A stretch of DNA of 64,000 nucleotides, taken from contig NZ_SGNY01000013.1 in the NCBI RefSeq assembly GCF_007002745.1, forward strand, positions 62,001 through 126,000, written 5' to 3'. Position numbers and translations under genes: made by a program. How positions within the stretch are numbered: the stretch's first letter is position 1; every line of letters starts with the position of its first letter. The DNA comes from Martinezella rhizogenes (GTDB taxonomy: Bacteria; Pseudomonadota; Alphaproteobacteria; Rhizobiales; Rhizobiaceae). Shown one piece after another: positions 1 through 64,000 of the stretch. The notes beneath the pieces were generated by a model, which had not been told where the DNA came from, searched no databases, and was given only the letters and a program-made list of their open reading frames with translations.

Positions 1-104
1 CCGACCGGTTGGCCGGGTTCGGCGGCACTGAACAAGAATTCGGCGCCAGATTTGACGGAGATCCTGAGAATGCTGATGTGTTTTACTGGCGGGATGAGGG
101 CGGT

Positions 105-902
105 ATGAGTAACCGATTTGACAAAATCAGTATCGTTGAACGCTTCGGTCTGGACCCTCGCGGCCGTATCATGGACAATCTGGCAACCGTTGAGAGTCGC
201 ATACATGCGGCCTGCGACCGAGTTGGGCGGCCCCGCTCATCGGTTCGGCTCCTTCCGGTAACAAAGACCCTCCCTGCCGAGATTGTTCGCTTAGCCATTG
301 ATATAGGCATGACAACGCTCGGCGAGAACAAGGTACAAGAGGCCGTGGGAAAGTCGCAATCACTGATGGGTCTCGGCGTGCGGTGGTGTGTGATCGGTCA
401 CCTCCAGACCAACAAAGTTAAACAGCTTGTTTCGTTTGCCTCCGAATTTCAGGCTCTTGACAGTCTCCGGCTCGCCAGTCTCCTGAATGAGCGTCTTATT
501 GAGGCTGGACGCACGCTCGATGTCTTCGTGCAGGTCAACACCTCTGGTGAAGCGAGCAAGTACGGCATTCTGCCGGACGAGGTTGCCGCCTTAGTCGCTG
601 AGCTACCCCACTTTCCGGCGCTGCGGCCGAGGGGACTGATGACGCTGGCTATCCTTAAGGGACGTCCAGATGAGGTCCGCGGATGCTTCCGGCGCTTGCG
701 GGAGGTGCGGGATAGGCTACAGAGGTCGTACCCCGGATGTGGCATTGAGTTGCTCTCTATGGGGATGACCAGCGACTTCGAGATCGCCATAGAGGAGGGT
801 GCTGATATCGTGCGTGTAGGCCAAGCGATCTTTGGAAAGCGCCCGACAAAGGACGGCTATTTTTGGCCGGGTCTCCCGCTGAACACTCGTAGGACAGATT
901 AG
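105..902 (+). CDS. YggS/PROSC-family pyridoxal-phosphate-binding protein
   Basis: This protein belongs to the YggS/PLPBP family, cytosolic proteins that bind pyridoxal 5'-phosphate and help PLP homeostasis; no firm catalytic reaction is known for the family. The PLP lysine lies in LLPVTKT, followed by the family signature LGENKVQEA, the WCVIGHLQTNKVK block, and a C-terminal LSMGMTSDFEIAIEEGADIV block that binds phosphate. I start at 105 because GAGGG sits just upstream. The family core begins at ATG 171 (MDNLATVESR), a plausible alternative start without a clear ribosome site. The frame is open from position 9, so a longer N-terminus cannot be excluded. It is unusual to find this housekeeping-type gene on a transfer region beside luxR/luxI; a link to quorum sensing is only inference. 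Confidence 0.9.
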   Translation: MSNRFDKISIVERFGLDPRGRIMDNLATVESRIHAACDRVGRPRSSVRLLPVTKTLPAEIVRLAIDIGMTTLGENKVQEAVGKSQSLMGLGVRWCVIGHLQTNKVKQLVSFASEFQALDSLRLASLLNERLIEAGRTLDVFVQVNTSGEASKYGILPDEVAALVAELPHFPALRPRGLMTLAILKGRPDEVRGCFRRLREVRDRLQRSYPGCGIELLSMGMTSDFEIAIEEGADIVRVGQAIFGKRPTKDGYFWPGLPLNTRRTD

Positions 903-931
903 CTTGTTCAAGGCCGTGTCAGGTCTGCGGC

Positions 932-949
932 TATGTGCCTTTGCACATA
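932..949. promoter_or_regulatory. 18-bp palindrome upstream of luxR (lux-box-like)
   Basis: The sequence TATGTGCCTTTGCACATA has perfect 7-bp arms (TATGTGC/GCACATA) around CTTT. It lies about 160 bp before the luxR start and 30 bp after the YggS stop. The arms match the ATGTGC/GCACAT arms of TraR tra boxes, but the spacing is two bases shorter than in the classical 18-mer. No T-run follows, so a terminator is unlikely. Binding by the adjacent LuxR protein is inference. Confidence 0.45.
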
Positions 950-1111
950 CGCCAAATTCGGCAGCCGAAAACTCCGACATACCGGTCGGCAAAGATGGCG
1001 TAGTTGTGTTTCGATGGTTAACCGGCCAATTCAACCGGGCTGACAGTTGTTGAGCAAAATCACAAGTGAGTGATAGTATTTTTTCTATTTAATATAGAAG
1101 TGAGGGGGACG

Positions 1112-1849
1112 GTGGAAGTGGAACAACTCGATCGTTCCGAGAAGATACTTAGAGAAATCGGTGCGGCACCGTCAGTCGAAAGTGCTCTATCAGTGTTCCA
1201 GCGGGCTTACGATATCGATTTCGTAACCTACCATCTGGCGCTGACGGTTGCTGATGTTGTCGATACCCCTTTCGTGCGCACCACCTACAACGCCAAATGG
1301 GTATCTCGCTACTTACTGCGCGATTACGTCAAAATCGATCCAATACTTCGTGAAGGCCTCGTCCGGCAGATGCCCTTCGACTGGCGCGAAGTCGAAGTAC
1401 CGAGCTCAGCCTATGGCTTTCTTCTGGACGCGCACAATCACGGGATTGGCCCTAATGGGTTCTCCATTCCTATCATCGATAAGGCGCGTCGAGCTCTCTT
1501 TTCTGTCAATTCGCACAAAGCCGGGGAGGAATGGGGTGCAAGCATCAGACAATTCTGGAATGAATGGCGGGACTTGGCGGTTCTTATCCATCACAAGGCC
1601 ATCTTCGAACTTCACGGCGAGCACGACCCGGTCCCACAGCTATCCAGTCGTGAAATCGAATGCCTGCATTGGACTGCTCTTGGGAAAGACAGCATCGACA
1701 TTGCTGTCATGTTGAAGCTCTCGGAGCACACGACGAGAGCCTACATCAAGTCGGCTCGGCACAAACTGGGTGGCGGTTCGATCACATTTACGATCGCGCG
1801 TGCGATACAGCTTCGACTGATCAATCCTTTTGGCAATACCCCCAATTGA
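1112..1849 (+). CDS. LuxR-family acyl-homoserine-lactone-responsive regulator
   Basis: This is a quorum-sensing transcription factor with an N-terminal autoinducer-binding domain and a C-terminal GerE-type helix-turn-helix. The binding domain shows the invariant W, Y, D, P and W pattern in WVSRYLLRDYVKIDP and PFDW. The DNA-binding end (LSSREIECLHWTALGKDS, then SEHTTRAYIKSARHKLG) is a full LuxR HTH. I chose GTG 1112 because GAGGGGG lies just upstream; an ATG at 1070 would add 14 hydrophobic residues and lacks a site. The gene is noticeably more AT-rich than the T4SS genes. The cognate synthase gene follows 73 bases later, so the pair is probably a self-contained sensor for plasmid transfer, comparable to TraR/TraI but not a close copy. 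Confidence 0.93.
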   Translation: MEVEQLDRSEKILREIGAAPSVESALSVFQRAYDIDFVTYHLALTVADVVDTPFVRTTYNAKWVSRYLLRDYVKIDPILREGLVRQMPFDWREVEVPSSAYGFLLDAHNHGIGPNGFSIPIIDKARRALFSVNSHKAGEEWGASIRQFWNEWRDLAVLIHHKAIFELHGEHDPVPQLSSREIECLHWTALGKDSIDIAVMLKLSEHTTRAYIKSARHKLGGGSITFTIARAIQLRLINPFGNTPN

Positions 1850-1895
1850 GGGTACCATCGTGGGGAATTTATTGTTTCTCGTGGAAACCTCATGA

Positions 1896-1919
1896 TGCCT
1901 CCCATCAATGATGGAGGCA
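1896..1919 (+). promoter_or_regulatory. Hairpin enclosing the luxI ribosome binding site
   Basis: Bases 1896-1919 form a near-perfect palindrome: TGCCTC-(C)-CATCA, a single A, then TGATGGAGGCA. The GGAGG ribosome site of luxI (1913-1917) lies in the right arm and the luxI ATG (1923) follows directly. Folding of the mRNA would hide the ribosome site. A DNA operator role is an alternative. Confidence 0.6.
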
Positions 1920-1922
1920 AAC

Positions 1923-2588
1923 ATGTATCTTCTCTTACAGGCTCAAGAATATCACAGGCATGTCGACCTCCTCGATCAGTCCTTCCGGCTGAGAAAGCGG
2001 GTTTTTGCGGACCAACTCGGTTGGGATGTGTCAGTGTCTGGCCCGTATGAAAGGGATCGCTACGACGAACTCCACCCTGCCTATCTCATATGGTGTAGCG
2101 ATGACCGGCAGGTACTCTACGGTTCGGTCAGACTTATGCCCACAACGGGCCCTACTCTTCTCTACGATGTCTTTCGCGAGACATTTCCGAATGCTTGCGA
2201 TCTCGTTGCGCCCGGCATTTGGGAAGGAACCCGCATGTGTATCGATGAAGAAACTGTTGCTCGCAACTTTCCCGACATGCGTCCAGATCGTGCTTTTTGC
2301 CTGCTTCTCCTTGCGCTATGCGAAGTCGCCCTCGACCATGGCATCGATACACTGATCTCGAATTACGAACCGCACATGCGCAGGTACTATAAACGCGCCG
2401 GTGCAGAGTTTGATGAGCTTGGTCGTGCCGATGGCTATGGAAGGTTTGCGGTATGCTGCGGAGCATTCGAGGTTTCGCAACGCGTCTGCAGCCAAATGCG
2501 GTTGAGATTGCAGATTACTCAGCCCTTGTATGCAGGCAGTTCATTCGCGGCGCGGGAGCCTGAAACGCCGGTGCTTTTGACCGCTTGA
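1923..2588 (+). CDS. LuxI-family acyl-homoserine-lactone synthase
   Basis: The enzyme makes N-acyl-homoserine lactone from S-adenosylmethionine and an acyl-ACP. Family residues are visible: FRLRKRVFADQLGWDV (Arg, Phe and Trp of the N-terminal motif), ERDRYDE, the core SVRLMPTTGPTLL, and the WEGTR motif with the conserved Glu and Arg. At 221 residues it has the usual length. ATG 1923 is preceded by GGAGG at the right distance; two earlier in-frame ATGs (1908, 1911) lie inside the hairpin arm and would overlap the ribosome site. The gene follows luxR in the same orientation. The acyl chain cannot be predicted. The C-terminal 25 residues extend past the usual fold end. Confidence 0.95.
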   Translation: MYLLLQAQEYHRHVDLLDQSFRLRKRVFADQLGWDVSVSGPYERDRYDELHPAYLIWCSDDRQVLYGSVRLMPTTGPTLLYDVFRETFPNACDLVAPGIWEGTRMCIDEETVARNFPDMRPDRAFCLLLLALCEVALDHGIDTLISNYEPHMRRYYKRAGAEFDELGRADGYGRFAVCCGAFEVSQRVCSQMRLRLQITQPLYAGSSFAAREPETPVLLTA

Positions 2589-2666
2589 ACTATGGCAATC
2601 GCGCGGGTCGGGAAGGGCGTCGCTGCCCTTGTAAATGTAAGGTACTGAACGTTTTGGTCATCAGAC

Positions 2667-3323
2667 ATGAATAGCAATGGCAGAGCATTCCGGAGAATTG
2701 GGTCTATCGGCCTTGTCATCTTCGAGCGAGATGGCACCCTTTTGAGACGGAACAATCCGCCTCGGGATTTCATGCTGGGTGATATCAGCAACGACTTCGT
2801 CCAAATGCTACAGCACCTGCGACGGATCGGCGTAAGGTTCGGGTTCATCTCGGATGCAAGGGGGATGGACGTCGGCACTCACGGCCCGGCAGAATTCGGA
2901 GCCCTCACCGGAAGACTCGACAAATTGCTGCAGATCCGGAACGCGATGCCCGATTTCTGGATGACATGGGGTATTTCTCCGCAAGGAATACGAAAGATAC
3001 CCCAAGCGGACGAGGCGCAACGAGGTACGGATGGATTGATCCCCGCGATGATCTTACACGCCGTTGAGTGGTATGGTGTAGACAAGAAGGACGCCATATT
3101 TGTCACCAGCACTGCTGTTAGGCTGCTTGCGGCAACCAGCGCCAACATATCGTCTATCCAGTATTCTGGATTGCCGGAGGATCGAACGATCCGGGTTTGG
3201 AGAGAAATGGAACGACAATATTTTAATCGGTCCCCGACCGTGAACGCGCAACAGCTTAACACTGAGATTCAACGGATTTTGGGACTGAGCCGCCAGTCAG
3301 CCAAATGCAATGAACAAGGATGA
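2667..3323 (+). CDS. HAD-like protein lacking the catalytic Asp
   Basis: The fold looks like the small HAD phosphatases of the GmhB/HisB type. Motif I reads VIFERDGTL, where those enzymes have DRDG(T/V)L, so the nucleophilic first Asp is replaced by Glu. A motif II-like FISDARGM follows, and a late segment (DAIFVTSTAVRLLAATSANI) sits where motif IV Asp residues normally lie but lacks the DD/GDxxxD pattern. It is therefore probably not an active phosphatase. It follows luxI by 78 bases and converges on the relaxase gene with 11 bases between stops. The role is unknown; a regulatory or binding function tied to quorum sensing is conceivable. Confidence 0.6.
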   Translation: MNSNGRAFRRIGSIGLVIFERDGTLLRRNNPPRDFMLGDISNDFVQMLQHLRRIGVRFGFISDARGMDVGTHGPAEFGALTGRLDKLLQIRNAMPDFWMTWGISPQGIRKIPQADEAQRGTDGLIPAMILHAVEWYGVDKKDAIFVTSTAVRLLAATSANISSIQYSGLPEDRTIRVWREMERQYFNRSPTVNAQQLNTEIQRILGLSRQSAKCNEQG

Positions 3324-3334
3324 GTATCATCCAC

Positions 3335-5356
3335 TCAGCGGCTCCGGTCGCGATCCTTTTCCTGAGGCGGACGAAGTTTTATCGACTTCTGTGACTCGTG
3401 AGACTGTCGCTGAGGCTTTTCACGCTTTGGATCTGGCCGATCCGCTTCCGGCCTGTCATATTCGGCGTTGGAGCGCGCGATGCGTGATTGATCAAGCGAT
3501 CGGTTGTTCGAACTCTTGTTGACGACACCCTGCTCCGCAACATGATCGCGGCCGGCTGCCGATTTCGTCGCCAAACTGTTCACGCTGCTTTTCTGTTGAC
3601 CCGCGGCATCACGATCGCGGTTTTTGACCACCCGTGAGTCAAGCTGCAGCCCAACGACCTTCGCAATAATCTTCGTCGCCTGTTCGAAGATCAGTCGATC
3701 GGCGGGGTTGGCGATCTTGGTGGCGAGGCTCACTGCGGTGTTCGCCAGTGTCTCCTTCGCAGCCTTCGCCTGGGCAGCGCTGATAGGTGTCGATCTCAGC
3801 ATGTGCTCTTCTCCTTTCTCGTTTGTTGGGTCACGACCGGCGCGGACCGCTGTCTCAAGCCGCCGGTATTCATGTTGGAGGCCTATCGACAGGTCCTGGC
3901 TAAGTTCGCGCGCCGTGCTGGGCGCAGACCGATTCTTCCCTATCTCGTCCAACATTTTCAGAATGAGCCCAACTGCGCGCCGGCTCTGATCAAGCCGCTT
4001 TTGTGCATCCTGCAATCTGGGGGCTGTCGGCGTATCGCGGACCTTCGCCAGAACTTTGTCGACGACGTTGCTTGGGGCCGTGGCTCCCATCCGGCGGAAC
4101 ATTTCCCATTCCCAGCGCTTGACGGGCGGAGGGCCTGCCCGCTCAAGCCGCTTCTGACGGTCGATCGGGATGCCCCGTTCGCGTGCCTTGTCGGCGAAAC
4201 GCAGCCGCCATTCCGTAAAGTCGCGGATGTTCGGATTGAGCATCTTGCCACTGGAATTTCGTAGCGCAACGATCACATGCATGTGTGGATGCTTGTCGAG
4301 AGCATTGCGATTATGGACGGCATAGGCATAACGGTGCCCGGCGAATTGTTCTCTTAGAAAATCACGCCCGGCAGAAACAAGCCGATCGCGATCGACAGTT
4401 GCCGGTCCTGACAGCAACAGGTGCATGAAATCTCGCGGCTGACGGGTTTGCATGAGGGCACCGACGACTTTCCCTTCTGCCGTCAGCTGTTTGTGATCCG
4501 CAGTGGTGATTTCGCGCCGCTCAGCGCCATGGAGGTAACGTCCGCTCCTGCCTGGACGCTCCTCGACATGCGTCGTCGTAGAAAGCGTTACCTCCGCGCC
4601 CCTGCGCTGCATGGCGTGCAGAGTTGCCGTTAACCCCTTTGGACCTGAAGAAAACTCAGCGGGGTATCGAGAAATCGGCGTAATTCCCTCCTTCCGGAGA
4701 GCTTGATCCACGCGTCCGTCGATCGCATGCGCCACGTCGAGTTCTCCTGGAATGCGATTGCTGCTGCTTCGATCCGACCTGTCCTTCTTCTCGTGAGCAA
4801 TTACCAGGGCGAAATGCAATCTTGTTTGCCCGTTTACGCCATCGCTGACACTGAAGGCGTAAGTTCTTGCAGGGTCGCCGGCTTTATGGAAACCGTCGGC
4901 AGCGAGTGAAGCAAGTGCGCGGGCTACGCCTTCCCGGCGGGTGTTTTCAAGCTCGTAAGTCAGACGCAGCACGTCGCTGCTCCCCTTGCGATTGCCGAAA
5001 TCCCTCTCCCATGAACGCACCGCTTGGTTTAGATCCGATACTTCGCGACCATCCTGATCGAGCGCCTTTTCTTCCTTGCTCTGGTAGGCAAGCACGTTAT
5101 GGGCCGAACCCGCGCCGGCACCATAGGAAAGGACCTTCACCACCACTGCATTGTTGCCTGTAGCACGACTGATCGCCGAGGCAGCACCAGCATGTGTCGT
5201 CGACGGTCGTTTGCTCTGGCCGGCTGCCGGTCGTTTTCCCCCTCCTCCTCCGCCGCCTCCACGTCGGCGCAGATCGTCTTCGATCAAATCAAGATAGCTC
5301 GGTAGTCGCCGACCTTCGGGTCTAGACTTCGAGGGATTTCTGGAGACCTCGTTCAT
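3335..5356 (-). CDS. VirD2-like (MOBP-type) relaxase
   Basis: The relaxase nicks oriT and stays covalently bound to the 5' end of the transferred strand. The N-terminus is disordered with an eight-glycine run (about residues 34-41). A first conserved block, VVVKVLSYGAGAGSAHNVLAYQ, resembles relaxase motif I and contains candidate active-site tyrosines. The metal-binding block is HRYAYAVHNRNALDKHPHMHV (about 345-365), where HPHMH is the histidine motif III; LNPNIRDFTEWRLRFA continues as in VirD2 relatives. The C-terminal 200 residues are basic and low in complexity. The reading frame starts 35 bases inside the end of the upstream small gene, which suggests translational coupling. Between the two conserved blocks lies an insertion of about 250 residues not found in classical VirD2. 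Confidence 0.85.
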   Translation of the reverse strand: MNEVSRNPSKSRPEGRRLPSYLDLIEDDLRRRGGGGGGGGKRPAAGQSKRPSTTHAGAASAISRATGNNAVVVKVLSYGAGAGSAHNVLAYQSKEEKALDQDGREVSDLNQAVRSWERDFGNRKGSSDVLRLTYELENTRREGVARALASLAADGFHKAGDPARTYAFSVSDGVNGQTRLHFALVIAHEKKDRSDRSSSNRIPGELDVAHAIDGRVDQALRKEGITPISRYPAEFSSGPKGLTATLHAMQRRGAEVTLSTTTHVEERPGRSGRYLHGAERREITTADHKQLTAEGKVVGALMQTRQPRDFMHLLLSGPATVDRDRLVSAGRDFLREQFAGHRYAYAVHNRNALDKHPHMHVIVALRNSSGKMLNPNIRDFTEWRLRFADKARERGIPIDRQKRLERAGPPPVKRWEWEMFRRMGATAPSNVVDKVLAKVRDTPTAPRLQDAQKRLDQSRRAVGLILKMLDEIGKNRSAPSTARELSQDLSIGLQHEYRRLETAVRAGRDPTNEKGEEHMLRSTPISAAQAKAAKETLANTAVSLATKIANPADRLIFEQATKIIAKVVGLQLDSRVVKNRDRDAAGQQKSSVNSLATKSAAGRDHVAEQGVVNKSSNNRSLDQSRIARSNAEYDRPEADRPDPKREKPQRQSHESQKSIKLRPPQEKDRDRSR

Positions 5357-5714
5357 CGTGTTTCCTGATCAGCTCGACAATGTAAGATGACGGCCGAACA
5401 AAGGCGGCATCGCGGACGGCGTCGATGGCCCCCATCACCTCGTCCAGCTTCTGTGAAATCAACCTTGTCCCCTCAGCCAATCCGACGTCTTGCGCCAACA
5501 ACTCCTCATTGCGCCAGGCAAGTTCGCGAAGAAACTGGTGCATGTTTGCCATTTGCCGATCATGTTCTTCGAGCATTGCGGGAACATGCATGATCTCCCT
5601 GGTGACGATCAGTTTGGCGACGATGTTGACAGAGACGTCGAGCCGTCCGGCTAGTGCATCGACATTGCTTAAGATGTGATCCGGCAGACGAAACATGATG
5701 GGCGGGTGTCGCAT
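5322..5714 (-). CDS. Small relaxosome-accessory candidate
   Basis: This 130-residue protein is not from a family I can name. Its N-terminus (MFRLPDHILSNVDALAGRLDVSVNIVAKLIV) has the strand-helix-helix look of a ribbon-helix-helix DNA-binding domain, followed by a helical middle part and a basic end. It overlaps the relaxase start by 35 bases and follows the next gene by 5 bases, the usual place for MobC/VirD1-like oriT-binding helpers. That role is inferred from position. A later start at ATG 5696 is possible. Confidence 0.6.
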   Translation of the reverse strand: MRHPPIMFRLPDHILSNVDALAGRLDVSVNIVAKLIVTREIMHVPAMLEEHDRQMANMHQFLRELAWRNEELLAQDVGLAEGTRLISQKLDEVMGAIDAVRDAAFVRPSSYIVELIRKHDERGLQKSLEV

Positions 5715-5719
5715 GCGGT

Positions 5720-6121
5720 CTAGAGCCCCCTTGCCTTCAGCGCCTCGAGGATGAGCCTGTGTGTCGCCGATGACAGTTGCTCATGGCTCTCCAACGACAC
5801 TCGGAAAATCTTGGTCAACACGTCGTCGTCGATGTAGAGCGATATCCGTTTTCGTTTGCCGGACACGCCAGCCGCCTTTGCGGGCGCCGTCGCCACAGGT
5901 CGTTCCTTGCGTTCTTGCCTGGCTGGGGTGTGGGCCTTAGGTACATTGGCCGCAGAAGGCGCGGTTTCCTCTCCTTGGGCATCACCATCGGGCATGAGTG
6001 TGTCGAGGTCGATGGTCGTCGGCATATACGATGTCGCGGCCTCCTGAACATCCTTAGACTCCTCTTCGCGGGATCGGGCAAGGGCGAGAATGTTTCCGGC
6101 AGGCGTTCTTTCCCTCGACAT
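5720..6121 (-). CDS. RHH-like small DNA-binding candidate
   Basis: This is a 133-residue protein with a long, charged, probably disordered N-terminal two thirds and a compact C-terminus: KRKRISLYIDDDVLTKIFRV, followed by a helix ending EALKARGL. The pattern of a basic beta strand and two helices resembles ribbon-helix-helix domains such as those of ParG/CopG-type partners of ParA ATPases. It lies 3 bases after the VirC1-like gene and 5 bases before the relaxase helper gene, so all four are almost surely one operon. It could serve partition, oriT binding or autorepression; the sequence does not decide. Confidence 0.6.
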   Translation of the reverse strand: MSRERTPAGNILALARSREEESKDVQEAATSYMPTTIDLDTLMPDGDAQGEETAPSAANVPKAHTPARQERKERPVATAPAKAAGVSGKRKRISLYIDDDVLTKIFRVSLESHEQLSSATHRLILEALKARGL

Positions 6122-6124
6122 CGT

Positions 6125-6874
6125 TTAGGCGGCCTCCGCCTGCAGAAGCCCGATGAACTCGTTGTTGATCCTCTTCACAAGATCGATTGCGTCAAGCACG
6201 CTTTCCGATGCCCTGCGCTTGGCCGACGGCGTCAACGACGGATTGTCTGCGATGCCCGCAAGCTTGGAGTAAAGGGAACCATAACCGGCCCCGACATCGC
6301 TGAAATGATTGCTCTTGCGCACGACCGTCTCGACCATGGGTATCCGGCCGCTCGTCAGGATGGCATGAACCTCGGGAAGGGACCGATTGTGTTTAAGGGC
6401 GATCATGTCGATGTAGTTCCAGATCGCCGCGTAGGGGATCGGTCCCCTGTCCCGCTTCCGGCCGATCTCGGTCAGGATCGTTGCCACCTTGATCGCTGAG
6501 GTCGCGGCTGTCGGTTCGGGAATGACGGGAATGAGGATTGCATCGCACTCGTGGTAAACCTCGATCGCGCGCTGATGCACGTAGCCGCCGACATCGTAGA
6601 TCCGGATGTCCGCGTCTGGGGCCTTGTCGAGCCGCTCACGAAACCTGTCTCCAGGCCCTACGCGCAAATGTAACAACGTCCCGTCGGTCGGCAAAAGCCC
6701 CCGCTTCATGGAGACATTATACCAGCGCGTCGATGATTCCTGCTCGTCGCAATCGATCAGAAGCGTCCTGTGGCCTTGCTGCGCAAACTCCGCAGCAAGA
6801 TTGACGTTCAGGGTCGATTTTCCGGCGCCGCCCTTGAAAGTCGATATGGCGAGCGAAAGAGGTTTGACTGTCAT
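6125..6874 (-). CDS. ParA/VirC1-like ATPase
   Basis: The protein has the deviant Walker A motif FKGGAGKST near residue 13, a LLIDCDEQ segment (Walker A') and an IYDVGGYV segment in the Walker B region, all as in ParA/MinD ATPases. At 249 residues it is short, without an N-terminal HTH, as in VirC1 and small ParA (type Ib) proteins. Because it heads the relaxase operon, I favour a VirC1-like role: gathering the relaxosome at the cell pole or at the VirD4 coupling protein. A partition role with the RHH-like neighbour downstream is the main alternative. The promoter must lie in 6875-7017. Confidence 0.85.
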   Translation of the reverse strand: MTVKPLSLAISTFKGGAGKSTLNVNLAAEFAQQGHRTLLIDCDEQESSTRWYNVSMKRGLLPTDGTLLHLRVGPGDRFRERLDKAPDADIRIYDVGGYVHQRAIEVYHECDAILIPVIPEPTAATSAIKVATILTEIGRKRDRGPIPYAAIWNYIDMIALKHNRSLPEVHAILTSGRIPMVETVVRKSNHFSDVGAGYGSLYSKLAGIADNPSLTPSAKRRASESVLDAIDLVKRINNEFIGLLQAEAA

Positions 6875-7017
6875 GAAATCCGCACCCTTTGAGCCGAAGC
6901 CGATGTTACGATCAACCGATCCCGCTCACGCGCACACGTTCGAAAGCGGAAGATCGAAATCCGTTCAATTCGGCAAGTTGCCTTCGTTCTCCACATGACA
7001 AGAGGGAAACGCGTTCT
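6875..7017. other. Intergenic region before the relaxase operon (possible oriT/promoter)
   Basis: This 143-bp gap separates the VirC1-like gene from the small membrane-protein gene. It must hold the relaxase operon promoter unless transcription comes through from 7.4 kb. The origin of transfer often lies beside such operons, but I could not recognise a nic site or a strong inverted repeat here; only a weak TTCGA...TCGAA pair is visible near 6940. Confidence 0.3.
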
Positions 7018-7413
7018 TTACCGGCCGCGAAGCTTTGCTAGTGCTTCATCCTGACGTCGGGCTGCGATGACCCCCTCATTGATCCGCATAATGTCGCGCT
7101 CACGTAATGCCTCGGTAAGTGGATCTCTCACTGGCCAGAAACGGAGAATTGGCAGGATAAGCAGCAAGAACGCGGTGATTGTCGCAGCCTTGAACCATGC
7201 CGATCGCTCATTGAGATCCGAAGCCCACTGCCAAATGTTCTCGGTCGTTTCAAGCGGCAGAAAGGCATAGGAAAACGTCAAGACTACCCAGTAGCCGACG
7301 AAGGCCGCAACCAGAATGCATGCCGCTGACACCAGTAGAAAACACGCAATCCGGATCAACAACCAAACAGCACGGAACGGAAGTGTGAAGACCGTGAGTG
7401 CCTTCCGATACAT
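7018..7413 (-). CDS. Small inner-membrane protein of unknown function
   Basis: This protein of about 131 residues has two predicted membrane segments: one near residues 10-45 (PFRAVWLLIRIACFLLVSAA and the following AFVGYWVVLTF) and one around FKAATITAFLLLILPILRFW. A charged cytosolic tail follows. I use ATG 7413 because AAGAGG lies six bases upstream; the frame is open to 7437. It lies upstream of the VirC1-relaxase operon in the same direction and is divergent from the exported-protein cluster. It shares the intergenic region with the palindrome at 7488-7503. I do not recognise the family. Confidence 0.6.
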   Translation of the reverse strand: MYRKALTVFTLPFRAVWLLIRIACFLLVSAACILVAAFVGYWVVLTFSYAFLPLETTENIWQWASDLNERSAWFKAATITAFLLLILPILRFWPVRDPLTEALRERDIMRINEGVIAARRQDEALAKLRGR

Positions 7414-7487
7414 TGCCATCCTCTTATCCCCACACACAAATCGAACGTCTGAACAACCTTACCTCAGTTTTCAAAACTTTTCCATAC

Positions 7488-7503
7488 TTGCACTACAGTA
7501 CAA
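7488..7503. promoter_or_regulatory. Transfer-regulon palindrome, copy 1
   Basis: TTGCACTACAGTACAA is a palindrome of the form TTGYACT-N2-ARTRCAA. It lies 44 bp before the start of the exported-protein cluster and 75 bp from the divergent membrane-protein gene. The same pattern recurs at 28428-28443 and 29915-29930. Confidence 0.65.
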
Positions 7504-7546
7504 TTTCGTGCATGTTCAAAAAAGTCAACAGGTGACGGATGCGAAC

Positions 7547-8227
7547 ATGAAGAATGGCGCATGGCGATTTTCTCGCCGCCTCATTTACAGCCTTTTGGGT
7601 GCTCTGGTCGCGCTGCCCGAGACGGTCAGGGCGGACATGGCTGAAGAGTTCGTCAGCCACTACCAGCAGGCTTATGTACAGGGGCGAGACCTGATCCCCG
7701 CATCGCCGACACCATTCGACACGTCCTCGATCATAAGGCGACTTGATCTTGAAAGTGTCACCCCAAAAGCGGCGTTGAGCGGCAGCGCATTTTTCGCAGC
7801 GGATGGAACGATCATCAAACTTGCAGGGGTTCAAGGCTGTCTGTCGACCGAGCCGCTCGAATATGCGGGTGTCATTGCCACGTGTACCATTATCTCACTT
7901 GCAGCGATGACGGCGACCATCGGCGAGGTACAGGCTATCGCTGGCACTGCATTCCCCTGCCATGAACTTGGACGGAACTCCGGCCAGCCGACGGTACGAT
8001 ATGCGGAATGCTTTTTCATGGACGGAGACACGGTGCGGTCGCTCTCTGAGGTACTCATCAGCAAAGGCGTAGCGTTTGCTTTCCGTGATCGTACTGGCCA
8101 GCCGATCTTCCCGGAATATGCTCGGGCGGAACAAGTCGCGCGAGGAGCGAAAACTGGTATCTGGGCCAGCGCCCATTTCTTCCATCCCTACGGTGAGCGT
8201 TACCGCGCCAATCCGACAATGCACTGA
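7547..8227 (+). CDS. Exported SNase-like protein 1 (degenerate)
   Basis: This 226-residue protein starts at ATG 7547 with a signal peptide (MKNGAWRFSRRLIYSLLGAL... cleaved near VRA-D). The remainder has the outline of the staphylococcal-nuclease (thermonuclease) OB fold: FAADGTIIKLAGVQGC, then ARAEQVARGAKTGIWAS near the end. The catalytic set (Arg35, Asp40, Glu43 and Arg87 of SNase) is not preserved; KLAGVQG stands where RLxxxDxPE is expected. It is probably a periplasmic binding or structural protein rather than a nuclease. The next gene overlaps its stop by one base, so it leads a co-translated cluster. Confidence 0.65.
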   Translation: MKNGAWRFSRRLIYSLLGALVALPETVRADMAEEFVSHYQQAYVQGRDLIPASPTPFDTSSIIRRLDLESVTPKAALSGSAFFAADGTIIKLAGVQGCLSTEPLEYAGVIATCTIISLAAMTATIGEVQAIAGTAFPCHELGRNSGQPTVRYAECFFMDGDTVRSLSEVLISKGVAFAFRDRTGQPIFPEYARAEQVARGAKTGIWASAHFFHPYGERYRANPTMH

Positions 8228-8880
8228 TGCAGATCGGAACCTTGATGCTTATTTCCACGATCGCAGTCTCCGGCTTCTACGCAGGCTTCGTCATAATGCC
8301 GATGCTGGCCGGCAGTGAAGCTCCACATACGCAACCGCCTTGGCTGCCCGTCGTCCCCGTTCAGACCTCGCAAGCTGACGCTCCTGCCACGGAAGACGTG
8401 GCGCTTCCGCCATCTTCCGCGTTCGCACCATTCCCGACGCATGCACAGTTCGAGACCGGCGATAGCTGGGTCTCAAACGGGCAACGATATCGGCTCTATG
8501 GGCTCCAGTCATGCCTTCGCGGGACCGCCGTTACCGTATCCCAGGGAAGCTCGCGCGACTGCGGTGAATTCAACGTGATCATGATGCAGGCGTTGGTCAG
8601 GGACACAAAGCCCGTCTGCGCAACCATTCAGATGGTCGACCAGAACAATGCCGTGGTTGCATGTCAGACGACTGCCGGGGAGCACCGATATGATCTTGCG
8701 ACCTACGTTATCGCGCAAGGATGGGGATTTGCGGCAGTCGACAGCACCGGCCAGGTTATTGTTCCCGGATATAGGGTCGCTGAGGAAAGCGCCCGCAACG
8801 CCCGCGCGGGTCTTTGGGGCTATCCAGATATGCCGCACCCTGTCCCTGTTCTGATGCAACAAGCGGGAGTGTCGCGATGA
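8227..8880 (+). CDS. Exported or anchored SNase-like protein 2 (degenerate)
   Basis: A hydrophobic N-terminus (IGTLMLISTIAVSGFYAGFV) is followed by a proline-rich linker and a degenerate SNase-like domain (QRYRLYGLQSCLRG, later YVIAQGWGFAAVD and ARAGLWGYPD). The acidic catalytic residues are missing, as in its neighbours. Cysteines at SCLRG, RDCGE, PVCA and VACQ suggest disulfides in the periplasm. It overlaps the gene before by one base and the gene after by four (ATGA). It looks like a diverged tandem duplicate of the flanking SNase-like genes. Confidence 0.65.
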   Translation: MQIGTLMLISTIAVSGFYAGFVIMPMLAGSEAPHTQPPWLPVVPVQTSQADAPATEDVALPPSSAFAPFPTHAQFETGDSWVSNGQRYRLYGLQSCLRGTAVTVSQGSSRDCGEFNVIMMQALVRDTKPVCATIQMVDQNNAVVACQTTAGEHRYDLATYVIAQGWGFAAVDSTGQVIVPGYRVAEESARNARAGLWGYPDMPHPVPVLMQQAGVSR

Positions 8881-9500
8881 AGCTTGCCACCATCTCGACG
8901 ATTGTCCTCGCTCTCATCCCGACAGGGACGCTGGCGCAAGCCCGCCCATCCGACGTTCCCCGTCAGATATACGGCAAGGTTCAGGTCATTGATGGCACCA
9001 CATTCGAGTTCGTCAAAACGCGTCAGCTTATCCGTTTGGCTGGATATGAAGCCCCCAGACTGGCGCAGAACGCAACGACCGAAGGTGTGACATGGCCTGT
9101 CGGTCAGGTCTCGCGTGCCTGGATGATCCTTCGGACGCTTGGCCAGGACGTTAACTGCGCGCCTATCGGTCGAGACAGCAACAAGAACCTGATCGCGCAT
9201 TGTTTTGTTGGTGAGACAAATCTGGCAGCGACGGCAATCGCGGAAGGGATCGGCTACGCCTTCAACTATCGTAATGAACCCCAAGTCCCTGCCTATTTCG
9301 ATATTGAAAGAAGGGCGAGAGGGCTCGGTTTCGGCATCTGGTCGTCGCCTGACCTGTCTCCTCCCTGGCTCTACAATGCATCGCCAGAGCCTGGTGATCT
9401 GTCCGATGGCCCCGCGTCAGCCACAGAAGAGGGGCTTCCCCTTCCCCTACCCGTCACTCCCGACAAAGCACTGTCGTTCACGCAGGTGCACGGAGGTTAA
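8877..9500 (+). CDS. Exported SNase-like protein 3 (degenerate)
   Basis: This 207-residue protein has a signal peptide (MKLATISTIVLALIPTGTLAQA). The SNase domain is the clearest of the three: VQVIDGTTFEFV matches the DGDT calcium strand with one Asp lost, and IRLAGYEAPR matches RLxGIDAPE with the catalytic Glu changed to Arg. ERRARGLGFGIW is the usual last helix. Loss of Glu43 and of the Arg87 equivalent makes nuclease activity unlikely. A proline- and acid-rich tail of about 40 residues follows. It starts in an ATGA overlap with the previous gene and ends immediately before the next ATG. Confidence 0.7.
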   Translation: MKLATISTIVLALIPTGTLAQARPSDVPRQIYGKVQVIDGTTFEFVKTRQLIRLAGYEAPRLAQNATTEGVTWPVGQVSRAWMILRTLGQDVNCAPIGRDSNKNLIAHCFVGETNLAATAIAEGIGYAFNYRNEPQVPAYFDIERRARGLGFGIWSSPDLSPPWLYNASPEPGDLSDGPASATEEGLPLPLPVTPDKALSFTQVHGG

Positions 9501-9815
9501 ATGAAACGCCCTTTCGAAACTTCGACCGTTATTGCCATTCTACTGGCTGTTTCTCCTTTTGCCGCCGGCGCCCAGGACGGCGCCACCCAAACCCAGATCG
9601 AGCAACGCGATCCGGACTTTTGCGGCGCGGGTGGTGCTGGTTGCGATCCGGCAGACGTGCAGCAATGGAAGGCGGTTGGCAACAGGCTTGCAGACCTGTC
9701 TTCGGCCGACCTCAGCCAATACGCCTACGCCTGCGCCAAGCATCGCGAATGGAAATCGGAGTGTGAAACCAATCCGATCGCGATCCTGAAACGCCTTGGG
9801 ATCGAAGGATATTGA
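9501..9815 (+). CDS. Small exported cysteine-containing protein
   Basis: This 104-residue protein has a clear signal peptide (about residues 1-24, ending AAGAQ-D). The mature part has four cysteines (FCGAGGAGCDP, YACAKH and SECET), so two disulfides in the periplasm are plausible. The ATG directly abuts the stop of the preceding SNase-like gene, which indicates one transcript. I do not recognise the family; context suggests a role near the mating channel or in surface or entry exclusion functions, which is inference. Confidence 0.6.
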   Translation: MKRPFETSTVIAILLAVSPFAAGAQDGATQTQIEQRDPDFCGAGGAGCDPADVQQWKAVGNRLADLSSADLSQYAYACAKHREWKSECETNPIAILKRLGIEGY

Positions 9816-9823
9816 GGTTGCCG

Positions 9824-10195
9824 ATGAAGAAGCTCGACTACGGATCGCTTATCGCCGCTGGCATTGCTTTCCTCGTGGGATCTGCTGGCGGGTACACGAT
9901 CAACGAGTCTGTACGGGCCGACACGATAGTGGAACTTGAACAGGAGGTCGCGCGGCTGGAGAGTGAGCTTCAACGGCAGCCGGCGTTTGACTTTCCCGAC
10001 GACAGGCAAGCGAGTGCTGCGATCGCCAAATCGGGCCGCACGATCCGTATCTCGGAGTGCAAACCTCGTCAGGCCGTACCTGGTGTCACCTGTACCGGCA
10101 TCATCACAACAACAAGCGGTTCCTTCGCGGGTACGACGCAGCCCGGCACCCTGTCGTTCGCGAAAATCGACAACACCTGGGTTCAAATCCAGTAA
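9824..10195 (+). CDS. Membrane-anchored coiled-coil protein, unknown
   Basis: The 123-residue product starts MKKLDYGSLIAAGIAFLVGS, an N-terminal membrane anchor. A short coiled coil (IVELEQEVARLESELQRQ) and a small periplasmic domain with two cysteines (SECK and VTCTG) follow. A TTG at 9812 in frame is a weaker start. It is part of the same tight + strand cluster. I do not recognise the family. Confidence 0.55.
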   Translation: MKKLDYGSLIAAGIAFLVGSAGGYTINESVRADTIVELEQEVARLESELQRQPAFDFPDDRQASAAIAKSGRTIRISECKPRQAVPGVTCTGIITTTSGSFAGTTQPGTLSFAKIDNTWVQIQ

Positions 10196-10216
10196 GCCAC
10201 TCAAAGGAGACGCACT

Positions 10217-10756
10217 GTGAAGGCGATCGTGTTATTGTCCGCTGGCTTGATAGGTGCGCTTTCGGCGGTGCCAGTAAAGGCCGAAGACGCTGAATGGGGA
10301 TGCCAGGTTCTGCTGTGCGCCGCATCGAAAAACCCATCCTGGCACGGTATCTCCTACTGCGTGCCGCCAATGCGCAAACTCATCACCGCCATGTCCAGAC
10401 CCGGCTTCTCCTGGCCCATCTGCCACGAGGCGAAGGCGGGAAAGCCTGGTCATGAAACCTACGAGGATTGCCCTGCTGGCACCACGGTGGGCTACTCCTC
10501 GCGAGGTGGCGACAACAATTGGCGGGGAGAACCTGATCAATGCATCGAAACGGTCAATGTCTGCCGGGCATCGGGTCAGCACGATGGCAATACCAGCTCA
10601 GCAGGGTTGACGAACAATCGGCGATTCGGCCGGGATGGCGAAAGCTGCATCCAGCAGATTGCCACTCCGCGCCCTCACCGCGCGGATCCCTACTATTTCG
10701 ATATTCCGAACGACAACGGGGCGAAAGAAAGGTTCTGGTTTAACCTGAACCACTAG
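10217..10756 (+). CDS. Exported cysteine-rich protein, unknown
   Basis: This 179-residue protein has a signal peptide ending PVKA-ED. The mature part begins WGCQVLLCAASKNPSWHGIS and YCVPPMRKLI, a distinctive cysteine and proline pattern, with further cysteines at PICHE, EDCPAG, DQCIETVNVC and ESCIQQ. It probably folds with several disulfides in the periplasm or on the surface. It ends the + strand cluster, 21 bases after its neighbour, with AGGAG upstream of GTG 10217. The function is unknown; I suspect a conserved conjugation accessory family because all neighbours are exported and lie between the relaxase and virB blocks. Confidence 0.55.
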   Translation: MKAIVLLSAGLIGALSAVPVKAEDAEWGCQVLLCAASKNPSWHGISYCVPPMRKLITAMSRPGFSWPICHEAKAGKPGHETYEDCPAGTTVGYSSRGGDNNWRGEPDQCIETVNVCRASGQHDGNTSSAGLTNNRRFGRDGESCIQQIATPRPHRADPYYFDIPNDNGAKERFWFNLNH

Positions 10757-10789
10757 GCTTCTCCTGCCGCAGCTGGGGCGACCACCGCA

Positions 10790-11131
10790 TCACGAGTCGG
10801 TCGCGGCGCCTCTCTGTTTCTTTCGGCGGGCTTTCCAAACCGCTATCCGATGGAGGTCGGCGTCAGTGATCCTGAGCAAATCCTCGATGACGACATTCCA
10901 CTCGCGCTGCATCTTGTCGAGTGTCGATAGTTTGACGTCTCGCATGGCACGCGTCACCTGCGATATGTATGCTTCGTGTACGCCGAGCTGCTCAGCAAGC
11001 TCCCGATTCGTCAATTTGCGCTCGGCCTTCAATCGTTCGAGACCGATAGCAAGCCTCTCCTGGAACGACAACGTGTCGATCGTCGAAATGTCCACGGCCT
11101 CCACCGGGGGCTGGCGTTTCAGACGGGGCAT
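10790..11131 (-). CDS. XRE/Cro-type helix-turn-helix regulator
   Basis: This is a small DNA-binding protein of about 113 residues counted from ATG 11131 (MPRLKRQPPVEAVDIS). The HTH is clear: FQERLAIGLERLKAERKLTN, then RELAEQLGVHEAYISQVTRA, with a basic end (KARRKKQRG). The frame continues open to 11287, but the extra N-terminus is low in complexity. It converges on the + strand cluster. It is a candidate repressor for the palindromes at 7488, 28428 and 29915, purely by location. Confidence 0.75.
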   Translation of the reverse strand: MPRLKRQPPVEAVDISTIDTLSFQERLAIGLERLKAERKLTNRELAEQLGVHEAYISQVTRAMRDVKLSTLDKMQREWNVVIEDLLRITDADLHRIAVWKARRKKQRGAATDS

Positions 11132-11434
11132 TGGTCGCCACCCCCAGCCCCGATCGGACTTACGCGGCGACAGACAAACATGCCGCCAAGGTAATGGCAG
11201 GGCGCACTCCGATGGCGCATTGGAACTCTCCTTGAAACTCTTGTGCTCATCCGTCACCCGATATCGACCAAAAACTACACCGTCCAAGCGTAAACCAATT
11301 GTTGTCCCTAGTTCAAATTGGGCATTTCACAACCCCGTTACGCTTCGTACACCGGCACGATCCGCCCATGCAAGCGGAGCTGCTGGGACCGCAGGGCCGG
11401 AGGAAGGTCTGCATCCTCCTGGTTCGCAAAATTC

Positions 11435-12781
11435 ATGCGCATAGTTGTCAGGAACGGCCCCGCTCACAGCTTGGCAGAGCTTACCGAGGAAGAGGCCGCA
11501 GCGCTTCGGGCGTGGTATGGTAATGCTGCTTCCAATGCTGAGAAGTTAATCGCCCTCGCTGTGATCCGGCAAGCCAAGGTGATGAACGGCTGGATCGAGT
11601 GCGATTGCCTCACCGGTCGGCTCCAGCCCCTCCTCGCTCCGATCCGGCAACAGCACACCTATACGCTGCGGCGATTGACGTCGAAAGACGAAGACCCTGT
11701 TCGCCATAAGGAGCGGCCAAACCACACAATCAGTTGCCCTTTTCACGTGGATAAGGACGCCACGCCAGCGCTCATCGATCGTAGCTACCACATTCGGCCT
11801 CTCCGAAAGTCCGATCGGAGTTACATCGACGCATTGCCGGCCATTCCCGACCGTCTTGCTGACGTCGCCGAGCACGACGTCAATCGCTCGACGGAGCGAA
11901 ACGACAGACCGTCGAGGCTCGGCGGCATCCTGTGGCGGTTGCTCGACGACGCTGGTGTGAACGTCGTTTCTCCCCTGCAGGATGAGTACGATCTGACACT
12001 AAGAAATCAGTTGTCAAAGCTGCGCGCCGCCGCCAAAGAACTTCGAGTCTTGAGAACATGGTCATTTAATGCCCTGCTGTCGACGTGGGCGGCCGATTAT
12101 TGGGCAACTGACAGCCGCTGGCAACGCCTGCTCGAAACCTCGCGTCCAGACTGGCCCGGAACGCTTCGTCGCACGGGCTTCATGCTGCTGTATGCGAAAT
12201 CCATATCCGTTCAGACAATCTTGCCGGCATCGTCCTCGCGACCAATCGACGTGATCGGGAAAGTGCGGCAGCCGTTGCGCGGTGACCCGGCGGGGCGCGG
12301 CCCATTCCTTACTTTGCTGAACGTGGACTTCGGCGACGATGACGAGGGACCAGCCAGGGCTGTCCAAGCCTATGCCCAGCCGGTCTACAATGGCGACACG
12401 TTGTATCCGGTGGAATCCGGTTTTGAAAGAGATGTGTGCCATCTCCTGTTCTGGCTTCAGGGGTCCCTGTTGGAAGGCGTTCATGATCTCCGTATCAAGA
12501 TCACCAAGCCGCTTTTTGCGACCGAAACACCGCTTGGGCCCTGCCGGCCGGATTTCATAGTTGAAGCAACTTACAAGGAACATACGCCCGCAACTTTGAT
12601 CGTCGAGGCCTTCGGCATGGAAACTGATGAGTATCGCGAGGCCAAGGAAAAAACCGTTCCGCGCATGAAGCAGCTCGGACCGATGTTCAGTATCTTTCCC
12701 GAGGATCTAACGGAGGCAAATGCGCAAGCGACAGCGAAGCGCCTGCAAGGTTGGGTCATCGACAATGTCCGGCACGTGTGA
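11435..12781 (+). CDS. DUF1173-like protein with a PD-(D/E)xK-like tail
   Basis: The 448-residue product starts at ATG 11435. The N-terminal part has three spaced cysteines (WIECDCL and TISCPFH), which fits my memory of the DUF1173 family of rhizobial and other plasmids; that assignment is from memory only. Near the C-terminus GPCRPDFIVEA followed by TLIVEAFGMETDEYREAK resembles the core of PD-(D/E)xK nucleases, but the last motif reads EAF rather than ExK, so activity is doubtful. The frame is open to 11318 without better starts. It is divergent from the XRE gene and isolated from other operons. Confidence 0.6.
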   Translation: MRIVVRNGPAHSLAELTEEEAAALRAWYGNAASNAEKLIALAVIRQAKVMNGWIECDCLTGRLQPLLAPIRQQHTYTLRRLTSKDEDPVRHKERPNHTISCPFHVDKDATPALIDRSYHIRPLRKSDRSYIDALPAIPDRLADVAEHDVNRSTERNDRPSRLGGILWRLLDDAGVNVVSPLQDEYDLTLRNQLSKLRAAAKELRVLRTWSFNALLSTWAADYWATDSRWQRLLETSRPDWPGTLRRTGFMLLYAKSISVQTILPASSSRPIDVIGKVRQPLRGDPAGRGPFLTLLNVDFGDDDEGPARAVQAYAQPVYNGDTLYPVESGFERDVCHLLFWLQGSLLEGVHDLRIKITKPLFATETPLGPCRPDFIVEATYKEHTPATLIVEAFGMETDEYREAKEKTVPRMKQLGPMFSIFPEDLTEANAQATAKRLQGWVIDNVRHV

Positions 12782-12825
12782 AGCGTAATTGCAAGGATTT
12801 CAGGGATGCGCAACAAACCGTCAGG

Positions 12826-12939
12826 CAGGCTATGGACTGATTTTCAGCTTAATAATATCAGGCTATAGCCGTGTTTTGATACTTTCCATTTCACGTTATA
12901 AGCTGATCCCAGGTTTGTGGAAATCAGGCTATGGCCTGA
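12826..12939. repeat. Four phased 15-bp repeats at 33-bp intervals
   Basis: Copies start at 12826 (CAGGCTATGGACTGA), 12859 (CAGGCTATAGCCGTG), 12892 (CACGTTATAAGCTGA, degenerate) and 12925 (CAGGCTATGGCCTGA). The best copy is itself near-palindromic (CAGGC-TATG-GCCTG). Spacing is 33 bp, about three helical turns. They directly precede the mobile mystery protein A remnant and may be its operator array, or iteron-like sites. Confidence 0.55.
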
Positions 12940-12963
12940 GGTGGCACTGGCAGGCAGGGCAAC

Positions 12964-13424
12964 GTGAAAAGCGATGCCCGCAGGGGAGCCCGACTACGGC
13001 TCGACGAGAGGCTCGACGGACTTAGGCCGACCGACCGCTCAAAGGCGCCGCCGAAGGGCGGGTGCGCGCGTTGCGCGATGCGATCGGCATGACTGGGGCG
13101 CAACTCGGCGCGCGAATGGGCATCCGGCCGCAAACCGTCGAGACGATCGAAAAATCCGAGGCGGCAGGTACGATCCAGCTGAACACGCTGCAGCGGGCGG
13201 CCGAGGCGCTCGACTGCACTCTCGTCTATGCACTCGTCCCGAACACAGCGCTCGAAGCGATGGTCAATGCGCGCGCACGCAAGATCGCGGTGCGCGAACT
13301 GCGGCGCGTCGCGCATACGATGCGGCTGGAAGCGCAGGGCACGGACGATGCCGATCTTGAAGCAGGTATCCAGACCTATATCCGCGACCGGCTTTCCGAC
13401 CGTGATCTCTGGAACGAGACATGA
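12964..13424 (+). pseudogene. Mobile mystery protein A, frameshifted
   Basis: The product resembles the HTH protein called mobile mystery protein A, which is usually paired with a Fic-domain partner. The N-terminal third is readable in one frame from GTG 12964 (KSDARR, then RLDERLDGLRPTDRSKAPPK). The rest continues in another frame from 13062: VRALRDAIGMTGAQLGARMG, then TLQRAAEALDCTLVYALVP. The junction reads GGCGGGTG where the family needs Gly-Trp-Val (GGC-TGG-GTG), so one missing base explains the break. Either the gene is dead or this is an assembly error. Its stop overlaps the start of the B remnant (ATGA). Confidence 0.75.
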
Positions 13425-13570
13425 CCGATCTCTTTCAAAAGCCGGAGGATGCGAGGCCGCTCGATCCGCAGGAACGCGAGGCCCTGCTGCAGAGCTGGAT
13501 CACGCACAGGAAGGACCTCAACGAAGCCGAGCAGGAGAACATCGTCGAAGCCGCCGCTATCAATGGCTGT
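13421..13570 (+). pseudogene. Mobile mystery protein B, 3'-truncated Fic-type gene
   Basis: Only the first 45 or so residues match the partner family: MTDLFQKPEDARPLDPQERE, then LLQSWITHRKDLNEAEQENI. The Fic domain with its HxFxxGNGR motif is absent. After about 13570 the frame runs on as unrelated sequence to 13732, over the end of the convergent gene at 13599-13931. The truncation point marks an old recombination border between this module and the virD4-proximal region. Confidence 0.7.
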
Positions 13571-13598
13571 AGGTCAGCCCTCAACGAACTGGTCGGCT

Positions 13599-13931
13599 CT
13601 ATGGATACTCATCCAGCTCGCGCTTTGCCGCAGCAAGGAGGGCATCCTGAACCGCCACCAGCATGTCTTGAGGGCAACTCCCAAACATGCGCGTTACAAG
13701 TTCGTCCGCGAGATCAGACAGTGTTGGCTTAAGCCTCTTTGGAAACAGATGGTCGATTTTGCTCTCGTCAGCACCGAGGCGCCTGAGCTCGGCGCGCATC
13801 GTTCTCAGTTCCATTTCGCGCTCCTTCACCATCAGCCAGAAGCCCGGGTCGGCACGGGCCGCGGAAACGATTCGTTCGAGATGCCGTTCATCGGCGATAT
13901 GAAGCGCCGACAGGCGCTCGATTTTGGCCAT
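13599..13931 (-). CDS. Small hypothetical protein upstream of nothing recognised
   Basis: This 110-residue protein is charged and helical (MAKIERLSALHIADERHLER, later SDLADELVTRMFGSCPQDML). The start is supported by AGGAG a few bases upstream of ATG 13931. It lies downstream of virD4 in the same direction with an 82-base gap, so it may be the last gene of the virB/virD4 operon. I recognise no family or catalytic motif. Confidence 0.5.
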   Translation of the reverse strand: MAKIERLSALHIADERHLERIVSAARADPGFWLMVKEREMELRTMRAELRRLGADESKIDHLFPKRLKPTLSDLADELVTRMFGSCPQDMLVAVQDALLAAAKRELDEYP

Positions 13932-14013
13932 GGTTGGTGTTCTCCTGATGCTCGGGCACCGCGACCTGACTTGGTCTAGCCCTGTGAACTACGATTGATC
14001 TGAGGCCAGCCAG

Positions 14014-16776
14014 CTACTCGTTCCCCGGCATGCTATCGGGCGCCGCACCATCTTCGCGCAAAGGATCGCGCGCAGTGTCTGCGAACTCGCGTAGCCATGC
14101 CTTCGAACTGTCCTCCGTCAGCTTGCCTGAGAGAGTGTCTATGAGGAGTTCAACGTCCGCGTTCAGCGTTTGTGGCTCAACCACATTTTCCGCAGCCTGC
14201 AGGAAGATGATGTCATTCAAAGCCTGAAGTTCGCCTCCGAATGCTTCTCTTACTTCCTGGCGTCGGAGAATAGGAGAACCGGATGCGCCATCCGGATAAT
14301 TCTGCCGCCTTGTCGGAGATCCCAGGTAGAAAGATTGGCCAAGCTTTTCTTCATCGACATCGAGATCAATGTTATCGGCGTTTTTGACGAGGGCTTCCTT
14401 CGGCTCACCACGTTTCTCTCTCCGGCCAGCCGCGCTATGCGAGGGTTTACGTCCCGGCTGTGGCTCATCGCCAAATTCTTCTTCTCCTAGGCCTGCGGCG
14501 CGAGTCTCATCGAGGTCCAGACGGCGACGCAGCTCGTCAAGAGAGGAAATATAAACGTGACGAACGCCGTCCTTCACGATGTAGCGAAGATCTTGCGGCT
14601 TCCGGACCCGCTCGATGGCAGCCAGATCGATGTCAGCTCCGAATTTCAAGCCGGCCTGATCGCTGGGCGCGGCTATATCCGGTGCGGCTGGCGTGACGGA
14701 CCCGAGGCGGTCACTGTCGGCTATCGTCCACTCAACAGGCTTCAGACAGGGTTTCGATACCATCTTGAACTTGCGGACTTTCGCGAACATACGCTCGCCC
14801 CCGGCGTCCAGTTTCATGATCCGCATCAGCGGCATGCCGGTGACCTGCAGGATCGCCTCTTCCGGTTTCATCATCATCAACGTGTTCAACGGAAGGAGAT
14901 CGACTGACATCGGCACCTTCGAGATTGATCGCTGACGACGGCCATGGCGATGGGAATAGGACGATTGTTCGACCCATTCCGTCGTCTTTCCGGCCGCGAG
15001 CGAGACCGCCATTGCATCGTCCTGGTTCTGGAAGTTCATGAAGACCTTGATCGTCGACGCTCCCATCAGAATCTTCTGTCCGGACCGCTGGTACAATCGC
15101 TCCAGCTGGGCACCGTCCTGAAGGATAAAGACGAACCGCACCCCGTTCTTGCGGATCAAGGGGGCGAGCGTCAGCACCGTGTCAATGCGGCCACCATTGC
15201 CAAACTCGTCAAGCATCATCATCACTTCGTGCTCGCCATCGGGCAAAGGACCCATTTGAACCAGCTTGTCGGCCATTTGCTGGATGAACATCGAGATCAG
15301 CCGCTCATAGATCTGGATGGCATTCCAGTCGGCCTGGATATAGATCACCAGCTTGCGCTTCCGTATGGTATCGACCGGAATGGTGGTGATTGATGTCAAC
15401 GCCTCCACGAGCGGGTTCTGCAGGAAGTTGAGCTTGGCGACGATTTCGGCCGCGATCCCCTCACCCAGCTTTTCGTGCCGGCCGGCAAATTTGGTGAGCT
15501 GCATACGGGTCTGGTCGGAAAGGACCGTTTCGTAGTTCTCCAGCAGCTGAACAATCGCCGTACGCTCGTCGGACATCGAGTTAAGGATACGGTACAGCTC
15601 GCTTAGCGACTTGCGGGTGTCGGGGCATTCGAGCACGAAGCCAAGCATGGCGGTGAGCAGAATCCGGGCGCTCTCCTCCCAGAAATCGGAAGAATCGGAG
15701 CGAAGCCGCTCCGGCAGCAGCATCTGCGTCAATTTCTGGAGGTCGGTGATGCGCTGGTGTGGATCCGTACTGATCAGGTCAAGCGGGTTGTAACCGTCGG
15801 TAAATTTCGATCCTGGCGCCAGCAGAAAAGTCTCGAATCCCTTGTCCTTCAGAAAACCGGAGGTCTCCTCGAACAGCTCACCGCTCATGTCGAGCACCAC
15901 CTGCGAGCCCTCGAAACTCATCATTGAGGGGATAACAAAGCCACGCGACTTTCCCTGTCCGGGGGAGCCGATCAGCATTACATGCTGGTCACCATCGTTG
16001 CGAAGAAGAAGTCCTTGCTTGAGACCAAGCACGATCCCGTGTTTGTCGCGCAGGCGAAAGTCTGCCGCATCCTTGAGGGTGGCGAGACGGGCACTGCCCA
16101 TGATCATCCGCTGACGTTTCTGGATTGCTGCACCAATCGGAAACCCCACCAGCGCGCCGGCGGCGGCGAGCCCCACGAGTGTAGCCTGGACCGTCTGCCG
16201 GGAAGGCCGCTGATAGACCCCGGCTGTATCCGTCGTTCCGAACGGCGCCTGATACATTGCGGCAAGATGGCTGCCGTAGTAGCTGGCGATTTCGGCATGT
16301 TCGCCAGCCTTCGTGGCGACGAGATAAAAGGCAAAGCCGTAGATAAATGCGCCAGCCCAGGAGGCGGCAAAGATCAGCGCGGTCAGCGCAATCAGGCTGA
16401 ACATCGAACGGACATGCAGGAGATAAAGGATCTTGCGGGACAGCGCCCTGCCGCCCTTGAGCATCCAGATGCATATCAGGAAGAACAGGAAGGGTGATGC
16501 AAGCGTGAATGCCAGAAGCGACAAACCAAGCGTATTGCGCGTATGGATGATCGACCAGGTGTAGCGAGCGGCATCGGCGAACCGCACGTGGCCCACATAG
16601 TCGAAATACGACAGTGAACCGAAGGAAACAACATAGGCGTCGTAGATCAAAGTGAAGAAGGCCAGCCATATGCAGACCACGCCAACCAGCGCGACAGGCA
16701 GTGTGAGAAAAGACAGTTTCTGGAGACCCGTCCATTTCGGGCGATCAATCTCTCCGTCCGTGAATACGCTGGCCAT
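14014..16776 (-). CDS. virD4: VirD4/TraG-family type IV coupling protein
   Basis: This inner-membrane ATPase links the relaxosome to the VirB channel. Several N-terminal membrane segments (within about residues 20-180) precede the motor domain, which has Walker A LIGSPGQGKSRG near residue 275 and Walker B VMMMLDEFGNGG. The acidic C-terminal tail of about 200 residues is longer than in classical VirD4 and may select substrates. I start at ATG 16776 (MASVFTDGE), which overlaps virB11 by 32 bases; the frame is open to 16833 and GTG or other starts cannot be excluded. It is last in the virB operon. Confidence 0.92.
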   Translation of the reverse strand: MASVFTDGEIDRPKWTGLQKLSFLTLPVALVGVVCIWLAFFTLIYDAYVVSFGSLSYFDYVGHVRFADAARYTWSIIHTRNTLGLSLLAFTLASPFLFFLICIWMLKGGRALSRKILYLLHVRSMFSLIALTALIFAASWAGAFIYGFAFYLVATKAGEHAEIASYYGSHLAAMYQAPFGTTDTAGVYQRPSRQTVQATLVGLAAAGALVGFPIGAAIQKRQRMIMGSARLATLKDAADFRLRDKHGIVLGLKQGLLLRNDGDQHVMLIGSPGQGKSRGFVIPSMMSFEGSQVVLDMSGELFEETSGFLKDKGFETFLLAPGSKFTDGYNPLDLISTDPHQRITDLQKLTQMLLPERLRSDSSDFWEESARILLTAMLGFVLECPDTRKSLSELYRILNSMSDERTAIVQLLENYETVLSDQTRMQLTKFAGRHEKLGEGIAAEIVAKLNFLQNPLVEALTSITTIPVDTIRKRKLVIYIQADWNAIQIYERLISMFIQQMADKLVQMGPLPDGEHEVMMMLDEFGNGGRIDTVLTLAPLIRKNGVRFVFILQDGAQLERLYQRSGQKILMGASTIKVFMNFQNQDDAMAVSLAAGKTTEWVEQSSYSHRHGRRQRSISKVPMSVDLLPLNTLMMMKPEEAILQVTGMPLMRIMKLDAGGERMFAKVRKFKMVSKPCLKPVEWTIADSDRLGSVTPAAPDIAAPSDQAGLKFGADIDLAAIERVRKPQDLRYIVKDGVRHVYISSLDELRRRLDLDETRAAGLGEEEFGDEPQPGRKPSHSAAGRREKRGEPKEALVKNADNIDLDVDEEKLGQSFYLGSPTRRQNYPDGASGSPILRRQEVREAFGGELQALNDIIFLQAAENVVEPQTLNADVELLIDTLSGKLTEDSSKAWLREFADTARDPLREDGAAPDSMPGNE

Positions 16777-17794
16777 GTTCATCAACCTCGTCGGCAAAAT
16801 AGATCTCGCTGACACCGCGCCCGCCGGCGGCATCGCTCTTCTTCAACTGGACTACGATCGGGATGATCGAGCGGATGTAGCGGATGATATCGTCGCGTTC
16901 CATGCGGACATTGCTGTTGAGCACCAGCGTCGACAGCCGGTTGAACGCATGATGCGGCGAGTTAGCGTGGATCGTTGACATCGAGCCGGGGTGACCGGTG
17001 TTGATGGCATTTAGAAAATCAAACGCCTCGTCGCCCCGCAGCTCGCCCATGAAGATACGGTCGGGCCGAAGGCGAAGCGCTGTCGCCAGCAGGTCGCCCA
17101 TCGTCACCCTCGCCTCCCCTTGTCCGCCCTTCGATACCAGCAAAGAAACGACATTTTCCTGGCGTGGCTCCAGTTCGGCCGTGTCCTGCATGAGAATGAA
17201 CCGCTCATGGTCGGGGATTGCGGTCAGCATGGTATTGAGGAAGGTTGTCTTTCCGGTGGAAGTCCCGCCCGAAATCAGCATGCTTCGATGATTGGTGGCC
17301 GCCAGTTTCAGAAAATCGCGCGTCTTTCCGATCCGCAACAGTCGCGAGAGCTCGATATCGACATCATCGAGATAGTCGTCGCCGGTTACCTTTGTGAAGC
17401 GGAAGGCGCCCGCTTCCTCATAGTCGTTGAGGTCGAACCGGCGGATAAACTGCTTGCGGATCGAGAAAGCGTGACCGGTCGCCGAGGTCGGGCTCAAGAC
17501 AAACTGGACGCGTTCGCCTCCCGTCAGTGTCGCCGAAAGAAGTGGATTTTCGGCATTGATCGTCTGCTTTGTGAAGGAGGCAGCGCGGGAAGCCATGTGC
17601 CGAATGACATCCTGATCAAGACCATCAATCTGGTGGCGTACCATCCGGAGCTGCCCGATCTTCTCCAGCCAGACCTCGTTGCTGCGCTGGCAAGAGATTT
17701 CGACCACAGCGGGATCATCGAGGAATGACCGGATCGGTTCGAGCGCCTCAGTCAGAAAGTGCTGTTCGGCGGAAATCTGGGGGCGCGCATTCAT
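16745..17794 (-). CDS. virB11: VirB11 traffic ATPase
   Basis: This cytosolic hexameric ATPase powers pilus assembly and substrate transfer together with VirB4 and VirD4. The 349-residue protein shows Walker A SGGTSTGKTTFLN near residue 175, an Asp box region (ILMQDTAELE), Walker B-like RPDRIFMGELRGDEAF and the His box TGHPGSMSTIHAN. It starts in an ATGA-type overlap with virB10 and overlaps the start of virD4. Confidence 0.96.
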   Translation of the reverse strand: MNARPQISAEQHFLTEALEPIRSFLDDPAVVEISCQRSNEVWLEKIGQLRMVRHQIDGLDQDVIRHMASRAASFTKQTINAENPLLSATLTGGERVQFVLSPTSATGHAFSIRKQFIRRFDLNDYEEAGAFRFTKVTGDDYLDDVDIELSRLLRIGKTRDFLKLAATNHRSMLISGGTSTGKTTFLNTMLTAIPDHERFILMQDTAELEPRQENVVSLLVSKGGQGEARVTMGDLLATALRLRPDRIFMGELRGDEAFDFLNAINTGHPGSMSTIHANSPHHAFNRLSTLVLNSNVRMERDDIIRYIRSIIPIVVQLKKSDAAGGRGVSEIYFADEVDEHGQRIHGRRD

Positions 17795-19125
17795 TTGCCG
17801 TATCTCACCTTGCGCAACCGCTCGAACTCTTCGCGGACCGGGTCAGGATAAAGGCCGGCGAAATCGAGGTCGCGCGTCACGAAGACATTGATATCCGAGC
17901 CCTGCGGAATGTGGATGGTCGGACGGATGTTGCGGGAATCCTCGAACGCTGTAGATGCAATTTGCTGGATACCCGATGCGATGGTTTCCGCCGCAATCGC
18001 ACGGGCACGGTCCTGTGAGGTCTCACCGTTGTCCTGCGGAATGCGGGTGACACTGCCATTGTCGTTGACGATGGTGATGTAGCGATCTTGCCTCTGGCCA
18101 AGCTGAGCGATGTATTGTGTCGCGCCACCGATCAGCGTCATAAGGGCCGGCGGTCCGAAGCGTTCCCAATTCTTTCTGTCGACCATGCCGGTCATGCCCG
18201 AACGGCCAAGACGGTCAGTCCCATAGGAACCGAGCTGCACCGAGACGCCATCGCCGCGGATCATCCGCGTCCAGACAATCAGTATCCGCTCCTGCCCCCT
18301 CTGGACGCCGGACTTATAATCACCGATCAGCGAGGATCCAGCGGGGATAAGAATACGACGGCCATCGAACGAATAGACATCCTCACGCACAATCCCTTTC
18401 ACCATGCCGGCGAGATCGGAGTTGATGGCTGTTTCGAGCGTGCCGCGGATCATCGTGCCCTGCGGTATCCAGGCATCGGTCCGGCGATTTTCTGTGGCGA
18501 CCGACACCTCCACCCCCTGTCCGCCCATCGCCTTCAGGAAGGCGCGATCGCCATCGACAGCCCCGCCGCCATCTCCAGTAACGGTATTTGATGCGCTCGC
18601 CGTGCTATTTGCCCCAAACGGACCTGAGCTAGAAGCGTCGGACGACGTCGCCGAAGCGCTTCTCGTCTGGTCAGATTGATCGAAGACCATGGCGGAGGAG
18701 CGGACGCGCTCCAGCAACTTCGCCTTCCGCTCCAGCTCGATGCATTTCGGGTCGTCGGGATTTTTGCCCCGGGAGCAATCGATGTCCGCGGGCGGTACGA
18801 CGGGGGCGGCGGCCGGCACCCGCGGCGCCGGTGGTGGCGGAGGCGGAGGTGGTGCTGCCGGGACTTCGACCGTGGGGAGCGGTGGCGGTGACGGCGTCCG
18901 GAACCCTTCATTTCTCGGCGTCTGGACCGGGCGGAATTCTTCACGAGGCGTCGTGTCGATCGGCGGCTCTGCCTCCCCGCCCGCCAGGAGAAAATAGAGG
19001 ACCACACCAACGCCGGCTATACCGGCGGCGACTGCGAACGGGCGCATGAGGCCTATACCACCGCGCCTGACCTGTCCGCCGATGGACGTATCAGTGTCGA
19101 TGGAATGGTAGTTGGGATCCGACAT
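17791..19125 (-). CDS. virB10: VirB10 channel protein
   Basis: VirB10 spans the periplasm from inner to outer membrane and forms the core complex with VirB7 and VirB9. The 444-residue protein has one membrane segment near residues 27-48 (PFAVAAGIAGVGVVLYFLLA) and a proline-rich stretch (eight prolines in a row around residue 100). It ends with the conserved TrbI/VirB10 domain (GTMIRGTLETAINSDLAGMV, YSFDGRRILIPAGSSLIGDY). Nine bases separate it from virB9 and it overlaps virB11 by four. Confidence 0.96.
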   Translation of the reverse strand: MSDPNYHSIDTDTSIGGQVRRGGIGLMRPFAVAAGIAGVGVVLYFLLAGGEAEPPIDTTPREEFRPVQTPRNEGFRTPSPPPLPTVEVPAAPPPPPPPPAPRVPAAAPVVPPADIDCSRGKNPDDPKCIELERKAKLLERVRSSAMVFDQSDQTRSASATSSDASSSGPFGANSTASASNTVTGDGGGAVDGDRAFLKAMGGQGVEVSVATENRRTDAWIPQGTMIRGTLETAINSDLAGMVKGIVREDVYSFDGRRILIPAGSSLIGDYKSGVQRGQERILIVWTRMIRGDGVSVQLGSYGTDRLGRSGMTGMVDRKNWERFGPPALMTLIGGATQYIAQLGQRQDRYITIVNDNGSVTRIPQDNGETSQDRARAIAAETIASGIQQIASTAFEDSRNIRPTIHIPQGSDINVFVTRDLDFAGLYPDPVREEFERLRKVRYGK

Positions 19126-19134
19126 GAGCGCCTC

Positions 19135-19968
19135 CTATCTTGATTGCGATTGTTGGTTGGATGTCCCGCTGCCAATTCGCTTCGGCGATACCGCGCCCTC
19201 GATCGGCGCCGGTATATCGGCAGGCGTAGTCCTCAGATTGAAAAGGCAGGTCTCGGCTTCGGTCCCAAAGCGCAGCGTCCATTGCCGCGAGACCTTGTCG
19301 ATAACGATGTAGTCGGCCTCGCGGCGATAATTCACCAGGCTCTCGCGCCGTCTGCCATCGACGATGAAGATTGCCGGGATGTCGCCGGTGAATTTCATGA
19401 AGGTCTTCAATCCATCGTCGAAGACCCAGAGCGGTTTGGCTCCGTCACTGCCCTTGAACCCGTAGTCGTAATTGACCTTGTCGCGGCGGATGTTCTTGAT
19501 GTTCGGATTGCGCTGGGCTGCCTCAGCCTGTTTCCAGAGCTCCGCCGTGCCTTTGAGGCCCGCATCCTCGGGATAGGTGAACCGCAGCTTGAAAGTCTGG
19601 TTCTGCATCGCCTTGCTGTCGTTGACACGCAGGTCAAAGGAGTAGGTCCGCTTCGTCGTGACCACCGACAGGTTGGTGGCCGCATCCTTCTCCATCGGTT
19701 TCAGGGTGAGCGAGCGCCGGTCGGCCGAGGTGAGGATCTGCCAGGAGACGGTGTCACCCGCGACAACCTGCGTTATGTCCTCATCCGCGCCGAAGAGGAT
19801 CGTCGTCACCAGCCCGTAGGTGCCCGTCACGAGGAAGACTTGCTCGGCCGAATAGGGAAGTGAGCGGATTCTCGGGTCGAAGCGACCCGGCCTGGCAACC
19901 AGTTCAGCATGCGCAACCAGTGGACCCAGCAGCATGAACAAGGACATTGCAACCGTCCGCCGCATCAT
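19135..19968 (-). CDS. virB9: VirB9 outer-membrane core protein
   Basis: VirB9 forms the outer-membrane ring of the T4SS core. The 277-residue protein has a signal peptide (MMRRTVAMSLFMLLGPLVAHA) followed by the VirB9/TrbG pattern: DPRIRSLPYSAEQVF, TYSFDLRV, NYDYGFKG, PLWVFDDGLKTFMKF and VDKVSRQWTLRFG in the C-terminal VirB7-binding part. It starts in a four-base overlap with virB8. Confidence 0.95.
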   Translation of the reverse strand: MMRRTVAMSLFMLLGPLVAHAELVARPGRFDPRIRSLPYSAEQVFLVTGTYGLVTTILFGADEDITQVVAGDTVSWQILTSADRRSLTLKPMEKDAATNLSVVTTKRTYSFDLRVNDSKAMQNQTFKLRFTYPEDAGLKGTAELWKQAEAAQRNPNIKNIRRDKVNYDYGFKGSDGAKPLWVFDDGLKTFMKFTGDIPAIFIVDGRRRESLVNYRREADYIVIDKVSRQWTLRFGTEAETCLFNLRTTPADIPAPIEGAVSPKRIGSGTSNQQSQSR

Positions 19969-20699
19969 GGCGCGACCCCTGACGGCATGGTCTCGGGCAC
20001 TCTCGCATACTCGGTCACGACAAAGCCGAGAGGATTAAAGAGACGGACCCGGTTACTGGCGGAAAGGTTGATCTGCCGGTAGCGTATCGTCGCCGACCAG
20101 CGCGTGATGACATCGCCACCACGGCGACGTTCCCTTGTTTCAAAGCGAACAGCCATGGTCGACGGATTAAGCGGATTGACCGAGAGGATTTCCGGGCGGA
20201 TTTCTCCGGTTGCGCCGAGCATCTTGACCGGCCCCCTCGGATTGGAGGGGTTCATCCAGGCCTCGTAGTCTTTGAAGGCCTGCGAACCGGGTTCCGACCA
20301 CAGCGCAATCATGTCGAAATTATCCGACAGGTAGCGGGGATCGTAGGTTTCGCGGCGGATCACGTAGTTGCCAGCGAAAGCCGCGCGCACGGCCTGATTT
20401 TCCGAGACCGTCGCACGGTCTTTATCGAGCGTAGTCACCGTCTCCATGTAACCGGTATTCCGGTCGACGATCAGCGGTACGACCTCGGTGCGAACGAGCG
20501 GAAAGAGTTGCGCCACCGAAAAAGACAGCACGCCTGCAACAGCCCAGCCGGCCACGGCAAACCCCAGCAGGATGATGCCGATCAATGTGCGAAGCGAACG
20601 GTTCTTCTCACCCCAGGAAAGGTGCTGGTCGTAGATGTCCTGCGGCCCGACAACCTGGTCGGTTGGTACGGCTCGCAACTGCCTTCTGAACAATGCCAC
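19965..20699 (-). CDS. virB8: VirB8 inner-membrane assembly factor
   Basis: VirB8 nucleates channel assembly. The 244-residue protein has a cytosolic N-terminus, one membrane segment near residues 38-60 (LIGIILLGFAVAGWAVAGVL) and the periplasmic VirB8 domain (VDRNTGYMETVTTLDKD, NYVIRRETYDP, AVRFETRERR). About 105 bases separate it from virB6, the largest gap within the operon. Confidence 0.94.
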   Translation of the reverse strand: MALFRRQLRAVPTDQVVGPQDIYDQHLSWGEKNRSLRTLIGIILLGFAVAGWAVAGVLSFSVAQLFPLVRTEVVPLIVDRNTGYMETVTTLDKDRATVSENQAVRAAFAGNYVIRRETYDPRYLSDNFDMIALWSEPGSQAFKDYEAWMNPSNPRGPVKMLGATGEIRPEILSVNPLNPSTMAVRFETRERRRGGDVITRWSATIRYRQINLSASNRVRLFNPLGFVVTEYARVPETMPSGVAP

Positions 20700-20804
20700 G
20701 TTCTATCCCCAAAATCATGATCGTCGTTAGGTTTGCGAGCTGCGTCGTCGGTCAGACCCGGCTTCCATATGGATAAGCTGGATTCGACCCGCGCATTTCT
20801 CGCC

Positions 20805-21881
20805 TCATTCACCGCTGCGCCGGCGCATGGTGAGCATCCGGCCGAGCGCTCCGGCACCCGCCATCGTGCCGCGGCCGGCAAGTGCCGCCGCCGTCAACGC
20901 GCCTTTTGGCCCTGCCATCATGCCAAGGGCCACTGCGGCGGCCTGCCCGCTTCTGGAAGTGCTGGAACCGAGTCTCGCGCGAGCCGCGCCGTATATCGTG
21001 CTGGCGCCGCCTCCGCCGGGCGTACCTGACGTCATCGTGCCGTAGGCAAATGTTCTCGCGAAATCAGGAACCTCGAAAATGAAATAGGAGATCAGCGCCA
21101 GGTAGAGCACCATCGCCAGCACGATCGCGAGCGCATTTTCCTTGGTCGCCATGTCGCCACTGATCGTGTCCATCATGCCGATCAGAAAGCCGAACGACAG
21201 CCCGGCCATGACATAGGTGAAAAGCAGCATGAACATGCCGTAGGCGATACCCCTCACCCATGCATCGAAGACGAAACGCGTGATACCGAAGAAATAGCAA
21301 AGGATGGCGATCGGGCCGATAGCCAGCATGACTGCGGTGATCATCTTGGCGAACAGCGTCACGCCGGTCAGGATGAGCAGCATCGGCAGCAGGCCAAAGA
21401 CCAGTACGATGAAGACCACCACTGCACCGGTAACGTTCGGCAGCCATCCGGATTCATAGGAATTGAACAGCTGCATGGCGAAGTCGTAGACCTTGCGCGA
21501 CATGCTGGCGACTTGGCTGGCAAGATCGGAGCCGGCGGATTGCCCTCCCATCGCCGAAGAAATGGCAGCCCCAAGATCCTGCGGTGACGTCAGCACGAAC
21601 TGGCCGATATTGTCGTAGAAGGTCGCCCAGGACATGACCAGCGCATAGGCAAGCGCGAGTTTCGAGGCCGTGATCGCCATATCCTGAAGAGATACGCTCG
21701 ACAGGCCGAGCGCGCCCCAAAGAAAGTAGAGAATGAGAAACAGCGCCAGGATAGACGAGACCAGATTGCCGTTCTCGGCGAACAATCCCCAGGCCCTCTC
21801 AAGGGATGCCTCGTTGATCTTGTCGAAGTATGAGAGTGCGTCGCCATAAAAATTGACCGCATAGCTGACCGGATCCATCAT
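20805..21881 (-). CDS. virB6: VirB6 polytopic channel protein
   Basis: This 358-residue inner-membrane protein has at least six hydrophobic segments, including ILALFLILYFLWGALGLS, VVFIVLVFGLLPMLLILTG and AIVLAMVLYLALISYFIFEV. Its C-terminus is glycine- and alanine-rich. The pattern and position match VirB6/TrbL, which lines the inner-membrane part of the channel. I start at ATG 21881 (MMDPVSYAVNF), which follows AGGGGGG; the frame is open to 21920 inside the lipoprotein gene. It overlaps the lipoprotein stop. Confidence 0.92.
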   Translation of the reverse strand: MMDPVSYAVNFYGDALSYFDKINEASLERAWGLFAENGNLVSSILALFLILYFLWGALGLSSVSLQDMAITASKLALAYALVMSWATFYDNIGQFVLTSPQDLGAAISSAMGGQSAGSDLASQVASMSRKVYDFAMQLFNSYESGWLPNVTGAVVVFIVLVFGLLPMLLILTGVTLFAKMITAVMLAIGPIAILCYFFGITRFVFDAWVRGIAYGMFMLLFTYVMAGLSFGFLIGMMDTISGDMATKENALAIVLAMVLYLALISYFIFEVPDFARTFAYGTMTSGTPGGGGASTIYGAARARLGSSTSRSGQAAAVALGMMAGPKGALTAAALAGRGTMAGAGALGRMLTMRRRSGE

Positions 21882-22096
21882 CCCCCCTGAAAGGAGTTGA
21901 CGGGTCGCATCGGACCGCAATCGTTGTTGACGATGTCCGCGAGCGCTTGCTCCGGTGCGGTCGACTTCCGCCCTGTCTCGTAGGCGAGAGCCGGTATGGG
22001 GTTCTCATCGGCTGAGCATTTCGCCAGCTGTTCGAACTTGCCCGCGCATCCGGACAAGATGATAAGGGCGAAGACCGGAGCCTGGAGAAATCTCAC
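21878..22096 (-). CDS. Small T4SS lipoprotein (VirB7-like or Eex-like)
   Basis: The 72-residue precursor has a lipobox ILSGC (acylated Cys near residue 17), then a short mature part with two more cysteines. It lies between virB5 and virB6, where pKM101-type systems carry the entry-exclusion lipoprotein Eex and some systems carry virB7. No other VirB7 candidate exists in the operon, so it may supply the VirB7 function of tethering VirB9. Overlaps of four bases on both sides show tight coupling. Confidence 0.75.
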   Translation of the reverse strand: MRFLQAPVFALIILSGCAGKFEQLAKCSADENPIPALAYETGRKSTAPEQALADIVNNDCGPMRPVNSFQGG

Positions 22097-22884
22097 TGGT
22101 TCTGCTCCTCGAATGCCTGTAGCTGGTCGCGAATCGAAGATTCGCCCGCGCCACCACTGCCATCGCGCATCACGCTGTCGGGAAGCGTTGCGAACGTCTT
22201 GAGGTTCTGGGATGAGGTTGCGAGGGCCGCCTTATACTGCTGGTTCAGCAGCATCACCTGGTTGTTGAGCGAGCCGACGGCCTCGTTGGCGGTCTGGTTG
22301 CCCTGCAGCACCATCTGCGTGTTCTGTTCGAGCGCGCCCTTCAGATCCTGTGCCGTGCCGATCTGCTCCGTCGCCTGCATGAAGGCGTTCTGCCGGTCCT
22401 TGGTGGCGCTGTTCATCGCGTCGGTAAGGGCAGTCAGCGTCGTCAGCGCGTTGACGCCTTGCGAATAGGCTTGATTGGCGCCTGAAAGCTCGCCTCCCTT
22501 GACGGTATCGACAACCATTTTCACCAGATTGAGCCCATTGATCAGCTTGGCGGCGGTGTTTTGGAATTCACCGCTGATGCCGCCGAACAACGCTTCGTTT
22601 CCCGACAGGATGCTGTTGAAATCAGGCGCCTGGCCCATACTGAACCCATTGCCGGTGGCGAGCTTGGCAAACTGGCTTGCATCCTGTGACCGGTCGCCAG
22701 TAATCGCCTGAAGCGTTTTGATCGTATTGTCCTTGACGATCGACGTGTCGCCCTGGATCTGCTTCGAGAGCTTTTCGATCTCCTGGCTTATCGCGATATT
22801 GGCCGCGTCTTTGACCGGGACCTGCGCAAAGGCGTGCGACACAGTGGTGATGCTGAGCGCTGCGGCAACAACGATTTTCTTCAT
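22093..22884 (-). CDS. virB5: VirB5-like minor pilus protein
   Basis: This 263-residue exported protein has a signal peptide (MKKIVVAAALSITTVSHAFA) and a mainly helical mature part (AANIAISQEIEKLSKQIQG, then long Gln- and Ala-rich helices). The features and position are those of VirB5/TrbJ, a minor pilus component thought to contact the recipient. It follows the second transglycosylase gene by 27 bases. Confidence 0.88.
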   Translation of the reverse strand: MKKIVVAAALSITTVSHAFAQVPVKDAANIAISQEIEKLSKQIQGDTSIVKDNTIKTLQAITGDRSQDASQFAKLATGNGFSMGQAPDFNSILSGNEALFGGISGEFQNTAAKLINGLNLVKMVVDTVKGGELSGANQAYSQGVNALTTLTALTDAMNSATKDRQNAFMQATEQIGTAQDLKGALEQNTQMVLQGNQTANEAVGSLNNQVMLLNQQYKAALATSSQNLKTFATLPDSVMRDGSGGAGESSIRDQLQAFEEQNQ

Positions 22885-22911
22885 CTGCCTGTCCTCTCTC
22901 TCTCTTCCTGT

Positions 22912-24084
22912 TCAATTTGCCGTTGGCCTGGCGTCGACGACTGTCACGAGCCCGAGCGCCGGATCCTCCAAAACCGAGAAGGTCGCGACATCGCCAGTGG
23001 CGCGTGCCTGCTCCTGAAGGTCCTCGAGCCAACGCTTGATCTGATCTGTGGTGGCGGTTGTTGGCACCGCAAAGCATCGGGTGCTGCCGGTATCAATGAC
23101 TGTCGAGGGGCACTGGACTTCAGCCATGACGAGGGAACCATCGTGGTCCTTGGCGTTGCCGCCTCCCGAGCCGCGCAAGGCCGCAGAAGAAGACTGGAGC
23201 CCAGCCTGTAGACGCTGCAAATATTGCTGGTTTGCCGCTAGCGATTTTCCCAGAAGCTCGTTCCAGACTGAACCGCGTTCGACCTGCGCCTGAGTATTGC
23301 GGTCGACCGCCTTTTTCAGCTGCTCCCCGCATCCGCGCGCATCACTGACGGTTTCCGTCTCGACATCATCGCCCGACGGGGTCCGGTCGCCGTTCTCAGC
23401 CTTGTTCCGGCTGTAGTAGGCCGAGACTTTTTTGACGTAGTCTTGTGTCTCGGGAATATTGGGTATCCTTCCGTTCTGGAGGGACTGACGATAAGGCCCG
23501 GCATTGTATCCAGCGGCGATCAGGTCGTAGCGATTGCCGAACATGCCCTGCAGTTGCTTGATGTATTTGACGCCGCCGCGGATATTGTCGCGCAGGTCGT
23601 AAGGGTTGACGCCAAGTCCCGCCGCAGTCCCAGGCATCAGTTGCATGACGCCGGTCGCGCCAACCGGCGAGCGCGCCGATTGGCGGAAGCGTGATTCCTG
23701 CTCGGCAATCGCCAGCGCAAAATTGGGATCGACCCCCTGGCGGATGGCCTCGTCCGCCACCATACGGGCGACTTCCTGCTGGCTATGCGTGCGTTTCGAC
23801 GGGCTGGCAGGCGTGGTCTCACCGGCCATGCCCTCGGCCGAGCAATCCGCCGGCGCGCCGGAGCCCTGCCCGGGCGCAACGCTGTCGGTCGTTCCGCCTG
23901 ACGCACCCTTCAACCCTTGCGTATCCGACTGATAGGTCTTGTACCAGTTCTCCGTCGCCTCCTGGATATTGCGGCGGGCATTGTCGATTACCGGGACCTG
24001 CGCGACCGCAGCGACCGGTGTAAACATGCTGGCCAGTACCACGGCACCGACGGTCGCCAACTCAGGAAGTCTTGCGTTTGTCAT
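22912..24084 (-). CDS. Second lytic transglycosylase in the virB operon (SLT domain plus C-terminal extension)
   Basis: The 390-residue exported protein starts at ATG 24084 (MTNARLPELATVGAVVLASM, signal peptide). Residues about 95-220 form an SLT domain: NFALAIAEQESRFRQSARSP with the catalytic Glu, GATGVMQLMPGTAAGLGVNP, and AAGYNAGPYRQSL. A C-terminal region of about 170 residues has cysteines (ARGCGE, VQCPS, TRCFA) and no family I know. It lies between virB4 and virB5, where this class usually has no such gene, and it overlaps the end of virB4 by 23 bases. It should cut peptidoglycan; why two such enzymes are needed is unclear. Confidence 0.88.
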   Translation of the reverse strand: MTNARLPELATVGAVVLASMFTPVAAVAQVPVIDNARRNIQEATENWYKTYQSDTQGLKGASGGTTDSVAPGQGSGAPADCSAEGMAGETTPASPSKRTHSQQEVARMVADEAIRQGVDPNFALAIAEQESRFRQSARSPVGATGVMQLMPGTAAGLGVNPYDLRDNIRGGVKYIKQLQGMFGNRYDLIAAGYNAGPYRQSLQNGRIPNIPETQDYVKKVSAYYSRNKAENGDRTPSGDDVETETVSDARGCGEQLKKAVDRNTQAQVERGSVWNELLGKSLAANQQYLQRLQAGLQSSSAALRGSGGGNAKDHDGSLVMAEVQCPSTVIDTGSTRCFAVPTTATTDQIKRWLEDLQEQARATGDVATFSVLEDPALGLVTVVDARPTAN

Positions 24085-26581
24085 CGGACACATCCCCCTC
24101 CCAGTCGCAGAATTTCGAAAGCCAGGTCTTCGGATCGTTGCCATATTCGTCGAGCAGCATCTCGACCTCGCGGACGGTCTCCTCGCGACCGGACAGGACC
24201 TTGATGAACTCCGGCATGTGGGACATGTCGACACGGGCGATGACGCTGCTCTTTGCCTGCTTGATCAGCATGAAGCGCGAGGCCGGATCGCCATTCTTGA
24301 CCCAATCGAATTCAGCCCTGGAAAGACCGAAATGCTCCATGTAGGAGTTTTCGTCCGCCTTCGGATTGGCAAAAAAGATGTTCGTCGACGTCTGTTCAAT
24401 GATCGTCCGGCTGACGCTCGACTGCACCACGTCGTCGGCCGACTGCGTGCCGAAAATGACGAGACCGTTCCGTTTCCGGATGGTCTTGAAATAGTCCTTC
24501 ATGGTGCGTTTGAACTCGTCGTCGTCGAGCAGCTTCCACGCCTCGTCCATCAGGTTGATGATCGGCGCCTTGCCGTCATAAACCTCGTCGAGCCGATGGA
24601 ACATGTAGAGGAGTGCTGCCGTGCGCACCGAGGGATCGTCGAGGATAGACGTCATATCGAAGCCGATCATCGGCCGGGAGACATCGAGATTGTCGTCGGC
24701 ATTGTCAAAGAGCCAGGCATAGGGTCCGTGATCGACCCACTTGTCGAGCCGCGCAATCAGGCTTCCCTCCGTCCGCTCGCTGCCCGCCAGCAGGGCGCGA
24801 AGTGACGACAGTCGGCGATAGGACCGGTCCTTCGTCTTCAGGACCGACTTGATCGCGGTGCGGATGATGGTCTCTTCCTGTGGTGTCAGGCTTTCGCCTT
24901 CCTTTGCCGGCTTCAGCATGAAGCTCAGGAGACGATAGAGGAAGACTCGGTTCTCCTCGGTATCGTCGAGGAGAAGCGGGTTCCATCCCGACGGTTCGCC
25001 GGGTTCGAGCGTCATGTAGGTTCCGCCCGCCGCCCGTACCATGATGTCGAGGCCGCGGTCCTTGTCGAAGACGATGGTCTTCAGACGCGGGCTGACGCGG
25101 TAGGCCTGGAGGATCAGGAAGGCCATGATGACGGTCTTGCCGGAGCCGGTCGGCCCAAACACCGTCGTATGCCCGACATCGCCCTGGTGGAAGTTGAAGA
25201 AGAACGGCGTCCCCGACGTCGTCTCGAATATGGTGATCGCCGGGCCCCAATGGTTGCCGTCCGGCTTGCCATAGGGATAAGCGTGGAAGCTGCTCAGGCC
25301 CGCACAATTGAGCGTCGAGATAACGGCACGACGGGCTATATAGGCCTGATTGCCAGGAAGCTGCGCCCAATAGGCCGGCTCAGCGTTCAGATCCTCGCGG
25401 ACATAGGAGGCACCCAACGCACCAAGTTCGTTGCCAATCAGGGCGACGCCGTCGACAAGCTGGATTGCGGATCTCGCCACCGGCATGACCGTGAGATGAT
25501 GCTCAGAGAAGGCAACCCGTTTCCTCGCCAGTTCATCGCGCGCAATATCCAGACTGGCCTGGACGCTGGAGCCGCCCTCATCAGCTTTAGACAGCTGCCG
25601 ATCCAGGCGTTCGATACGACTTCTCGCGGCAATGTCGTCGATAAAGGACATCGACTGCGTCAGCACCATCTCGAATGGAAGCTTAAGGATATAGTCGAGC
25701 ATGCCGGCGCCGGTCTCGGGCGGATACTCCTTCAAGGAAACCATTGCGGCATAGCGGTCATCGCCGGGCGTATCGCCCTGAAGATGGATGGTCCGGTTGC
25801 CGATCGATGTGCGACGCGCCGGCAGCATCGCATCGATGGGAAGGTTGCCGAGCCGGATCGGCCGGACACGGCCGCCGTTCAGCAGCGTGTAGAAGAATTC
25901 GCATTGTTCCGAAAACCAGATTTTGGAGGTTCCCTCCTCAACCTCCATGCTTTCAGAAAAGTCGCGATAGATGGTCTGGCCGTTGCCCAGGTCCGCCTGA
26001 ACACGTTGCACGTCGCGCAGGACTTTGGGTCCATAGGCGGCGAGCGACTTTTCGAGCGCTTTCGTCGCCTCGACCAATTTATCCCGCATCGAGCGAAACT
26101 GCTCCTTGCGAACGACATCGCCGCCGATGCCCATGATGCGGGACAGCGCGGACCCTTGTTTGAACAACGGGCGCACGACGAGCGAGATATAGGTGTCGTT
26201 GACGAACATCTCGTTGCGAGAGATGCTCGCTTGATACACATCGTCCAGTCGCTGGATGAAGGGGTCGGTGAATGTTGCCGGCAAGGACGGTGCGACCTTG
26301 CGCCTGACGACATGGGTGTAGGCCGCGAAATTGCCAATCGAGGAAATGGCGCGAAAAGCCGAGTTGCGCTGCCGATGCAGCATGTTGATTGTTTCGATGT
26401 CGGCCGTTTCGAACGAGAAGCCTGTGAGACGCAGGGTCGATACCAGGCAATCGTTCTTTAACCGGATAATGCCGTTTTCGATCGGAACGTAGAAGGGAAC
26501 GTGGGTTGAGATACTGCGATCGGCGAAGATCTCCCAGCCCTTCGATAAACTTCCCTTCAGCGATCTTGCCATCGTGCTCAT
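24062..26581 (-). CDS. virB4: VirB4 ATPase
   Basis: This is the largest VirB ATPase (839 residues) and energises pilus assembly at the inner membrane. Walker A is FGPTGSGKTVIMAF near residue 470 and Walker B is IINLMDEAWKLLDDDEF near 680. FGTQSADDVVQS and the C-terminal DMSHMPEFIKVLSGREETV are typical. It starts three bases after virB3; ATG at the fourth codon is a possible alternative. Confidence 0.96.
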   Translation of the reverse strand: MSTMARSLKGSLSKGWEIFADRSISTHVPFYVPIENGIIRLKNDCLVSTLRLTGFSFETADIETINMLHRQRNSAFRAISSIGNFAAYTHVVRRKVAPSLPATFTDPFIQRLDDVYQASISRNEMFVNDTYISLVVRPLFKQGSALSRIMGIGGDVVRKEQFRSMRDKLVEATKALEKSLAAYGPKVLRDVQRVQADLGNGQTIYRDFSESMEVEEGTSKIWFSEQCEFFYTLLNGGRVRPIRLGNLPIDAMLPARRTSIGNRTIHLQGDTPGDDRYAAMVSLKEYPPETGAGMLDYILKLPFEMVLTQSMSFIDDIAARSRIERLDRQLSKADEGGSSVQASLDIARDELARKRVAFSEHHLTVMPVARSAIQLVDGVALIGNELGALGASYVREDLNAEPAYWAQLPGNQAYIARRAVISTLNCAGLSSFHAYPYGKPDGNHWGPAITIFETTSGTPFFFNFHQGDVGHTTVFGPTGSGKTVIMAFLILQAYRVSPRLKTIVFDKDRGLDIMVRAAGGTYMTLEPGEPSGWNPLLLDDTEENRVFLYRLLSFMLKPAKEGESLTPQEETIIRTAIKSVLKTKDRSYRRLSSLRALLAGSERTEGSLIARLDKWVDHGPYAWLFDNADDNLDVSRPMIGFDMTSILDDPSVRTAALLYMFHRLDEVYDGKAPIINLMDEAWKLLDDDEFKRTMKDYFKTIRKRNGLVIFGTQSADDVVQSSVSRTIIEQTSTNIFFANPKADENSYMEHFGLSRAEFDWVKNGDPASRFMLIKQAKSSVIARVDMSHMPEFIKVLSGREETVREVEMLLDEYGNDPKTWLSKFCDWEGDVSDDKRKTS

Positions 26582-26584
26582 CGG

Positions 26585-26917
26585 TCAGGCTCCGTAGGTC
26601 CGGATGCCCCCGCCGAGTTTGCGGCCGAGGGGATTGACGCCGCACATGCTGAGGCGACCGAGGATGTCGAAGAACCAGAGATCGAGTTTGACCGTCAGCA
26701 CATAAAGAATGCCGTGCAGGATGACGAAGGAGACGGGAAACCACAGGATGGAACCCAGCACCATGAACACCATCAGCGAGACGAAGCATTCCGCCAGGAA
26801 GTAGGTGTACGGGATCCCCATTACCGTCGGCGGCCGCGTGAGGGCCAGGATGACGGGATAAGATTCGATATAGTCGTCCCCGCCAGAAGTCTTGTTGCCG
26901 GAATTCGCCATGTTCAC
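26585..26917 (-). CDS. virB3: VirB3 inner-membrane protein
   Basis: VirB3 is a short inner-membrane partner of VirB4. This 110-residue protein matches in size and pattern: VILALTRPPTVMGIPYTYFL, then two adjoining membrane segments (CFVSLMVFMVLGSILWFPVS and ILHGILYVL) and a short cytosolic end. It overlaps virB2 by four bases and precedes virB4 by three. Confidence 0.92.
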   Translation of the reverse strand: MNMANSGNKTSGGDDYIESYPVILALTRPPTVMGIPYTYFLAECFVSLMVFMVLGSILWFPVSFVILHGILYVLTVKLDLWFFDILGRLSMCGVNPLGRKLGGGIRTYGA

Positions 26918-27273
26918 GATCCGGCGCCAGCTAAGAAGTCGACAAGCTCAGCGGCAGCGAACATGCCGGCGAGGCTTCCACCGACTCGCAGAAGCGCGCC
27001 CCAGGACCAGAAACCAAAGGCGGCAGCCAGGAACATGCCGATGAACGCGATCGCTCCGACGGAGCGGCCGAATGCGCCAGTGAAGAACTGTACCAATCTG
27101 TCGGCAGCATTCTCCAGGGCATCGAGGCTCTGCGCTGCCGCCGGCTCGTATTGACTGACGAACAGCACCGAGGCGGCAAGCAGCACCATCACCGCATGGC
27201 CGGCCCACTTGCGTTTGACCAGGGAGCGGCAGGTGACGCTGCCAACAAGAATTGCCATGACCACTATGTTCAT
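26914..27273 (-). CDS. virB2: VirB2 pilin precursor
   Basis: This is the major pilin of the conjugative pilus (119-residue precursor). It has a long signal sequence ending near EPAAAQ-S (about residue 47) and two hydrophobic segments (SVGAIAFIGMFLAAAFGFWS and VGGSLAGMFAAAELVDFLAG) separated by a short charged loop, as in VirB2/TrbC pilins. It overlaps virB1 by four bases. Confidence 0.92.
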   Translation of the reverse strand: MNIVVMAILVGSVTCRSLVKRKWAGHAVMVLLAASVLFVSQYEPAAAQSLDALENAADRLVQFFTGAFGRSVGAIAFIGMFLAAAFGFWSWGALLRVGGSLAGMFAAAELVDFLAGAGS

Positions 27274-28409
27274 TGAAGTACCTCTTCCTTGACGATTTTG
27301 ACCGGGCCGCCGAGTTGCGCTGCGTTCAGCGGCTGTGGGAGGCGGGTGTCCGACGCGAGCGGGCTTGCAACTGAGAAGACGAGCATCGGCGACCTTGCCC
27401 GGTCGGCCGGGCCTGAGCGGCGGTGCTGATTGGATTGAGAGACAGGTGCCGGAGCAGGTGTCGCTGCCTGGAAACTTGCCGGCTTGCCGCTGTAATAGCC
27501 GACAACACGCGTCGCATAGTCAGCGGTCTCGCGGATAAGAGGCAGGGACTGATGCGCATCGATGCGGGGTTCGCCGGCATTGTACGCGGCGGCGATCAGC
27601 ACTGGATTGCTATACTTGGCGATGAGGACTCGCAGGAAACGTGTGCCTGCGCGAATGTTCGGCCCCGGGTCGGTGAGGTCATGGACACCAAAGGCCTCGC
27701 CGATGGCAGGCATGACCTGCATCAGACCGACGGCGCCGGCGGGACTGACAAGGCCGGGGTCGAAACGAGCGTTTTCTGCACGCATGATCGACAGAACCCA
27801 GTTCGGATCGACCTCCTCCTCAGCAGCGATTTCCACTGCGAGTGCCGCGTAGTCTTCGGGCACGCCGGAAAGAAGATCGGGACGGGCTGGCGTCCTTGTG
27901 TGATCGGAGGCCGTTCGGGGTTCGATGGCCGGATTGGCAGACCGATGGACGATGTCTGGGTCAGACGAGAAGACGCTGATGGGCGAGAACACGGCGCGGT
28001 CGCGCCGTGTTCTCATGCTGCCGGCCGCTTCTCCCGGTAGCTCTGTGTTACTGTCATCGGGCTCAATCGCTGCTTCTGCAACGAATGACAGAATTGCGGG
28101 AACTCCATTGGTATTGGCCTGTCCCCAAAAACGCTCATTGAAACGGGTGAGATCGATGCTCGGCGGTGGCTGTGGGTCAGCGTCGACAGCAAATGTTGGC
28201 AATGCGCCAGGCTCACTTGAGGCTTCACCCGCGAACCGGAACGACCAATCGGTATGGTCATTGTTCTCGTCGATTTTGAGTGGGTCGCTCTCGGCGAACG
28301 TTGCGGCGAGACATGTGGCCAGAAACACAGACGTCACCGCAGGCCAGACTGCCCTTCGTAACACTCTGGGTCGCGGTCTCATCGCAGAAGAAAGCGGGCT
28401 GTCATCCAT
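27270..28409 (-). CDS. virB1: VirB1-like lytic transglycosylase
   Basis: The protein opens the peptidoglycan for channel assembly. I start at ATG 28409, giving about 379 residues with a signal segment (RRAVWPAVTSVFLATCLAAT). A long variable region follows. The SLT domain covers about residues 210-340: PNWVLSIMRAENARFDPGLV with the catalytic Glu, GAVGLMQVMPAIGEAFGV and IAAAYNAGEPRI. ATG 28424 (MDWFGM) also exists but falls inside the operator palindrome, so the later start is preferred. It is the first gene of the virB operon. Confidence 0.88.
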   Translation of the reverse strand: MDDSPLSSAMRPRPRVLRRAVWPAVTSVFLATCLAATFAESDPLKIDENNDHTDWSFRFAGEASSEPGALPTFAVDADPQPPPSIDLTRFNERFWGQANTNGVPAILSFVAEAAIEPDDSNTELPGEAAGSMRTRRDRAVFSPISVFSSDPDIVHRSANPAIEPRTASDHTRTPARPDLLSGVPEDYAALAVEIAAEEEVDPNWVLSIMRAENARFDPGLVSPAGAVGLMQVMPAIGEAFGVHDLTDPGPNIRAGTRFLRVLIAKYSNPVLIAAAYNAGEPRIDAHQSLPLIRETADYATRVVGYYSGKPASFQAATPAPAPVSQSNQHRRSGPADRARSPMLVFSVASPLASDTRLPQPLNAAQLGGPVKIVKEEVLQ

Positions 28410-28427
28410 TCCGAACCAGTCCATAAC

Positions 28428-28443
28428 TTGCACTTCAATACAA
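28428..28443. promoter_or_regulatory. Transfer-regulon palindrome, copy 2 (virB promoter)
   Basis: TTGCACTTCAATACAA is the core of a larger palindrome, 28421-28450, with perfect outer arms CCATAACTTG/CAAGTTATGG. It lies 19 bases upstream of the virB1 start, where binding should block transcription or translation. A half-copy (AGTACAA, 28492-28498) lies 55 bp further upstream. Confidence 0.7.
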
Positions 28444-28544
28444 GTTATGGACCGCAATCCGCGCCGGAAATCAACTGAAAAATATATCTGGAGTACAAGT
28501 TTTGCCCCGAAGGCCAATGTCGCCTTGAGGAATATTCAACGAAA

Positions 28545-29003
28545 TCAGTCCCGTAGACGGGACCACCGATCCGGCTTCCATCGATACTCAATCTGGTCAC
28601 GATCGCCTAAAATGCGTGCCAAACGAACAGCGGTTCCACCTTTGACCAGAACAGAACCCGCATCCGCTCCTGACCGCCCGTGGTAGATTCGGCATGTGAA
28701 ATTGGGCAGTTCGTTCTGAAGTCTGGATGCCGGCCAGCAGGTGGAAACCTGGTAGCGATCGCTGCCAGAACCTGCCGGCAGATCGCGAGAGGACTGCTGC
28801 ACCGGGCCGAGACGATGACGCCCGAACGCCGTACCATACTCCAGCTGGCACTCGGTGATATTTCTGGGATAGTTCCTGCAGGCTGTGAGGCTGAGATAGG
28901 CGTATGGCGCGGGGGGCAACGGACGAGGCGCCTCTCTCATCTGTCCACACGCGGACAGGGAAACTGCGATCGCAAATGGCCACAATAATGGTGTCGAGAT
29001 CCG
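28545..29003 (-). CDS. Lipoprotein upstream of virB1
   Basis: GTG 29003 is chosen because AGGAGGTG precedes it by five bases. The 152-residue precursor has a lipobox (VSLSACGQ, acyl Cys near residue 19) and four later cysteines (TACRN, ECQLE, STCWP, TCRIY). It lies seven bases after the CxxC protein gene and before the virB operon, divided from it by the operator region. Function unknown; a surface or exclusion role is possible. Confidence 0.65.
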   Translation of the reverse strand, partial: RISTPLLWPFAIAVSLSACGQMREAPRPLPPAPYAYLSLTACRNYPRNITECQLEYGTAFGRHRLGPVQQSSRDLPAGSGSDRYQVSTCWPASRLQNELPNFTCRIYHGRSGADAGSVLVKGGTAVRLARILGDRDQIEYRWKPDRWSRLRD

Positions 29004-29010
29004 CACGGTT

Positions 29011-29673
29011 TCACCTCCTGTTTTCCTGCTGATATCCGGCCTGTTCGAGGGCTTCGAGAAACAGATCGCGCGCAAGCCGGCAATAGGGCGAAGAGGCCTG
29101 CGCCACATGAAGCTGCGTCAGCAACAGCCCAAGACTGGAAATGGCCTCGACCACCTCCACGAGATCGTCGTTAAGGCCAGCACGGAACATCTCGCGACCT
29201 TCATGACCTTTGACGACAATCGCATAGTCGTTGCGCGCCACACTGTGCCAGAGTTCGAGCGTGCCAGTCTCGCCGGTATGGCCTTCCGTGTCGCTGGCGA
29301 GCATCAAAGCGTAGTCCGGATATGGCATGTCGGATTGAACGATCGAGGTGCCGCCGTGAAACTCGGTCAGAACCGCAGCCGACGCAAATAGAAGCAAGCG
29401 CTCGTTGACCAGCAATCGCCGTTGTCCAAGGTGGACGAACGCATTCATAACGGGTGACCTTAACAGATTTGGCGCCAGACTTTCCTCGCAGTGTTCGCAG
29501 ATCGACACCAACTGATCGTTTCTCAAAACGAACCTGTTGTGAAAGCGGTCGGCGAGGAAGCGTCCTAAGTTCTGTGTGCGACCACCGAGGATTTCGACGA
29601 ATGCAAATGCGCCGAATTGAGCCCACGGTTTTATCAGGGCTTCGCTTTCAGCCGACGATGCGGCAGTATTCAC
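29011..29673 (-). CDS. CxxC-containing hypothetical protein, start uncertain
   Basis: From GTG 29673 the product has 220 residues, with ICEHCEES (a CxxC pair) near residue 60 and a largely helical second half. No family is recognised. The same frame is open upstream to 29955 and encodes a plausible zinc-ribbon half, [16 protein letters not shown], directly before the GTG, but there is no ATG, GTG or TTG in that stretch. The true protein may therefore begin earlier at a rare start codon and bind zinc through both cysteine sets. The palindrome at 29915-29930 lies upstream. Confidence 0.5.
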
Positions 29674-30170
29674 CAGGCTCGATGGCCCGACGACGATGCC
29701 GGCTGAGCGGCTTTGCGCGCCACAATCCGGGCAATCAATGCAGACCGAAACCTTGTACCATTCAGTTGTTAGTAGAGATCGATGGTTTGTCAGAAGAAAA
29801 CCCGTCTTGCTATGCGGCCTTGTTTGGGCGTCCCCGATATCGGTGCAAAACGACCCCTTCGCTTTGCGGCTTGCTCGATATACGCCTGAAAGTATCGACT
29901 TGCTGAGGCCTAACTTGTACTTCAGTGCAATTTTTAACAGGCAAAGGGGAAAGACTCAAGATAAGAAAGTCGGATCTGGTGATGACGCTGAACCAGAACG
30001 ATTCCGTTGTGCATTCCCCGGTCGCCGACCTGCGTAGTCAGAGAAGCAGTGTTATGCCTTGGCAGCCAACTGCGGATAGGAAGTAGATCGTCATCTGATT
30101 GTTATGATATGAGGCCCGATGCAGATCGGCTGGTCTGTGCATCGGGCATGAGCCTGTAAGGCTGGGTAGA
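29674..30170. other. Region between the transfer block and cargo genes
   Basis: It contains the possible upstream extension of the CxxC gene (29674-29790), the third operator palindrome (29915-29930), and a hairpin around 30115-30149 with arms GCCCGATGCA/TGCATCGGGC that may end SDR transcription. I see no other gene. Confidence 0.5.
29915..29930. promoter_or_regulatory. Transfer-regulon palindrome, copy 3
   Basis: TTGTACTTCAGTGCAA matches the TTGYACT-N2-ARTRCAA pattern of the copies at 7488 and 28428. It lies upstream of the CxxC protein and lipoprotein genes on the minus strand. Confidence 0.65.
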
Positions 30171-30917
30171 CTAGTGATTTAGCGCAACCGCGTCAGCACC
30201 TGCCGGAATACGCATCGGGGCGGATGGATCGGTAGCCGCACGCCAGATGGCGTCAGCGACATCCGAAGAACGGGTCTTGGGCGCGTCCGACGTTCTCATC
30301 GCCGCAATCACGCCATTGGCAAACTCGGCATAGGGCGCGGGAAAACCGCCGTTTTCCTCCAATCGTGAGATCGCGGTGCTGCCGAAACTTGTCTCCGGCG
30401 CGGCGCCGGGCAATACGATCTTTACTTCAATTCCAAAGGGGGCGAGTTCTAGCGCAAGGGATTCCGTGAAGGCGTTCACGGCTGCTTTGCTAGCTGTATA
30501 GGCCGACAGCAGCGGCAGCGGCTTCATCGTGACGCTTGAGGTCACGTTGATGACAACGCCCGTTTTTCTTTCGCGAAATTGAGGCAGGACAGCGCTGATC
30601 ATGCGCATGGTCCCTATTGTATTGGTCTCGAAGAGGGACCGGGCAACATCGATTGAAGTGCCTTCAAGGGCATTGAGCCAGCCGATGCCCGCATTGTTGA
30701 CCAACACGTCGATCGGCCCCGCCGCCTCCACTGCATCTCGAACGCTCTCGTCACTGGTGACGTCGAGAGGCAAAATGACCAACTTGTCAGACTTTGGCAA
30801 CAGGTCACTACGGGGCGACCGCATGGTCGCGATCACCTTCCAGTCGCGATCGAGGAATAGCTTGGCGGTATCGAGACCAAAGCCGGAGGAGCAGCCGGTA
30901 ATGAGCACGGTTTTCAT
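30171..30917 (-). CDS. SDR-family oxidoreductase
   Basis: This is a classical short-chain dehydrogenase/reductase of 248 residues from ATG 30917. The Rossmann motif is TGCSSGFG, followed by LPLDV, the NNAG motif (DVLVNNAGIGW), the catalytic Ser (INVTSSVT) and YTASK with the Tyr and Lys. The substrate is unknown and the cofactor is probably NADP(H). It is divergent from the AraC-family gene, a common arrangement in which the regulator controls the reductase. This is cargo, unrelated to transfer. Confidence 0.9.
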   Translation of the reverse strand: MKTVLITGCSSGFGLDTAKLFLDRDWKVIATMRSPRSDLLPKSDKLVILPLDVTSDESVRDAVEAAGPIDVLVNNAGIGWLNALEGTSIDVARSLFETNTIGTMRMISAVLPQFRERKTGVVINVTSSVTMKPLPLLSAYTASKAAVNAFTESLALELAPFGIEVKIVLPGAAPETSFGSTAISRLEENGGFPAPYAEFANGVIAAMRTSDAPKTRSSDVADAIWRAATDPSAPMRIPAGADAVALNH

Positions 30918-31014
30918 GAGAGTTCCTTTCAAGGTGTTCCAACGCAACTTATGCGGACCCAGAAGACAGGACGCGCTATCATAGCGCATACTGATTCCAT
31001 TAGAGATCGTCCTA

Positions 31015-31894
31015 TTGATCGACCCTCTTGCCGAAATCGTCAGCATGCTGCAGCCGAGCTTACCCTTCTCAAAGGCGGCGAGCGGATCCGGAAATTGGCG
31101 CGTGGACGGAGATGGCGACGGAAGCCCGTTCTTTGCACTTATCCTCGAAGGATCGGCAAGGCTTGCCCTCTACGGACAGCCAAGCATCGAACTGGCGGAG
31201 AACGATTTTGTGCTGATTCCGGCCGCCTGCCGCTTTACAATGTCGAGCAATGCCGAGACAACCGATGACTCGCAAGACCCACTCAAGGTCACGCGACTCG
31301 GCGACGAAACGCGACATGGTGATCCAACTGGTAGGCCCAATATGCGCGTGCTGATCGGGCAGCTGGCCTTCGGCTCTCCTGATACGACCCTGATATTCGC
31401 ACTCCTGCCCCGCCTGCTGCACGTTCGGGGTCAGGCGCGCCTGACCGCACTCGTACAGCAGGCCGGCCAAGGGGATCGTGCTCGAAAGGCAGCTGCAACT
31501 TCTCTTGATCGAGACGTTGCGCTCGGATGCCGCCGGGGTGGAAACACCCGGCCTGTTGCGGGGCCTTGCCGACAAGAGCCTCGGCCCGGTCATCCGTCAG
31601 ATGCACCAGGATCCCGCCAAAGCCTGGACGGTTGAAGAACTGGCATCCACTGCGATGCTGTCACGGTCGGTGTTCTTCGACAGGTTTCAAAAGCAGACTG
31701 GCATGGCGCCCATGGAATATCTGCTGTCCTGGCGGATGGCACTGGCCAAGGACATGCTTCGTCGCAAGGACGGAGGAATGAAAGAGATCGCCAGACGGAT
31801 TGGCTACGGCTCGGCAAGCGCTTTCAGCTTTGCCTTCTCCCGCTTTGTCGGCGTCTCACCGAGCCAGTACGGGCAAGATCCAGAGGGTGTTTAA
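31015..31894 (+). pseudogene. AraC-family regulator, disrupted
   Basis: The first part (TTG 31015 or ATG 31045 to about 31470) encodes the cupin-like AraC N-terminal domain (SPFFALILEGSARLALYGQP, then NDFVLIPAACRFTMSS and LLPRLLHVRG). The second part, in another frame from about 31472 to 31894, encodes IVLERQLQLLLIETLRSD and two AraC HTHs (WTVEELASTAMLSRSVFFDR, MKEIARRIGYGSASAFS). The frames break around 31465-31475, where homologues as I remember them carry about ten more residues. A deletion plus frameshift is more likely than a single sequencing error. Confidence 0.75.
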
Positions 31895-32003
31895 ACGTTC
31901 CGTTGATGCCGATGTGGACGATCTGGAAGCATGGCTGCATCCCTGCTTGAGCGACCGCAGAGACCAGTGCGGCCCGCATGTTCTTGTTAAAGCTGGCGTA
32001 GTC

Positions 32004-32891
32004 TCAGGAGACCGATGCCGACAATGCTTCATCAAGATGCTTGCGCCCATTGCCAGCAAGCCAGGCCCTGAGAGTGAGTAGATCGGGGTTGATGTCACGC
32101 ATCACTTCCAAATCCACGCGCTCGGCGAGCGGTCCGTCTTCCAGGCTCTTTGCCATATGCGCCAGATCAGCGTTTGCAGCCAGAATGTCTTCAGGAAGCC
32201 GTTCATAGATTATCGGGCGACCGGCTGCTTCACTGAGGGCGACCTCAAGCTCGCACCCGGTCAATCGGTCGCTTGCGATCTTAAGCGTCGCGCCGCCAAA
32301 GCGGGATTTGTCGGCAAGCACGGCAGCAACGAACCGGCCGATGTCTTCCACGGCGATTAGCTGAATGGAATGATCCGGTCGGATCAGGGAAACCAAACGG
32401 CCCTCATCCAGACCGAAGCCGGGTCGTAAGAGCATTTCCATGAAAATCATCGGCCGGATGATGGTGGTCGTCATGTCGAGTTGTCGAACATGGGCTTCGA
32501 TACGGGGCTTGGCGTCGAAACGCGGAACACCTGTCAGATCATTCCCCACGCTGGCGCCCGATGAATAAACAAAATGATTGATATCGGCTTCGGCAGCTAT
32601 ATCTGCAATCGATATACCATAACGAGTTTCGTCCTCGGCTGCCAGGTTTGCTGGCAACGCACTGAAGACACCATAGGCGCCTTTCATCGCCGAGCGGATA
32701 ACATCGGCTTCTTCAAATGAACCCTGTACAAGCTCGACGCCTGCATTCCGCAATTGCACAGATGCAGCTTTGCTCAAATCCTGAACGAGCGCGCGAACGG
32801 GCCATCCCGCCTTCAATAAAGCATTGGCGACAGATCCTCCCTGTCTTCCGGTAGCGCCGAAAACCAGAATGGGGTGCTTGCTATTGGTCAC
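32004..32891 (-). CDS. NmrA-like NAD(P)-binding protein
   Basis: This is an atypical SDR of the NmrA/isoflavone-reductase-like class (295 residues from GTG 32891). The N-terminus carries VFGATGRQGGSVANALLKAG (GxxGxxG), then the redox-sensing style core FVYSSGASVGNDL. GTG 32891 follows GAGGG at a normal distance; ATG 32921 lacks a site. It is divergent from the HxlR regulator, which probably controls it, as in other HxlR/NmrA pairs responding to quinone or aldehyde stress (inference). Confidence 0.88.
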   Translation of the reverse strand: MTNSKHPILVFGATGRQGGSVANALLKAGWPVRALVQDLSKAASVQLRNAGVELVQGSFEEADVIRSAMKGAYGVFSALPANLAAEDETRYGISIADIAAEADINHFVYSSGASVGNDLTGVPRFDAKPRIEAHVRQLDMTTTIIRPMIFMEMLLRPGFGLDEGRLVSLIRPDHSIQLIAVEDIGRFVAAVLADKSRFGGATLKIASDRLTGCELEVALSEAAGRPIIYERLPEDILAANADLAHMAKSLEDGPLAERVDLEVMRDINPDLLTLRAWLAGNGRKHLDEALSASVS

Positions 32892-32990
32892 TTGAAACCC
32901 TCGCGTTAAAACAAGGACCATCTATATATACGGATGTAATTTTGCCGGAAGACGGCACATTTTTCAGCATCAGGCACAGGGACGATACCC

Positions 32991-33395
32991 TTGGAAGAAC
33001 AGATCGATGTCGGCCCATCGCGCGGATCAGAAGACGACAGACAGTTCAGGCCCATCCCGTCAAACGGGGTATGCAGCCTGCTGAGCGACAAATGGACTGT
33101 GCCGGTTCTTTGGCGTCTTTCTCTCGCGGAAGGTCATCGGCTCCGCTTTTCGACCTTGAGAAAAGAGGTCGGTGAGATCACCCAGCGCATGCTGACACTC
33201 ACGCTGCGCAATCTCGAGCGCGACGGCTTTGTTGTGCGTCACTATTTTCCCGAAGTGCCGCCGCGTGTCGAGTACGAACTGACAGAGATCGCCCATGGAG
33301 CTTTGCGCGCCCTCGAGGGATTTAACTTCTGGGTTCACGACAATCTGGACACCATCAAGGCGCGCCGGAGCGCTTACGACCGGGCAGAGTCTTAG
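32991..33395 (+). CDS. HxlR-family transcriptional regulator
   Basis: This 134-residue winged-helix protein carries the family hallmarks: CSLLSDKWTVPVLWRLSLAE, FSTLRKEVGEITQRMLTLTL, RNLERDGFVVRHYFPEVPPR and VEYELTE. The start appears to be TTG 32991. It is divergent from the NmrA-like gene with about 100 bases between; the shared promoter region includes an AT-rich TATATATA block. It probably represses that gene and itself. Confidence 0.9.
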   Translation: MEEQIDVGPSRGSEDDRQFRPIPSNGVCSLLSDKWTVPVLWRLSLAEGHRLRFSTLRKEVGEITQRMLTLTLRNLERDGFVVRHYFPEVPPRVEYELTEIAHGALRALEGFNFWVHDNLDTIKARRSAYDRAES

Positions 33396-33544
33396 ACCAG
33401 ATCCCCGAGAAGAGCTGAGGTGGAGAGGCCGCGTCAGGTAACCGTTTCGCCACGCCCGCTTTCCGCGCTCAACGGCTGCGTTCAAAATCGCAAGCCGCAT
33501 TTTGTGATCTCTCGCTGTCGATCGTTCCGGCTGAGATGTTTAGG

Positions 33545-33955
33545 CCCGTCGTATCAAAACGACGGTTCGCCGATTGACGGATTTGCCGATAAGAGCATTC
33601 GCCGGTTTGCTCAATGACAGAACAACCTGTTGGCGGTTTCACCTCTTCGGCCAACCGGTGTTTCACCGCTTTTCCGCTTCGCTGATCCACCGCTTCTCCG
33701 GTTGGCGTAAACACCGATTCGCTCATTCACCGACTTGCCCAATCACGGATTCGCCTGTTTGCGTATGCACCGGGTGACTGCTTCACCTATTCGGCGAATA
33801 GGTGTTGCGTCATTTCGCCGATACGCGGCGTTGCCGATTTACCTATTCACCCAAAGACCCAGACACTCATTCGCTTACTTGCGGATACACTCACTCGGCA
33901 AAACACCCATTCGCACCATCGCTGATACGCTGATACGCTGATACGCTGATACGCT
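33545..33955. repeat. Degenerate 10-bp repeat array ending in four exact 8-bp repeats
   Basis: The stretch is built of variants of TTCACCGATT / TTCGCCGATT at roughly 10-bp steps, with no gene. It ends with four exact copies of TGATACGC (33923-33954). Composition differs from both flanks. Helically phased short repeats of this kind could serve an origin, a partition site or bent DNA; no rep gene is adjacent. Confidence 0.6.
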
Positions 33956-34067
33956 TGACCACTTATTCACTGAACCGCGCAATCACCAATTACCGAAGTC
34001 AGGGAATATCTTCAGCCTGATGGAGGCTGCCCGGTCTCTCTGACGACCATCGCCCCTCGGGCGAAAC

Positions 34068-34089
34068 GGCTAATGGTATACCATTAGCC
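34068..34089. repeat. Perfect 22-bp palindrome
   Basis: The two halves GGCTAATGGTA and TACCATTAGCC are exact reverse complements with no spacer. It lies nine bases before the left arm of the 31-bp inverted repeat. Confidence 0.8.
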
Positions 34090-34097
34090 TATCCTGC

Positions 34098-34243
34098 CAT
34101 CTTCCACCACCATGTCCGGACTACGTGCCCGACCCGCCAAAGCTGTTGCGAGTCGTCAGACGATGGAACAGCGATCACAGGTGTACCACCTGTGATCCGC
34201 GGAGGAGGAATAGCACGTAGTCCGGACATGGTGGTGGAAGATG
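34098..34243. repeat. Perfect 31-bp inverted repeat with a nested 25-bp palindrome
   Basis: Arms at 34098-34128 (begins CATCTTCCACCACCATGTCC) and 34213-34243 (ends GACATGGTGGTGGAAGATG) are exact reverse complements. The 84-bp centre contains a 25-bp palindrome at 34173-34197 with 11-bp arms GATCACAGGTG/CACCTGTGATC around TAC, and a smaller TCGTC-A-GACGA. No open reading frame of merit is inside and no target duplication is seen at the ends. Confidence 0.8.
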
Positions 34244-34339
34244 TTGAAGCGAGCCGCCCTCGGGAGCAGTCGGGATGCCCGTGACCGAAGGGAACGGACA
34301 TCGATGACATGCGAACGACGGGTCGGCGAGCGCACCGCA

Positions 34340-34407
34340 GGAGAGGATGATCGTCTGGAGCGGATGCCTGAAGCATGAGGGCGCAGCGCAGGACGATCAT
34401 CCTCTCC
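34340..34407. repeat. 16-bp inverted repeat, 36-bp loop
   Basis: GGAGAGGATGATCGTC (34340-34355) is exactly complementary to 34392-34407. A further inverted repeat with 12-bp arms TTGAGGGGAGAG/CTCTCCCCTCAA lies at 34495-34527. Both are in noncoding DNA. Confidence 0.7.
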
Positions 34408-34574
34408 GTATTGTTTGGGGAAGTCGCGGCAGCGTCCGTTTACCGGCCCGAACGGCCGGGCGGGGCTCGCCCCGCACCGCAGGGAGAGGGGTGTTTGAGG
34501 GGAGAGGCGGCAAGTCTCTCCCCTCAAGACCGCGCGCAGGCTCGATGCCGGCAAGCGGTCAGGACCACGCGGAA

Positions 34575-34606
34575 AGACGAGAGGCAACCGTGCCGCCTCT
34601 CGTCTG
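34575..34606 (-). terminator. Hairpin terminator after the 34611-34934 gene
   Basis: On the minus strand the arms GACGAGAGGC (34595-34604) and GCCTCTCGTC (34576-34585) pair and are followed by TTTCC. It lies seven bases past the stop. Confidence 0.6.
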
Positions 34607-34610
34607 CATT

Positions 34611-34934
34611 TCAGTCGGTCCCCAGTTCGCGGATCACGGCGGCGACAGGCCAGTCGCCGAAATGGGTCCGGCGTTGGGCAACGAGGATGTCAACGGCCGT
34701 CTCATTGGCCTCGATGGCTCGGATTGCCTCATCCATATCGTCATAGGGGCCGAGATTTTCGACCGGCTCATAGTCGCCATAGTCTTCGTCCCAGCCGCCG
34801 GCGATGTATTGCTGCGCGTTTGTGACACGCACCAGTGCCCGTTCAGCCGCGTGGATGAGACGGAACCCCTCGGTACGCTGCCGCCAGTATTCCGGGCTTC
34901 CACCATCGATATATTTGATCTTGCGCTGTGTCAT
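34611..34934 (-). CDS. Hypothetical plasmid protein (107 aa)
   Basis: ATG 34934 follows AGGAG at eight bases, and the frame upstream to 35333 is a conserved leader rather than protein. The product (MTQRKIKYIDGGSPEYWRQR...) is acidic, with ALVRVTNAQQYIAGGWDEDY and a DEAIRAIEANETAVDILVAQ helix. I recognise no family. The gene sits between a terminator hairpin and a long structured leader shared with the 37686-37856 gene. Confidence 0.65.
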   Translation of the reverse strand: MTQRKIKYIDGGSPEYWRQRTEGFRLIHAAERALVRVTNAQQYIAGGWDEDYGDYEPVENLGPYDDMDEAIRAIEANETAVDILVAQRRTHFGDWPVAAVIRELGTD

Positions 34935-34984
34935 AAGAAGTCTCCTTTCGTTTTCTGACGGAAGGAGGCCGCACGATAGCCGCG

Positions 34985-35120
34985 AGGGGTCAGGGATCGC
35001 GGCACGCGACCGCCGGAGGCGGCAAGCGGGGGAGCCGATTTTCTGATGGCGCCATAGGCGACGGCTGAAAATTGGGGGAACCGCGCAGTCCTTGACGCCG
35101 GAGTGGCGGGTGCAAAATGG
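34985..35120 (-). promoter_or_regulatory. Conserved structured leader, copy A
   Basis: The + strand blocks GGGGGAGCCGATTTTCTGA (35028-35046) and GGCTGAAAATTGGGGGAACC (35063-35082) recur almost unchanged in copy B (about 37.95-38.01 kb). Between and beside them are variable hairpins, including CCGCC-GGA-GGCGG at 35010-35022. ATTTTC and GAAAAT can pair, as can AGCC and GGCT, allowing a pseudoknot-like fold on the minus strand transcript. It ends about 50 bases before the downstream gene. Confidence 0.6.
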
Positions 35121-35329
35121 GAAGTCAGAGAAGAAGAGCCCACGGCGCCAAAGGCGCCGTGTCCGTGTGGAGGGAGAGTGTGAGAGGGCCAGGCCCTCTT
35201 TCCGTCGGGCGGGCCGGTCGATCCGGACCACCCGGCGAAGCTGCGACGACAGGGCCGCAACATCCGAAGCTCCATAGCGCCTAGGACAGAGTGAACCGGG
35301 ACGGGATTGCCCGCCCCCTTCTGCCGCCG
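35121..35329. other. Upstream part of the leader region
   Basis: GC-rich noncoding sequence with a hairpin at 35141-35161 (CACGGCGCC-AAA-GGCGCCGTG). A 21-bp block starting GACGACAGGGC at 35245 resembles one at 37496. A promoter for the gene at 34611-34934 is expected here. No gene is supported. Confidence 0.5.
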
Positions 35330-35764
35330 TCACGCCGTGGCGATCACGGCCGGATTGGCGGCCTTCAACGTGGCGGTAAAACCGCTGACGCGGCTACCGA
35401 AGACATGCGGCCCGCTGATTGCTTCGAAAGTCGGTGATAGAACCGGGAACCGGATCGTCAGGATCGCGGCAAAATCCTCGATGGGCCGTTTCGGTGATAC
35501 GGTTTCGCCAAACTGGTCGGTGCCGACGATGAGGAGGTTCCCGGCCAGCGGACTTGCATAGTCGGCAACCTCGGTGAAGCATGGGATCTCGTCCATCAGA
35601 CCGTTGTCGTCAACGATAATGCAATGGTTCCGGTCGATCCGCACCATGTCGATGAGGTTGCATCCGATATGACGGCGAATGTCGGCAAGGCTGTTTGCCG
35701 GATCGATCGTCACCATGCGGATGCTGCGGGTTTCGACTTCGACAAGATAGGCATTGAGGGTCAT
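35330..35764 (-). CDS. Hypothetical protein, possibly DUF3846-like
   Basis: The 144-residue product begins MTLNAYLVEVETRSIRMVTI. Its middle, HCIIVDDNGLMDEIPCFTEV, then GNLLIVGTDQFGETVSP, resembles the small DUF3846 domain in which a nucleotide-like I.DD.G pattern precedes a G.....G turn; this match is from memory and uncertain. ATG 35764 follows GGAGC. A GC-rich leader of about 350 bases lies upstream, as for its neighbours. Confidence 0.6.
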   Translation of the reverse strand: MTLNAYLVEVETRSIRMVTIDPANSLADIRRHIGCNLIDMVRIDRNHCIIVDDNGLMDEIPCFTEVADYASPLAGNLLIVGTDQFGETVSPKRPIEDFAAILTIRFPVLSPTFEAISGPHVFGSRVSGFTATLKAANPAVIATA

Positions 35765-36119
35765 TTTGAAGCTCCTTCGGTTCGCGAAGCGAAGGGCCTT
35801 TGGTCAGGAAGCAGGCCCCGCTCCTGCTTCCCGAGTGCGCGCGGAGCGGCGGGTGAGAGGGGGGCAAGGCGCAGTCGCCGGAGGGGGATCACCCGTCCTG
35901 CACAAGCAGGGCGCGGAAGGACGGGGAGACCGGCGCCTGCACCTTGCTGGGGAGAGAGGGCGGCGCCCTCTTTTCCCGACCAGACCAGGCTGAATCGCCG
36001 GAGGCGATTGCCATCTGCGGCGCAGCCGCGCGAGTGGATCGTCACCGGGATCGGCGGAGACCGCCTGCGGGCTCCGTTCGCGCAGCGAATAGAGCCGTCC
36101 GCGAAGCGGCTCGCCCTGA
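35765..36119. other. GC-rich leader region
   Basis: No gene is supported. The sequence has multiple hairpins, for example TCGCCGGAGGCGA around 35995-36008 and a GAGGGCGGCGCCCTC block near 35956. It differs from the leader pair at 35.0 and 38.0 kb. Promoters for the two flanking genes are presumably here. Confidence 0.45.
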
Positions 36120-36779
36120 ATGCCCTTTCATTCTGTTGATATTCGGATAAGGCGGGAAACAAGAACAGATTGCGAGGACCGGCAGGCATTGAACAAGATC
36201 GTCAAGCTCGATGAAGAGCGAAGCAAACGAACTGACAAGCGGAAACCAGCCGCCACGGCTGAAAGAAGACCGCCGAAACGGCCGAGGTGGAAACCCAGCC
36301 GCATCCGACCCAGCATCATTGTATTGGCGACCATCATCGCTTTGGTGGTGCTTGGTGGATATCTGGTTGCGACGCAGGACATCACCGCTGATCTCGGACC
36401 GCCTATGGCCGCAGAGGCAGGCGATCCGATTTTGGTTCGCTTTGGCATCTGTCCGGATGGACTGCACCGCGACTGCGTGGTCGACGGCGACACGTTCTGG
36501 CTTGGTGATCAGAAGATCAGGATTGCGGATATCGACACGCCGGAGCTCAGCCCGCCGCGGTGCGAGGCGGAAAGGATCAAGGGCGAGGCGGCGAAGATAC
36601 GTTTGCTCGACCTCCTCAATGGCGGGGCATTTTCGCTTGTGGCGGGTGATCGGGACGAGGACCGATATGGCCGGAAATAGCGCAGGGTTGTCCGCGACGG
36701 ACGGTCCATTGGCGAGATCCTCGTTTCTGAAGGCTTAGCGCGGCGCTGGGACGGCGCGCGCCATCCCTGGTGCGGTTGA
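36120..36779 (+). pseudogene. Membrane-anchored SNase-family nuclease with in-frame amber stop
   Basis: The gene encodes a cytosolic basic N-terminus, a membrane segment (SIIVLATIIALVVLGGYLVA) and a thermonuclease domain with intact motifs: DCVVDGDTFWLG, KIRIADIDTPELSPPRCEAE and DRDEDRYGRK. At 36678-36680 the codon TAG interrupts the frame right after GRK. The frame then continues with the expected C-terminal part (RRVVRDGRSIGEILVSEGLA and RRWDGARHPWCG) to TGA at 36777-36779. One substitution therefore removes the last 33 residues. Unlike the three SNase-like proteins at 7.5-9.5 kb, this one keeps its catalytic residues. Confidence 0.8.
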
Positions 36780-36791
36780 TCCATCACCGTT

Positions 36792-37346
36792 ATGAATCGG
36801 TCGAGCTACACCGATTCAAATCTCTGGTTGGACGCGGTATCGGCAATCGACGATTCTGTCGTCATGATTGCGCAGCCCTATCAGCTTTATATCGAACGCA
36901 AGGACGCCTCGATGAACATGGCGCGTTACTATGCCATGGATATCTCGGAAACCCTGTTTGGAGAGACCCTGCTGACGCGCCGCTGGGGACGCATCGGCGC
37001 GCGCGGCCAGTCGAAGGCGCATATCTTCCGGCGTGAAGAGGAGGCGGTGCTGCTGTTTCTCGATCTCGTTCGCCAGAAGCGGGCACGCGGCTATGGCCCG
37101 GCTGGACAGCAGATGGAACGAGGCCCGCGCGGGCGGGCCTCGACAGGCGCCTTATCGGCGCCGGTTCCAGTTCGTCTCGAAGGCGATCTCGATCTCGACG
37201 AAGAACGGGATCTTGATTGCGAGCTTGAGGCCGAGTTTTCCTTTGCGAAAGAAATGGCCGGCGACTTTGCCGAGTGCGCGGAGCCGGCGACCGGTGGCGG
37301 TAAGGAATTGGGCGAGTTGGCGCATGAAGTTTACTCCTTTCGATAA
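36792..37346 (+). CDS. WGR-domain protein with unusual C-terminal extension
   Basis: Residues about 25-100 form a WGR domain, a small nucleic-acid-binding module also found in PARPs: MARYYAMDISETLFGETLLT, RRWGRIGARGQSKAHIFRRE and LFLDLVRQKRARGY. Rhizobial single-domain WGR proteins usually end there, so ATG 36864 (MIAQPYQLY) is a likely true start. The following 85 residues are acidic and overlap the convergent small gene at 37152-37325, which suggests they result from loss of the normal stop codon. Confidence 0.75.
   Translation: MNRSSYTDSNLWLDAVSAIDDSVVMIAQPYQLYIERKDASMNMARYYAMDISETLFGETLLTRRWGRIGARGQSKAHIFRREEEAVLLFLDLVRQKRARGYGPAGQQMERGPRGRASTGALSAPVPVRLEGDLDLDEERDLDCELEAEFSFAKEMAGDFAECAEPATGGGKELGELAHEVYSFR
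37152..37325 (-). CDS. Small basic protein (57 aa), antisense to the WGR gene end
   Basis: The frame starts at ATG 37325 with AGGAG eight bases upstream: MRQLAQFLTATGRRLRALGK, then VAGHFFRKGKLGLKLAIKIP and FFVEIEIAFE. The strongly basic N-terminus and the consistent leader architecture (long GC-rich upstream region) match the other small genes here, so I believe it is real. It lies wholly inside the C-terminal extension of the WGR frame on the other strand. Function unknown. Confidence 0.5.
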   Translation of the reverse strand: MRQLAQFLTATGRRLRALGKVAGHFFRKGKLGLKLAIKIPFFVEIEIAFETNWNRRR

Positions 37347-37685
37347 CGTGTCATTGCGGGGATAGGCGGCGGCCCGGAAAGGCGTGCTGCACCCGAAAGG
37401 GCCGCAGCGTATGCGGAGGACCTGCCGGCGACGGAATTTTGCGGTGCGAGGAGCCAAAGGCTGAGGAAAATTCTGTTGACGGCAGGTTGCGGTACGACGA
37501 CCGGGCTGCAACATCCCCGATGCCGATGACAGGGGATCGAAAGGAAGGACGCGGCATACTTCCCCGATCTCTTCCGGTGAGATGCAGGCTGCGGTGTCGA
37601 TGTGATCGGTGGCGATGCGGAGCGTCGGGCCCTGGCCGCCGGTCGATCCGGCGGGCTGGGCCAGCAACTGCGGCCGAAGCCTCCG
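37326..37685. other. Leader region of the 57-aa gene
   Basis: Noncoding, GC-rich. It contains a nested hairpin (GAATTTT 37434-37440 with AAAATTC 37467-37473, enclosing AGCC-AAA-GGCT 37452-37462) that reuses elements of the 35.0/38.0 kb leaders in nested order. A block starting GACGACCGGGC at 37496 closely resembles 35245. Confidence 0.5.
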
Positions 37686-37856
37686 TCAGAACGGAGGCTC
37701 CGAGGAATGGCTGCCGTCCTGTTCGGCAAGCGCGGCGGCCAATTCGGCCTGGGCGAGTTCGAGCTCGGCCTTGATCTGGCGGCGCTCGGCGGCATCGACT
37801 ACGGCCCGCATCTCGGCGCGCAACTCTTCAACCTGGATTTCGAGGGCATAGGTCAT
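37686..37856 (-). CDS. Small coiled-coil protein (56 aa)
   Basis: ATG 37856 follows AGGAG at six bases. The 56-residue product (MTYALEIQVEELRAEMRAVV, then DAAERRQIKAELELAQAELA) is one long charged helix, probably a dimeric coiled coil. The much longer open frame upstream to 38252 covers the structured leader and is not coding. Function unknown. Confidence 0.6.
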   Translation of the reverse strand: MTYALEIQVEELRAEMRAVVDAAERRQIKAELELAQAELAAALAEQDGSHSSEPPF

Positions 37857-37904
37857 CGTCGTCTCCTTGACGTTTGTGAAAGACGAGGACCAGCGGCGTG
37901 AGGG

Positions 37905-38050
37905 GATGGCGGGGTCAAGGATCGCGGCACGCGACCGGCGGAGCCGGCGTATGGGGGAGCCGATTTTCTGACCCGGCCCTTCGGGACGGGGCTGAAAATT
38001 GGAGGAACCATGCGTCCTTGAAGCCGGCATTTCCGAACGGCACAATGGGA
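37905..38050 (-). promoter_or_regulatory. Conserved structured leader, copy B
   Basis: The blocks GGGGGAGCCGATTTTCTGA (37953-37971) and GGCTGAAAATTGGAGGAACC (37990-38009) match copy A at 35.0 kb with one difference. The flanking hairpin is CCGGC-GGA-GCCGG (37935-37947), a compensatory pair change against copy A. The variable inner hairpin (CCCGGCCCTTCGGGACGGG, 37972-37990) differs in sequence from copy A but keeps the ability to fold. It lies 50-190 bases upstream of the 56-aa gene, as copy A does for its gene. Confidence 0.6.
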
Positions 38051-38328
38051 CGATCTGAGCAGACCCCACCTCTCCGTATGGCACCGGCAAGATGCAGGCG
38101 GGTTGGATGCCCGCCTGCGTCTCATTGGATTGGGAGGGACCGGACGTGTTCACCGGCATTCTACCATCGGGCACGGGGAGATCGCGCGTGGGGGCTGAAA
38201 AGCGCCCATTGAACGCATGATTCCTGTGGTTTTCGAGACTTTTTGGGCACATACGGAAGTATCGCCCCTATCGTTGCCACATCTTCAACATCATACCGGA
38301 TGGGTCAAACACGAGGAGCAGTTATATT
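38051..38328. other. Intergenic region between leader B and the HU gene
   Basis: This stretch should hold the divergent promoters for the 56-aa gene (minus) and the HU gene (plus). A hairpin with arms around GGCGGGTT...GCCCGCC lies near 38097-38117. GAGGAG precedes the HU start by eleven bases. No gene is supported. Confidence 0.45.
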
Positions 38329-38607
38329 ATGACCACGACGAATGAAATTGCGGACAAGATTGCATCCGAGCAAAACCTGAGCAAGACGCAGGCCAAGGCG
38401 ATTGTCGAGAGCGTATTCCGGCAGATCACTGAGGCGGCGCTGGCCGGTGCTGAAACATCCATCCCGAGCTTTGGCAAATTCAAGCTCAAGGAAACCCCGG
38501 AGCGCGAAGGCCGCAATCCTGCAACCGGCGCGACGATCAAGATCGCGGCTGCGAAGAAGCTGACCTTCACGCCGGGCAAAGCCTTGAAAGACTCGCTCAA
38601 CGCCTGA
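38329..38607 (+). CDS. HU-family DNA-binding protein
   Basis: This 92-residue nucleoid protein matches HU/IHF throughout: NEIADKIASEQNLSKTQAKA, then IPSFGKFKLKETPEREGRNP ATGATIKI and KKLTFTPGKALKDSLN. The GRNPATG loop is the DNA-bending arm. It probably aids replication, transfer or silencing of plasmid DNA. A strong terminator follows. Confidence 0.96.
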   Translation: MTTTNEIADKIASEQNLSKTQAKAIVESVFRQITEAALAGAETSIPSFGKFKLKETPEREGRNPATGATIKIAAAKKLTFTPGKALKDSLNA

Positions 38608-38629
38608 CCCATCCTCATAGCAATAGCAC

Positions 38630-38671
38630 AGCCGGATCCGGAGCGCTGCCCGGGTCCGGCTTTGTTGTTTT
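38630..38671 (+). terminator. Rho-independent terminator after the HU gene
   Basis: AGCCGGATCCGG (38630-38641) pairs with CCGGGTCCGGCT (38650-38661) with one mismatch, followed by TTTGTTGTTTT. Confidence 0.85.
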
Positions 38672-38679
38672 CGGGTGAA

Positions 38680-38702
38680 CGACCCCGCCTTGCGGCGGGG
38701 CC
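38680..38702 (-). terminator. Hairpin after the DUF736 gene
   Basis: On the minus strand GCCCCGCC-GCAA-GGCGGGGT forms a stable hairpin 16 bases past the DUF736 stop. The T-run is weak. Confidence 0.5.
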
Positions 38703-38717
38703 ATCCGGAGATCCCGG

Positions 38718-39032
38718 TCATGCGACCTCGCGGTTCGGACGGGACCAGACGAGGACGTAGTCGCCTTCCTTCTCAGTCGGCCACAGGGCGGCGTTGATCG
38801 GAGCGTTGAAGCTCGGATCGTCGAGCTTGAGGGAGATGTAGGGCTCGCCGTTGGCCGAGACTGAATTCCAGCCGGCGCCCACTTCGGCAGCGCCCGAGGT
38901 GACGCGGAAGTCCGGGGCATCGCGGGAGACGCGCTCGATGGGATTGAGGCGGGCCTTCATTGCGACGGTCAGGGTGCGAACGTTGCCGCTGATGGTGTTG
39001 CCGTTTGAGGTGAATTCGCCGATGACTGCCAT
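38718..39032 (-). CDS. DUF736 family protein
   Basis: This 104-residue protein carries the DUF736 pattern: IGEFTSNGNTISGNVRTLTV, RDAPDFRVTSGAAEVGAGWN, and YISLKLDDPSFNAPINAALW. DUF736 proteins are abundant on rhizobial plasmids; their function is unknown. The start ATG 39032 follows AGGATC. It is convergent with the HU gene, with facing terminators between them. Confidence 0.9.
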   Translation of the reverse strand: MAVIGEFTSNGNTISGNVRTLTVAMKARLNPIERVSRDAPDFRVTSGAAEVGAGWNSVSANGEPYISLKLDDPSFNAPINAALWPTEKEGDYVLVWSRPNREVA

Positions 39033-39744
39033 TGTCGTGATCCTTTCGGGTTGATCAGGCCGCGACCATCGCGTCCTCGATGACTGTCGAATGGATCGGG
39101 GACGATCGGACCGCATCCCGAAGGGACCGCAATGCAATGGAGGGCGGCCCAGAGACGACTTTCTTGGCCCGCGAGGAATGCGGACGAAGTTCGCAGGGGA
39201 AGAAAGTTGGCGATGCCGTTGCGGGAGAACGATCGAGGCGCAGCCGTTCTTCGATCAGACATGTCAAATCAAGGCCGTGTTGGCCGCGCCCATATTCCAG
39301 GTCCGAACGGATGACGTCATTGGCCCCACCCAATCGTCGGGGGAATTTGCCGTCTGATAACGGCTGGCCTCGAAAATGTCTTCCGAGTCTCTTCGTCAAT
39401 GGTGGCTTGTGTTCCGATCGGCCGCATATTGCCGTTGCTTGACCATCGTCGCCACGAACGGCCTGCTTATGCAGCGCGCCTGATGTCAGCCGCGGCACGC
39501 CGGCTCTATATCGTGCATGGCAGGAAATGTCGGCCGCTGACCCCGAACCGGTCAAGGCGCGCGAACCTGGTAACGATTTGAGCGCGGCGCCTTTTCTACG
39601 GCATCACATCCCGGTCGACTGGTGGGCATGCCAGGTTACCGAGGTGCGCGCCAGGAAACGGATGGTCACCATGGACGCGTGGTCAATCACCGTAAGTTCC
39701 GCTTTAAGCGGCGTGATCGCTGTGCCCTTCACTGGCACTTCAAT
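39033..39744. other. 710-bp stretch without a supported gene
   Basis: A minus-strand frame of 166 residues (39055-39555) and a plus-strand frame (39527-39835) are present, but neither shows a ribosome site, a recognisable domain or natural composition. The DNA may be a chimera of decayed sequence between DUF736 and the nuclease-like gene. Confidence 0.5.
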
Positions 39745-40722
39745 TCAGCTACGCGATCGGAAGCGAGGGCGACGGTCGATCAGGAGAAGGCCATCTGGTC
39801 CCGGCGAAGCCTCCCGGTCTCTGCGGGCGGCGTAGAATTGCGCTTTGTCCTCAAGCATCGCAAACAGTTCATTTATCCGCCGCCTGCGCGCAAATGCGTT
39901 TGGGGGTCTTTCGCTGACAAGTGACAGGACTTCCTTGTCGACACCGAGAAAGACACCGTCGTCGATTTCCCGTCCGACGTAACCGGCGCCGACGTCGGCA
40001 CCAAGCCCCTCCCCGTCCCCATCGAGGAAGAACGCATAGGCTCTGGCGATCGCCTCATGTTCGTCGAAACGGACACTGATGCCTTCACCGCCCTTCGGCG
40101 GGTCGACAACCTTTCCTTCCGGTCCCGATGCCTTCATCATGAAGAAGCTCGCGCAACGGGTCGTCGGGGGTCGGCCGTTGATAGAATGGAGTGCCGACAC
40201 CTGCCCCAGCGCCTTGTTGACCGCTGCAGTGCTTGGCCGTCTTATCCGCCCCTTGCTTTCGAACACATGCCGCTCCGTGCGGCGGATACCAATAAAGTCC
40301 GGTCGTGACTTCGGCGCCGGCGGCACCGCGCCGGGTTTCGGCGTAACCGGTGTCGTGGCGGCTCCCCATGTACAGCTTCTCAGACCCGCCACATGAACGA
40401 GATACTCGATGTTCATCCGGTCCTGCGCGCACCAATGTGTGAACGCCTCGCCGAACAGGAACGACACGGCCGCCTTCTCGGTCTGCTCCAGATTGCGGAA
40501 ATAGGTCGTCGTATGGAGATTATGATCAAGATATCCGGTCGCCATGGCAACGAGCATTTCCTCGCGCCAGCGACCGACCGTGCGGATAGCTGCACGCCGG
40601 CTCGGATAGCCGACCGTCATTAGAGACCGGATAAAATCCGCTCGGGTGGCCGTCAGGGTCAGTGTCCCGTTGAGGCTGCCGAACCGACCAGAAAACCGTG
40701 AGAGCGTGAGGATGCCTGTCAT
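39745..40722 (-). CDS. PD-(D/E)XK nuclease-like protein coupled to RES/Xre
   Basis: The 325-residue product has a recognisable restriction-endonuclease-like core near residues 140-180: SRPDFIGIRRTERHVFESKG, i.e. PD, then E-S-K, followed by a helix with Gln (KALGQVSALHS). The N-terminal 120 residues are helical and unassigned. Its ATG overlaps the stop of the RES gene (ATGA), so it is translated with the toxin-antitoxin pair. It could act on DNA or RNA in a defence or toxin role; this is inference from motif and context. Confidence 0.6.
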   Translation of the reverse strand: MTGILTLSRFSGRFGSLNGTLTLTATRADFIRSLMTVGYPSRRAAIRTVGRWREEMLVAMATGYLDHNLHTTTYFRNLEQTEKAAVSFLFGEAFTHWCAQDRMNIEYLVHVAGLRSCTWGAATTPVTPKPGAVPPAPKSRPDFIGIRRTERHVFESKGRIRRPSTAAVNKALGQVSALHSINGRPPTTRCASFFMMKASGPEGKVVDPPKGGEGISVRFDEHEAIARAYAFFLDGDGEGLGADVGAGYVGREIDDGVFLGVDKEVLSLVSERPPNAFARRRRINELFAMLEDKAQFYAARRDREASPGPDGLLLIDRRPRFRSRS

Positions 40723-41342
40723 GGAAAGCAGGCACTCCGGACCGAGACACCGATTTCCTTCAACGCAGGCACCAGTCCCGGATGACGCAGAAGTTCGATC
40801 GCGGGCGTCGTTGCAAGTTTATGCGTTACCGCGCGGTCATAGACCGCGACACAATAGGCGCTTGTCAGCCGCGATGCATATAACAGCCCGTCCGCGTCAA
40901 AGGTCCCATAGACGGCCTCGCTCAGCGCCTGGCCGTCCTTGTGTGTTTTCGCGCGGGCCGCATCGGTGCTGACGCCAAGCCTGAGAAGACCTGTGGTTCT
41001 CAGATCGAGGACCGTCAAGGGATCGACTGCCGATACCTCGGCAACCGCCCAGTCCTCAAACTCCGTTTCGTCGAGTACGCGGTCAGTGCTCCCTTCGAAG
41101 CGGTCGCGCACGATCGTCTCAGCAATGGCGGTTGCCAGGTCGCGTGCGAGATAGACCAGACGAAAGCGCTTGTGGGGACTGGAAAAGCGGCTATTACCAA
41201 AACCCATACCGAGTGGCGTCGCCATATGGCTGCGCGGCAAAACGCGCAGCCAGGCATCGGGCCGAAACGCCAGTGCGAGATCGGCAACGGTTGCAGGATC
41301 GAGCTTCACTGTCTCAGCCGAAATCCCGCTCGGCGGCGGCAA
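40719..41342 (-). CDS. RES-domain toxin (NAD+-degrading type)
   Basis: RES-domain toxins degrade NAD+ and form type II toxin-antitoxin pairs with Xre/DUF2384 antitoxins. This 207-residue protein shows the domain: FSSPHKRFRLVYLARDLATA with the Arg region, IAETIVRDRF with the Glu, and GLLYASRLTSAYCVAVYDRA with the Ser. TTG 41342 is the longest start and overlaps the antitoxin by 29 bases; GTG 41309, four bases after the antitoxin stop, is a good alternative. Confidence 0.8.
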   Translation of the reverse strand: MPPPSGISAETVKLDPATVADLALAFRPDAWLRVLPRSHMATPLGMGFGNSRFSSPHKRFRLVYLARDLATAIAETIVRDRFEGSTDRVLDETEFEDWAVAEVSAVDPLTVLDLRTTGLLRLGVSTDAARAKTHKDGQALSEAVYGTFDADGLLYASRLTSAYCVAVYDRAVTHKLATTPAIELLRHPGLVPALKEIGVSVRSACFP

Positions 41343-42030
41343 GAACCTCGTCCAGACGGTCGCTTTTCATGAGGTCGAGCGGCGTGGCGCCCATCTCTGC
41401 TTTTCTCCGGATCAGCCACTGCCATGCGACACGAGGGTTGGCGATGATCCGCGTTACCTGGCCCATGCCCTCAACCGGGCGTCCATCGACGAACTGGGCC
41501 AATGGAAAGACGTGCTTGCGCTCACCCTTGAGCAAGCCAATGACCGCGCCACGCCTCTGCCAGTCGTGCAGGGTCGACCGCTTCGTGCCGAACGTCTTTT
41601 CGATCTCGGCCGGTCCCGCAACGGGACCAGCCCAGTCTTCCAGACGCATTGGCTCTGCGAAGGCTGCAAGGCGGCGCCTTCCTTCATTGAGATCGATTGG
41701 TGCGGGAAGACCGGCACCCTGACTGACCTCGATCGGCTTGCCAACCGCAAGCGGCTTCAGGCGGGCGCCGGTGTCTGACACAAGGCCAGCGACAGCGACC
41801 TCGACGGCTTGCGCCAGCTCAAGTTCGTCGGCAACGATCCGGCGTTGCTGATCGGCGGCGAGCCGCGCGGTTGCCGCGGTGACGGCGGCGACGACACGCC
41901 CCGTCGCGGCAAGCGCTGTCTTGGAAAGACGTGGGTTATGACGGGCAAGGACCTCGACGACATCGGCAATGGCCGCCGGGTTCAACCCGGACAGGCTGGT
42001 TGCAGACGATCTTCTGACGGATGTGACCAT
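41314..42030 (-). CDS. Xre/MbcA/ParS-type antitoxin partner of RES
   Basis: The 238-residue protein has a long Ala-rich N-terminal region and a C-terminal part that resembles the antitoxin toxin-binding domain DUF2384: NPRVAWQWLIRRKAEMGATP and LDLMKSDRLDEVLAAAERDFG. An HTH-like segment (AEIEKTFGTKRSTLHDWQRR) precedes it. It is about 80 residues longer than the usual antitoxin. ATG 42030 has AGGAG at seven bases. Like other such pairs it probably represses its own operon. Confidence 0.72.
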   Translation of the reverse strand: MVTSVRRSSATSLSGLNPAAIADVVEVLARHNPRLSKTALAATGRVVAAVTAATARLAADQQRRIVADELELAQAVEVAVAGLVSDTGARLKPLAVGKPIEVSQGAGLPAPIDLNEGRRRLAAFAEPMRLEDWAGPVAGPAEIEKTFGTKRSTLHDWQRRGAVIGLLKGERKHVFPLAQFVDGRPVEGMGQVTRIIANPRVAWQWLIRRKAEMGATPLDLMKSDRLDEVLAAAERDFG

Positions 42031-42158
42031 GTTCGAGCTCCTATCATCGACGTCGAAAGATAGTACAAATTGTCCGGAATGTCCAGATTACCGGAAACAC
42101 TTTATGGCATTTGATCGCCAGGCAAGCAAGGATTCGGAGTCTGGCGGACGAAGCGCAA

Positions 42159-43085
42159 CTATGCAGCCTCCTTTGTTTGAAATGTGCCCGGCTGGAGACT
42201 GTGCAGATAGGCAATCGCGCGCTGTGCGTGGGCTGCCGCCTGAAAGATCGCACGTTTATCACCGCCCAACACATTCAACCATGAATTGAGGTAACTTGCA
42301 TGATCCGGTCGGGGCTCCATCTCGGGTGATATTCCGAGGTCTGCGGCTAAAAAAACGCTTCCAAGTTCGGCAATTAGCTCTTCCCGGCTTCGTTCGGACT
42401 TGTCCTTTGCGTAGCGTGAGAGGTCACGTCCAACGCGGTGGGCACTCGCCGTCCAATGGGTCGCTTCGTGACTCAGGGTTGCATAATAACTCGCTGCGTC
42501 CTTGAAGGACTCAAAGGGCGGCATCTGGATGAAGTCCTGGCCCGGCGAGAAGTAAGCCTGAGTGCCACCATGCCGGATGATCGCCCCCGTGTTGCGAAAA
42601 AAGCGGTCGGCATGCTCGATCCGCGCGACCGGATCGATCTTGGGTACCGGGCGATGGTAATAGTGGTCCGGCAGACCGTCGATTTGTTCGACGTTAAAAA
42701 CGCTGTAGGCTTTCAGGAAGGGTATTTCCCGGTCGACCTCGCCACCTTCGCCATCATCTTCCGACTTGGTGAACCGGCTGGCAAAGACAACGGTCGAGCC
42801 GCTTTCACCTTTGCGGACGGCTGCATCCAGCTGCAAGGCCTGTTTGAAAGTCATCCATATCGGCGAGGAAAATCCTCTAGCCATACCTTCCGACCACAAA
42901 AGCAGAACGTTTACACCAGAGTATGATTGTCCGTTATTACGAAGTGGCCGTGTCACCCGGCCGGTCGCATTGCTGGCGCTCCACGGCTGTATCCAGGGAC
43001 GCACGCCTTTTTCGAGTTCGGCAATGATCCGGTCCGTGATCCTGGCGTATAGATCGGCTTTGGCGCCCTGTTCTTTCCTGCTCAT
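42159..43085 (-). CDS. ArdC-family antirestriction / ssDNA-binding protein
   Basis: ArdC proteins protect incoming plasmid ssDNA from host restriction. The 308-residue product has the N-terminal ssDNA-binding domain (DLYARITDRIIAELEKGVRP, WSASN, GVNVLLLW, WMTFKQAL) and the C-terminal zincin-like domain with HEATH (YATLSHEATHWTASAHR) and EELIAELGSVFLAADLGI giving the third ligand. GGAGG lies seven bases before ATG 43085. A role just after conjugation fits the T4SS nearby. Confidence 0.92.
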   Translation of the reverse strand: MSRKEQGAKADLYARITDRIIAELEKGVRPWIQPWSASNATGRVTRPLRNNGQSYSGVNVLLLWSEGMARGFSSPIWMTFKQALQLDAAVRKGESGSTVVFASRFTKSEDDGEGGEVDREIPFLKAYSVFNVEQIDGLPDHYYHRPVPKIDPVARIEHADRFFRNTGAIIRHGGTQAYFSPGQDFIQMPPFESFKDAASYYATLSHEATHWTASAHRVGRDLSRYAKDKSERSREELIAELGSVFLAADLGISPEMEPRPDHASYLNSWLNVLGGDKRAIFQAAAHAQRAIAYLHSLQPGTFQTKEAA

Positions 43086-43336
43086 TTTTCTAACCTCCAT
43101 TCAGGAGGCCGCACCTGCTGCGGCCCCGTCGCGGAGGGACGAATGCAGGAGATGTAAGGGGGCAGGCCGCACCGGAACGGCCGCAACGAAGCGCAGGACG
43201 GCGCAGCCGTTGCGGCATGCCGCCGGCTCCTGCAGGACCGACAGCCAGGACGGGCCGTAGCGGGCGCTGGCGATCAGAACTTCATAACGCGGAAAAAACG
43301 GCCGGAGGGGGAACGGGTCAGCCCCGGCAAATCCGG
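43086..43336. other. Leader region of the ArdC gene
   Basis: GC-rich noncoding DNA with several hairpins, such as GGCCGCACCTGCTGCGGCC at 43107-43125 and GCGGCATGCCGC around 43211-43222. It presumably holds the ArdC promoter. No gene is seen. Confidence 0.45.
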
Positions 43337-43795
43337 TCAGTTGTTCTCGCCGGAGCGGCTTTCGGATTGCTCGCCACCTGGGCCGCCCGCGCTTGCGTTC
43401 TGCGATTTCCGTTGCAGCCGGATCTCGGCGACACGGATTTGCGCCGCCATTTTGTCCTCCGGACTGACCTGATTAACACGGTGGCCTTCTATATCGTGGC
43501 GCATGGCATCCGGCTGCGCCAATGCCAGAAGGTAGCTTTTCGTCGATGCATAAGCGGATATCGCCCGGCGAAGGCGAATTTTTGCGATCCCGGGCTCAAG
43601 ACGGGCGCTGAACGATGCGAATAGTCCGATCTCGAAAGGCAAGACGGGATCGGTATCCTTCACGGGAAGGACCGGCGCCGGTTCCGTCAGCAATTCATTG
43701 ATCGCAGCGGCCTTACGCAGATCGTGGACACTGGCCGGGATCGGTCCTTGCGAAGTGCTCCAGGGCTTTACGTTCGGGATCGGTTTGCTGTCCAT
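43337..43795 (-). CDS. ProQ/FinO-like RNA-binding protein
   Basis: The 152-residue product contains a ProQ/FinO-type core near residues 60-120: LEPGIAKIRLRRAISAYAST, KSYLLALAQPDAMRHDIEGH, VNQVSPEDKMAAQIRVAEIR. The order of helix, YxxAL region and RxDLxGxxxGxVxxxxxxxA pattern is that of FinO proteins, which bind antisense RNAs that silence conjugation or replication genes. A Ser/Gly-rich tail follows. On a plasmid with a T4SS, a fertility-inhibition or copy-control role is plausible, but no cognate antisense RNA was identified. Confidence 0.7.
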   Translation of the reverse strand: MDSKPIPNVKPWSTSQGPIPASVHDLRKAAAINELLTEPAPVLPVKDTDPVLPFEIGLFASFSARLEPGIAKIRLRRAISAYASTKSYLLALAQPDAMRHDIEGHRVNQVSPEDKMAAQIRVAEIRLQRKSQNASAGGPGGEQSESRSGENN

Positions 43796-43911
43796 TTCGT
43801 CCTCAAGAATGAAGTCGTCAATGTCGATATAGATAGATGAGGGTAACGATTAAAAGCACACATGCGGAAAAAGCGCCGTAAGCGCTTGAGCGGGTTGCGT
43901 CTCGACATGGG

Positions 43912-43936
43912 AAAAGGCGGGGCCGAAGCCCCGCCT
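43912..43936 (-). terminator. Rho-independent terminator after the 199-aa gene
   Basis: On the minus strand AGGCGGGGC-TTCG-GCCCCGCCT (43915-43936), a TTCG tetraloop hairpin, is followed by TTTTCC. It lies ten bases past the stop at 43946. Confidence 0.85.
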
Positions 43937-43945
43937 GCGGGCGGC

Positions 43946-44545
43946 TCAACCAAGAGCGTCCATCTGCGCGTCGGCCGCCTTGCGGTCGAGGGAATGGCCG
44001 GGGTTTTCGACCGGCCGATCGAATGGCTTCCAGGCCTCACCGACAACCTGCTCGTAGGCTGCGACGGCCCCTTCGGCCGCCATGCGAAGCGCGTGGGACT
44101 GGATGCCCATGTCGGCGGCGAACTCGCGTTTGCGCTGTGCGGTACTGTCATATCCGACCGGGCCATCGAGATCCTCATCGCGGGCGTCGTTGGCGGCCTT
44201 GGCCGTGGCGTCGCGCGCTTCGGAAACGGCTCGACTGTAGAACTGCCCCGCTCCATGGGCGGATCCGACATAAGCTCCGACGACGCGCTGGAGATGGATC
44301 TGCATCGCCCTCTCGCCAAGGCCTTCTGAAAGGCTGTCGGCGGTCTCGATGATCAGTCGCTCATGCAGTTCGCGAATGCCATCGCTGTCAACCACCGCGG
44401 TACCGAAGCTCTCGGCGATCTTGAGCGCCTGTGCAATATCGGGGCAAGTGAGCCGGACCATTTCGAGGGTCGCGCCTTTGCGGAGCTGGACGACACGGGC
44501 CGACGGACGGGCGGACTGACGGGAGGGGGTTGCGGACTTGGCCAT
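43946..44545 (-). CDS. Hypothetical plasmid protein (199 aa)
   Basis: The product starts at ATG 44545 (MAKSATPSRQSARPSARVVQ, a basic N-terminus) and is helical thereafter, with LTCPDIAQALKIAESFGTAV, IIETADSLSEGLGERAMQIH and an acidic middle. No family is recognised. AAGG lies eight bases upstream. It has its own terminator and a 400-bp leader, so it is probably a separate unit. Confidence 0.65.
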   Translation of the reverse strand: MAKSATPSRQSARPSARVVQLRKGATLEMVRLTCPDIAQALKIAESFGTAVVDSDGIRELHERLIIETADSLSEGLGERAMQIHLQRVVGAYVGSAHGAGQFYSRAVSEARDATAKAANDARDEDLDGPVGYDSTAQRKREFAADMGIQSHALRMAAEGAVAAYEQVVGEAWKPFDRPVENPGHSLDRKAADAQMDALG

Positions 44546-44955
44546 GTTGGTTTCCTTCTCGGGTTTTCCTCCGGGGACCCGAAGCGGCCCCTTGCCGCTC
44601 CGTCCCTCGGGTGCGGTCCAGAAAAGCCGGCGGAATGACGGTTGCTTCAGGGTCCGGGGCAGCCATGACGAGCAGCATCGGCTTGCGGCCAAGCGGGGCT
44701 CTGCCCTGTGCGGGACGCGGGCTGGTGATGAGAGGCAGGCTGTTCCGGCCGCCGCGCGGGGCGATAGCGGCCTTGAAGCAAACGGCCGCCGGATTAGACC
44801 GCAACACAACCGAGGGGCGGAGCGGCAAGGGGACGAGACCATCATCGGAAACGCGCGGGGGCGGACCCAACCTGAGATCACGTCCCCTCACCTTCCTGGC
44901 GATCGCCGCGCCGCGAGCCCGTGTTCTCAGCCGCAATACCCTCCGTTCGGGCCCC
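44546..44955. other. 410-bp GC-rich leader region
   Basis: Large overlapping open frames on the + strand (up to 270 codons) cross this region and the following minus-strand genes, but their composition is that of shadows. The stretch probably contains the promoter of the 199-aa gene and structured leader RNA. No conserved block from the 35.0/38.0 kb leaders was found here. Confidence 0.45.
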
Positions 44956-45291
44956 TCATGCAGCTTTGCGCCAGACGTCTTCGCCGAGTGTCTGCCGCAG
45001 CGTGTGGATGGCTTGCTCCTGACGGGCCAGTCTGCCTGCGAGGCCATCGAGTTCGAACCACCGTTCGAATTGCAGGCGATCGAGATGCGTCTGAAACAAC
45101 ATCTCGTCACTGCGGCTCCATCGCGACCTGGATCGTTTGCGGGCGCGGTGTCTGGCTTTCGTGTTCTGCGTGATCGCGATGCGTTCGGCCCGGCCGGCGA
45201 TTTGTCGATGCACACGATCGAGGTGATGCCGGGTCTCGCGATGTGCTGCTTCCATTCGGTTCAACAAAGCGCGAGGGTTTGCGGGTTTCAT
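44956..45291 (-). CDS. Basic helical hypothetical protein (111 aa)
   Basis: This is a strongly basic, probably coiled-coil protein (RMEAAHRETRHHLDRVHRQI, KARHRARKRSRSRWSRSDEM, LAGRLARQEQAIHTLRQTLG). ATG 45291 overlaps the stop of the DUF7007 gene (ATGA), so it is co-translated. Nucleic-acid binding is possible. Family not recognised. Confidence 0.55.
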   Translation of the reverse strand: MKPANPRALLNRMEAAHRETRHHLDRVHRQIAGRAERIAITQNTKARHRARKRSRSRWSRSDEMLFQTHLDRLQFERWFELDGLAGRLARQEQAIHTLRQTLGEDVWRKAA

Positions 45292-46175
45292 GCGGTCGCC
45301 CTCCGCGCATCCCCGCCGATGAAGCTGGAAGGACCGTCATAGAGCTGGTGAAGCGCCTCATCGATGACAAAACCGAATGGACTTCGGGTTCCATAGTCTG
45401 GACTGGGTACGAGATAGCGGCGCTCTGCGGCATCGAGGGTGCGCTTGCCGCCAAGCGTGGCGATCACTTCAGTCATACCGTCGTGGTGGCTGGAAAGGAT
45501 CGCCGAAATGACCACCCAGTCGCCGACATGGCTCTCATCGAAAAGCCGGCGGGCCTTGGTCCAGGATTCAGCGGGGTCAAGGACACAGCCGTGGATCGTC
45601 TCCCAGGCATCCGGCCATGTATTGCGGATCGTATCACAGGCGATCCGGTGTTCGTAGGTGGTGAACAGATCCGGGAATGTCAGCGCGACGATGGCCCATT
45701 CGGCATCTTCTTCGTACCATCGGCATGCCTTGCGTAGCGCCGGGTGGATCCGCAGATTGCGTTCGGTCGACAGCTGAAATCCACCGTGACCGGCCGTCAC
45801 GTGCGCCGTCACACCCTCGCCGTAGACTGTCGCCATTTGCGAGGTGCCCCATGGCGTGCTGCAAGCGGTCCGCTTCTGGACACGCGTGAGGGCGGATAGC
45901 TCACGACGATGCTGTGCTGTTTCCAACACCCGATCACGGAACGCCTCCTCATTGGCCAGCCGACCTTCGTGCCCGTAAAAATCCCCGCGCTTTAAAGCGG
46001 TGAGCGGCCTTGAAACCCGCCAGGCACTGGCGAGAAAGCCGCCACCGTCGGCAAACGGGAGCATGGCAAGTGTGATGTCGTCGATGCGGGCGACCGGAAA
46101 GTCCTCGGCGTTGCGCGCGAACTGAACCCCTGAAAATTCAGGGGTATCGGTTTCGTCAGGAATGATCGATTTCAT
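45288..46175 (-). CDS. DUF7007 domain protein
   Basis: The 295-residue product has a recognisable block from about residue 105: STPWGTSQMATVYGEGVTAH, VTAGHGGFQLSTERNLRIHP, and CRWYEEDAEWAIVALTFPDL. This matches the DUF7007 pattern (TPWG, HGGF, YEEDxxWA) known from plasmid and phage proteins of unknown function. ATG 46175 overlaps the next upstream gene's stop by four bases. A perfect 8-bp-arm hairpin (46127-46144) lies early in its coding sequence. Confidence 0.72.
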   Translation of the reverse strand: MKSIIPDETDTPEFSGVQFARNAEDFPVARIDDITLAMLPFADGGGFLASAWRVSRPLTALKRGDFYGHEGRLANEEAFRDRVLETAQHRRELSALTRVQKRTACSTPWGTSQMATVYGEGVTAHVTAGHGGFQLSTERNLRIHPALRKACRWYEEDAEWAIVALTFPDLFTTYEHRIACDTIRNTWPDAWETIHGCVLDPAESWTKARRLFDESHVGDWVVISAILSSHHDGMTEVIATLGGKRTLDAAERRYLVPSPDYGTRSPFGFVIDEALHQLYDGPSSFIGGDARRATA

Positions 46176-46648
46176 CGGACCGTTCTCCCTTCTATCCTGT
46201 CGGCCGCGACTTCGTCCGCCGTCACCTCGACAATGACCGTTGGACGGAAACCGCAGATCGTCACCCATTTCTCGGCATCAACCTGGTTGCAGGCGAGGTG
46301 GAGAAGTTCGGCATCGTCGCCGCAATGATCGAGGACACGGACGGAGCCGGCCTCCGGCCGGGAGATCACTGTGAAGCTGAACTCACTGTCGACGGAAAAT
46401 GTGCGGAAATCCGGGCCGATGACATCGCCGAGATCGTCAATTCCGTCGGTGGTCACCTTGAAACTGGCGGGGATGAGCGACTGCCCCATGACAGAATGGC
46501 AGAGTTTTCGGACGAGCCGACCCTCGGCGTTGTCGCGCCGCCACTGGGCGCTGGCCCTGATGCAGTCCCTCGGGGGACGGGGCTTGCCGTTCTTCCAGGA
46601 AACGATCGAGCCGAGCGGCGCCCGTTCGAAAATCATGAGTGCGGACAT
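46172..46648 (-). CDS. Paralogue 1 of a tandem hypothetical pair
   Basis: This 158-residue protein and the next upstream gene share the N-terminal pattern MSA.L.F...P.GSIVSW..G.PRPP, the GRLVRK motif and the SVRVLDHCGDDAELLHLACN segment, so they arose by duplication. Function unknown. ATG 46648 follows AGGAG at seven bases. Its stop overlaps the DUF7007 start. Confidence 0.65.
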   Translation of the reverse strand: MSALMIFERAPLGSIVSWKNGKPRPPRDCIRASAQWRRDNAEGRLVRKLCHSVMGQSLIPASFKVTTDGIDDLGDVIGPDFRTFSVDSEFSFTVISRPEAGSVRVLDHCGDDAELLHLACNQVDAEKWVTICGFRPTVIVEVTADEVAADRIEGRTVR

Positions 46649-46686
46649 GGTTGTTCTCCTATTGCGGCGAGTGCTGGAAACGAAAG

Positions 46687-46711
46687 CGCCGCCGGACGTT
46701 ATCCGGCGGCG
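46687..46711 (-). terminator. Hairpin between the tandem paralogues
   Basis: CGCCGCCGGA (46687-46696) pairs with TCCGGCGGCG (46702-46711); on the minus strand CTTTCG follows. It lies just after the upstream paralogue and may attenuate transcription into the next gene. Confidence 0.6.
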
Positions 46712-46716
46712 GGTGA

Positions 46717-47190
46717 TTACGCGGCCGCTTGGTCGGCCGAAGGGCTTTCCTGTGTGCGGGTAACCTCTTCCAGCACGGCCTGGGGATGCCGATGCCTCAG
46801 GAGCCACTCCTCGGCGGCTTGCCGATCCGCCGCGAGGTGAACGAGCTCCGCACCTTCACCGGGACGATCGAAGATACGGACCGAACCGATCGCAGGTCGC
46901 TCGACGACCGCAAAACTTAAGGTACTCGCACCGACATCGAAGGTACGAAAGACTTTCAGGACCACGGTGCCGTTGCTGCCATAATCGCCTTCATGGATGG
47001 TGAAGCAAGCAGGTGCGGTGTAGGTGCCGCGGGTCTGCGAAGCCTGCTTACGGATCAGGCGCCCGGAGCTGTTACGTGTCTTCCAGGCGCCAAGCTTTTT
47101 CTTGTGGCGTTCCGGGGGACGAGGCGTGCCATCGGACCATGAGACGACGGAGCCGATGGGAACGAGATTGAAAACGAGAGAGGCGGACAT
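46717..47190 (-). CDS. Paralogue 2 of a tandem hypothetical pair
   Basis: This 157-residue protein (MSASLVFNLVPIGSVVSWSD, GRLIRKQASQTRGTYTAPAC, SFAVVERPAIGSVRIFDRPG) aligns along its whole length with the gene at 46172-46648. GGAG precedes ATG 47190. It is flanked on both sides by GC-rich hairpins, so transcription may be partly separate. Function unknown. Confidence 0.65.
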   Translation of the reverse strand: MSASLVFNLVPIGSVVSWSDGTPRPPERHKKKLGAWKTRNSSGRLIRKQASQTRGTYTAPACFTIHEGDYGSNGTVVLKVFRTFDVGASTLSFAVVERPAIGSVRIFDRPGEGAELVHLAADRQAAEEWLLRHRHPQAVLEEVTRTQESPSADQAAA

Positions 47191-47223
47191 GCGATATCTC
47201 CTTGAGTTGCGAAAACGGGAAGG

Positions 47224-47252
47224 AAAAACGCCGCCGGTGATCACCGGCGGCG
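47224..47252 (-). terminator. Rho-independent terminator after the ParB-like gene
   Basis: A perfect 24-bp palindrome (CGCCGCCGGTGA/TCACCGGCGGCG, 47229-47252) is followed on the minus strand by TTTTTCC. It lies 32 bases past the stop at 47284. Confidence 0.85.
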
Positions 47253-47283
47253 GTATTGCGTTCAGGAGTGGAGAGTGCGCGGC

Positions 47284-49035
47284 CTATTCGGCGGCGATGC
47301 CATAGGCGGTGTCATCTTCATCAGCGGTTGATGGATCTGCACCCTCATCAAAGGCGTCGTCCGGCAAGCCGGCTTCGTCCTCCGCATCCGATGCCGGATC
47401 GAGGTGTTTCTCAGCGACGTCCTCCTCACCCTCGGAAGGCGTTTCTTCCTCTTCCACGTCGACCACTTCACCAAGCTTGATCAGGTCAGCCACGGCGTTG
47501 GGCGCCGGAGCAAACAGGGCGGACGGATGCACGAAACTGCTGTCCTTGAGGTGGTCGACGAGCGCTGCGCGCGTTTCCCGAACCCTTTGGCGCGGCGAGA
47601 CATTCACGTCCTTGGCTGCCATTTCAAGCGCCTGCCGTGACAGGCAAACGAGGAAGTCTTCCGTGCCCATATTCGGCAGATAGCTGTCTGCCCCCACGGT
47701 ATCGCCGGCAATGCGCGAGACGATACCGCTGTTCGACATGCCGCGGCGGCATGAGAGCACGTCAACCAGAACCGAGCGGGCGGCAACGCGCAGGGTGTCG
47801 AGGTCGAAGGACAACTTGCCTTTCTCGTCGATCAGGCGAGCTGCGTGTCGGGCGAAGCGCTTCGTGCCGGTCATGTGGTCACCTACGCCGGAATCGACGC
47901 GGACATTGACGCCTGCGAAGGCAAGGACGAGCAGTGCCATCAGCGTATCATCCTCGATCGGAGCGCGTCCGAGTGCTTCATGCAGGGCATCGGTGCGGTA
48001 GTCGCCGATAATGTCGAGGCCCTTCTGGGTGACATCAGGGCGCTGTTTTGCCGCGTCGTCCACCACAGATACTCCTTCACCGGTAGCGCCCTTGCCACCG
48101 GGCTTCTTCACCTCGGGAAGCCGGTAATGAACCGTCTGCACCTTGCCGTCCCGGTCGAGATAAAGGCCGGTCTGATCGGACTTCTGCGGCTTGCCGTAAA
48201 CCCGCTCGGCCTTCTTCGGCAATTCGGGCTGTCCGTATCCATTCACCTCGACGACGGCGCCACGCTTGGGAAGATTGGCCGTCATCCATTCGTGCTGGGC
48301 GCCGAGGAACCCCTCGACATTGGTGGTGTAGCGGCTGTCCTGGTCAGCAGGGGCGAACAGATCCTCGACCCACTCGATGCCATAGGCCGTAGCGAGGTCG
48401 TCGCCGAAGCTTGCGTCCTTGGCATACATGCGCTTCTTCGTCAGTGCATTGGCGATCGACCACCAGGACGCGGTCTCACCCTTCTTCGGCTTGTTGGCCT
48501 TCCAGACCTCCTTCTGCTCGTCGAGGCTTGCAGCCGCGATGATGCGGAGCTGCTGTTCCGATGGCATGTCGCCGAGCGCCATCTGGTCGAGCATGGCGGG
48601 CAAGACATTGGCCAGTAACCTGAGCTTGCGGACCTGGCGGACCTGCAGGGTGAGCGCCAGCGCGATCGCTTCTTCGGTCCAGCCCAGTGCAACGAGGCGT
48701 TCGATACCGCGCCATTGGTCAACCGGATTGAGCGGTTCGCGGGCGGTGTTTTCGACCATGGAACGCATGGCGCCATTGTCGTTGGCGGCGTCGTCGACAA
48801 GCACCTGAATTTCCGTGAGACCAGCTGCAATCGCCTGGCGCACACGGCGATGGCCGGCATCGATAATATAGCCATTGCCGCCATTCTTCTCGGGTTCGAC
48901 GACCGGCGGCTGGATGATGCCGACCGCCTTGATCGTCGCAAGCAGCAGGGCGTCGCCCTGGGGCGAGGATTTCGACTGGCGGCTCTTGTCGGGATTGTCT
49001 TTCAGAGCGCGTGGATCGAGGGTAGTGAGATGCAT
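47284..49035 (-). CDS. ParB/RepB/Spo0J-like nuclease-domain protein (583 aa)
   Basis: The N-terminus is a ParB-type NTPase/nuclease domain: DPRALKDNPDKSRQSKSSPQ, IIQPPVVEP, YIIDAGHRRVRQAIAAGLTE (Box II region with GHRR), MVENTAREPLNPVDQ. A helical region with an HTH-like segment (WTEEAIALALTLQVRQVRKL) and a long C-terminal part with an acidic tail follow. It is about twice the size of chromosomal ParB and has no ParA gene beside it. Large ParB-like proteins of this type on rhizobial plasmids are distinct from RepB. CTP-dependent DNA binding is expected from the family but not shown. Confidence 0.85.
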   Translation of the reverse strand: MHLTTLDPRALKDNPDKSRQSKSSPQGDALLLATIKAVGIIQPPVVEPEKNGGNGYIIDAGHRRVRQAIAAGLTEIQVLVDDAANDNGAMRSMVENTAREPLNPVDQWRGIERLVALGWTEEAIALALTLQVRQVRKLRLLANVLPAMLDQMALGDMPSEQQLRIIAAASLDEQKEVWKANKPKKGETASWWSIANALTKKRMYAKDASFGDDLATAYGIEWVEDLFAPADQDSRYTTNVEGFLGAQHEWMTANLPKRGAVVEVNGYGQPELPKKAERVYGKPQKSDQTGLYLDRDGKVQTVHYRLPEVKKPGGKGATGEGVSVVDDAAKQRPDVTQKGLDIIGDYRTDALHEALGRAPIEDDTLMALLVLAFAGVNVRVDSGVGDHMTGTKRFARHAARLIDEKGKLSFDLDTLRVAARSVLVDVLSCRRGMSNSGIVSRIAGDTVGADSYLPNMGTEDFLVCLSRQALEMAAKDVNVSPRQRVRETRAALVDHLKDSSFVHPSALFAPAPNAVADLIKLGEVVDVEEEETPSEGEEDVAEKHLDPASDAEDEAGLPDDAFDEGADPSTADEDDTAYGIAAE

Positions 49036-49830
49036 CGGTTTTTCCTTTACCGGATACGGAGCCGGCCCTGTGCCGGTCCTGTTCGCGTCTTCTTTTTTTC
49101 CGAAGACATCTCCCGGACCGCAGGGCGCCCGGACCGGTGCAACCGCGCGCGAACATCCCTGCTGCAAAGGCAAAGCGGGGCTTACAGCCCTGCGAAGGCC
49201 GCGCGGCCGGGATGGTGAGGGGGCGGTTGAGCGATAGCGGCAACGGGAGGACTGGCCTGCGACCGGTTCCCTTCCTCATTTTCTCTTTTTCTTATTTTCC
49301 TTCATCCGCAGTTCGGCACTTGCCGAAGTACGAAGGGCTTGCTGAGCACAAGCGGCCACCGGCAGTGTCAGGAAGGATTGAAAGCAAAAAAAATGGGCCT
49401 GCGGAAACCGCGGCCCATGAAGTGTGGAGATCCTTGACCTCCAGAGGGAAACAGCTGCTGCGACGGCACTGGGAGGAAACCGTCAAATGCATCAGCTACA
49501 GGCTTTATGCTCATTTATTGACCATAAGGAAACCAATTATTGTGCAATGCAGCCGTGCACATGCTGCGCCGCGGGCATCCACCCAGGCTTCAGTCACAGC
49601 ATTATTATCATCGTGCACCTGGCAGGAGCGTGATCCGACGCGCTATCTCACCCGCTGCGGCTTCAACCAAACGGCCCGAAGTAAAGGCGAGACGCACCGG
49701 CTCATTCATCGCGTGCCATATTCTACGGGAGGCGGGATATATCGGTGACGCAGGAAAAAGGTGGTTGCCAGACAGTACGAGCTCGTTGATGCTGAGTCAC
49801 CGTCAACCGTGGTAGGCAGGATACTGTTGC
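49036..49830. other. 795-bp noncoding region with an orphan terminator
   Basis: No protein gene is supported. It contains the ParB-like leader (49036-49291) and a strong minus-strand terminator at 49386-49418. A minus-strand frame of about 28 codons (49507-49593) ends near 49510 but has no clear ribosome site. The ribosome site of the NYN gene is weak. Confidence 0.5.
49386..49418 (-). terminator. Orphan rho-independent terminator
   Basis: On the minus strand ATGGGCC-GCGG-TTT-CCGC-A-GGCCCAT is followed by eight T residues. No minus-strand protein gene lies upstream of it before the divergent NYN gene at 49831, so it should end a short noncoding RNA or block readthrough into the ParB-like leader. 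Confidence 0.8.
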
Positions 49831-50613
49831 ATGGCAGAACCCCGCTCGCCGCGGCTTGCGGTGCTGATCGACGCTGACAATGCGTCCGCGAAAATTGTCG
49901 ACGGTCTGTTCGAGGAAATTGCGAAGATCGGCGAGGCAAGCGTTCGACGCATATACGGCGACTTCGCGAGTGCCCGCTCAAAGGCGTGGATCGACGTTCT
50001 CGCAAGGCACGCGATTATCCCTCAACAGCAATTTTCCTACACCACCGGCAAAAATGCTTCCGACATCACGCTTGTCATCGACGCGATGGACCTCCTGCAC
50101 AGCGGGCGCTTCGACGGCTTTTGCCTTGTGTCCTCCGACAGCGACTTTACCCGCCTGGCATCGCGTATCCGTGAACAAGGCATCGACGTTTTCGGATTTG
50201 GTGAACAGAAGACGCCTGAGAGTTTCCGCCAAGCATGCCGGCGTTTCATCTACACCGAGAACCTTTTGCCTGCGGTCGCGTCGAACGGCACAGATCCTGC
50301 ACATGAAACATCCTCGCTCCAGCCTCCGAGCGCCGCCACGCCAATTATCAGGAAGGTTATCGCCCAGATGGAAAGCGAAGACGGATGGGTGCCACTCGGC
50401 GCGGTCGGGAATCAACTTGCAAACCTGGCATCCGATTTCGATCCGCGAACCTATGGATTTCGGAAGCTGAGCGATCTCGTCAGGAAAACAAACAACTTCG
50501 ATATCGATCACGCAGAGGGCCGCCCGCTCCGTATCCGGGTCAAGCAGAAATCATCAGGGAAAAAAGCTGACGCTGCGGCCGGCAAGGGGCAGCCACTGAT
50601 CGATGAGAAATAG
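49831..50613 (+). CDS. NYN-domain protein with C-terminal LOTUS/OST-HTH domain
   Basis: The 260-residue protein has a PIN-like NYN (LabA/DUF88) domain with the expected acidic residues: AVLIDADNAS, KNASDITLVIDAMDLL and CLVSSDSDFTRL. The C-terminal part (PIIRKVIAQMESEDGWVPLG, DFDPRTYGFRKLSDLVRKTN) is an OST-HTH/LOTUS-like domain that binds RNA or DNA. The set suggests a ribonuclease. It is a single + strand gene between two minus-strand blocks and converges on the giant helicase gene. Confidence 0.88.
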   Translation: MAEPRSPRLAVLIDADNASAKIVDGLFEEIAKIGEASVRRIYGDFASARSKAWIDVLARHAIIPQQQFSYTTGKNASDITLVIDAMDLLHSGRFDGFCLVSSDSDFTRLASRIREQGIDVFGFGEQKTPESFRQACRRFIYTENLLPAVASNGTDPAHETSSLQPPSAATPIIRKVIAQMESEDGWVPLGAVGNQLANLASDFDPRTYGFRKLSDLVRKTNNFDIDHAEGRPLRIRVKQKSSGKKADAAAGKGQPLIDEK

Positions 50614-50724
50614 TCCTTCGGCCTCATGACGCCAAGGGGCATTCCTGGACCACGCCGATACCGGAGGCATCGCCAGACAAATCGTCGCCTGCGGTCAGCA
50701 GGAAATGACAGGGACTGCTACCGA

Positions 50725-53700
50725 TCAGGCCGCATTCGCCACACTTTGGGCCTCCTCGCGCGCCGATGCAGCCAATGCATCGTCAACATCACGAAGTTGC
50801 CGGCGTTTTTCGGCAAGTTCCTCGGTGAACGCGAAGACGCCTGCGTCACGGGAGCGGTAGGAGGTGAGCCGCCGCTGCAACTCCTCCAGGCGCTGGCGAT
50901 AGCGAAGGCGTTCCCCCTCGAAGTCGTCGAGCCCATGCTCCAGTCGGGAGACTGCTCCAAGCGGCGTGACTGTCACGGGTAGGTCGATCTCATATTCGGC
51001 CCCCGTCCGTTGCAGCACCGTCTGGTAGTGATAGCTGTCCTTGCCGAAGCGCTCACCGTCATAGATAAGATCGAAACCACCGATCGATGCGATATGCGCC
51101 TCGCCTTCCTGCTGAAGCTGAACGAGGGTGAGGATCTCCTTCAGGACTGCGCGGCCGGCCTCCTTCCGCTCAAGATATTCTTCACCAATGACGGTCATCG
51201 CGAAAGCCTCGCCGGCGGTCGGGACAAGGCGCTCGATATCCTTACCGATTTCTCCAATGCGCCGGGTGGAAACCTCGATGTCGCGTTCCGCCTCCCGGAT
51301 CTGCCGGCGAACTGCGAAAAGATCGTCGTCATGAGCGGCACGCAGTCGCTCAAGGCGAGCGATGTCTGCCTCGAGACCGGCCTTGCGCATCAACCTCTCG
51401 TCACCACTGGCGATGGCCTTGGCCATTGCAAACTGGTTAGCCTGCCCCTCGCCAAGATCCTCGAGACGGCGGATCGAGGTGTCGCCGGACAAAGCCGCTG
51501 CAATGAACCGGGCCTTCCGCTCGTTGTTCTGCCACATGCTGGCATCGAGCGATCCTTGCGTTGCATAGGCGAAGATGTCGACGAGATCGTGCTGATTACC
51601 CTGACGAACGATGCGACCCTCGCGCTGCTCGATCTGCGATGGTAACCACGGAACGTCGAGGTGATGCAGCGCCTTGAGCCTGAGCTGGGCATTGACCCCG
51701 GTGCCCATGGTCTCGGAACTGCCGATCAGGAAGCGCACGCGACCGGCGCGCACATCCCCGAACAAGCGCTGCTTCGCCTCCGTCTTCTTGTAGTCCTGCA
51801 TGAAGGCGATCTCGCTCGCCGGCACACCGAGCCGGATCAGTTCGTCCCTGATCCATCGGTAGGCCGAGAAGCCGCGGGTCTTTTCGACATTGATCGTGCC
51901 GAGATCGGAAAAGATCATCTGCGCGGCGCCGGGAAGCTCGTATGGCTTTCCGTCAGGGCGAAGATAGGTCTGTTCGGATGTCTCCTGCCAGATACGATAG
52001 GCGTTGTCGATCAGGAGGTTGAGCTTGTTTTCCTTTTCATTGTCGTTGGCCGGAATGACCAGCCGGAGATCGATCGCTGCATGCCGGCCGTCGGTGATGA
52101 CGGAGAGCAGGATGTCGTCGCCGGGTTTCGCCGGCCCCTCGCGCATCTCGATTGCCTTGATGCGGTCCGCCAGAAGCTGCTGGTAGAACTTGAACGCAGG
52201 CGTCGGCGACGCGGTAAGGATCTGGCGCCTGCCGGTCGAGATCGCCGGCACCTTCACATATTCGCGCAGATCGTCCGGCATGACGACGTCCGCGAAGCTC
52301 CGGAACATCGCGATCAACTCCGGAACGTTCACGAAACTCGCAAAGCGGCTGACGGGCTGGTACTTGCCCGACGGCTGGATTTCCAGCGCTGTGACCGTAT
52401 CACCAAAGGTCAGTGCCCAGGCGTCGAATTCATGCAGGCCACGCTCAGCCAGCGCCTCGTGGCCCAGCAGCCTCTGGATCGAGAACATTTCGCCCAGCGT
52501 GTTAGTAATCGGCGTGCCGGAGGCAAGAACGAGCGCGCGGCCGGCATTCTTCGTCTCGATGAATCGGGATTTGACATAGAGATCCCAAGCCCTTTGAGAG
52601 CCGTTCGGGTCGATCCCCTTGAGGCTGCTCATATTGGTCGCGAAGGAAAGCTTGCGAAACTCCTGCGCCTCGTCGACGACGATCTGGTCGACCCCGATTT
52701 CCGAGATGGTCAAAAGGTCGTCCTTGCGGGTGGAAAGCGCCTGCAGCCGCTCTTCGAGCCCCTCTTTCAAACGTTCGAGCCGCTTGCGGGAAACACGGTC
52801 TTCGCTATCGACCGAGGTCAGCAGTTCCTCGTAGAGCTGTAGTTCGTCCTGGATCATGCTCTGCTCGAATGCCGAGGGTACCGATATGAACTTGAAGGCG
52901 CTGTGGGTGATAATGATTGCATCCCAGGTCGCCGTCGCGGCGCGGCTGAGGAACCGGGCGCGCTTGTCCTTGGAGAAGTTGGTCTCGTCGGCGACGAGGA
53001 TCCGCGCGTTCGGGTAGAGGGCCAGAAATTCGCGGGCCGCCTGGGCAAGGCAATGGCCGGGAACGACCAGCATGGCTTTGGCGATCAGACCGAGCCGCCG
53101 CTGTTCCATGATCGCCGCGGAGTAGGTCATGGTCTTGCCGGCGCCGACGGCATGGGCAAGATAGGTCGAACCGTCAGCGATGATGCGCCATATGCCGCGC
53201 TTCTGATGTGCATAGAGCTGGAACGCGCTGCTGGCGCCGGGGAGTTTCAGATGGCTGCCATCGAACTTGCGCGGGGCAATGTTGTTGAAACGCTCATTAT
53301 AGACCTTGGCGAGGCGGTCGGTACGGTCGGCATCAGACCAGACCCACCGTTCGAACTCGCTCTTGATCTTCTGGAGCTTTTCGCGGGCGGCTTCGGTGTC
53401 GACGGGATTGAGCACCCGCCGCTCGCCGCCGGCATCCTTGTAGACGTCGAAGATCTGCGGCACCCTGCTGTTCAACCCGTCGGAGAGCAGTTCGCCTGCA
53501 TGCCGACGGCTCGTGCCCCATTCCGACGTCCCGGCGGCAATCACGCCGAGCTGGCGGGCCTCCACCGTCCAGGAGCCGAGTTCCGGCATATGGTGGATCC
53601 TGATATCGACGCCCATCATCTCCTTGACGAAGGCGATGACGTCGCTGGCCGGGATCCACGGTGCGCCGAGACGCGCAGTGATGTCCGACGGGCGAAGATC

Positions 53701-55827
53701 AGCCGGTTGGACGGCCTCGAGCGCCCGAACGTTTCGCTCCAATGACGGATCGAGTGAAGCGGCGGCCTCCGCCACGGCAAGTTTCGTGCGGACCGCGCCG
53801 GAGAGATAGGCATCCGCCGTCCGCCATGAGCCGTCGGCCGGATCCTGGAATACGGTGTCCCCGAGTTCGGAGATAACGCTATTGCGGTCGCAATGCAGAA
53901 GCTCGGCGATGTGCTCAAGGTCGACACGGCCACGCTCGTTAAGAACGACGGCAAGTGCATCGGCCGCACTGGTGACGATCGGCGGGGCAGGCGGCGCGAT
54001 GACCCGTTCCGAAAAGATCGGGCCCGGCTTGGCCGTATCGGTGTCGAGGTCGTAGTCCTCGATGGAGGCGACGAGCCATACATCCGGATCGTCAAGAAAC
54101 GGCTGAAGGTTCGGTCTGCGGTGATTTTCCTTCACCTCTCCGGTTTCGGCATCTTCAATGATGGAAACCGTGGTATGGTTGATCGGGCCGAAATCCCTTA
54201 CAAAGCTCGACCAAGCGATGCGCAGACGCACCTGAAGATCGCGCCACGGCCTATCGGTCTCCTGTGCTTTTAGCACTTCGCGCACGGCGTCGCGGATCGG
54301 GATCAGCTTCTTGATGATGCGAACATGCTTTTCGGAGATACCTTCACCGCTGCGGGCCTTACGGATCTTGATCTCGACAGGTTCGCCGTCGACGATTTGC
54401 ATCAGGCCATGCCTGTTATCGGTGAAATAGCTGCCCTCGCGCACCTTGGCGTTATCAGGGCGAAGGTCGACGATTTCGGCCAGGTCGTCATCAAGATCGA
54501 GGTCGATTTCCGTCGGCTCGCCGTCGTAGAGATCTTCGGGAAGACGGTCGATCGCGGCATTCAGCAACGTTTCCAGATCTTCGCCGACACGGGGGCGGCA
54601 CGTATAGGTCTCGCCGAACGGGCCAGACGTTAGCGCGTGCTCGCCGAGCACAAAACCGGGGTGGCGGGCGAACCAGCGGTTCACGCGGATCGCACCTTCG
54701 TCATCGGTGGCTGGGCGGACCTCGTCGGCGTCAAGCCACAGGTGGTCGCCTTCGGGTTCCCCCGCCTTGCGCTTGCGGAAGAAAAGGATATCGACAACGG
54801 TGTCCGTGCCGGCATCCTTGCGGAAACTGCCTTCAGGCAGACGGATAGCGGCGACGAGATCGGCAGACTTGGCGATGTGCTCGCGTGCCGTCGTGTCGGC
54901 CTTGTCCATCGTGCCGGCACTGGTCACGAAGGCGGCGAGTGCGCCCGGCTTCAGCTGATCGACCGAGCGTGCGATGAAGTAATCATGGAGACGCAAGGCC
55001 AGTGACCGGTAGTTCCGGTCCGAACGGACAGTTCGATCGGAGAAGGGTGGGTTGCCGATGGCGAGATCATAGACCACGCCAAGGTCGGTACGCGCGAAGT
55101 CGCCATTGACGATCCGCGCCCTCGGCTGGAGCAGCCTTGCGATTCGCGCGGTGACAGGATCGAGCTCGATGCCGGTCACGTAGCTGTTGCCGTGATACAC
55201 CTCGGGCATCAACGCCGGGAAAAGGCCAGTCCCGATACCCGGTTCGAGAACGCGTCCACCCCTCCATCCGAGACGCTGGAGCCCCTTCCAGATCGCCCGC
55301 ACGATAAACTCCGGCGTGAAGTGCGCATACTGGGTGCAACGCAAAAGGCTGGCGTAGTCCGGTTCGTTGACTGCGGTTTCCAGCGCACTGCCGAGATCGT
55401 CCCAGCCATCGCGGAATTCGACCTCGCCCGGCCGCCGGAACATGCCATTGGCGAGATCGGACGCGCCAAAGCCGGTAAAACGGATAAGCCGCGCCTGTTC
55501 GTCACGGGTTGCGGGACGCTCCGCCCGCTCGATCTCCCCGGCGAGCAGGATGGCGGCGACGTTCATCTTCGCGCGTTCCTTCCAGCCGACCGTAAGACCA
55601 CGGTCGTCTTCGCCAAGATAAAAGTTGAGGCGCTCGCCCCGCTTGCGCACCGGCTTGCGACTCGTGGGAACGAGAGAAGTCGGGGTGGGAGCCGATTGCG
55701 TCGGATCGGGCTCGACGTCGTTGGCCGCAGCGGGATCGAACCCGCCGAATGCGGTGACGCCGAAGCCGAGGCCGGAAGAAAGCGCACTGCTGCCGAACAT
55801 ATCGAGGGTAAAGGGATCGTTGGACAT
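50725..55827 (-). CDS. Giant N6-adenine methylase / SNF2-type helicase (1700 aa)
   Basis: Starting at ATG 55827 (MSNDPFTLDMFGSSALSSGL), the protein combines an N-terminal methyltransferase (VLEPGIGTGLFPALMP near residue 196; LAIGNPPFSD near 260) with an SF2/SNF2-type helicase: HAVGAGKTMTYSAA near 890, VVDEAQEFRKL near 1050, and SSETMGTGVNAQLRL near 1375 with QREGRIVRQGNQHD. A coiled-coil region of about 250 residues ends it. Such methylase-helicases are common on large plasmids and ICEs and are thought to guard plasmid DNA or help establishment; the exact role is unproven. GGAG lies a few bases before the start. Confidence 0.88.
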   Translation of the reverse strand: MSNDPFTLDMFGSSALSSGLGFGVTAFGGFDPAAANDVEPDPTQSAPTPTSLVPTSRKPVRKRGERLNFYLGEDDRGLTVGWKERAKMNVAAILLAGEIERAERPATRDEQARLIRFTGFGASDLANGMFRRPGEVEFRDGWDDLGSALETAVNEPDYASLLRCTQYAHFTPEFIVRAIWKGLQRLGWRGGRVLEPGIGTGLFPALMPEVYHGNSYVTGIELDPVTARIARLLQPRARIVNGDFARTDLGVVYDLAIGNPPFSDRTVRSDRNYRSLALRLHDYFIARSVDQLKPGALAAFVTSAGTMDKADTTAREHIAKSADLVAAIRLPEGSFRKDAGTDTVVDILFFRKRKAGEPEGDHLWLDADEVRPATDDEGAIRVNRWFARHPGFVLGEHALTSGPFGETYTCRPRVGEDLETLLNAAIDRLPEDLYDGEPTEIDLDLDDDLAEIVDLRPDNAKVREGSYFTDNRHGLMQIVDGEPVEIKIRKARSGEGISEKHVRIIKKLIPIRDAVREVLKAQETDRPWRDLQVRLRIAWSSFVRDFGPINHTTVSIIEDAETGEVKENHRRPNLQPFLDDPDVWLVASIEDYDLDTDTAKPGPIFSERVIAPPAPPIVTSAADALAVVLNERGRVDLEHIAELLHCDRNSVISELGDTVFQDPADGSWRTADAYLSGAVRTKLAVAEAAASLDPSLERNVRALEAVQPADLRPSDITARLGAPWIPASDVIAFVKEMMGVDIRIHHMPELGSWTVEARQLGVIAAGTSEWGTSRRHAGELLSDGLNSRVPQIFDVYKDAGGERRVLNPVDTEAAREKLQKIKSEFERWVWSDADRTDRLAKVYNERFNNIAPRKFDGSHLKLPGASSAFQLYAHQKRGIWRIIADGSTYLAHAVGAGKTMTYSAAIMEQRRLGLIAKAMLVVPGHCLAQAAREFLALYPNARILVADETNFSKDKRARFLSRAATATWDAIIITHSAFKFISVPSAFEQSMIQDELQLYEELLTSVDSEDRVSRKRLERLKEGLEERLQALSTRKDDLLTISEIGVDQIVVDEAQEFRKLSFATNMSSLKGIDPNGSQRAWDLYVKSRFIETKNAGRALVLASGTPITNTLGEMFSIQRLLGHEALAERGLHEFDAWALTFGDTVTALEIQPSGKYQPVSRFASFVNVPELIAMFRSFADVVMPDDLREYVKVPAISTGRRQILTASPTPAFKFYQQLLADRIKAIEMREGPAKPGDDILLSVITDGRHAAIDLRLVIPANDNEKENKLNLLIDNAYRIWQETSEQTYLRPDGKPYELPGAAQMIFSDLGTINVEKTRGFSAYRWIRDELIRLGVPASEIAFMQDYKKTEAKQRLFGDVRAGRVRFLIGSSETMGTGVNAQLRLKALHHLDVPWLPSQIEQREGRIVRQGNQHDLVDIFAYATQGSLDASMWQNNERKARFIAAALSGDTSIRRLEDLGEGQANQFAMAKAIASGDERLMRKAGLEADIARLERLRAAHDDDLFAVRRQIREAERDIEVSTRRIGEIGKDIERLVPTAGEAFAMTVIGEEYLERKEAGRAVLKEILTLVQLQQEGEAHIASIGGFDLIYDGERFGKDSYHYQTVLQRTGAEYEIDLPVTVTPLGAVSRLEHGLDDFEGERLRYRQRLEELQRRLTSYRSRDAGVFAFTEELAEKRRQLRDVDDALAASAREEAQSVANAA

Positions 55828-55933
55828 CTGGTGATTGCTCCTGAAAAAAAGACAAGCGCCATTGGCCAACGGGAAAGCCGGCATGACGCTCGCAAGGATG
55901 AAGTGATTGATGGTTGCTGCGACTGGCTGTGCG

Positions 55934-56335
55934 TCAGCCGCGCTCGATGATGGCGATCTCCATCGCGTCATCAGTGAAGGTGAAGCTGAGATGCGTGCCC
56001 CGTGGGCTGGCAGCGATCATTGCCTCGAGGCTTTCGGCATCGATGAAATCGACACCGTCGTCGCCGCCGAAGGTTCGGCGTTTGACCTCGAACCAGTCGT
56101 CATTCTTGTCGGGGTGGCATTCTTCTGCGTAGACCACCATCGGCCTGCCGTTTCCGGGCAATTTGCCATTGGACATCAGGTACACGCCGTTGTCCCCGAC
56201 AAGCCAAAGTCCGGGCCTCTCACCCTTGCCGGGTTCAAGACCGTAATAGGGATCGCGAAAACCACCGTTTGTCCCGGCGTCGGCACGACCACGGGCGATG
56301 ACGTCAAGGACGGATTGGACAGGAAAGGTCAGCAT
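55934..56335 (-). CDS. DUF3085 family protein
   Basis: This 133-residue protein shows the family pattern LWLVGDNGVYLMSNGKLP, VVYAEECHPDKNDDWFEVKR and RTFGGDDGVDFI. DUF3085 occurs on rhizobial and other proteobacterial plasmids; the function is unknown. It ends 107 bases before the methylase-helicase gene and starts 13 bases after the next small gene, so these form one transcript. Confidence 0.88.
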   Translation of the reverse strand: MLTFPVQSVLDVIARGRADAGTNGGFRDPYYGLEPGKGERPGLWLVGDNGVYLMSNGKLPGNGRPMVVYAEECHPDKNDDWFEVKRRTFGGDDGVDFIDAESLEAMIAASPRGTHLSFTFTDDAMEIAIIERG

Positions 56336-56348
56336 GGTCGATCCTCCC

Positions 56349-56537
56349 TCAAACGGCTATCGGGAGGGTCAGTGCTTCGTCCCGGAACATCACGGTCTTC
56401 GCAGCGGCTGCGGGTGACGGTGGCGTGGGATCCGGGTCGTCATCGTTGGCGGCTGCCGGAATAACCCGGGCCTCCGATGAGCCGGGCCCTCGATTGAGCG
56501 ATCGGATCGATGACGGTGTGAACGACTTGGCAGGCAT
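56349..56537 (-). CDS. Small hypothetical protein (62 aa)
   Basis: ATG 56537 follows GGAG at six bases: MPAKSFTPSSIRSLNRGPGS, then an acid- and proline-rich stretch and FRDEALTLPIAV. It is probably disordered. Its position 13 bases before the DUF3085 gene supports expression. Function unknown. Confidence 0.5.
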   Translation of the reverse strand: MPAKSFTPSSIRSLNRGPGSSEARVIPAAANDDDPDPTPPSPAAAAKTVMFRDEALTLPIAV

Positions 56538-56787
56538 GGCTGTCTCCATTCAGTTGAGCGAATGGCATCGCCCGGGGAATTGCTTCCTCGGGGCGACAAT
56601 CGCTGTGTTCAGGGTGATGGATCGGAGTGTCTCTGGCGCTGATCGCGTCTTTTCAGATCTTCCAATCCAGATTTCCTCCGCCGCATTGGCGATGGCCGGT
56701 CAAGGGCGCTTCAGCGGCAGAGCCCGCCCTTGACGGGCCGGAGCCAGATGCGGGACAGGGTTCTGTTTCTTTCTTTTTTCTTGCCTC

Positions 56788-56976
56788 TCAGAGGGTCAGA
56801 AACCAGAAGCGGCGATCGGCTTCCTGCCGAAAGCGTTCGGCCCGGGCATCCCATTCGAGTATCAGCTGCGCCTTGCAGCGCAGGATCAGACGCGTGACGC
56901 GAGCTGATTGCGGCACATCATCGCCGAACAACGCCGGATGCGCTCTGAGGCGGCGTAGGAGACGGTCATGATCCAT
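56788..56976 (-). CDS. Small helical protein (62 aa)
   Basis: The frame from ATG 56976 gives MDHDRLLRRLRAHPALFGDD, VPQSARVTRLILRCKAQLIL and EWDARAERFRQEADRRFWFL, a basic helical protein. Its start overlaps the end of the corrected reading frame of the preceding gene by 11 bases. A gap of 250 bases separates it from the next gene. Function unknown. Confidence 0.5.
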   Translation of the reverse strand: MDHDRLLRRLRAHPALFGDDVPQSARVTRLILRCKAQLILEWDARAERFRQEADRRFWFLTL

Positions 56977-57642
56977 CAGACCTGCTCCAGACGTCATCGG
57001 GTTCGTCGTCCAAGCTCACCTCGAAAGGACCAGGCCAATCCCGGATCCATTGCGGCGCGTCGCCTTCGTAACGCAGATCATCCTGTCCTCCGCCTTGGCA
57101 TGCCAGTCCACCTCCGTCGGAAAGCGTTGGAGAAGCAATGACAACGGTATGGTCCAATCCGTCGGTCCGGACGGGTCGACCTCGATCGCATGGCCGTTCC
57201 ACCACGCCTTGGGCCAGAAAGTGAGTGTTACCGACCGATCTTCCGATGCAACGGCAGGGGCATGCCGATATCGCTGATCCGGTTCCTGCGGTTCGTGATC
57301 CGAACCGTAGTTCCGGCTTCTTTCATATTCTGGGTCGTCCGCCTCATCGACAAGATAGCCGACCACTTCCTCGGCAAAGTCGGCCTCGATCACACCGTTG
57401 CCAGAGGAGACAAGACGGACGGCAAATCCGTTGCCGAACAGAAGGGTGTCGGCGGAAGCCATGGCAGACTGGTGATCTTCGGCCTCGACTTCGACCTTGA
57501 CCCTGACCACTGTGTAGACATGAACGAAATGTTTTCTGGCCACGGGATCGCCATCGCTATTGTCGCGTGCGCTGTCCTTGCTCGTTCCGGCACCAGCTGG
57601 TGGCTCACACGACAGACCGGTGGCTTCTGTGGTCTCGCTCAT
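56966..57642 (-). pseudogene. Hypothetical plasmid gene with a single-base frameshift
   Basis: From ATG 57642 the frame encodes an ordered protein (KHFVHVYTVVRVKVEVEAED, EVVGYLVDEADDPEYE, WKAWWNGH region with VTLTFWPKAWWNGHAIEVDP) up to EVDWHAKAED near 57078. The rest of that frame (RMICVTKATRRNG to 57016) looks like shadow sequence. The next frame continues naturally: DDLRYEGDAPQWIRDWPGPF EVSLDDEPDDVW, ending at 56966. Adding one G in the run at about 57075 joins both. It overlaps the previous gene's stop by four bases. Confidence 0.65.
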
Positions 57643-58694
57643 CGGCTTGCCCCCTGTTCTACTTCAAGCTTTTTCACCACGCGCGCCGCCGCATCCTCGA
57701 GCGTCGTTGCGAAATAGGGGCCGTTCTCTGTCCATTCCAGCACCTCAAGCACGGCAGGGATGAAGCCGTAGTCGAATGGCGCGAACCGATCGATCAATTC
57801 CCTTCCGAGATGATCATGGATCAGGAGGGCGCAATTGGCGGCCGGCCGTGCCCAACGGCGCAAGGTGATCGAACCGAATTGTGTCCAGAGCTGCATCAAC
57901 GCGTGAATGTTCCGCACCAGCGGTTTGTCGTGCTCAAACAGGACACGGTAGTCCTGCATCGCCTCCCAGCAGCACAGGGCTGCGTCCAGATGCTGACTGT
58001 AACCGGCGGGGTCAGTCGGGATCGGCGTCGCGAAGGATTCGATGAACCTGCGGATGGAGGCGAGCGAGTTGCGGCCGCGCCAATCCAGCATGAACGTTTC
58101 GCGCGGGAACCGCCCGGTCATCTGACGATCGAGGGCAGAGCGCATGCGTTGAAGCGCCGGGTCCGCGCCGGTCAGATCGGGGCGGGTTTCGGCTGGTGGT
58201 TGTGTCTCGGACCCGGCACGAAGCTCCTCGAACAGATCGTCGCTCGACCGGCCGACACACTCTGTGGCCGTTATCAGCATGACATTGGCACCGAAGCTGT
58301 CAGGAGCCTGCGAGGGATGGCGATACCATTCGAGAACCCGAACCTCCTGGAGGGTCGTGGACCGGGCAACGATATCCTGCAGAACGAACTCCCATGATGT
58401 CTCTGCCAGATCGATTTCGATCCTGTGGGATTCATCGATCTGGTGACGCCAGCGACGGGCGACAATGCGATTGAGATCGCTGTTCGGCACGTCGCGCGAT
58501 GCCTGATAGGCAGAGGACAGATCCGCAGCCGGAACGTGGATGGCACTGCTGACGGGTCGGTCGCTATGAAGCAACAGAGCACCGTCGATTTCGCCTGCGT
58601 CGAACACGGTCGACAGGAACAGACGCTCCAGCGGGGTTATATCCTGCAGCGGGATCGCAGGGTTGATGACAATGGTCGTTTCACGCTCATCCAT
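57639..58694 (-). CDS. Hypothetical protein X', diverged duplicate
   Basis: This 351-residue protein shares its first half with the gene at 59404-60093: TPLERLFLSTVFDAGEIDGA, AYQASRDVPNSDLNRIVARR, IEIDLAETSWEFVLQDIVAR. The C-terminal half (LDWRGRNSLASIRRFIESFA, DHLGRELIDRFAPFDYGFIP) has no counterpart there or extends it. Function unknown. ATG 58694 follows AAAGGAG. It forms the second half of a duplicated two-gene unit with the DUF1419-like gene upstream. Confidence 0.65.
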   Translation of the reverse strand: MDERETTIVINPAIPLQDITPLERLFLSTVFDAGEIDGALLLHSDRPVSSAIHVPAADLSSAYQASRDVPNSDLNRIVARRWRHQIDESHRIEIDLAETSWEFVLQDIVARSTTLQEVRVLEWYRHPSQAPDSFGANVMLITATECVGRSSDDLFEELRAGSETQPPAETRPDLTGADPALQRMRSALDRQMTGRFPRETFMLDWRGRNSLASIRRFIESFATPIPTDPAGYSQHLDAALCCWEAMQDYRVLFEHDKPLVRNIHALMQLWTQFGSITLRRWARPAANCALLIHDHLGRELIDRFAPFDYGFIPAVLEVLEWTENGPYFATTLEDAAARVVKKLEVEQGASR

Positions 58695-58721
58695 GGGTTT
58701 CTCCTTTATGGAAATGGCAAG

Positions 58722-58754
58722 GCCCGGGCGATGAGCACCGGGCCTGTTGTCGGG
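58722..58754 (-). terminator. Hairpin between duplicated units
   Basis: On the minus strand CAGGCCCGGTG and CCCGGGCCTTG form a strong hairpin between the DUF1419-like gene and the X' gene. The T-run is short, so it may only attenuate. Confidence 0.45.
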
Positions 58755-58790
58755 GTTGACGTTTTGGGAAAGATGCGGTGACCGCCGCGC

Positions 58791-59372
58791 TCAACTGTCG
58801 CCGATGAGACGGGCGATTTCGTCGCCAGACAGATGAGCAAGCAGTTTCAGCACCGGCCGGTATCCGGCCTTTTGAATGAGGATCGTTCTGAAGCCCTCGT
58901 TGCCAGGCGGCCAGATTTCGTCGGCGTAGCCGCGGGCTTCCGTCTTGTTCCATATCAGCTCAAGCCATTCCTGGCGCATATCGGCGCCTTGATCGGAACT
59001 CTCACGTGCGACGATTGCTGCACGCAGGGTCGCGGCGGTTATCGCCGGGTCTGTGAGACTGACGAAACCATGGAACCATCGCTCCCGCTCATTCGTCAGC
59101 AGGCTGAACAGGACGGAGCGGATCTGCTCCGGTCGTCGGACTGTAAGAGAGGCCGTGCCGCCCGGCCGGATCGTTGTGATAACGCCACCGGCGATCGCTC
59201 GCGCTGCGTTCTCATCAAGCTCAAACCATTCACCGGCATGAAGGATACCGGTGAAGCGGCGCAAGGACATTGGAGCGCTGTCGTGTCTGGACAACAGTGC
59301 AGGCACTTCGGAAATCGAAACCGGGCCGGGGTGGATCCGCCGGAACGGCGAGAGGAGAGATGTCGTGGGCAT
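58791..59372 (-). CDS. DUF1419-like protein, diverged duplicate
   Basis: The 193-residue product resembles the DUF1419 gene at 60105-60710 in the central block (LHAGEWFELDENAARAIAGG, RSVLFSLLTNERERWFHGFV, LRAAIVARESS) and in the end (YADEIWPPGNEGFRTILIQK, LKLLAHLSGDEIARLI). ATG 59372 is chosen over the preceding GTG; AAGGAT lies upstream. Function unknown. Confidence 0.65.
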   Translation of the reverse strand: MPTTSLLSPFRRIHPGPVSISEVPALLSRHDSAPMSLRRFTGILHAGEWFELDENAARAIAGGVITTIRPGGTASLTVRRPEQIRSVLFSLLTNERERWFHGFVSLTDPAITAATLRAAIVARESSDQGADMRQEWLELIWNKTEARGYADEIWPPGNEGFRTILIQKAGYRPVLKLLAHLSGDEIARLIGDS

Positions 59373-59403
59373 CACGATCGATCCTTCTGCGATTGCGTTG
59401 AAA

Positions 59404-60093
59404 TCACTCGGCTTCCGCAGACGCGAGGCCGTCGAGGTAAACGGCCAGACCTACGGTCTGGCGGTTATGATCGAGCCACCGTGAGATAAGCAGCAGAAGC
59501 GTGAAGCTGTCCCATCCTGCATTGGAGGCAATACTCTCAAGACGGCCGCGCGTTTCGTGACCGCCACTCTCGGTCGTTGGCTGCACCGGCTGTTCGTTCC
59601 ACATCCGCTCCAGCATGTCGGTCGTCGATGAATACTGGATTGCGGCCTTGGTGATCCGCATGACGCTGCCGCCAAAACCGTCGGCGCGCATCTTGCTGCA
59701 GGTAAAGGCTGCCCAGACGACGATTTGTTCGATCGCATCGGATCGGCGTAGGATGTCCTGCAGGACTTTGGGCCAGCCGCCGACCTGTGTCGTCAGGTCG
59801 ATCTCGATGTTCGACCCGCGCTCAATCTCATCGGTAGCATCGAACTGCTCTAGCAGGCCTGTGATATGGTCGGTGAAGCGGCTTTCAACGTTACGGGACG
59901 CCTCCAATGCCGTTCTCAATTCATCCGCCATCGGCGAGATCAGTTCACTGGGACTGTTCCAGGTGCTGAAGAAGACGCCGTCACTCCACTCTTCCTCATC
60001 GAAGACGTGGGAAAGAAGCAAGCGTTCGAGAGGGGTCATGCCGTTTGCCGGAAGTTCCGGTGTCACGACGGTTTCGGTGCGATAGTCTGCCAT
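59404..60093 (-). CDS. Hypothetical protein X
   Basis: This 229-residue protein from ATG 60093 (GGAGG seven bases upstream) carries TPLERLLLSHVFDEEEWSDG, TALEASRNVESRFTDHITGL and IEIDLTTQVGGWPKVLQDIL, the same order of motifs as the X' gene. A Cys appears in VWAAFTCSKMRADGFGGSVM. Family not recognised. It lies 11 bases after the DUF1419 gene. Confidence 0.65.
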   Translation of the reverse strand: MADYRTETVVTPELPANGMTPLERLLLSHVFDEEEWSDGVFFSTWNSPSELISPMADELRTALEASRNVESRFTDHITGLLEQFDATDEIERGSNIEIDLTTQVGGWPKVLQDILRRSDAIEQIVVWAAFTCSKMRADGFGGSVMRITKAAIQYSSTTDMLERMWNEQPVQPTTESGGHETRGRLESIASNAGWDSFTLLLLISRWLDHNRQTVGLAVYLDGLASAEAE

Positions 60094-60104
60094 AGTCGCC
60101 TCCC

Positions 60105-60710
60105 TCAAGCCGCGATCGAAGAGGGAAGATGGCGCAGGTGCACCGGCAGCTTTGCGGCGATTTCCTCGTCGGTCAGGTCTTCCAGCAGTTTGAGCGTGCT
60201 GCCTGCTTTCCCGCCGTAAAACATCACGGCCGGCTTGCCACGCGAAGCATATGGCCAGCGGTCGCCGGCATAGCCGCGATAGTCGTCGGCCGTGCTGCTC
60301 CAAATATGGTCCAGACGCTCGTCGCGGGTCATCGCGCGAACAGGCCTGGTTTCGCGCTCGATGATGGCAAGACGCATGCGCTCGACCGAGCCGGTATCGG
60401 AAAGATCGCAATAGCCGTGGAAGTGACGGATCGCGCTGTCGATGCGCAATGCGAAAAACACGCTCGTGACAGAGCCTGTCAGGAACTCGCGCATGGCGAA
60501 CATGGAACCGCGGATCCACAGCGGCGGCAGGATTTCGAACATGTAGTCGTGCTCTGCTTCGCCGATTTCGAACCACTCTCCGGCATAGAGCGGGGTGGGA
60601 TCGCCTTCGAAGCGGTTCGGACGCTGTGCGTGCCGATCGAACATGCGATACATCTGGCGGCGGTCAGAGATACCCTGGTAGACCTTGCGAATTGAGGGTG
60701 AGGCATTCAT
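60105..60710 (-). CDS. DUF1419 family protein
   Basis: The 201-residue protein contains the block I associate with DUF1419: PTPLYAGEWFEIGEAEHDYM, FEILPPLWIRGSMFAMREFL and TGSVTSVFFALRIDSAIRHF HGYCDLSD. Family members are known from Agrobacterium and Rhizobium plasmids, function unknown. GGAGCC precedes ATG 60710. It heads the series DUF1419 - X - DUF1419-like - X'. Confidence 0.75.
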   Translation of the reverse strand: MNASPSIRKVYQGISDRRQMYRMFDRHAQRPNRFEGDPTPLYAGEWFEIGEAEHDYMFEILPPLWIRGSMFAMREFLTGSVTSVFFALRIDSAIRHFHGYCDLSDTGSVERMRLAIIERETRPVRAMTRDERLDHIWSSTADDYRGYAGDRWPYASRGKPAVMFYGGKAGSTLKLLEDLTDEEIAAKLPVHLRHLPSSIAA

Positions 60711-60836
60711 CTTTGGCTCCTTCGGAGTTTTCTGGACCGAAGCGCTCCGTGATCCTCGCGATCTCTTCGTCTTCCTCAGTCCTTCATCACCCCTTCCGAG
60801 CCGCCGGCATCGTGTCCGGCCGGGTCAAGGGCCGGC

Positions 60837-61811
60837 TCAGGCCGGGCGAAGCTTACCTTGACGCGGCTGGCGCGAATGCGGCACGCCACCCCTCCCCTGC
60901 CCTCTGTCCTTCTTCTCCCTCTCTCTTTCCTGTAGAGCCTCATTCCAGTCATCCGCCGGGGGGCGCAATCGTTGCCAAACGCAGCCCGCCTCTTCGGCGA
61001 GGGTACGAAGGCGGTCGGCGAATGTGTCACCTTGTACGTTGTTGTCGGTCGCGCCGACCAGGTGAACGCCTGGAGAATTGGCAAGTGCGCGAAGTGCTGC
61101 ATCGGTAGATGGAGACCAGCCCCCACCTGTGCTCAGATAGAGGGTACCATCACGAAGACCCTCGAAGGCAGCAAGGCTCATGGCATCGATAGCCGCTTCC
61201 GTGACACAGAGCCGGGAAGCCGCAGACCGGCCAAGGCGAAAGAGGACCTTTGTTCCCCCGGTCGAAAAACCCCTCCATTTCGGACCTCGTTCCTCCCAAC
61301 CAGTCACGATGCCAAGATGGTTCGTGTGGGCGGCCCACATGCTCCCATAAGGTCCTTCACGAAGATGGTTCTCGGACAGGGCAGCATGGAGCGTGTGGGA
61401 TGGTAGGAGCCTTATCGTCGAGAGATAGTGCCAGGTTTGCGAACCAGGCCATGGACGGCGTTGGCGGTTCCATCGTTCGGCAATTGCGATGTTTGGCCCT
61501 CGGACACGACCAGGCGTCTGCCTGGCGGTTACTTGCGGGGCATAGCCGATTAAACCGGCAACGCGATCGCACGCTGCCGCGAAACCTCCTCCATACAAAT
61601 GGGCGACGAGCGAAAATACGTCACCCTTGGCTTCAGAAAGCGGGTCGAACCATCCGTGACCCTCATGGATCATAATGATGATTTCACTGTCACGGCGATA
61701 TTTGACCGCCCGCTGCGTGCTCTCCTTTAGATCGATTGCGAAGCCCGCTTTTTCCAACACCGCCGAGCATGGTACACGGCTGCGCAGCTGCTCGATTTCC
61801 TTCTTTTCCAT
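60837..61811 (-). CDS. DUF3991/Toprim-domain protein
   Basis: The 324-residue product has an N-terminal zinc-less primase-like part (SRVPCSAVLEKAGFAIDLKE, HEGHGWFDPLSEAKGDVFSL VAHLYGG) and a C-terminal Toprim domain with Glu in LCVTEAAIDAMSLAAFEG and Asp in VGATDNNVQGDTFADRL. Proteins of this type are common on mobile elements and resemble DnaG-related accessory primases. Whether it primes DNA synthesis after transfer is unknown. ATG 61811 is chosen; the frame upstream to 62000 is GC-rich leader. Confidence 0.85.
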   Translation of the reverse strand: MEKKEIEQLRSRVPCSAVLEKAGFAIDLKESTQRAVKYRRDSEIIIMIHEGHGWFDPLSEAKGDVFSLVAHLYGGGFAAACDRVAGLIGYAPQVTARQTPGRVRGPNIAIAERWNRQRRPWPGSQTWHYLSTIRLLPSHTLHAALSENHLREGPYGSMWAAHTNHLGIVTGWEERGPKWRGFSTGGTKVLFRLGRSAASRLCVTEAAIDAMSLAAFEGLRDGTLYLSTGGGWSPSTDAALRALANSPGVHLVGATDNNVQGDTFADRLRTLAEEAGCVWQRLRPPADDWNEALQEREREKKDRGQGRGGVPHSRQPRQGKLRPA

Positions 61812-62529
61812 TGTTTTTTCGGCCTTCTTAGCCGCCCCTTTTCTACTCGGTTTGCTTTCCCGCACATTTCGCGGGCCCCATCCGACAGCCGCGAAGAGCA
61901 TGCGGAGGCAAGGGCGCGGCGGGGGGTGCCTGAAGTCGGGAGCTACAAGCGCCGCCTGCCCCGCCGCGGCGAAGCTTCCCTTGCCGCCGCCGGCTCGCAA
62001 GCGGAACCCGAAGGGCTGGCGGCTTCCGGCAGCATCGGGATAAATTAGATCAAGCTGCTGTTCGCGAGCGCCATATCATGGACGAGCGGGAGCCTCGATC
62101 GGAACCACCGAAAACGTTACTATGACGGAACCTCTCCAGCCCTTCGGCGGGCAGCAACATTAAATGCCTCGTGCCGCCGGCTCCCACGCCTTTTTGCTGG
62201 TATGCCCGCATTCGCAATGCTGAGGTGACTCCGGGATCGAGGATAAGCGAAGAAATTTCAGGACAAATTCAACAGGATCCCATATCCTGCAGAGCGAAGC
62301 GGTACGCGCCGCTTTGGGGCGTCGAAACCCCTCATACCCGGTTGGTGCCACCCGTAAGGCACCAGACTCCTTGACCTTTGCGGTCGGGGGACCTGTGGCG
62401 TATGCAATAGGTTCTCCGGGACTAAAGGCCATGGGGCCGTGGTATGCGGTTTCGAATCCCCCGATCACCAGGGGTCAATGAGCGTTGGACGGCGGGGGCG
62501 CACCGCCGAGATTGCTTCAGGAGAAACCG
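61812..62529. other. 718-bp region without a supported gene
   Basis: The left part is the GC-rich leader of the Toprim gene. From about 62040 base composition drops. A hairpin TGGTGCC-ACCCGTAA-GGCACCA lies near 62344-62365. A tRNA T-arm-like GTTTCGAATCCC occurs at 62449-62460 without the rest of a tRNA. A minus-strand frame (62160-62468) ends with a CECGH cysteine pattern but lacks a convincing start. Confidence 0.5.
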
Positions 62530-62835
62530 TTGGCACAGGACATTGTATTCACCTTTTACACCTATTCGAATGCCGGTGTTCACGCTGATGAGCGTTGGAA
62601 GCCGACTGGCATTCCTGATGTTTTCTTTGACAGCCATGAAAAAGCGCAACGCGCTGTGAAAGAGATGCGCGCCGATATATTAGCCGATCCTGAGATGGAG
62701 TGGCCGGTTATGAACATAGAAAAGGTCATAACAGTTCCAATCAGCCCAGCTAGTATTCTGACGCTATTGAACCACGGCTTGGGGTCATTTGTTCAACAAT
62801 ATGAGGTAGTTGAGAGCATTGGGCCGTCACGATGA
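62530..62835 (+). CDS. Hypothetical protein (101 aa), TTG start
   Basis: TTG 62530 is preceded by CAGGAG at seven bases. The product (LAQDIVFTFYTYSNAGVHAD, ERWKPTGIPDVFFDSHEKAQ, RAVKEMRADILADPEMEWPV MNIEKV) has balanced composition and a natural hydrophobic pattern, so it is probably real. No family recognised. The C-terminal part (ISPASILTLLNHGLGSFVQQ) is helical. The stop overlaps the next ATG. Confidence 0.55.
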   Translation: MAQDIVFTFYTYSNAGVHADERWKPTGIPDVFFDSHEKAQRAVKEMRADILADPEMEWPVMNIEKVITVPISPASILTLLNHGLGSFVQQYEVVESIGPSR

Positions 62836-63026
62836 GGTGGGGGACTTTGGCCAAACGCGATCAACTGGTTTTGCCCGTAGCTGTAGACGGAATAGAATTC
62901 GCAGGGTTGGTGATTAGCGAGGGATTGACGGAACAATCGGACTCGGACCGCAGTTGCGCGGAGATATTCAGTCGTCCAGTGACAGCACGTCTCGCCTTCA
63001 CATATGGACCGGCACGATCTGGCTAA
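62832..63026 (+). CDS. Possible small protein (64 aa), low confidence
   Basis: ATG 62832 overlaps the previous stop (ATGA), which is the only support. The sequence (MRWGTLAKRDQLVLPVAVDG IEFAGLVISEGL...) shows no known domain and could be chance. Confidence 0.25.
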   Translation: MRWGTLAKRDQLVLPVAVDGIEFAGLVISEGLTEQSDSDRSCAEIFSRPVTARLAFTYGPARSG

Positions 63027-64000
63027 TATGCCGAACCGATTTTGCTGGGCTTTAGTGGCATCCTGCAAGTGGCTGATTCAGCGGTTACAATCGGTTGGTC
63101 TCGCCAGATCGTGTTGGTCCGAATATACAATTGGCTTACTTCTGGGCTGACGCGTGTCGTAAGCTCTTCGAGATCACGCGTCGCGGTTCGTCCCCGAATG
63201 CAGCAAACGGTGTAAAAAAGGGATTGGAGAACTCTATAAGATCAAGGCTGAATTTCGTTGCCTCAATCCAGAAGCACGGCTCTTTGTTAGTCAGGCGCGA
63301 TCGAAGCCGCTGATCATCGACATGTAAACATGGCTTCGCATCAACGCGCACGCGTGTGCGCAAAAGCGCCATTGGGCGAAGCGCTCAAACTTCCTACATC
63401 AATGCAACCTCGCTATGGCTATCGAGATTGTGGTCAAATTTGTTCACCGAGAGCAGGATGGTTGGCCGCAGGTATTGTGTTACGCGCCTCAGTCTCTGTC
63501 GCAGGTAGACGAAGGTACGATTTTGCCGAGCTGAGAGGAATTGGGCCGGCTGCCACGAGCCGGTCCCCGTCACGGAGTTTAACGATCCTTCGCAAGAGAG
63601 GATCCGCGCTCTCTCAAGTCATGCCCATAAGTGAAGCCGGAACCTGAATACAGTCCGCAGGCATCCCGACTGTCACCGTTCCCTTGACGGTCAATTTCAT
63701 ATCGGTCAGACGGGGGCAGCGTTAGTCGATTGTTCCCGCCTCCCCTCCCCTGTTTTTTCAAGTCACCGCGGCAGCCGTTTAGTTATCCAGATTGGTGTTT
63801 TCGGTGGGATGGAGGTTAATGGTCCCCGCAGGCTCGGTGAAAATACCGACCACACCAGGCAGCTGTAGAAACCGGATGCCGATATCTCAAGCCGCAGCAC
63901 CCCTCACTATGACGCTCAAGAAAGGTTGCTCATCCAAAGGCGATTTCTTTCATATGGTGTGGCACGACCGACGTGGTGGAGCGTCAACGCACAGTCTGTT
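63027..64000. other. Terminal 970 bases without a supported gene
   Basis: Only short frames occur (72-105 codons), with no ribosome sites or recognisable domains. Stop codons are spread through all six frames. It may be decayed DNA or the flank of a gene that starts beyond the window. Confidence 0.4.

Follow-up and report, generated by a model that had tools for sequence, protein, structure and literature searches.

Two unrelated small genes in the stretch of DNA analysed here (64,000 nucleotides, hereafter the window) are preceded on the minus strand by leaders that resemble each other, which raises the question of what these leaders do and on which strand they act. The first-pass annotation took them for a cis-acting RNA family. 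We propose instead that the element is a folded-DNA promoter working on the single-stranded DNA that enters the recipient cell in conjugation, a reading to which we assign a probability of about 85%. The fold, its strand, the promoter motif, the arm geometry, the spacing to the gene, and the position and orientation relative to oriT were all computed here.

Conserved leaders and the family they belong to

The two leaders (34988-35098 and 37913-38024) can be aligned along common blocks, and the hairpin between these blocks varies, as originally described. The joint pattern CAATTTTCAGCC-N{8,30}-CAGAAAATCGGCT matches the minus strand at 35033-35074 and 37958-38001, and is found in 0/100 shuffles. 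TCAGAAAATCGGCTCCCCC has two matches in the window with up to 3 mismatches, and no shuffle has two; GGTCGCGTGCCGCGATCC also has two matches, a number likewise reached by two shuffles when 3 mismatches are permitted. The leaders look non-coding because the hairpin between the blocks differs in length by 2 nt. The conserved unit exceeds the extent first given to it: on the upstream side it extends about 20-30 bases beyond the blocks, and downstream it runs as far as the ribosome-binding site. Features of both copies, A and B, are reported in Table 1.

Table 1. Coordinates in the window of the features of copies A and B. Values are separate per-copy folds and geometry.
Feature	Position	Strand	Remarks
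Element A, proposed single-stranded-DNA promoter	34935..35122	+ (folding strand, mRNA complement)	Fold z -3.44 plus strand, -1.05 minus strand
Element B, second copy	37857..38050	+ (folding strand)	Fold z -5.15 plus strand, -1.45 minus strand
A -35, TTGACG	35092..35097	+	3' arm, overlaps stem P1
A -10, CAAAAT	35113..35118	+	Spacer 15 nt, then GGG
B -35, TTGAAG	38018..38023	+	Departs from strict TTGA[CG]
B -10, CACAAT	38041..38046	+	Spacer 17 nt, then GGG
A stem P1, 5' arm TCAGGGA	34990..34996	+	Partner 35089-35095; one G.T wobble
A stem P1, 3' arm TCCTTGA	35089..35095	+	
B stem P1, 5' arm TCAAGGA	37915..37921	+	Partner 38015-38021
B stem P1, 3' arm TCCTTGA	38015..38021	+	
A hairpin P2	35035..35075	+	CCGATTTTC/GAAAATTGG, inner hairpin variable
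B hairpin P2	37960..38002	+	
A hairpin P3	35010..35022	+	Site of the compensatory change first described
B hairpin P3	37935..37947	+	Changed pair
A hairpin P4	34997..35009	+	
B hairpin P4	37922..37934	+	
A predicted transcription start, ~34960	34957..34963	-	CGTCA motif, template arm; predicted from arm geometry
B predicted transcription start, ~37883	37880..37886	-	Predicted from arm geometry
A Shine-Dalgarno, AAGGAG	34942..34947	-	Within short leader hairpin
B Shine-Dalgarno, AAGGAG	37863..37868	-	Near short inverted repeat
107-aa gene behind A	34611..34934	-	No Pfam match, E up to 0.01
56-aa gene behind B	37686..37856	-	No Pfam match, E up to 0.01

The paired substitution noticed in hairpin P3 (CCGCC/GGCGG to CCGGC/GCCGG) is confirmed, and the same pair varies again in further copies, being C-G in 10 of 21 aligned copies and G-C in 6, with gaps in 5. 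The leaders had no match in Rfam 15 at E values up to 5, and reached the gathering score of no Rfam family. A pseudoknot between AGCC and GGCT, suggested from the two copies, was rejected: although the two tetramers are paired in 76.8% of cells, compared with 21-46% in slid registers, the covariation score (0.137) lies within the range of shuffles (0.120 +/- 0.016) and was reached by 81/500. In a nested alternative, the GG of GGCT pairs with the CC before AATTTTC, which is invariant in the 21 copies.

A covariance-model search, as the first-pass annotation had recommended, recovered a family of 256 model matches, 224 of which are distinct, in Rhizobiales, sphingomonads, acetic acid bacteria and Paracoccus. 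Rhizobial plasmids do carry the family, as had been supposed, but so do plasmids of other groups, and the host plasmids, all in Alphaproteobacteria, include MOBQ, MOBF and MOBP types. Six copies are found in the genome of the window, and up to 7 in one genome. A pattern scan of genome contigs gave at least 120 stretches, with host names for 80 of the matches listed. The scan pattern fixed CCAAWTTT and AAATYGG, so that the outer P2 letters of scanned copies are no free evidence; the -10, the spacer and the leader were left free. Duplicates (L001, L002, L006, L014, L017, L181, L188 and L192) were left out, as was L015, whose copy is cut short next to an IS110 gene.

The 224 distinct copies were reduced to a non-redundant set of 162, which remain related to one another, by dropping 2 with incomplete flanks and the remainder as near-duplicates. 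The near-duplicates removed included copies A and B of the window (the closest kept are L134 and L063), hence the separate values in Table 1. RNAalifold, applied to 21 copies aligned with MAFFT, predicted 16 pairs, 2 of which feature changes on both sides. This yield is low because loop lengths vary, and anchored and per-copy analyses were used instead; 37/224 copies were not anchored in the analysis of P1 pairing.

The strand that folds

The strand that folds is complementary to the mRNA. Stem mismatches written in mRNA letters (405, within Watson-Crick stems) include 158 A.C and 9 G.T, placing the wobble pairs on the complementary strand. Without two recurrent sites the ratio is 81 to 8, while base composition predicts 1.15:1. 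The complement strand is also lower in energy in 160/162 copies, with a mean z of -4.74 versus -2.91 for the mRNA strand. Apart from position 3, P1 favours neither strand (18 vs 18); consequently, the strand argument rests on energies, mismatches and arm pairing.

These data bear on the possibility that the element is a cis-acting regulatory RNA, a 5' UTR that folds and controls the gene behind it. The elements do lie upstream of genes and in the same direction, compensatory changes are present, the mRNA strand too folds better than shuffles, and a short hairpin occurs near the Shine-Dalgarno sequence in 140/162 copies, compared with 64/162 after shuffling. However, the wobble asymmetry is opposite to that expected of an RNA, the mRNA strand folds worse in nearly all copies, the pseudoknot does not covary, a conserved -10 sits at the base of the fold on the opposite strand, and a search of the upstream sense strand for the -35/-10 pattern matched 0/162 copies. 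A regulatory RNA is therefore very unlikely. What stands of the original proposal is a conserved, structured element with compensatory changes and unrelated small genes behind it; its assignment to the mRNA does not.

A putative promoter at the foot of the structure

An unsupervised motif search on the complement strand returned YANNNTnGG, with A and T at 0.95 and an LLR of 605, compared with 48-50 in three mononucleotide shuffles. The search on the mRNA-sense upstream region returned its reverse complement (LLR 585), as necessarily expected. Within the -10 hexamer, positions -11 (A) and -7 (T) are nearly invariant. TTGA[CG]N16-20YANNNT is present in the 3' arm of the complement strand in 121/162 copies, whereas on the mRNA strand it was found downstream in 1/162 and upstream in 0/162. 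An mRNA-strand -35/-10 that would begin at P1 and be directed into the leader was rejected on the same count (1/162). The strict -35/-10 is absent from 41/162 copies, including the sole Paracoccus copy of the set. The set includes five weak or reverse-strand echo matches, without which the strict motif is found in 121/157 copies, mismatches number 157 vs 6 and the energy difference holds in 157/157.

In duplex DNA this putative promoter faces away from the gene; in the folded strand it is directed into the gene. A clear basal stem, defined as at least 6 of 8 paired positions at -20 to -13, is formed by 91/162 copies and also by 21% of pairs with swapped arms, because relatives share sequence. 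In the 91 copies, the held-out position -12 is paired in 76, compared with a fraction of 0.45 with swapped partners (0.60 over all 162 copies). Position -11 is paired in 5/91; swapped pairs also seldom pair there (0.08), and the break at -11 is thus a family-wide constant rather than covariation. The own arm beats all of about 25 swapped partners in 52/162 copies, where about 6 are expected, and fails to beat the mean of swapped arms in 44/162. A motif in the template arm begins 1-3 nt ahead of the predicted start in 124/162 copies.

The outward orientation in duplex DNA could denote an antisense RNA or a divergent double-stranded promoter, the complement -35/-10 driving RNA away from the gene. 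The sigma-70 match in the outward direction (121/162) is what such a promoter would show, but the hairpins, the paired arms and the distance to the gene would all go unexplained: RNA made outwards would start beyond the hairpin and exclude it, and therefore accounts for neither hairpins nor arms, and a break in pairing at -11 serves no function in a duplex. We regard this explanation as barely credible.

According to the folded-DNA promoter reading, the transferred strand would enter the recipient from oriT, leading region first, and the element, carried on the mRNA-complementary strand, would fold there into a branched hairpin. The basal stem would bear a sigma-70-type -35 (TTGAC/G) and be duplex as far as -12. 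The arms would stop matching at -11, leaving the -10 hexamer and the GG discriminator single-stranded on the 3' arm, and the 5' arm, likewise unpaired beyond -12, would be the template running directly into the gene. RNA polymerase would be presented with an already open promoter, and transcription would begin about 26 nt ahead of the start codon. Once the second strand is made, the same -35/-10 would lie in ordinary duplex DNA; as it faces away from the gene there, expression would stop, and the element may be said to carry a built-in switch. We infer both the transcription from single strands and its timing.

Position in conjugative plasmids

The leading side of a MOBQ nick was taken as established, and the nick polarity for the Ti-type oriT was set by the RSF1010 model. 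Fourteen contigs with the oriT core, which have a homologous tra backbone in common, carry 21 elements, all of them (21/21) 1.3-9.3 kb into the leading region; for 21/21, the orientation of the gene makes the transferred strand its template. The same gene layout is found in three Ti plasmids and, judged from gene order, in three plasmids of MOBF type. The MOBQ consensus gives the nick polarity (PMC3832669), and a relaxase-last rule is used for the direction of transfer (PMC11541004). The core search covered the genome of the window and 40 further element-bearing genomes (G241, G479 and G494, which also match, were left out). The core was matched in 19/40 of these, where matches on element-free contigs are uninformative.

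In the genome of the window, the search found no oriT for the plasmid that carries the window; the closest record is typed as non-mobilizable, with MPF_T. An IncQ-like core at 57826-57837 (minus strand) was rejected as oriT, as it lies inside an ORF and without an inverted repeat; three matches to this core were obtained, where 4.1 are expected. The ORF at 11321-12778, considered for the relaxase of the plasmid, has no Pfam match. The two copies in the window presumably lie in a leading region.

Relation to known single-strand promoters

Single-strand promoters are best known from enterobacterial plasmids. The F plasmid carries two Frpo copies, and most of its annotated leading genes face traM, which we take to adjoin oriT. 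In PMC9849209, F is the studied case: Frpo1 and Frpo2, like the family described here, lie in the leading region upstream of the first-expressed genes, the fold of the transferred strand rebuilds -35 and -10, again as in the family, and Frpo is needed for early expression in recipients. Covariance model R1, run at E up to 10 against a 20-kb part of F that contains the leading region (L223), found nothing. Unlike Frpo, the family has a branched head (P2, P3, P4) and is hosted by Alphaproteobacteria with MOBQ, MOBF and MOBP plasmids. The parting of the arms at -11 is counted as a further difference, with the geometry computed on the side of the family alone. The ssi sequences of ColIb-P9 (IncI1) are Frpo-like, located in the leading region and proposed as single-strand promoters in PMC9849209; they are enterobacterial, unlike the family, and are likened to it by description.

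The Frpo-like candidates of anti-defence islands (Samuel 2024, PMC11541004) are also located upstream of leading genes with the transferred strand as template. They were found differently, through BLAST queries with five known Frpo/ssi sequences and, in four islands, through a search for -35/-10 signals; the data set included MOB type Q, and the strings rhizob, MOBQ and Agrobacterium are absent from the main text (PMC11541004). No description of the present element was found in the open-licence literature searched; where Frpo turned up together with Rhizobium, the word is a primer name.

RNA polymerase also recognises folded single-stranded DNA at the single-strand origins of rolling-circle plasmids and at the complementary-strand origin of M13, which prime replication and have no tie to start codons. 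The element might similarly be a complementary-strand origin of the ssi/sso type, a hairpin priming the second strand on the incoming strand via RNA polymerase or primase, with gene expression secondary. Such an origin would use the same strand and the same folded-promoter logic, and would fit both the fold and the -35/-10; Frpo itself was named for transcription as well as primer synthesis, according to the title of Masai and Arai 1997. We nevertheless consider an origin quite unlikely: a single one would suffice, whereas several copies occur per genome or record (6 and up to 7, as given above), as a rule with a start codon and its Shine-Dalgarno sequence at a constant spacing, and gene expression fits these multiple, gene-spaced copies better.

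We conclude that the family probably consists of single-stranded-DNA promoters that are Frpo-like, with no similarity to Frpo itself detected. It probably represents an independently arisen class of pre-opened promoters, with an open-complex geometry (duplex to -12, parted from -11, possibly with a hairpin replacing the downstream duplex) and a built-in switch, the latter argued from the same signals facing away from the gene in duplex DNA. This class would be Alphaproteobacteria-wide, spanning Ti, rhizobial, sphingomonad and acetic-acid-bacterial plasmids. If so, conjugative plasmids of plant-associated and soil Alphaproteobacteria would own a structurally different single-strand promoter, the mechanism of which, the geometry being specified base by base, could be tested in vitro with short oligonucleotides.

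Downstream genes and the leader hairpin

Start codons were sought 25-140 nt on from the element, together with a Shine-Dalgarno-like site; 47/224 copies had no ORF by this rule. In 172/177 copies with an ORF, the start codon lies 48-64 nt from the element. Seven of nine proteins scanned had no match in Pfam. The driven genes, mostly for small first-entry proteins, may act in establishment or anti-defence, and these small plasmid genes could be switched on at once in a new cell. The position of the element alone marks a set of uncharacterised first-entry genes. If the promoter reading holds, the element would also be a search handle, with the small gene about 56 nt behind it as a candidate establishment or anti-defence gene.

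The leader hairpin near the Shine-Dalgarno sequence was counted above as a perfect stem of at least 5 pairs. It shows no strand preference (A.C 21, G.T 13), and may function at the ribosome-binding site either as RNA, in the mRNA, or as DNA. In leader B, TCCTTGAC could pair with GTCAAGGA as an anti-Shine-Dalgarno.

A folding element shared by two leaders

The two leaders described in the first-pass annotation, which precede genes of 107 aa (leader A) and 56 aa (leader B), are present, and the joint pattern of their shared blocks has two matches in the window and is absent from all 100 shuffles. The compensatory change between them, located in hairpin P3, is real, and the pseudoknot that had been suggested finds no support from covariation. 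Neither leader has a match in Rfam 15, a comparison left open by the annotation; the sole gathering-level Rfam match listed for the window is the ar15 sRNA (RF02345, 103.3 bits). Each leader carries an element, a candidate single-stranded-DNA promoter, consisting of a basal stem (P1) and a branched head of three hairpins (P2, P3 and P4).

Positions of features in the window
Feature	Position	Strand	Remark
Element A	~34935-35122		before the 107-aa gene
P2, element A	35035-35075		A/T-rich helix
Leader hairpin, element A	34940-34965		near the Shine-Dalgarno site
Element B	~37857-38050		before the 56-aa gene
P2, element B	37960-38002		A/T-rich helix
Leader hairpin, element B	37857-37885		near the Shine-Dalgarno site
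ar15 sRNA	49389-49497	minus	RF02345

Distribution

Leader A matches 867 places in 582 of the 72,556 PLSDB plasmid records. Of these 582 records, 413 are typed as conjugative, and Rhizobium (252), Agrobacterium (177) and Sinorhizobium (70) lead among the hosts. The genome containing the window has six copies on three contigs. R1, a covariance model built from 21 copies, matched 31/121 genomes at family, 18/397 at order, 11/385 at class and 16/398 at phylum level (all 16 within the same class or nearer), in overlapping samples and with search filters under which weak matches are lost. Scanning species genomes with a sequence pattern identified at least 120 stretches with the element, and R1 matched all 120. 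The 80 scan matches with a listed host come from Rhizobiales, numerous Sphingomonadaceae, some Acetobacteraceae, Paracoccus and a small number of unplaced metagenome bins, with orders assigned from genus names. Two R1 searches returned 256 matches, corresponding to 224 distinct sequences. Some copies lie on contigs that are very large or of chromosome size (L102, 1.8 Mb; L120, 2.3 Mb; and a weak match in the one-contig genome G521:C1), which suggests integrated conjugative elements.

In the Shinella plasmid pShin-12 (L015, 2883-4055), a shortened element, of which only the gene-proximal half remains, immediately follows the end of an IS110 transposase gene. In L154 (5356-5459), the usual CC/GG foot of P2 gives way to a perfect stem of unusual length (CAACGCTGATTTTC / GAAAATCAGCGTTG).

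The strand that folds

Both strands of 162 non-redundant copies were folded with DNA parameters. Folding energy was lower on the complement of the mRNA in 160 copies (mean -51.8 versus -41.3 kcal/mol), the difference being -10.5, compared with -5.3 in shuffles; mean folding z was -4.74 on the complement and -2.91 on the mRNA strand. To guard against bias, copies were folded without wobble pairs and single mismatches inside stems were tallied in mRNA letters. A.C exceeded G.T by 158 to 9 (of 405) with the mRNA strand folded and by 156 to 19 (of 769) with the complementary strand folded, compared with 1.15 to 1 expected from base composition alone. Removal of two recurrent sites left 81 versus 8; removal of five weak or echo matches left 157 versus 6, with the complement lower in 157/157 copies. 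Since an A.C in mRNA letters reads as G.T on the opposite strand, pairing is preserved on the complement.

In an anchored tally, A.C occupies one P2 site in 184/187 copies, a count partly fixed by the search pattern, while A.C (89) and A-T (86) alternate at P1 position 3 and the rest of P1 shows 18 versus 18. Both window copies fold like the rest of the family, on the plus strand (z -3.44 versus -1.05 on the minus strand for element A, -5.15 versus -1.45 for element B).

Promoter-like signals on the folding strand

On the complement strand, the 3' arm of P1 reads TCCTTGA(C/G). Beyond this arm, an unsupervised motif search of the 162 copies yielded YANNNTnGG (likelihood score 605, versus 48-50 in three shuffles), in which the key -10 positions are A at -11 and T at -7 (0.95 each). 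The -35 hexamer and the -10 motif are 15-19 nt apart in 155/162 copies, most often 17 (51) or 15 (38). The pattern TTGA[CG]N16-20YANNNT occurs on the complement strand in 121/162 copies, on the mRNA strand from P1 into the leader in 1/162 and on the upstream sense strand in 0/162. By host group, set by us from record titles, it occurs in 34/42 copies from named Rhizobiales, 22/29 from sphingomonads, 3/4 from acetic acid bacteria, 0/1 from Paracoccus, 2/3 from unplaced bins and 60/83 of the remainder (plasmid records, other genomes and contigs).

P2, A/T-rich within a G+C-rich element, lies ~24 nt before the -35, near the expected position of an UP element, and contact with the alpha subunit there is conceivable.

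Arm geometry and direction

As duplex DNA, the complement-strand -35 and -10 are directed outward from the gene. Once the strand is single and folded, its 3' arm would be non-template and its 5' arm template; because the template arm would continue into the gene, the two signals would face the gene solely in this folded, single-stranded state.

Followed along the direction of transcription, the arms are similar from -35 to -12. The register was set on positions -20 to -13 alone, and the following positions were read afterwards. At least six of these eight positions are paired in 91/162 copies, versus 21% of swapped pairs. Of the 91, 76 pair at -12 (0.45 in swapped pairs chosen by the same criterion) and five at -11, with positions further on at 0.12-0.40; the values over all 162 copies are 0.60 at -12 and 0.05 at -11. 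Low pairing at -11 is a family-wide constant, also seen in swapped pairs (0.08). The copy's own arm is better than all ~25 swapped partners in 52/162 copies and better than their mean in 118/162. In open complexes of sigma-70 polymerase, strands separate at -11. The template arm has a conserved motif of its own, (C/T)CGTC(A/T); in 124/162 copies, the -10 predicts a start 1-3 nt inside this motif.

Relation to Frpo

Leading sequences of the F plasmid are described as folding into single-stranded structures that rebuild -10 and -35, and as required for early expression in recipients (PMC9849209). On the points computed here, the element behaves like Frpo, the single-stranded promoter of F. However, R1 had no match at E up to 10 in 20 kb of F that includes the leading region, and the head of the element is branched; it is therefore not classed as a Frpo homologue. 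We regard it as probably a variant of its own among Frpo-type single-stranded promoters, from which transcription is predicted.

Position relative to oriT

Of the families with leading-region enrichment, Samuel 2024 (PMC11541004) reports that among the 300 most prevalent every anti-defence, methyltransferase, SSB and toxin-antitoxin gene lies on the T-strand. In the traC-traA interval of Ti-type plasmids, an inverted repeat is followed by an RSF1010-like oriT core (TATAATTGCG/CCCT; MOBQ consensus from PMC3832669). Core and element occur together on 14 contigs; the core is exact on 13 of them and has two mismatches on the other. These contigs hold 21 elements and are not 14 independent cases because they have a homologous backbone in common; four of the 21 come from the window's own genome, on two other plasmid contigs. 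All 21 elements lie on the first-entering side, 1.3-9.3 kb from the nick, and the transferred strand is the template for each.

Three Ti plasmids show this same layout of genes, and in two of them the stretch includes ArdC family genes. In three sphingomonad MOBF plasmids, judged by gene order, 8/8 elements are oriented towards the coupling protein and MobF genes; in pNL1, the elements are behind a CopG-family gene. The oriT of the window's own virB-type plasmid was looked for and not found.

Leader and downstream genes

After the predicted start, many copies have a short hairpin near the Shine-Dalgarno site; its stem is perfect over five or more pairs in 140/162 copies, versus 64 after shuffling. 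This hairpin might take the place of downstream duplex DNA, or it might function in the mRNA. An ORF was assigned by our own rule behind 177/224 copies, with the start codon 48-64 nt on from the element in 172 of them (median 56). The proteins form 22 BLAST clusters, 14 of which are single-member, and some of the small proteins may have been read out of frame. With 84 members (median 54 aa), the largest cluster takes in genes resembling the 56-aa gene behind leader B. In a Pfam scan of nine downstream proteins, seven had no match, one is DUF2958 and one has a zinc ribbon and resembles, below threshold, the restriction-alleviation protein Lar (20.1 bits, cut-off 28.6).
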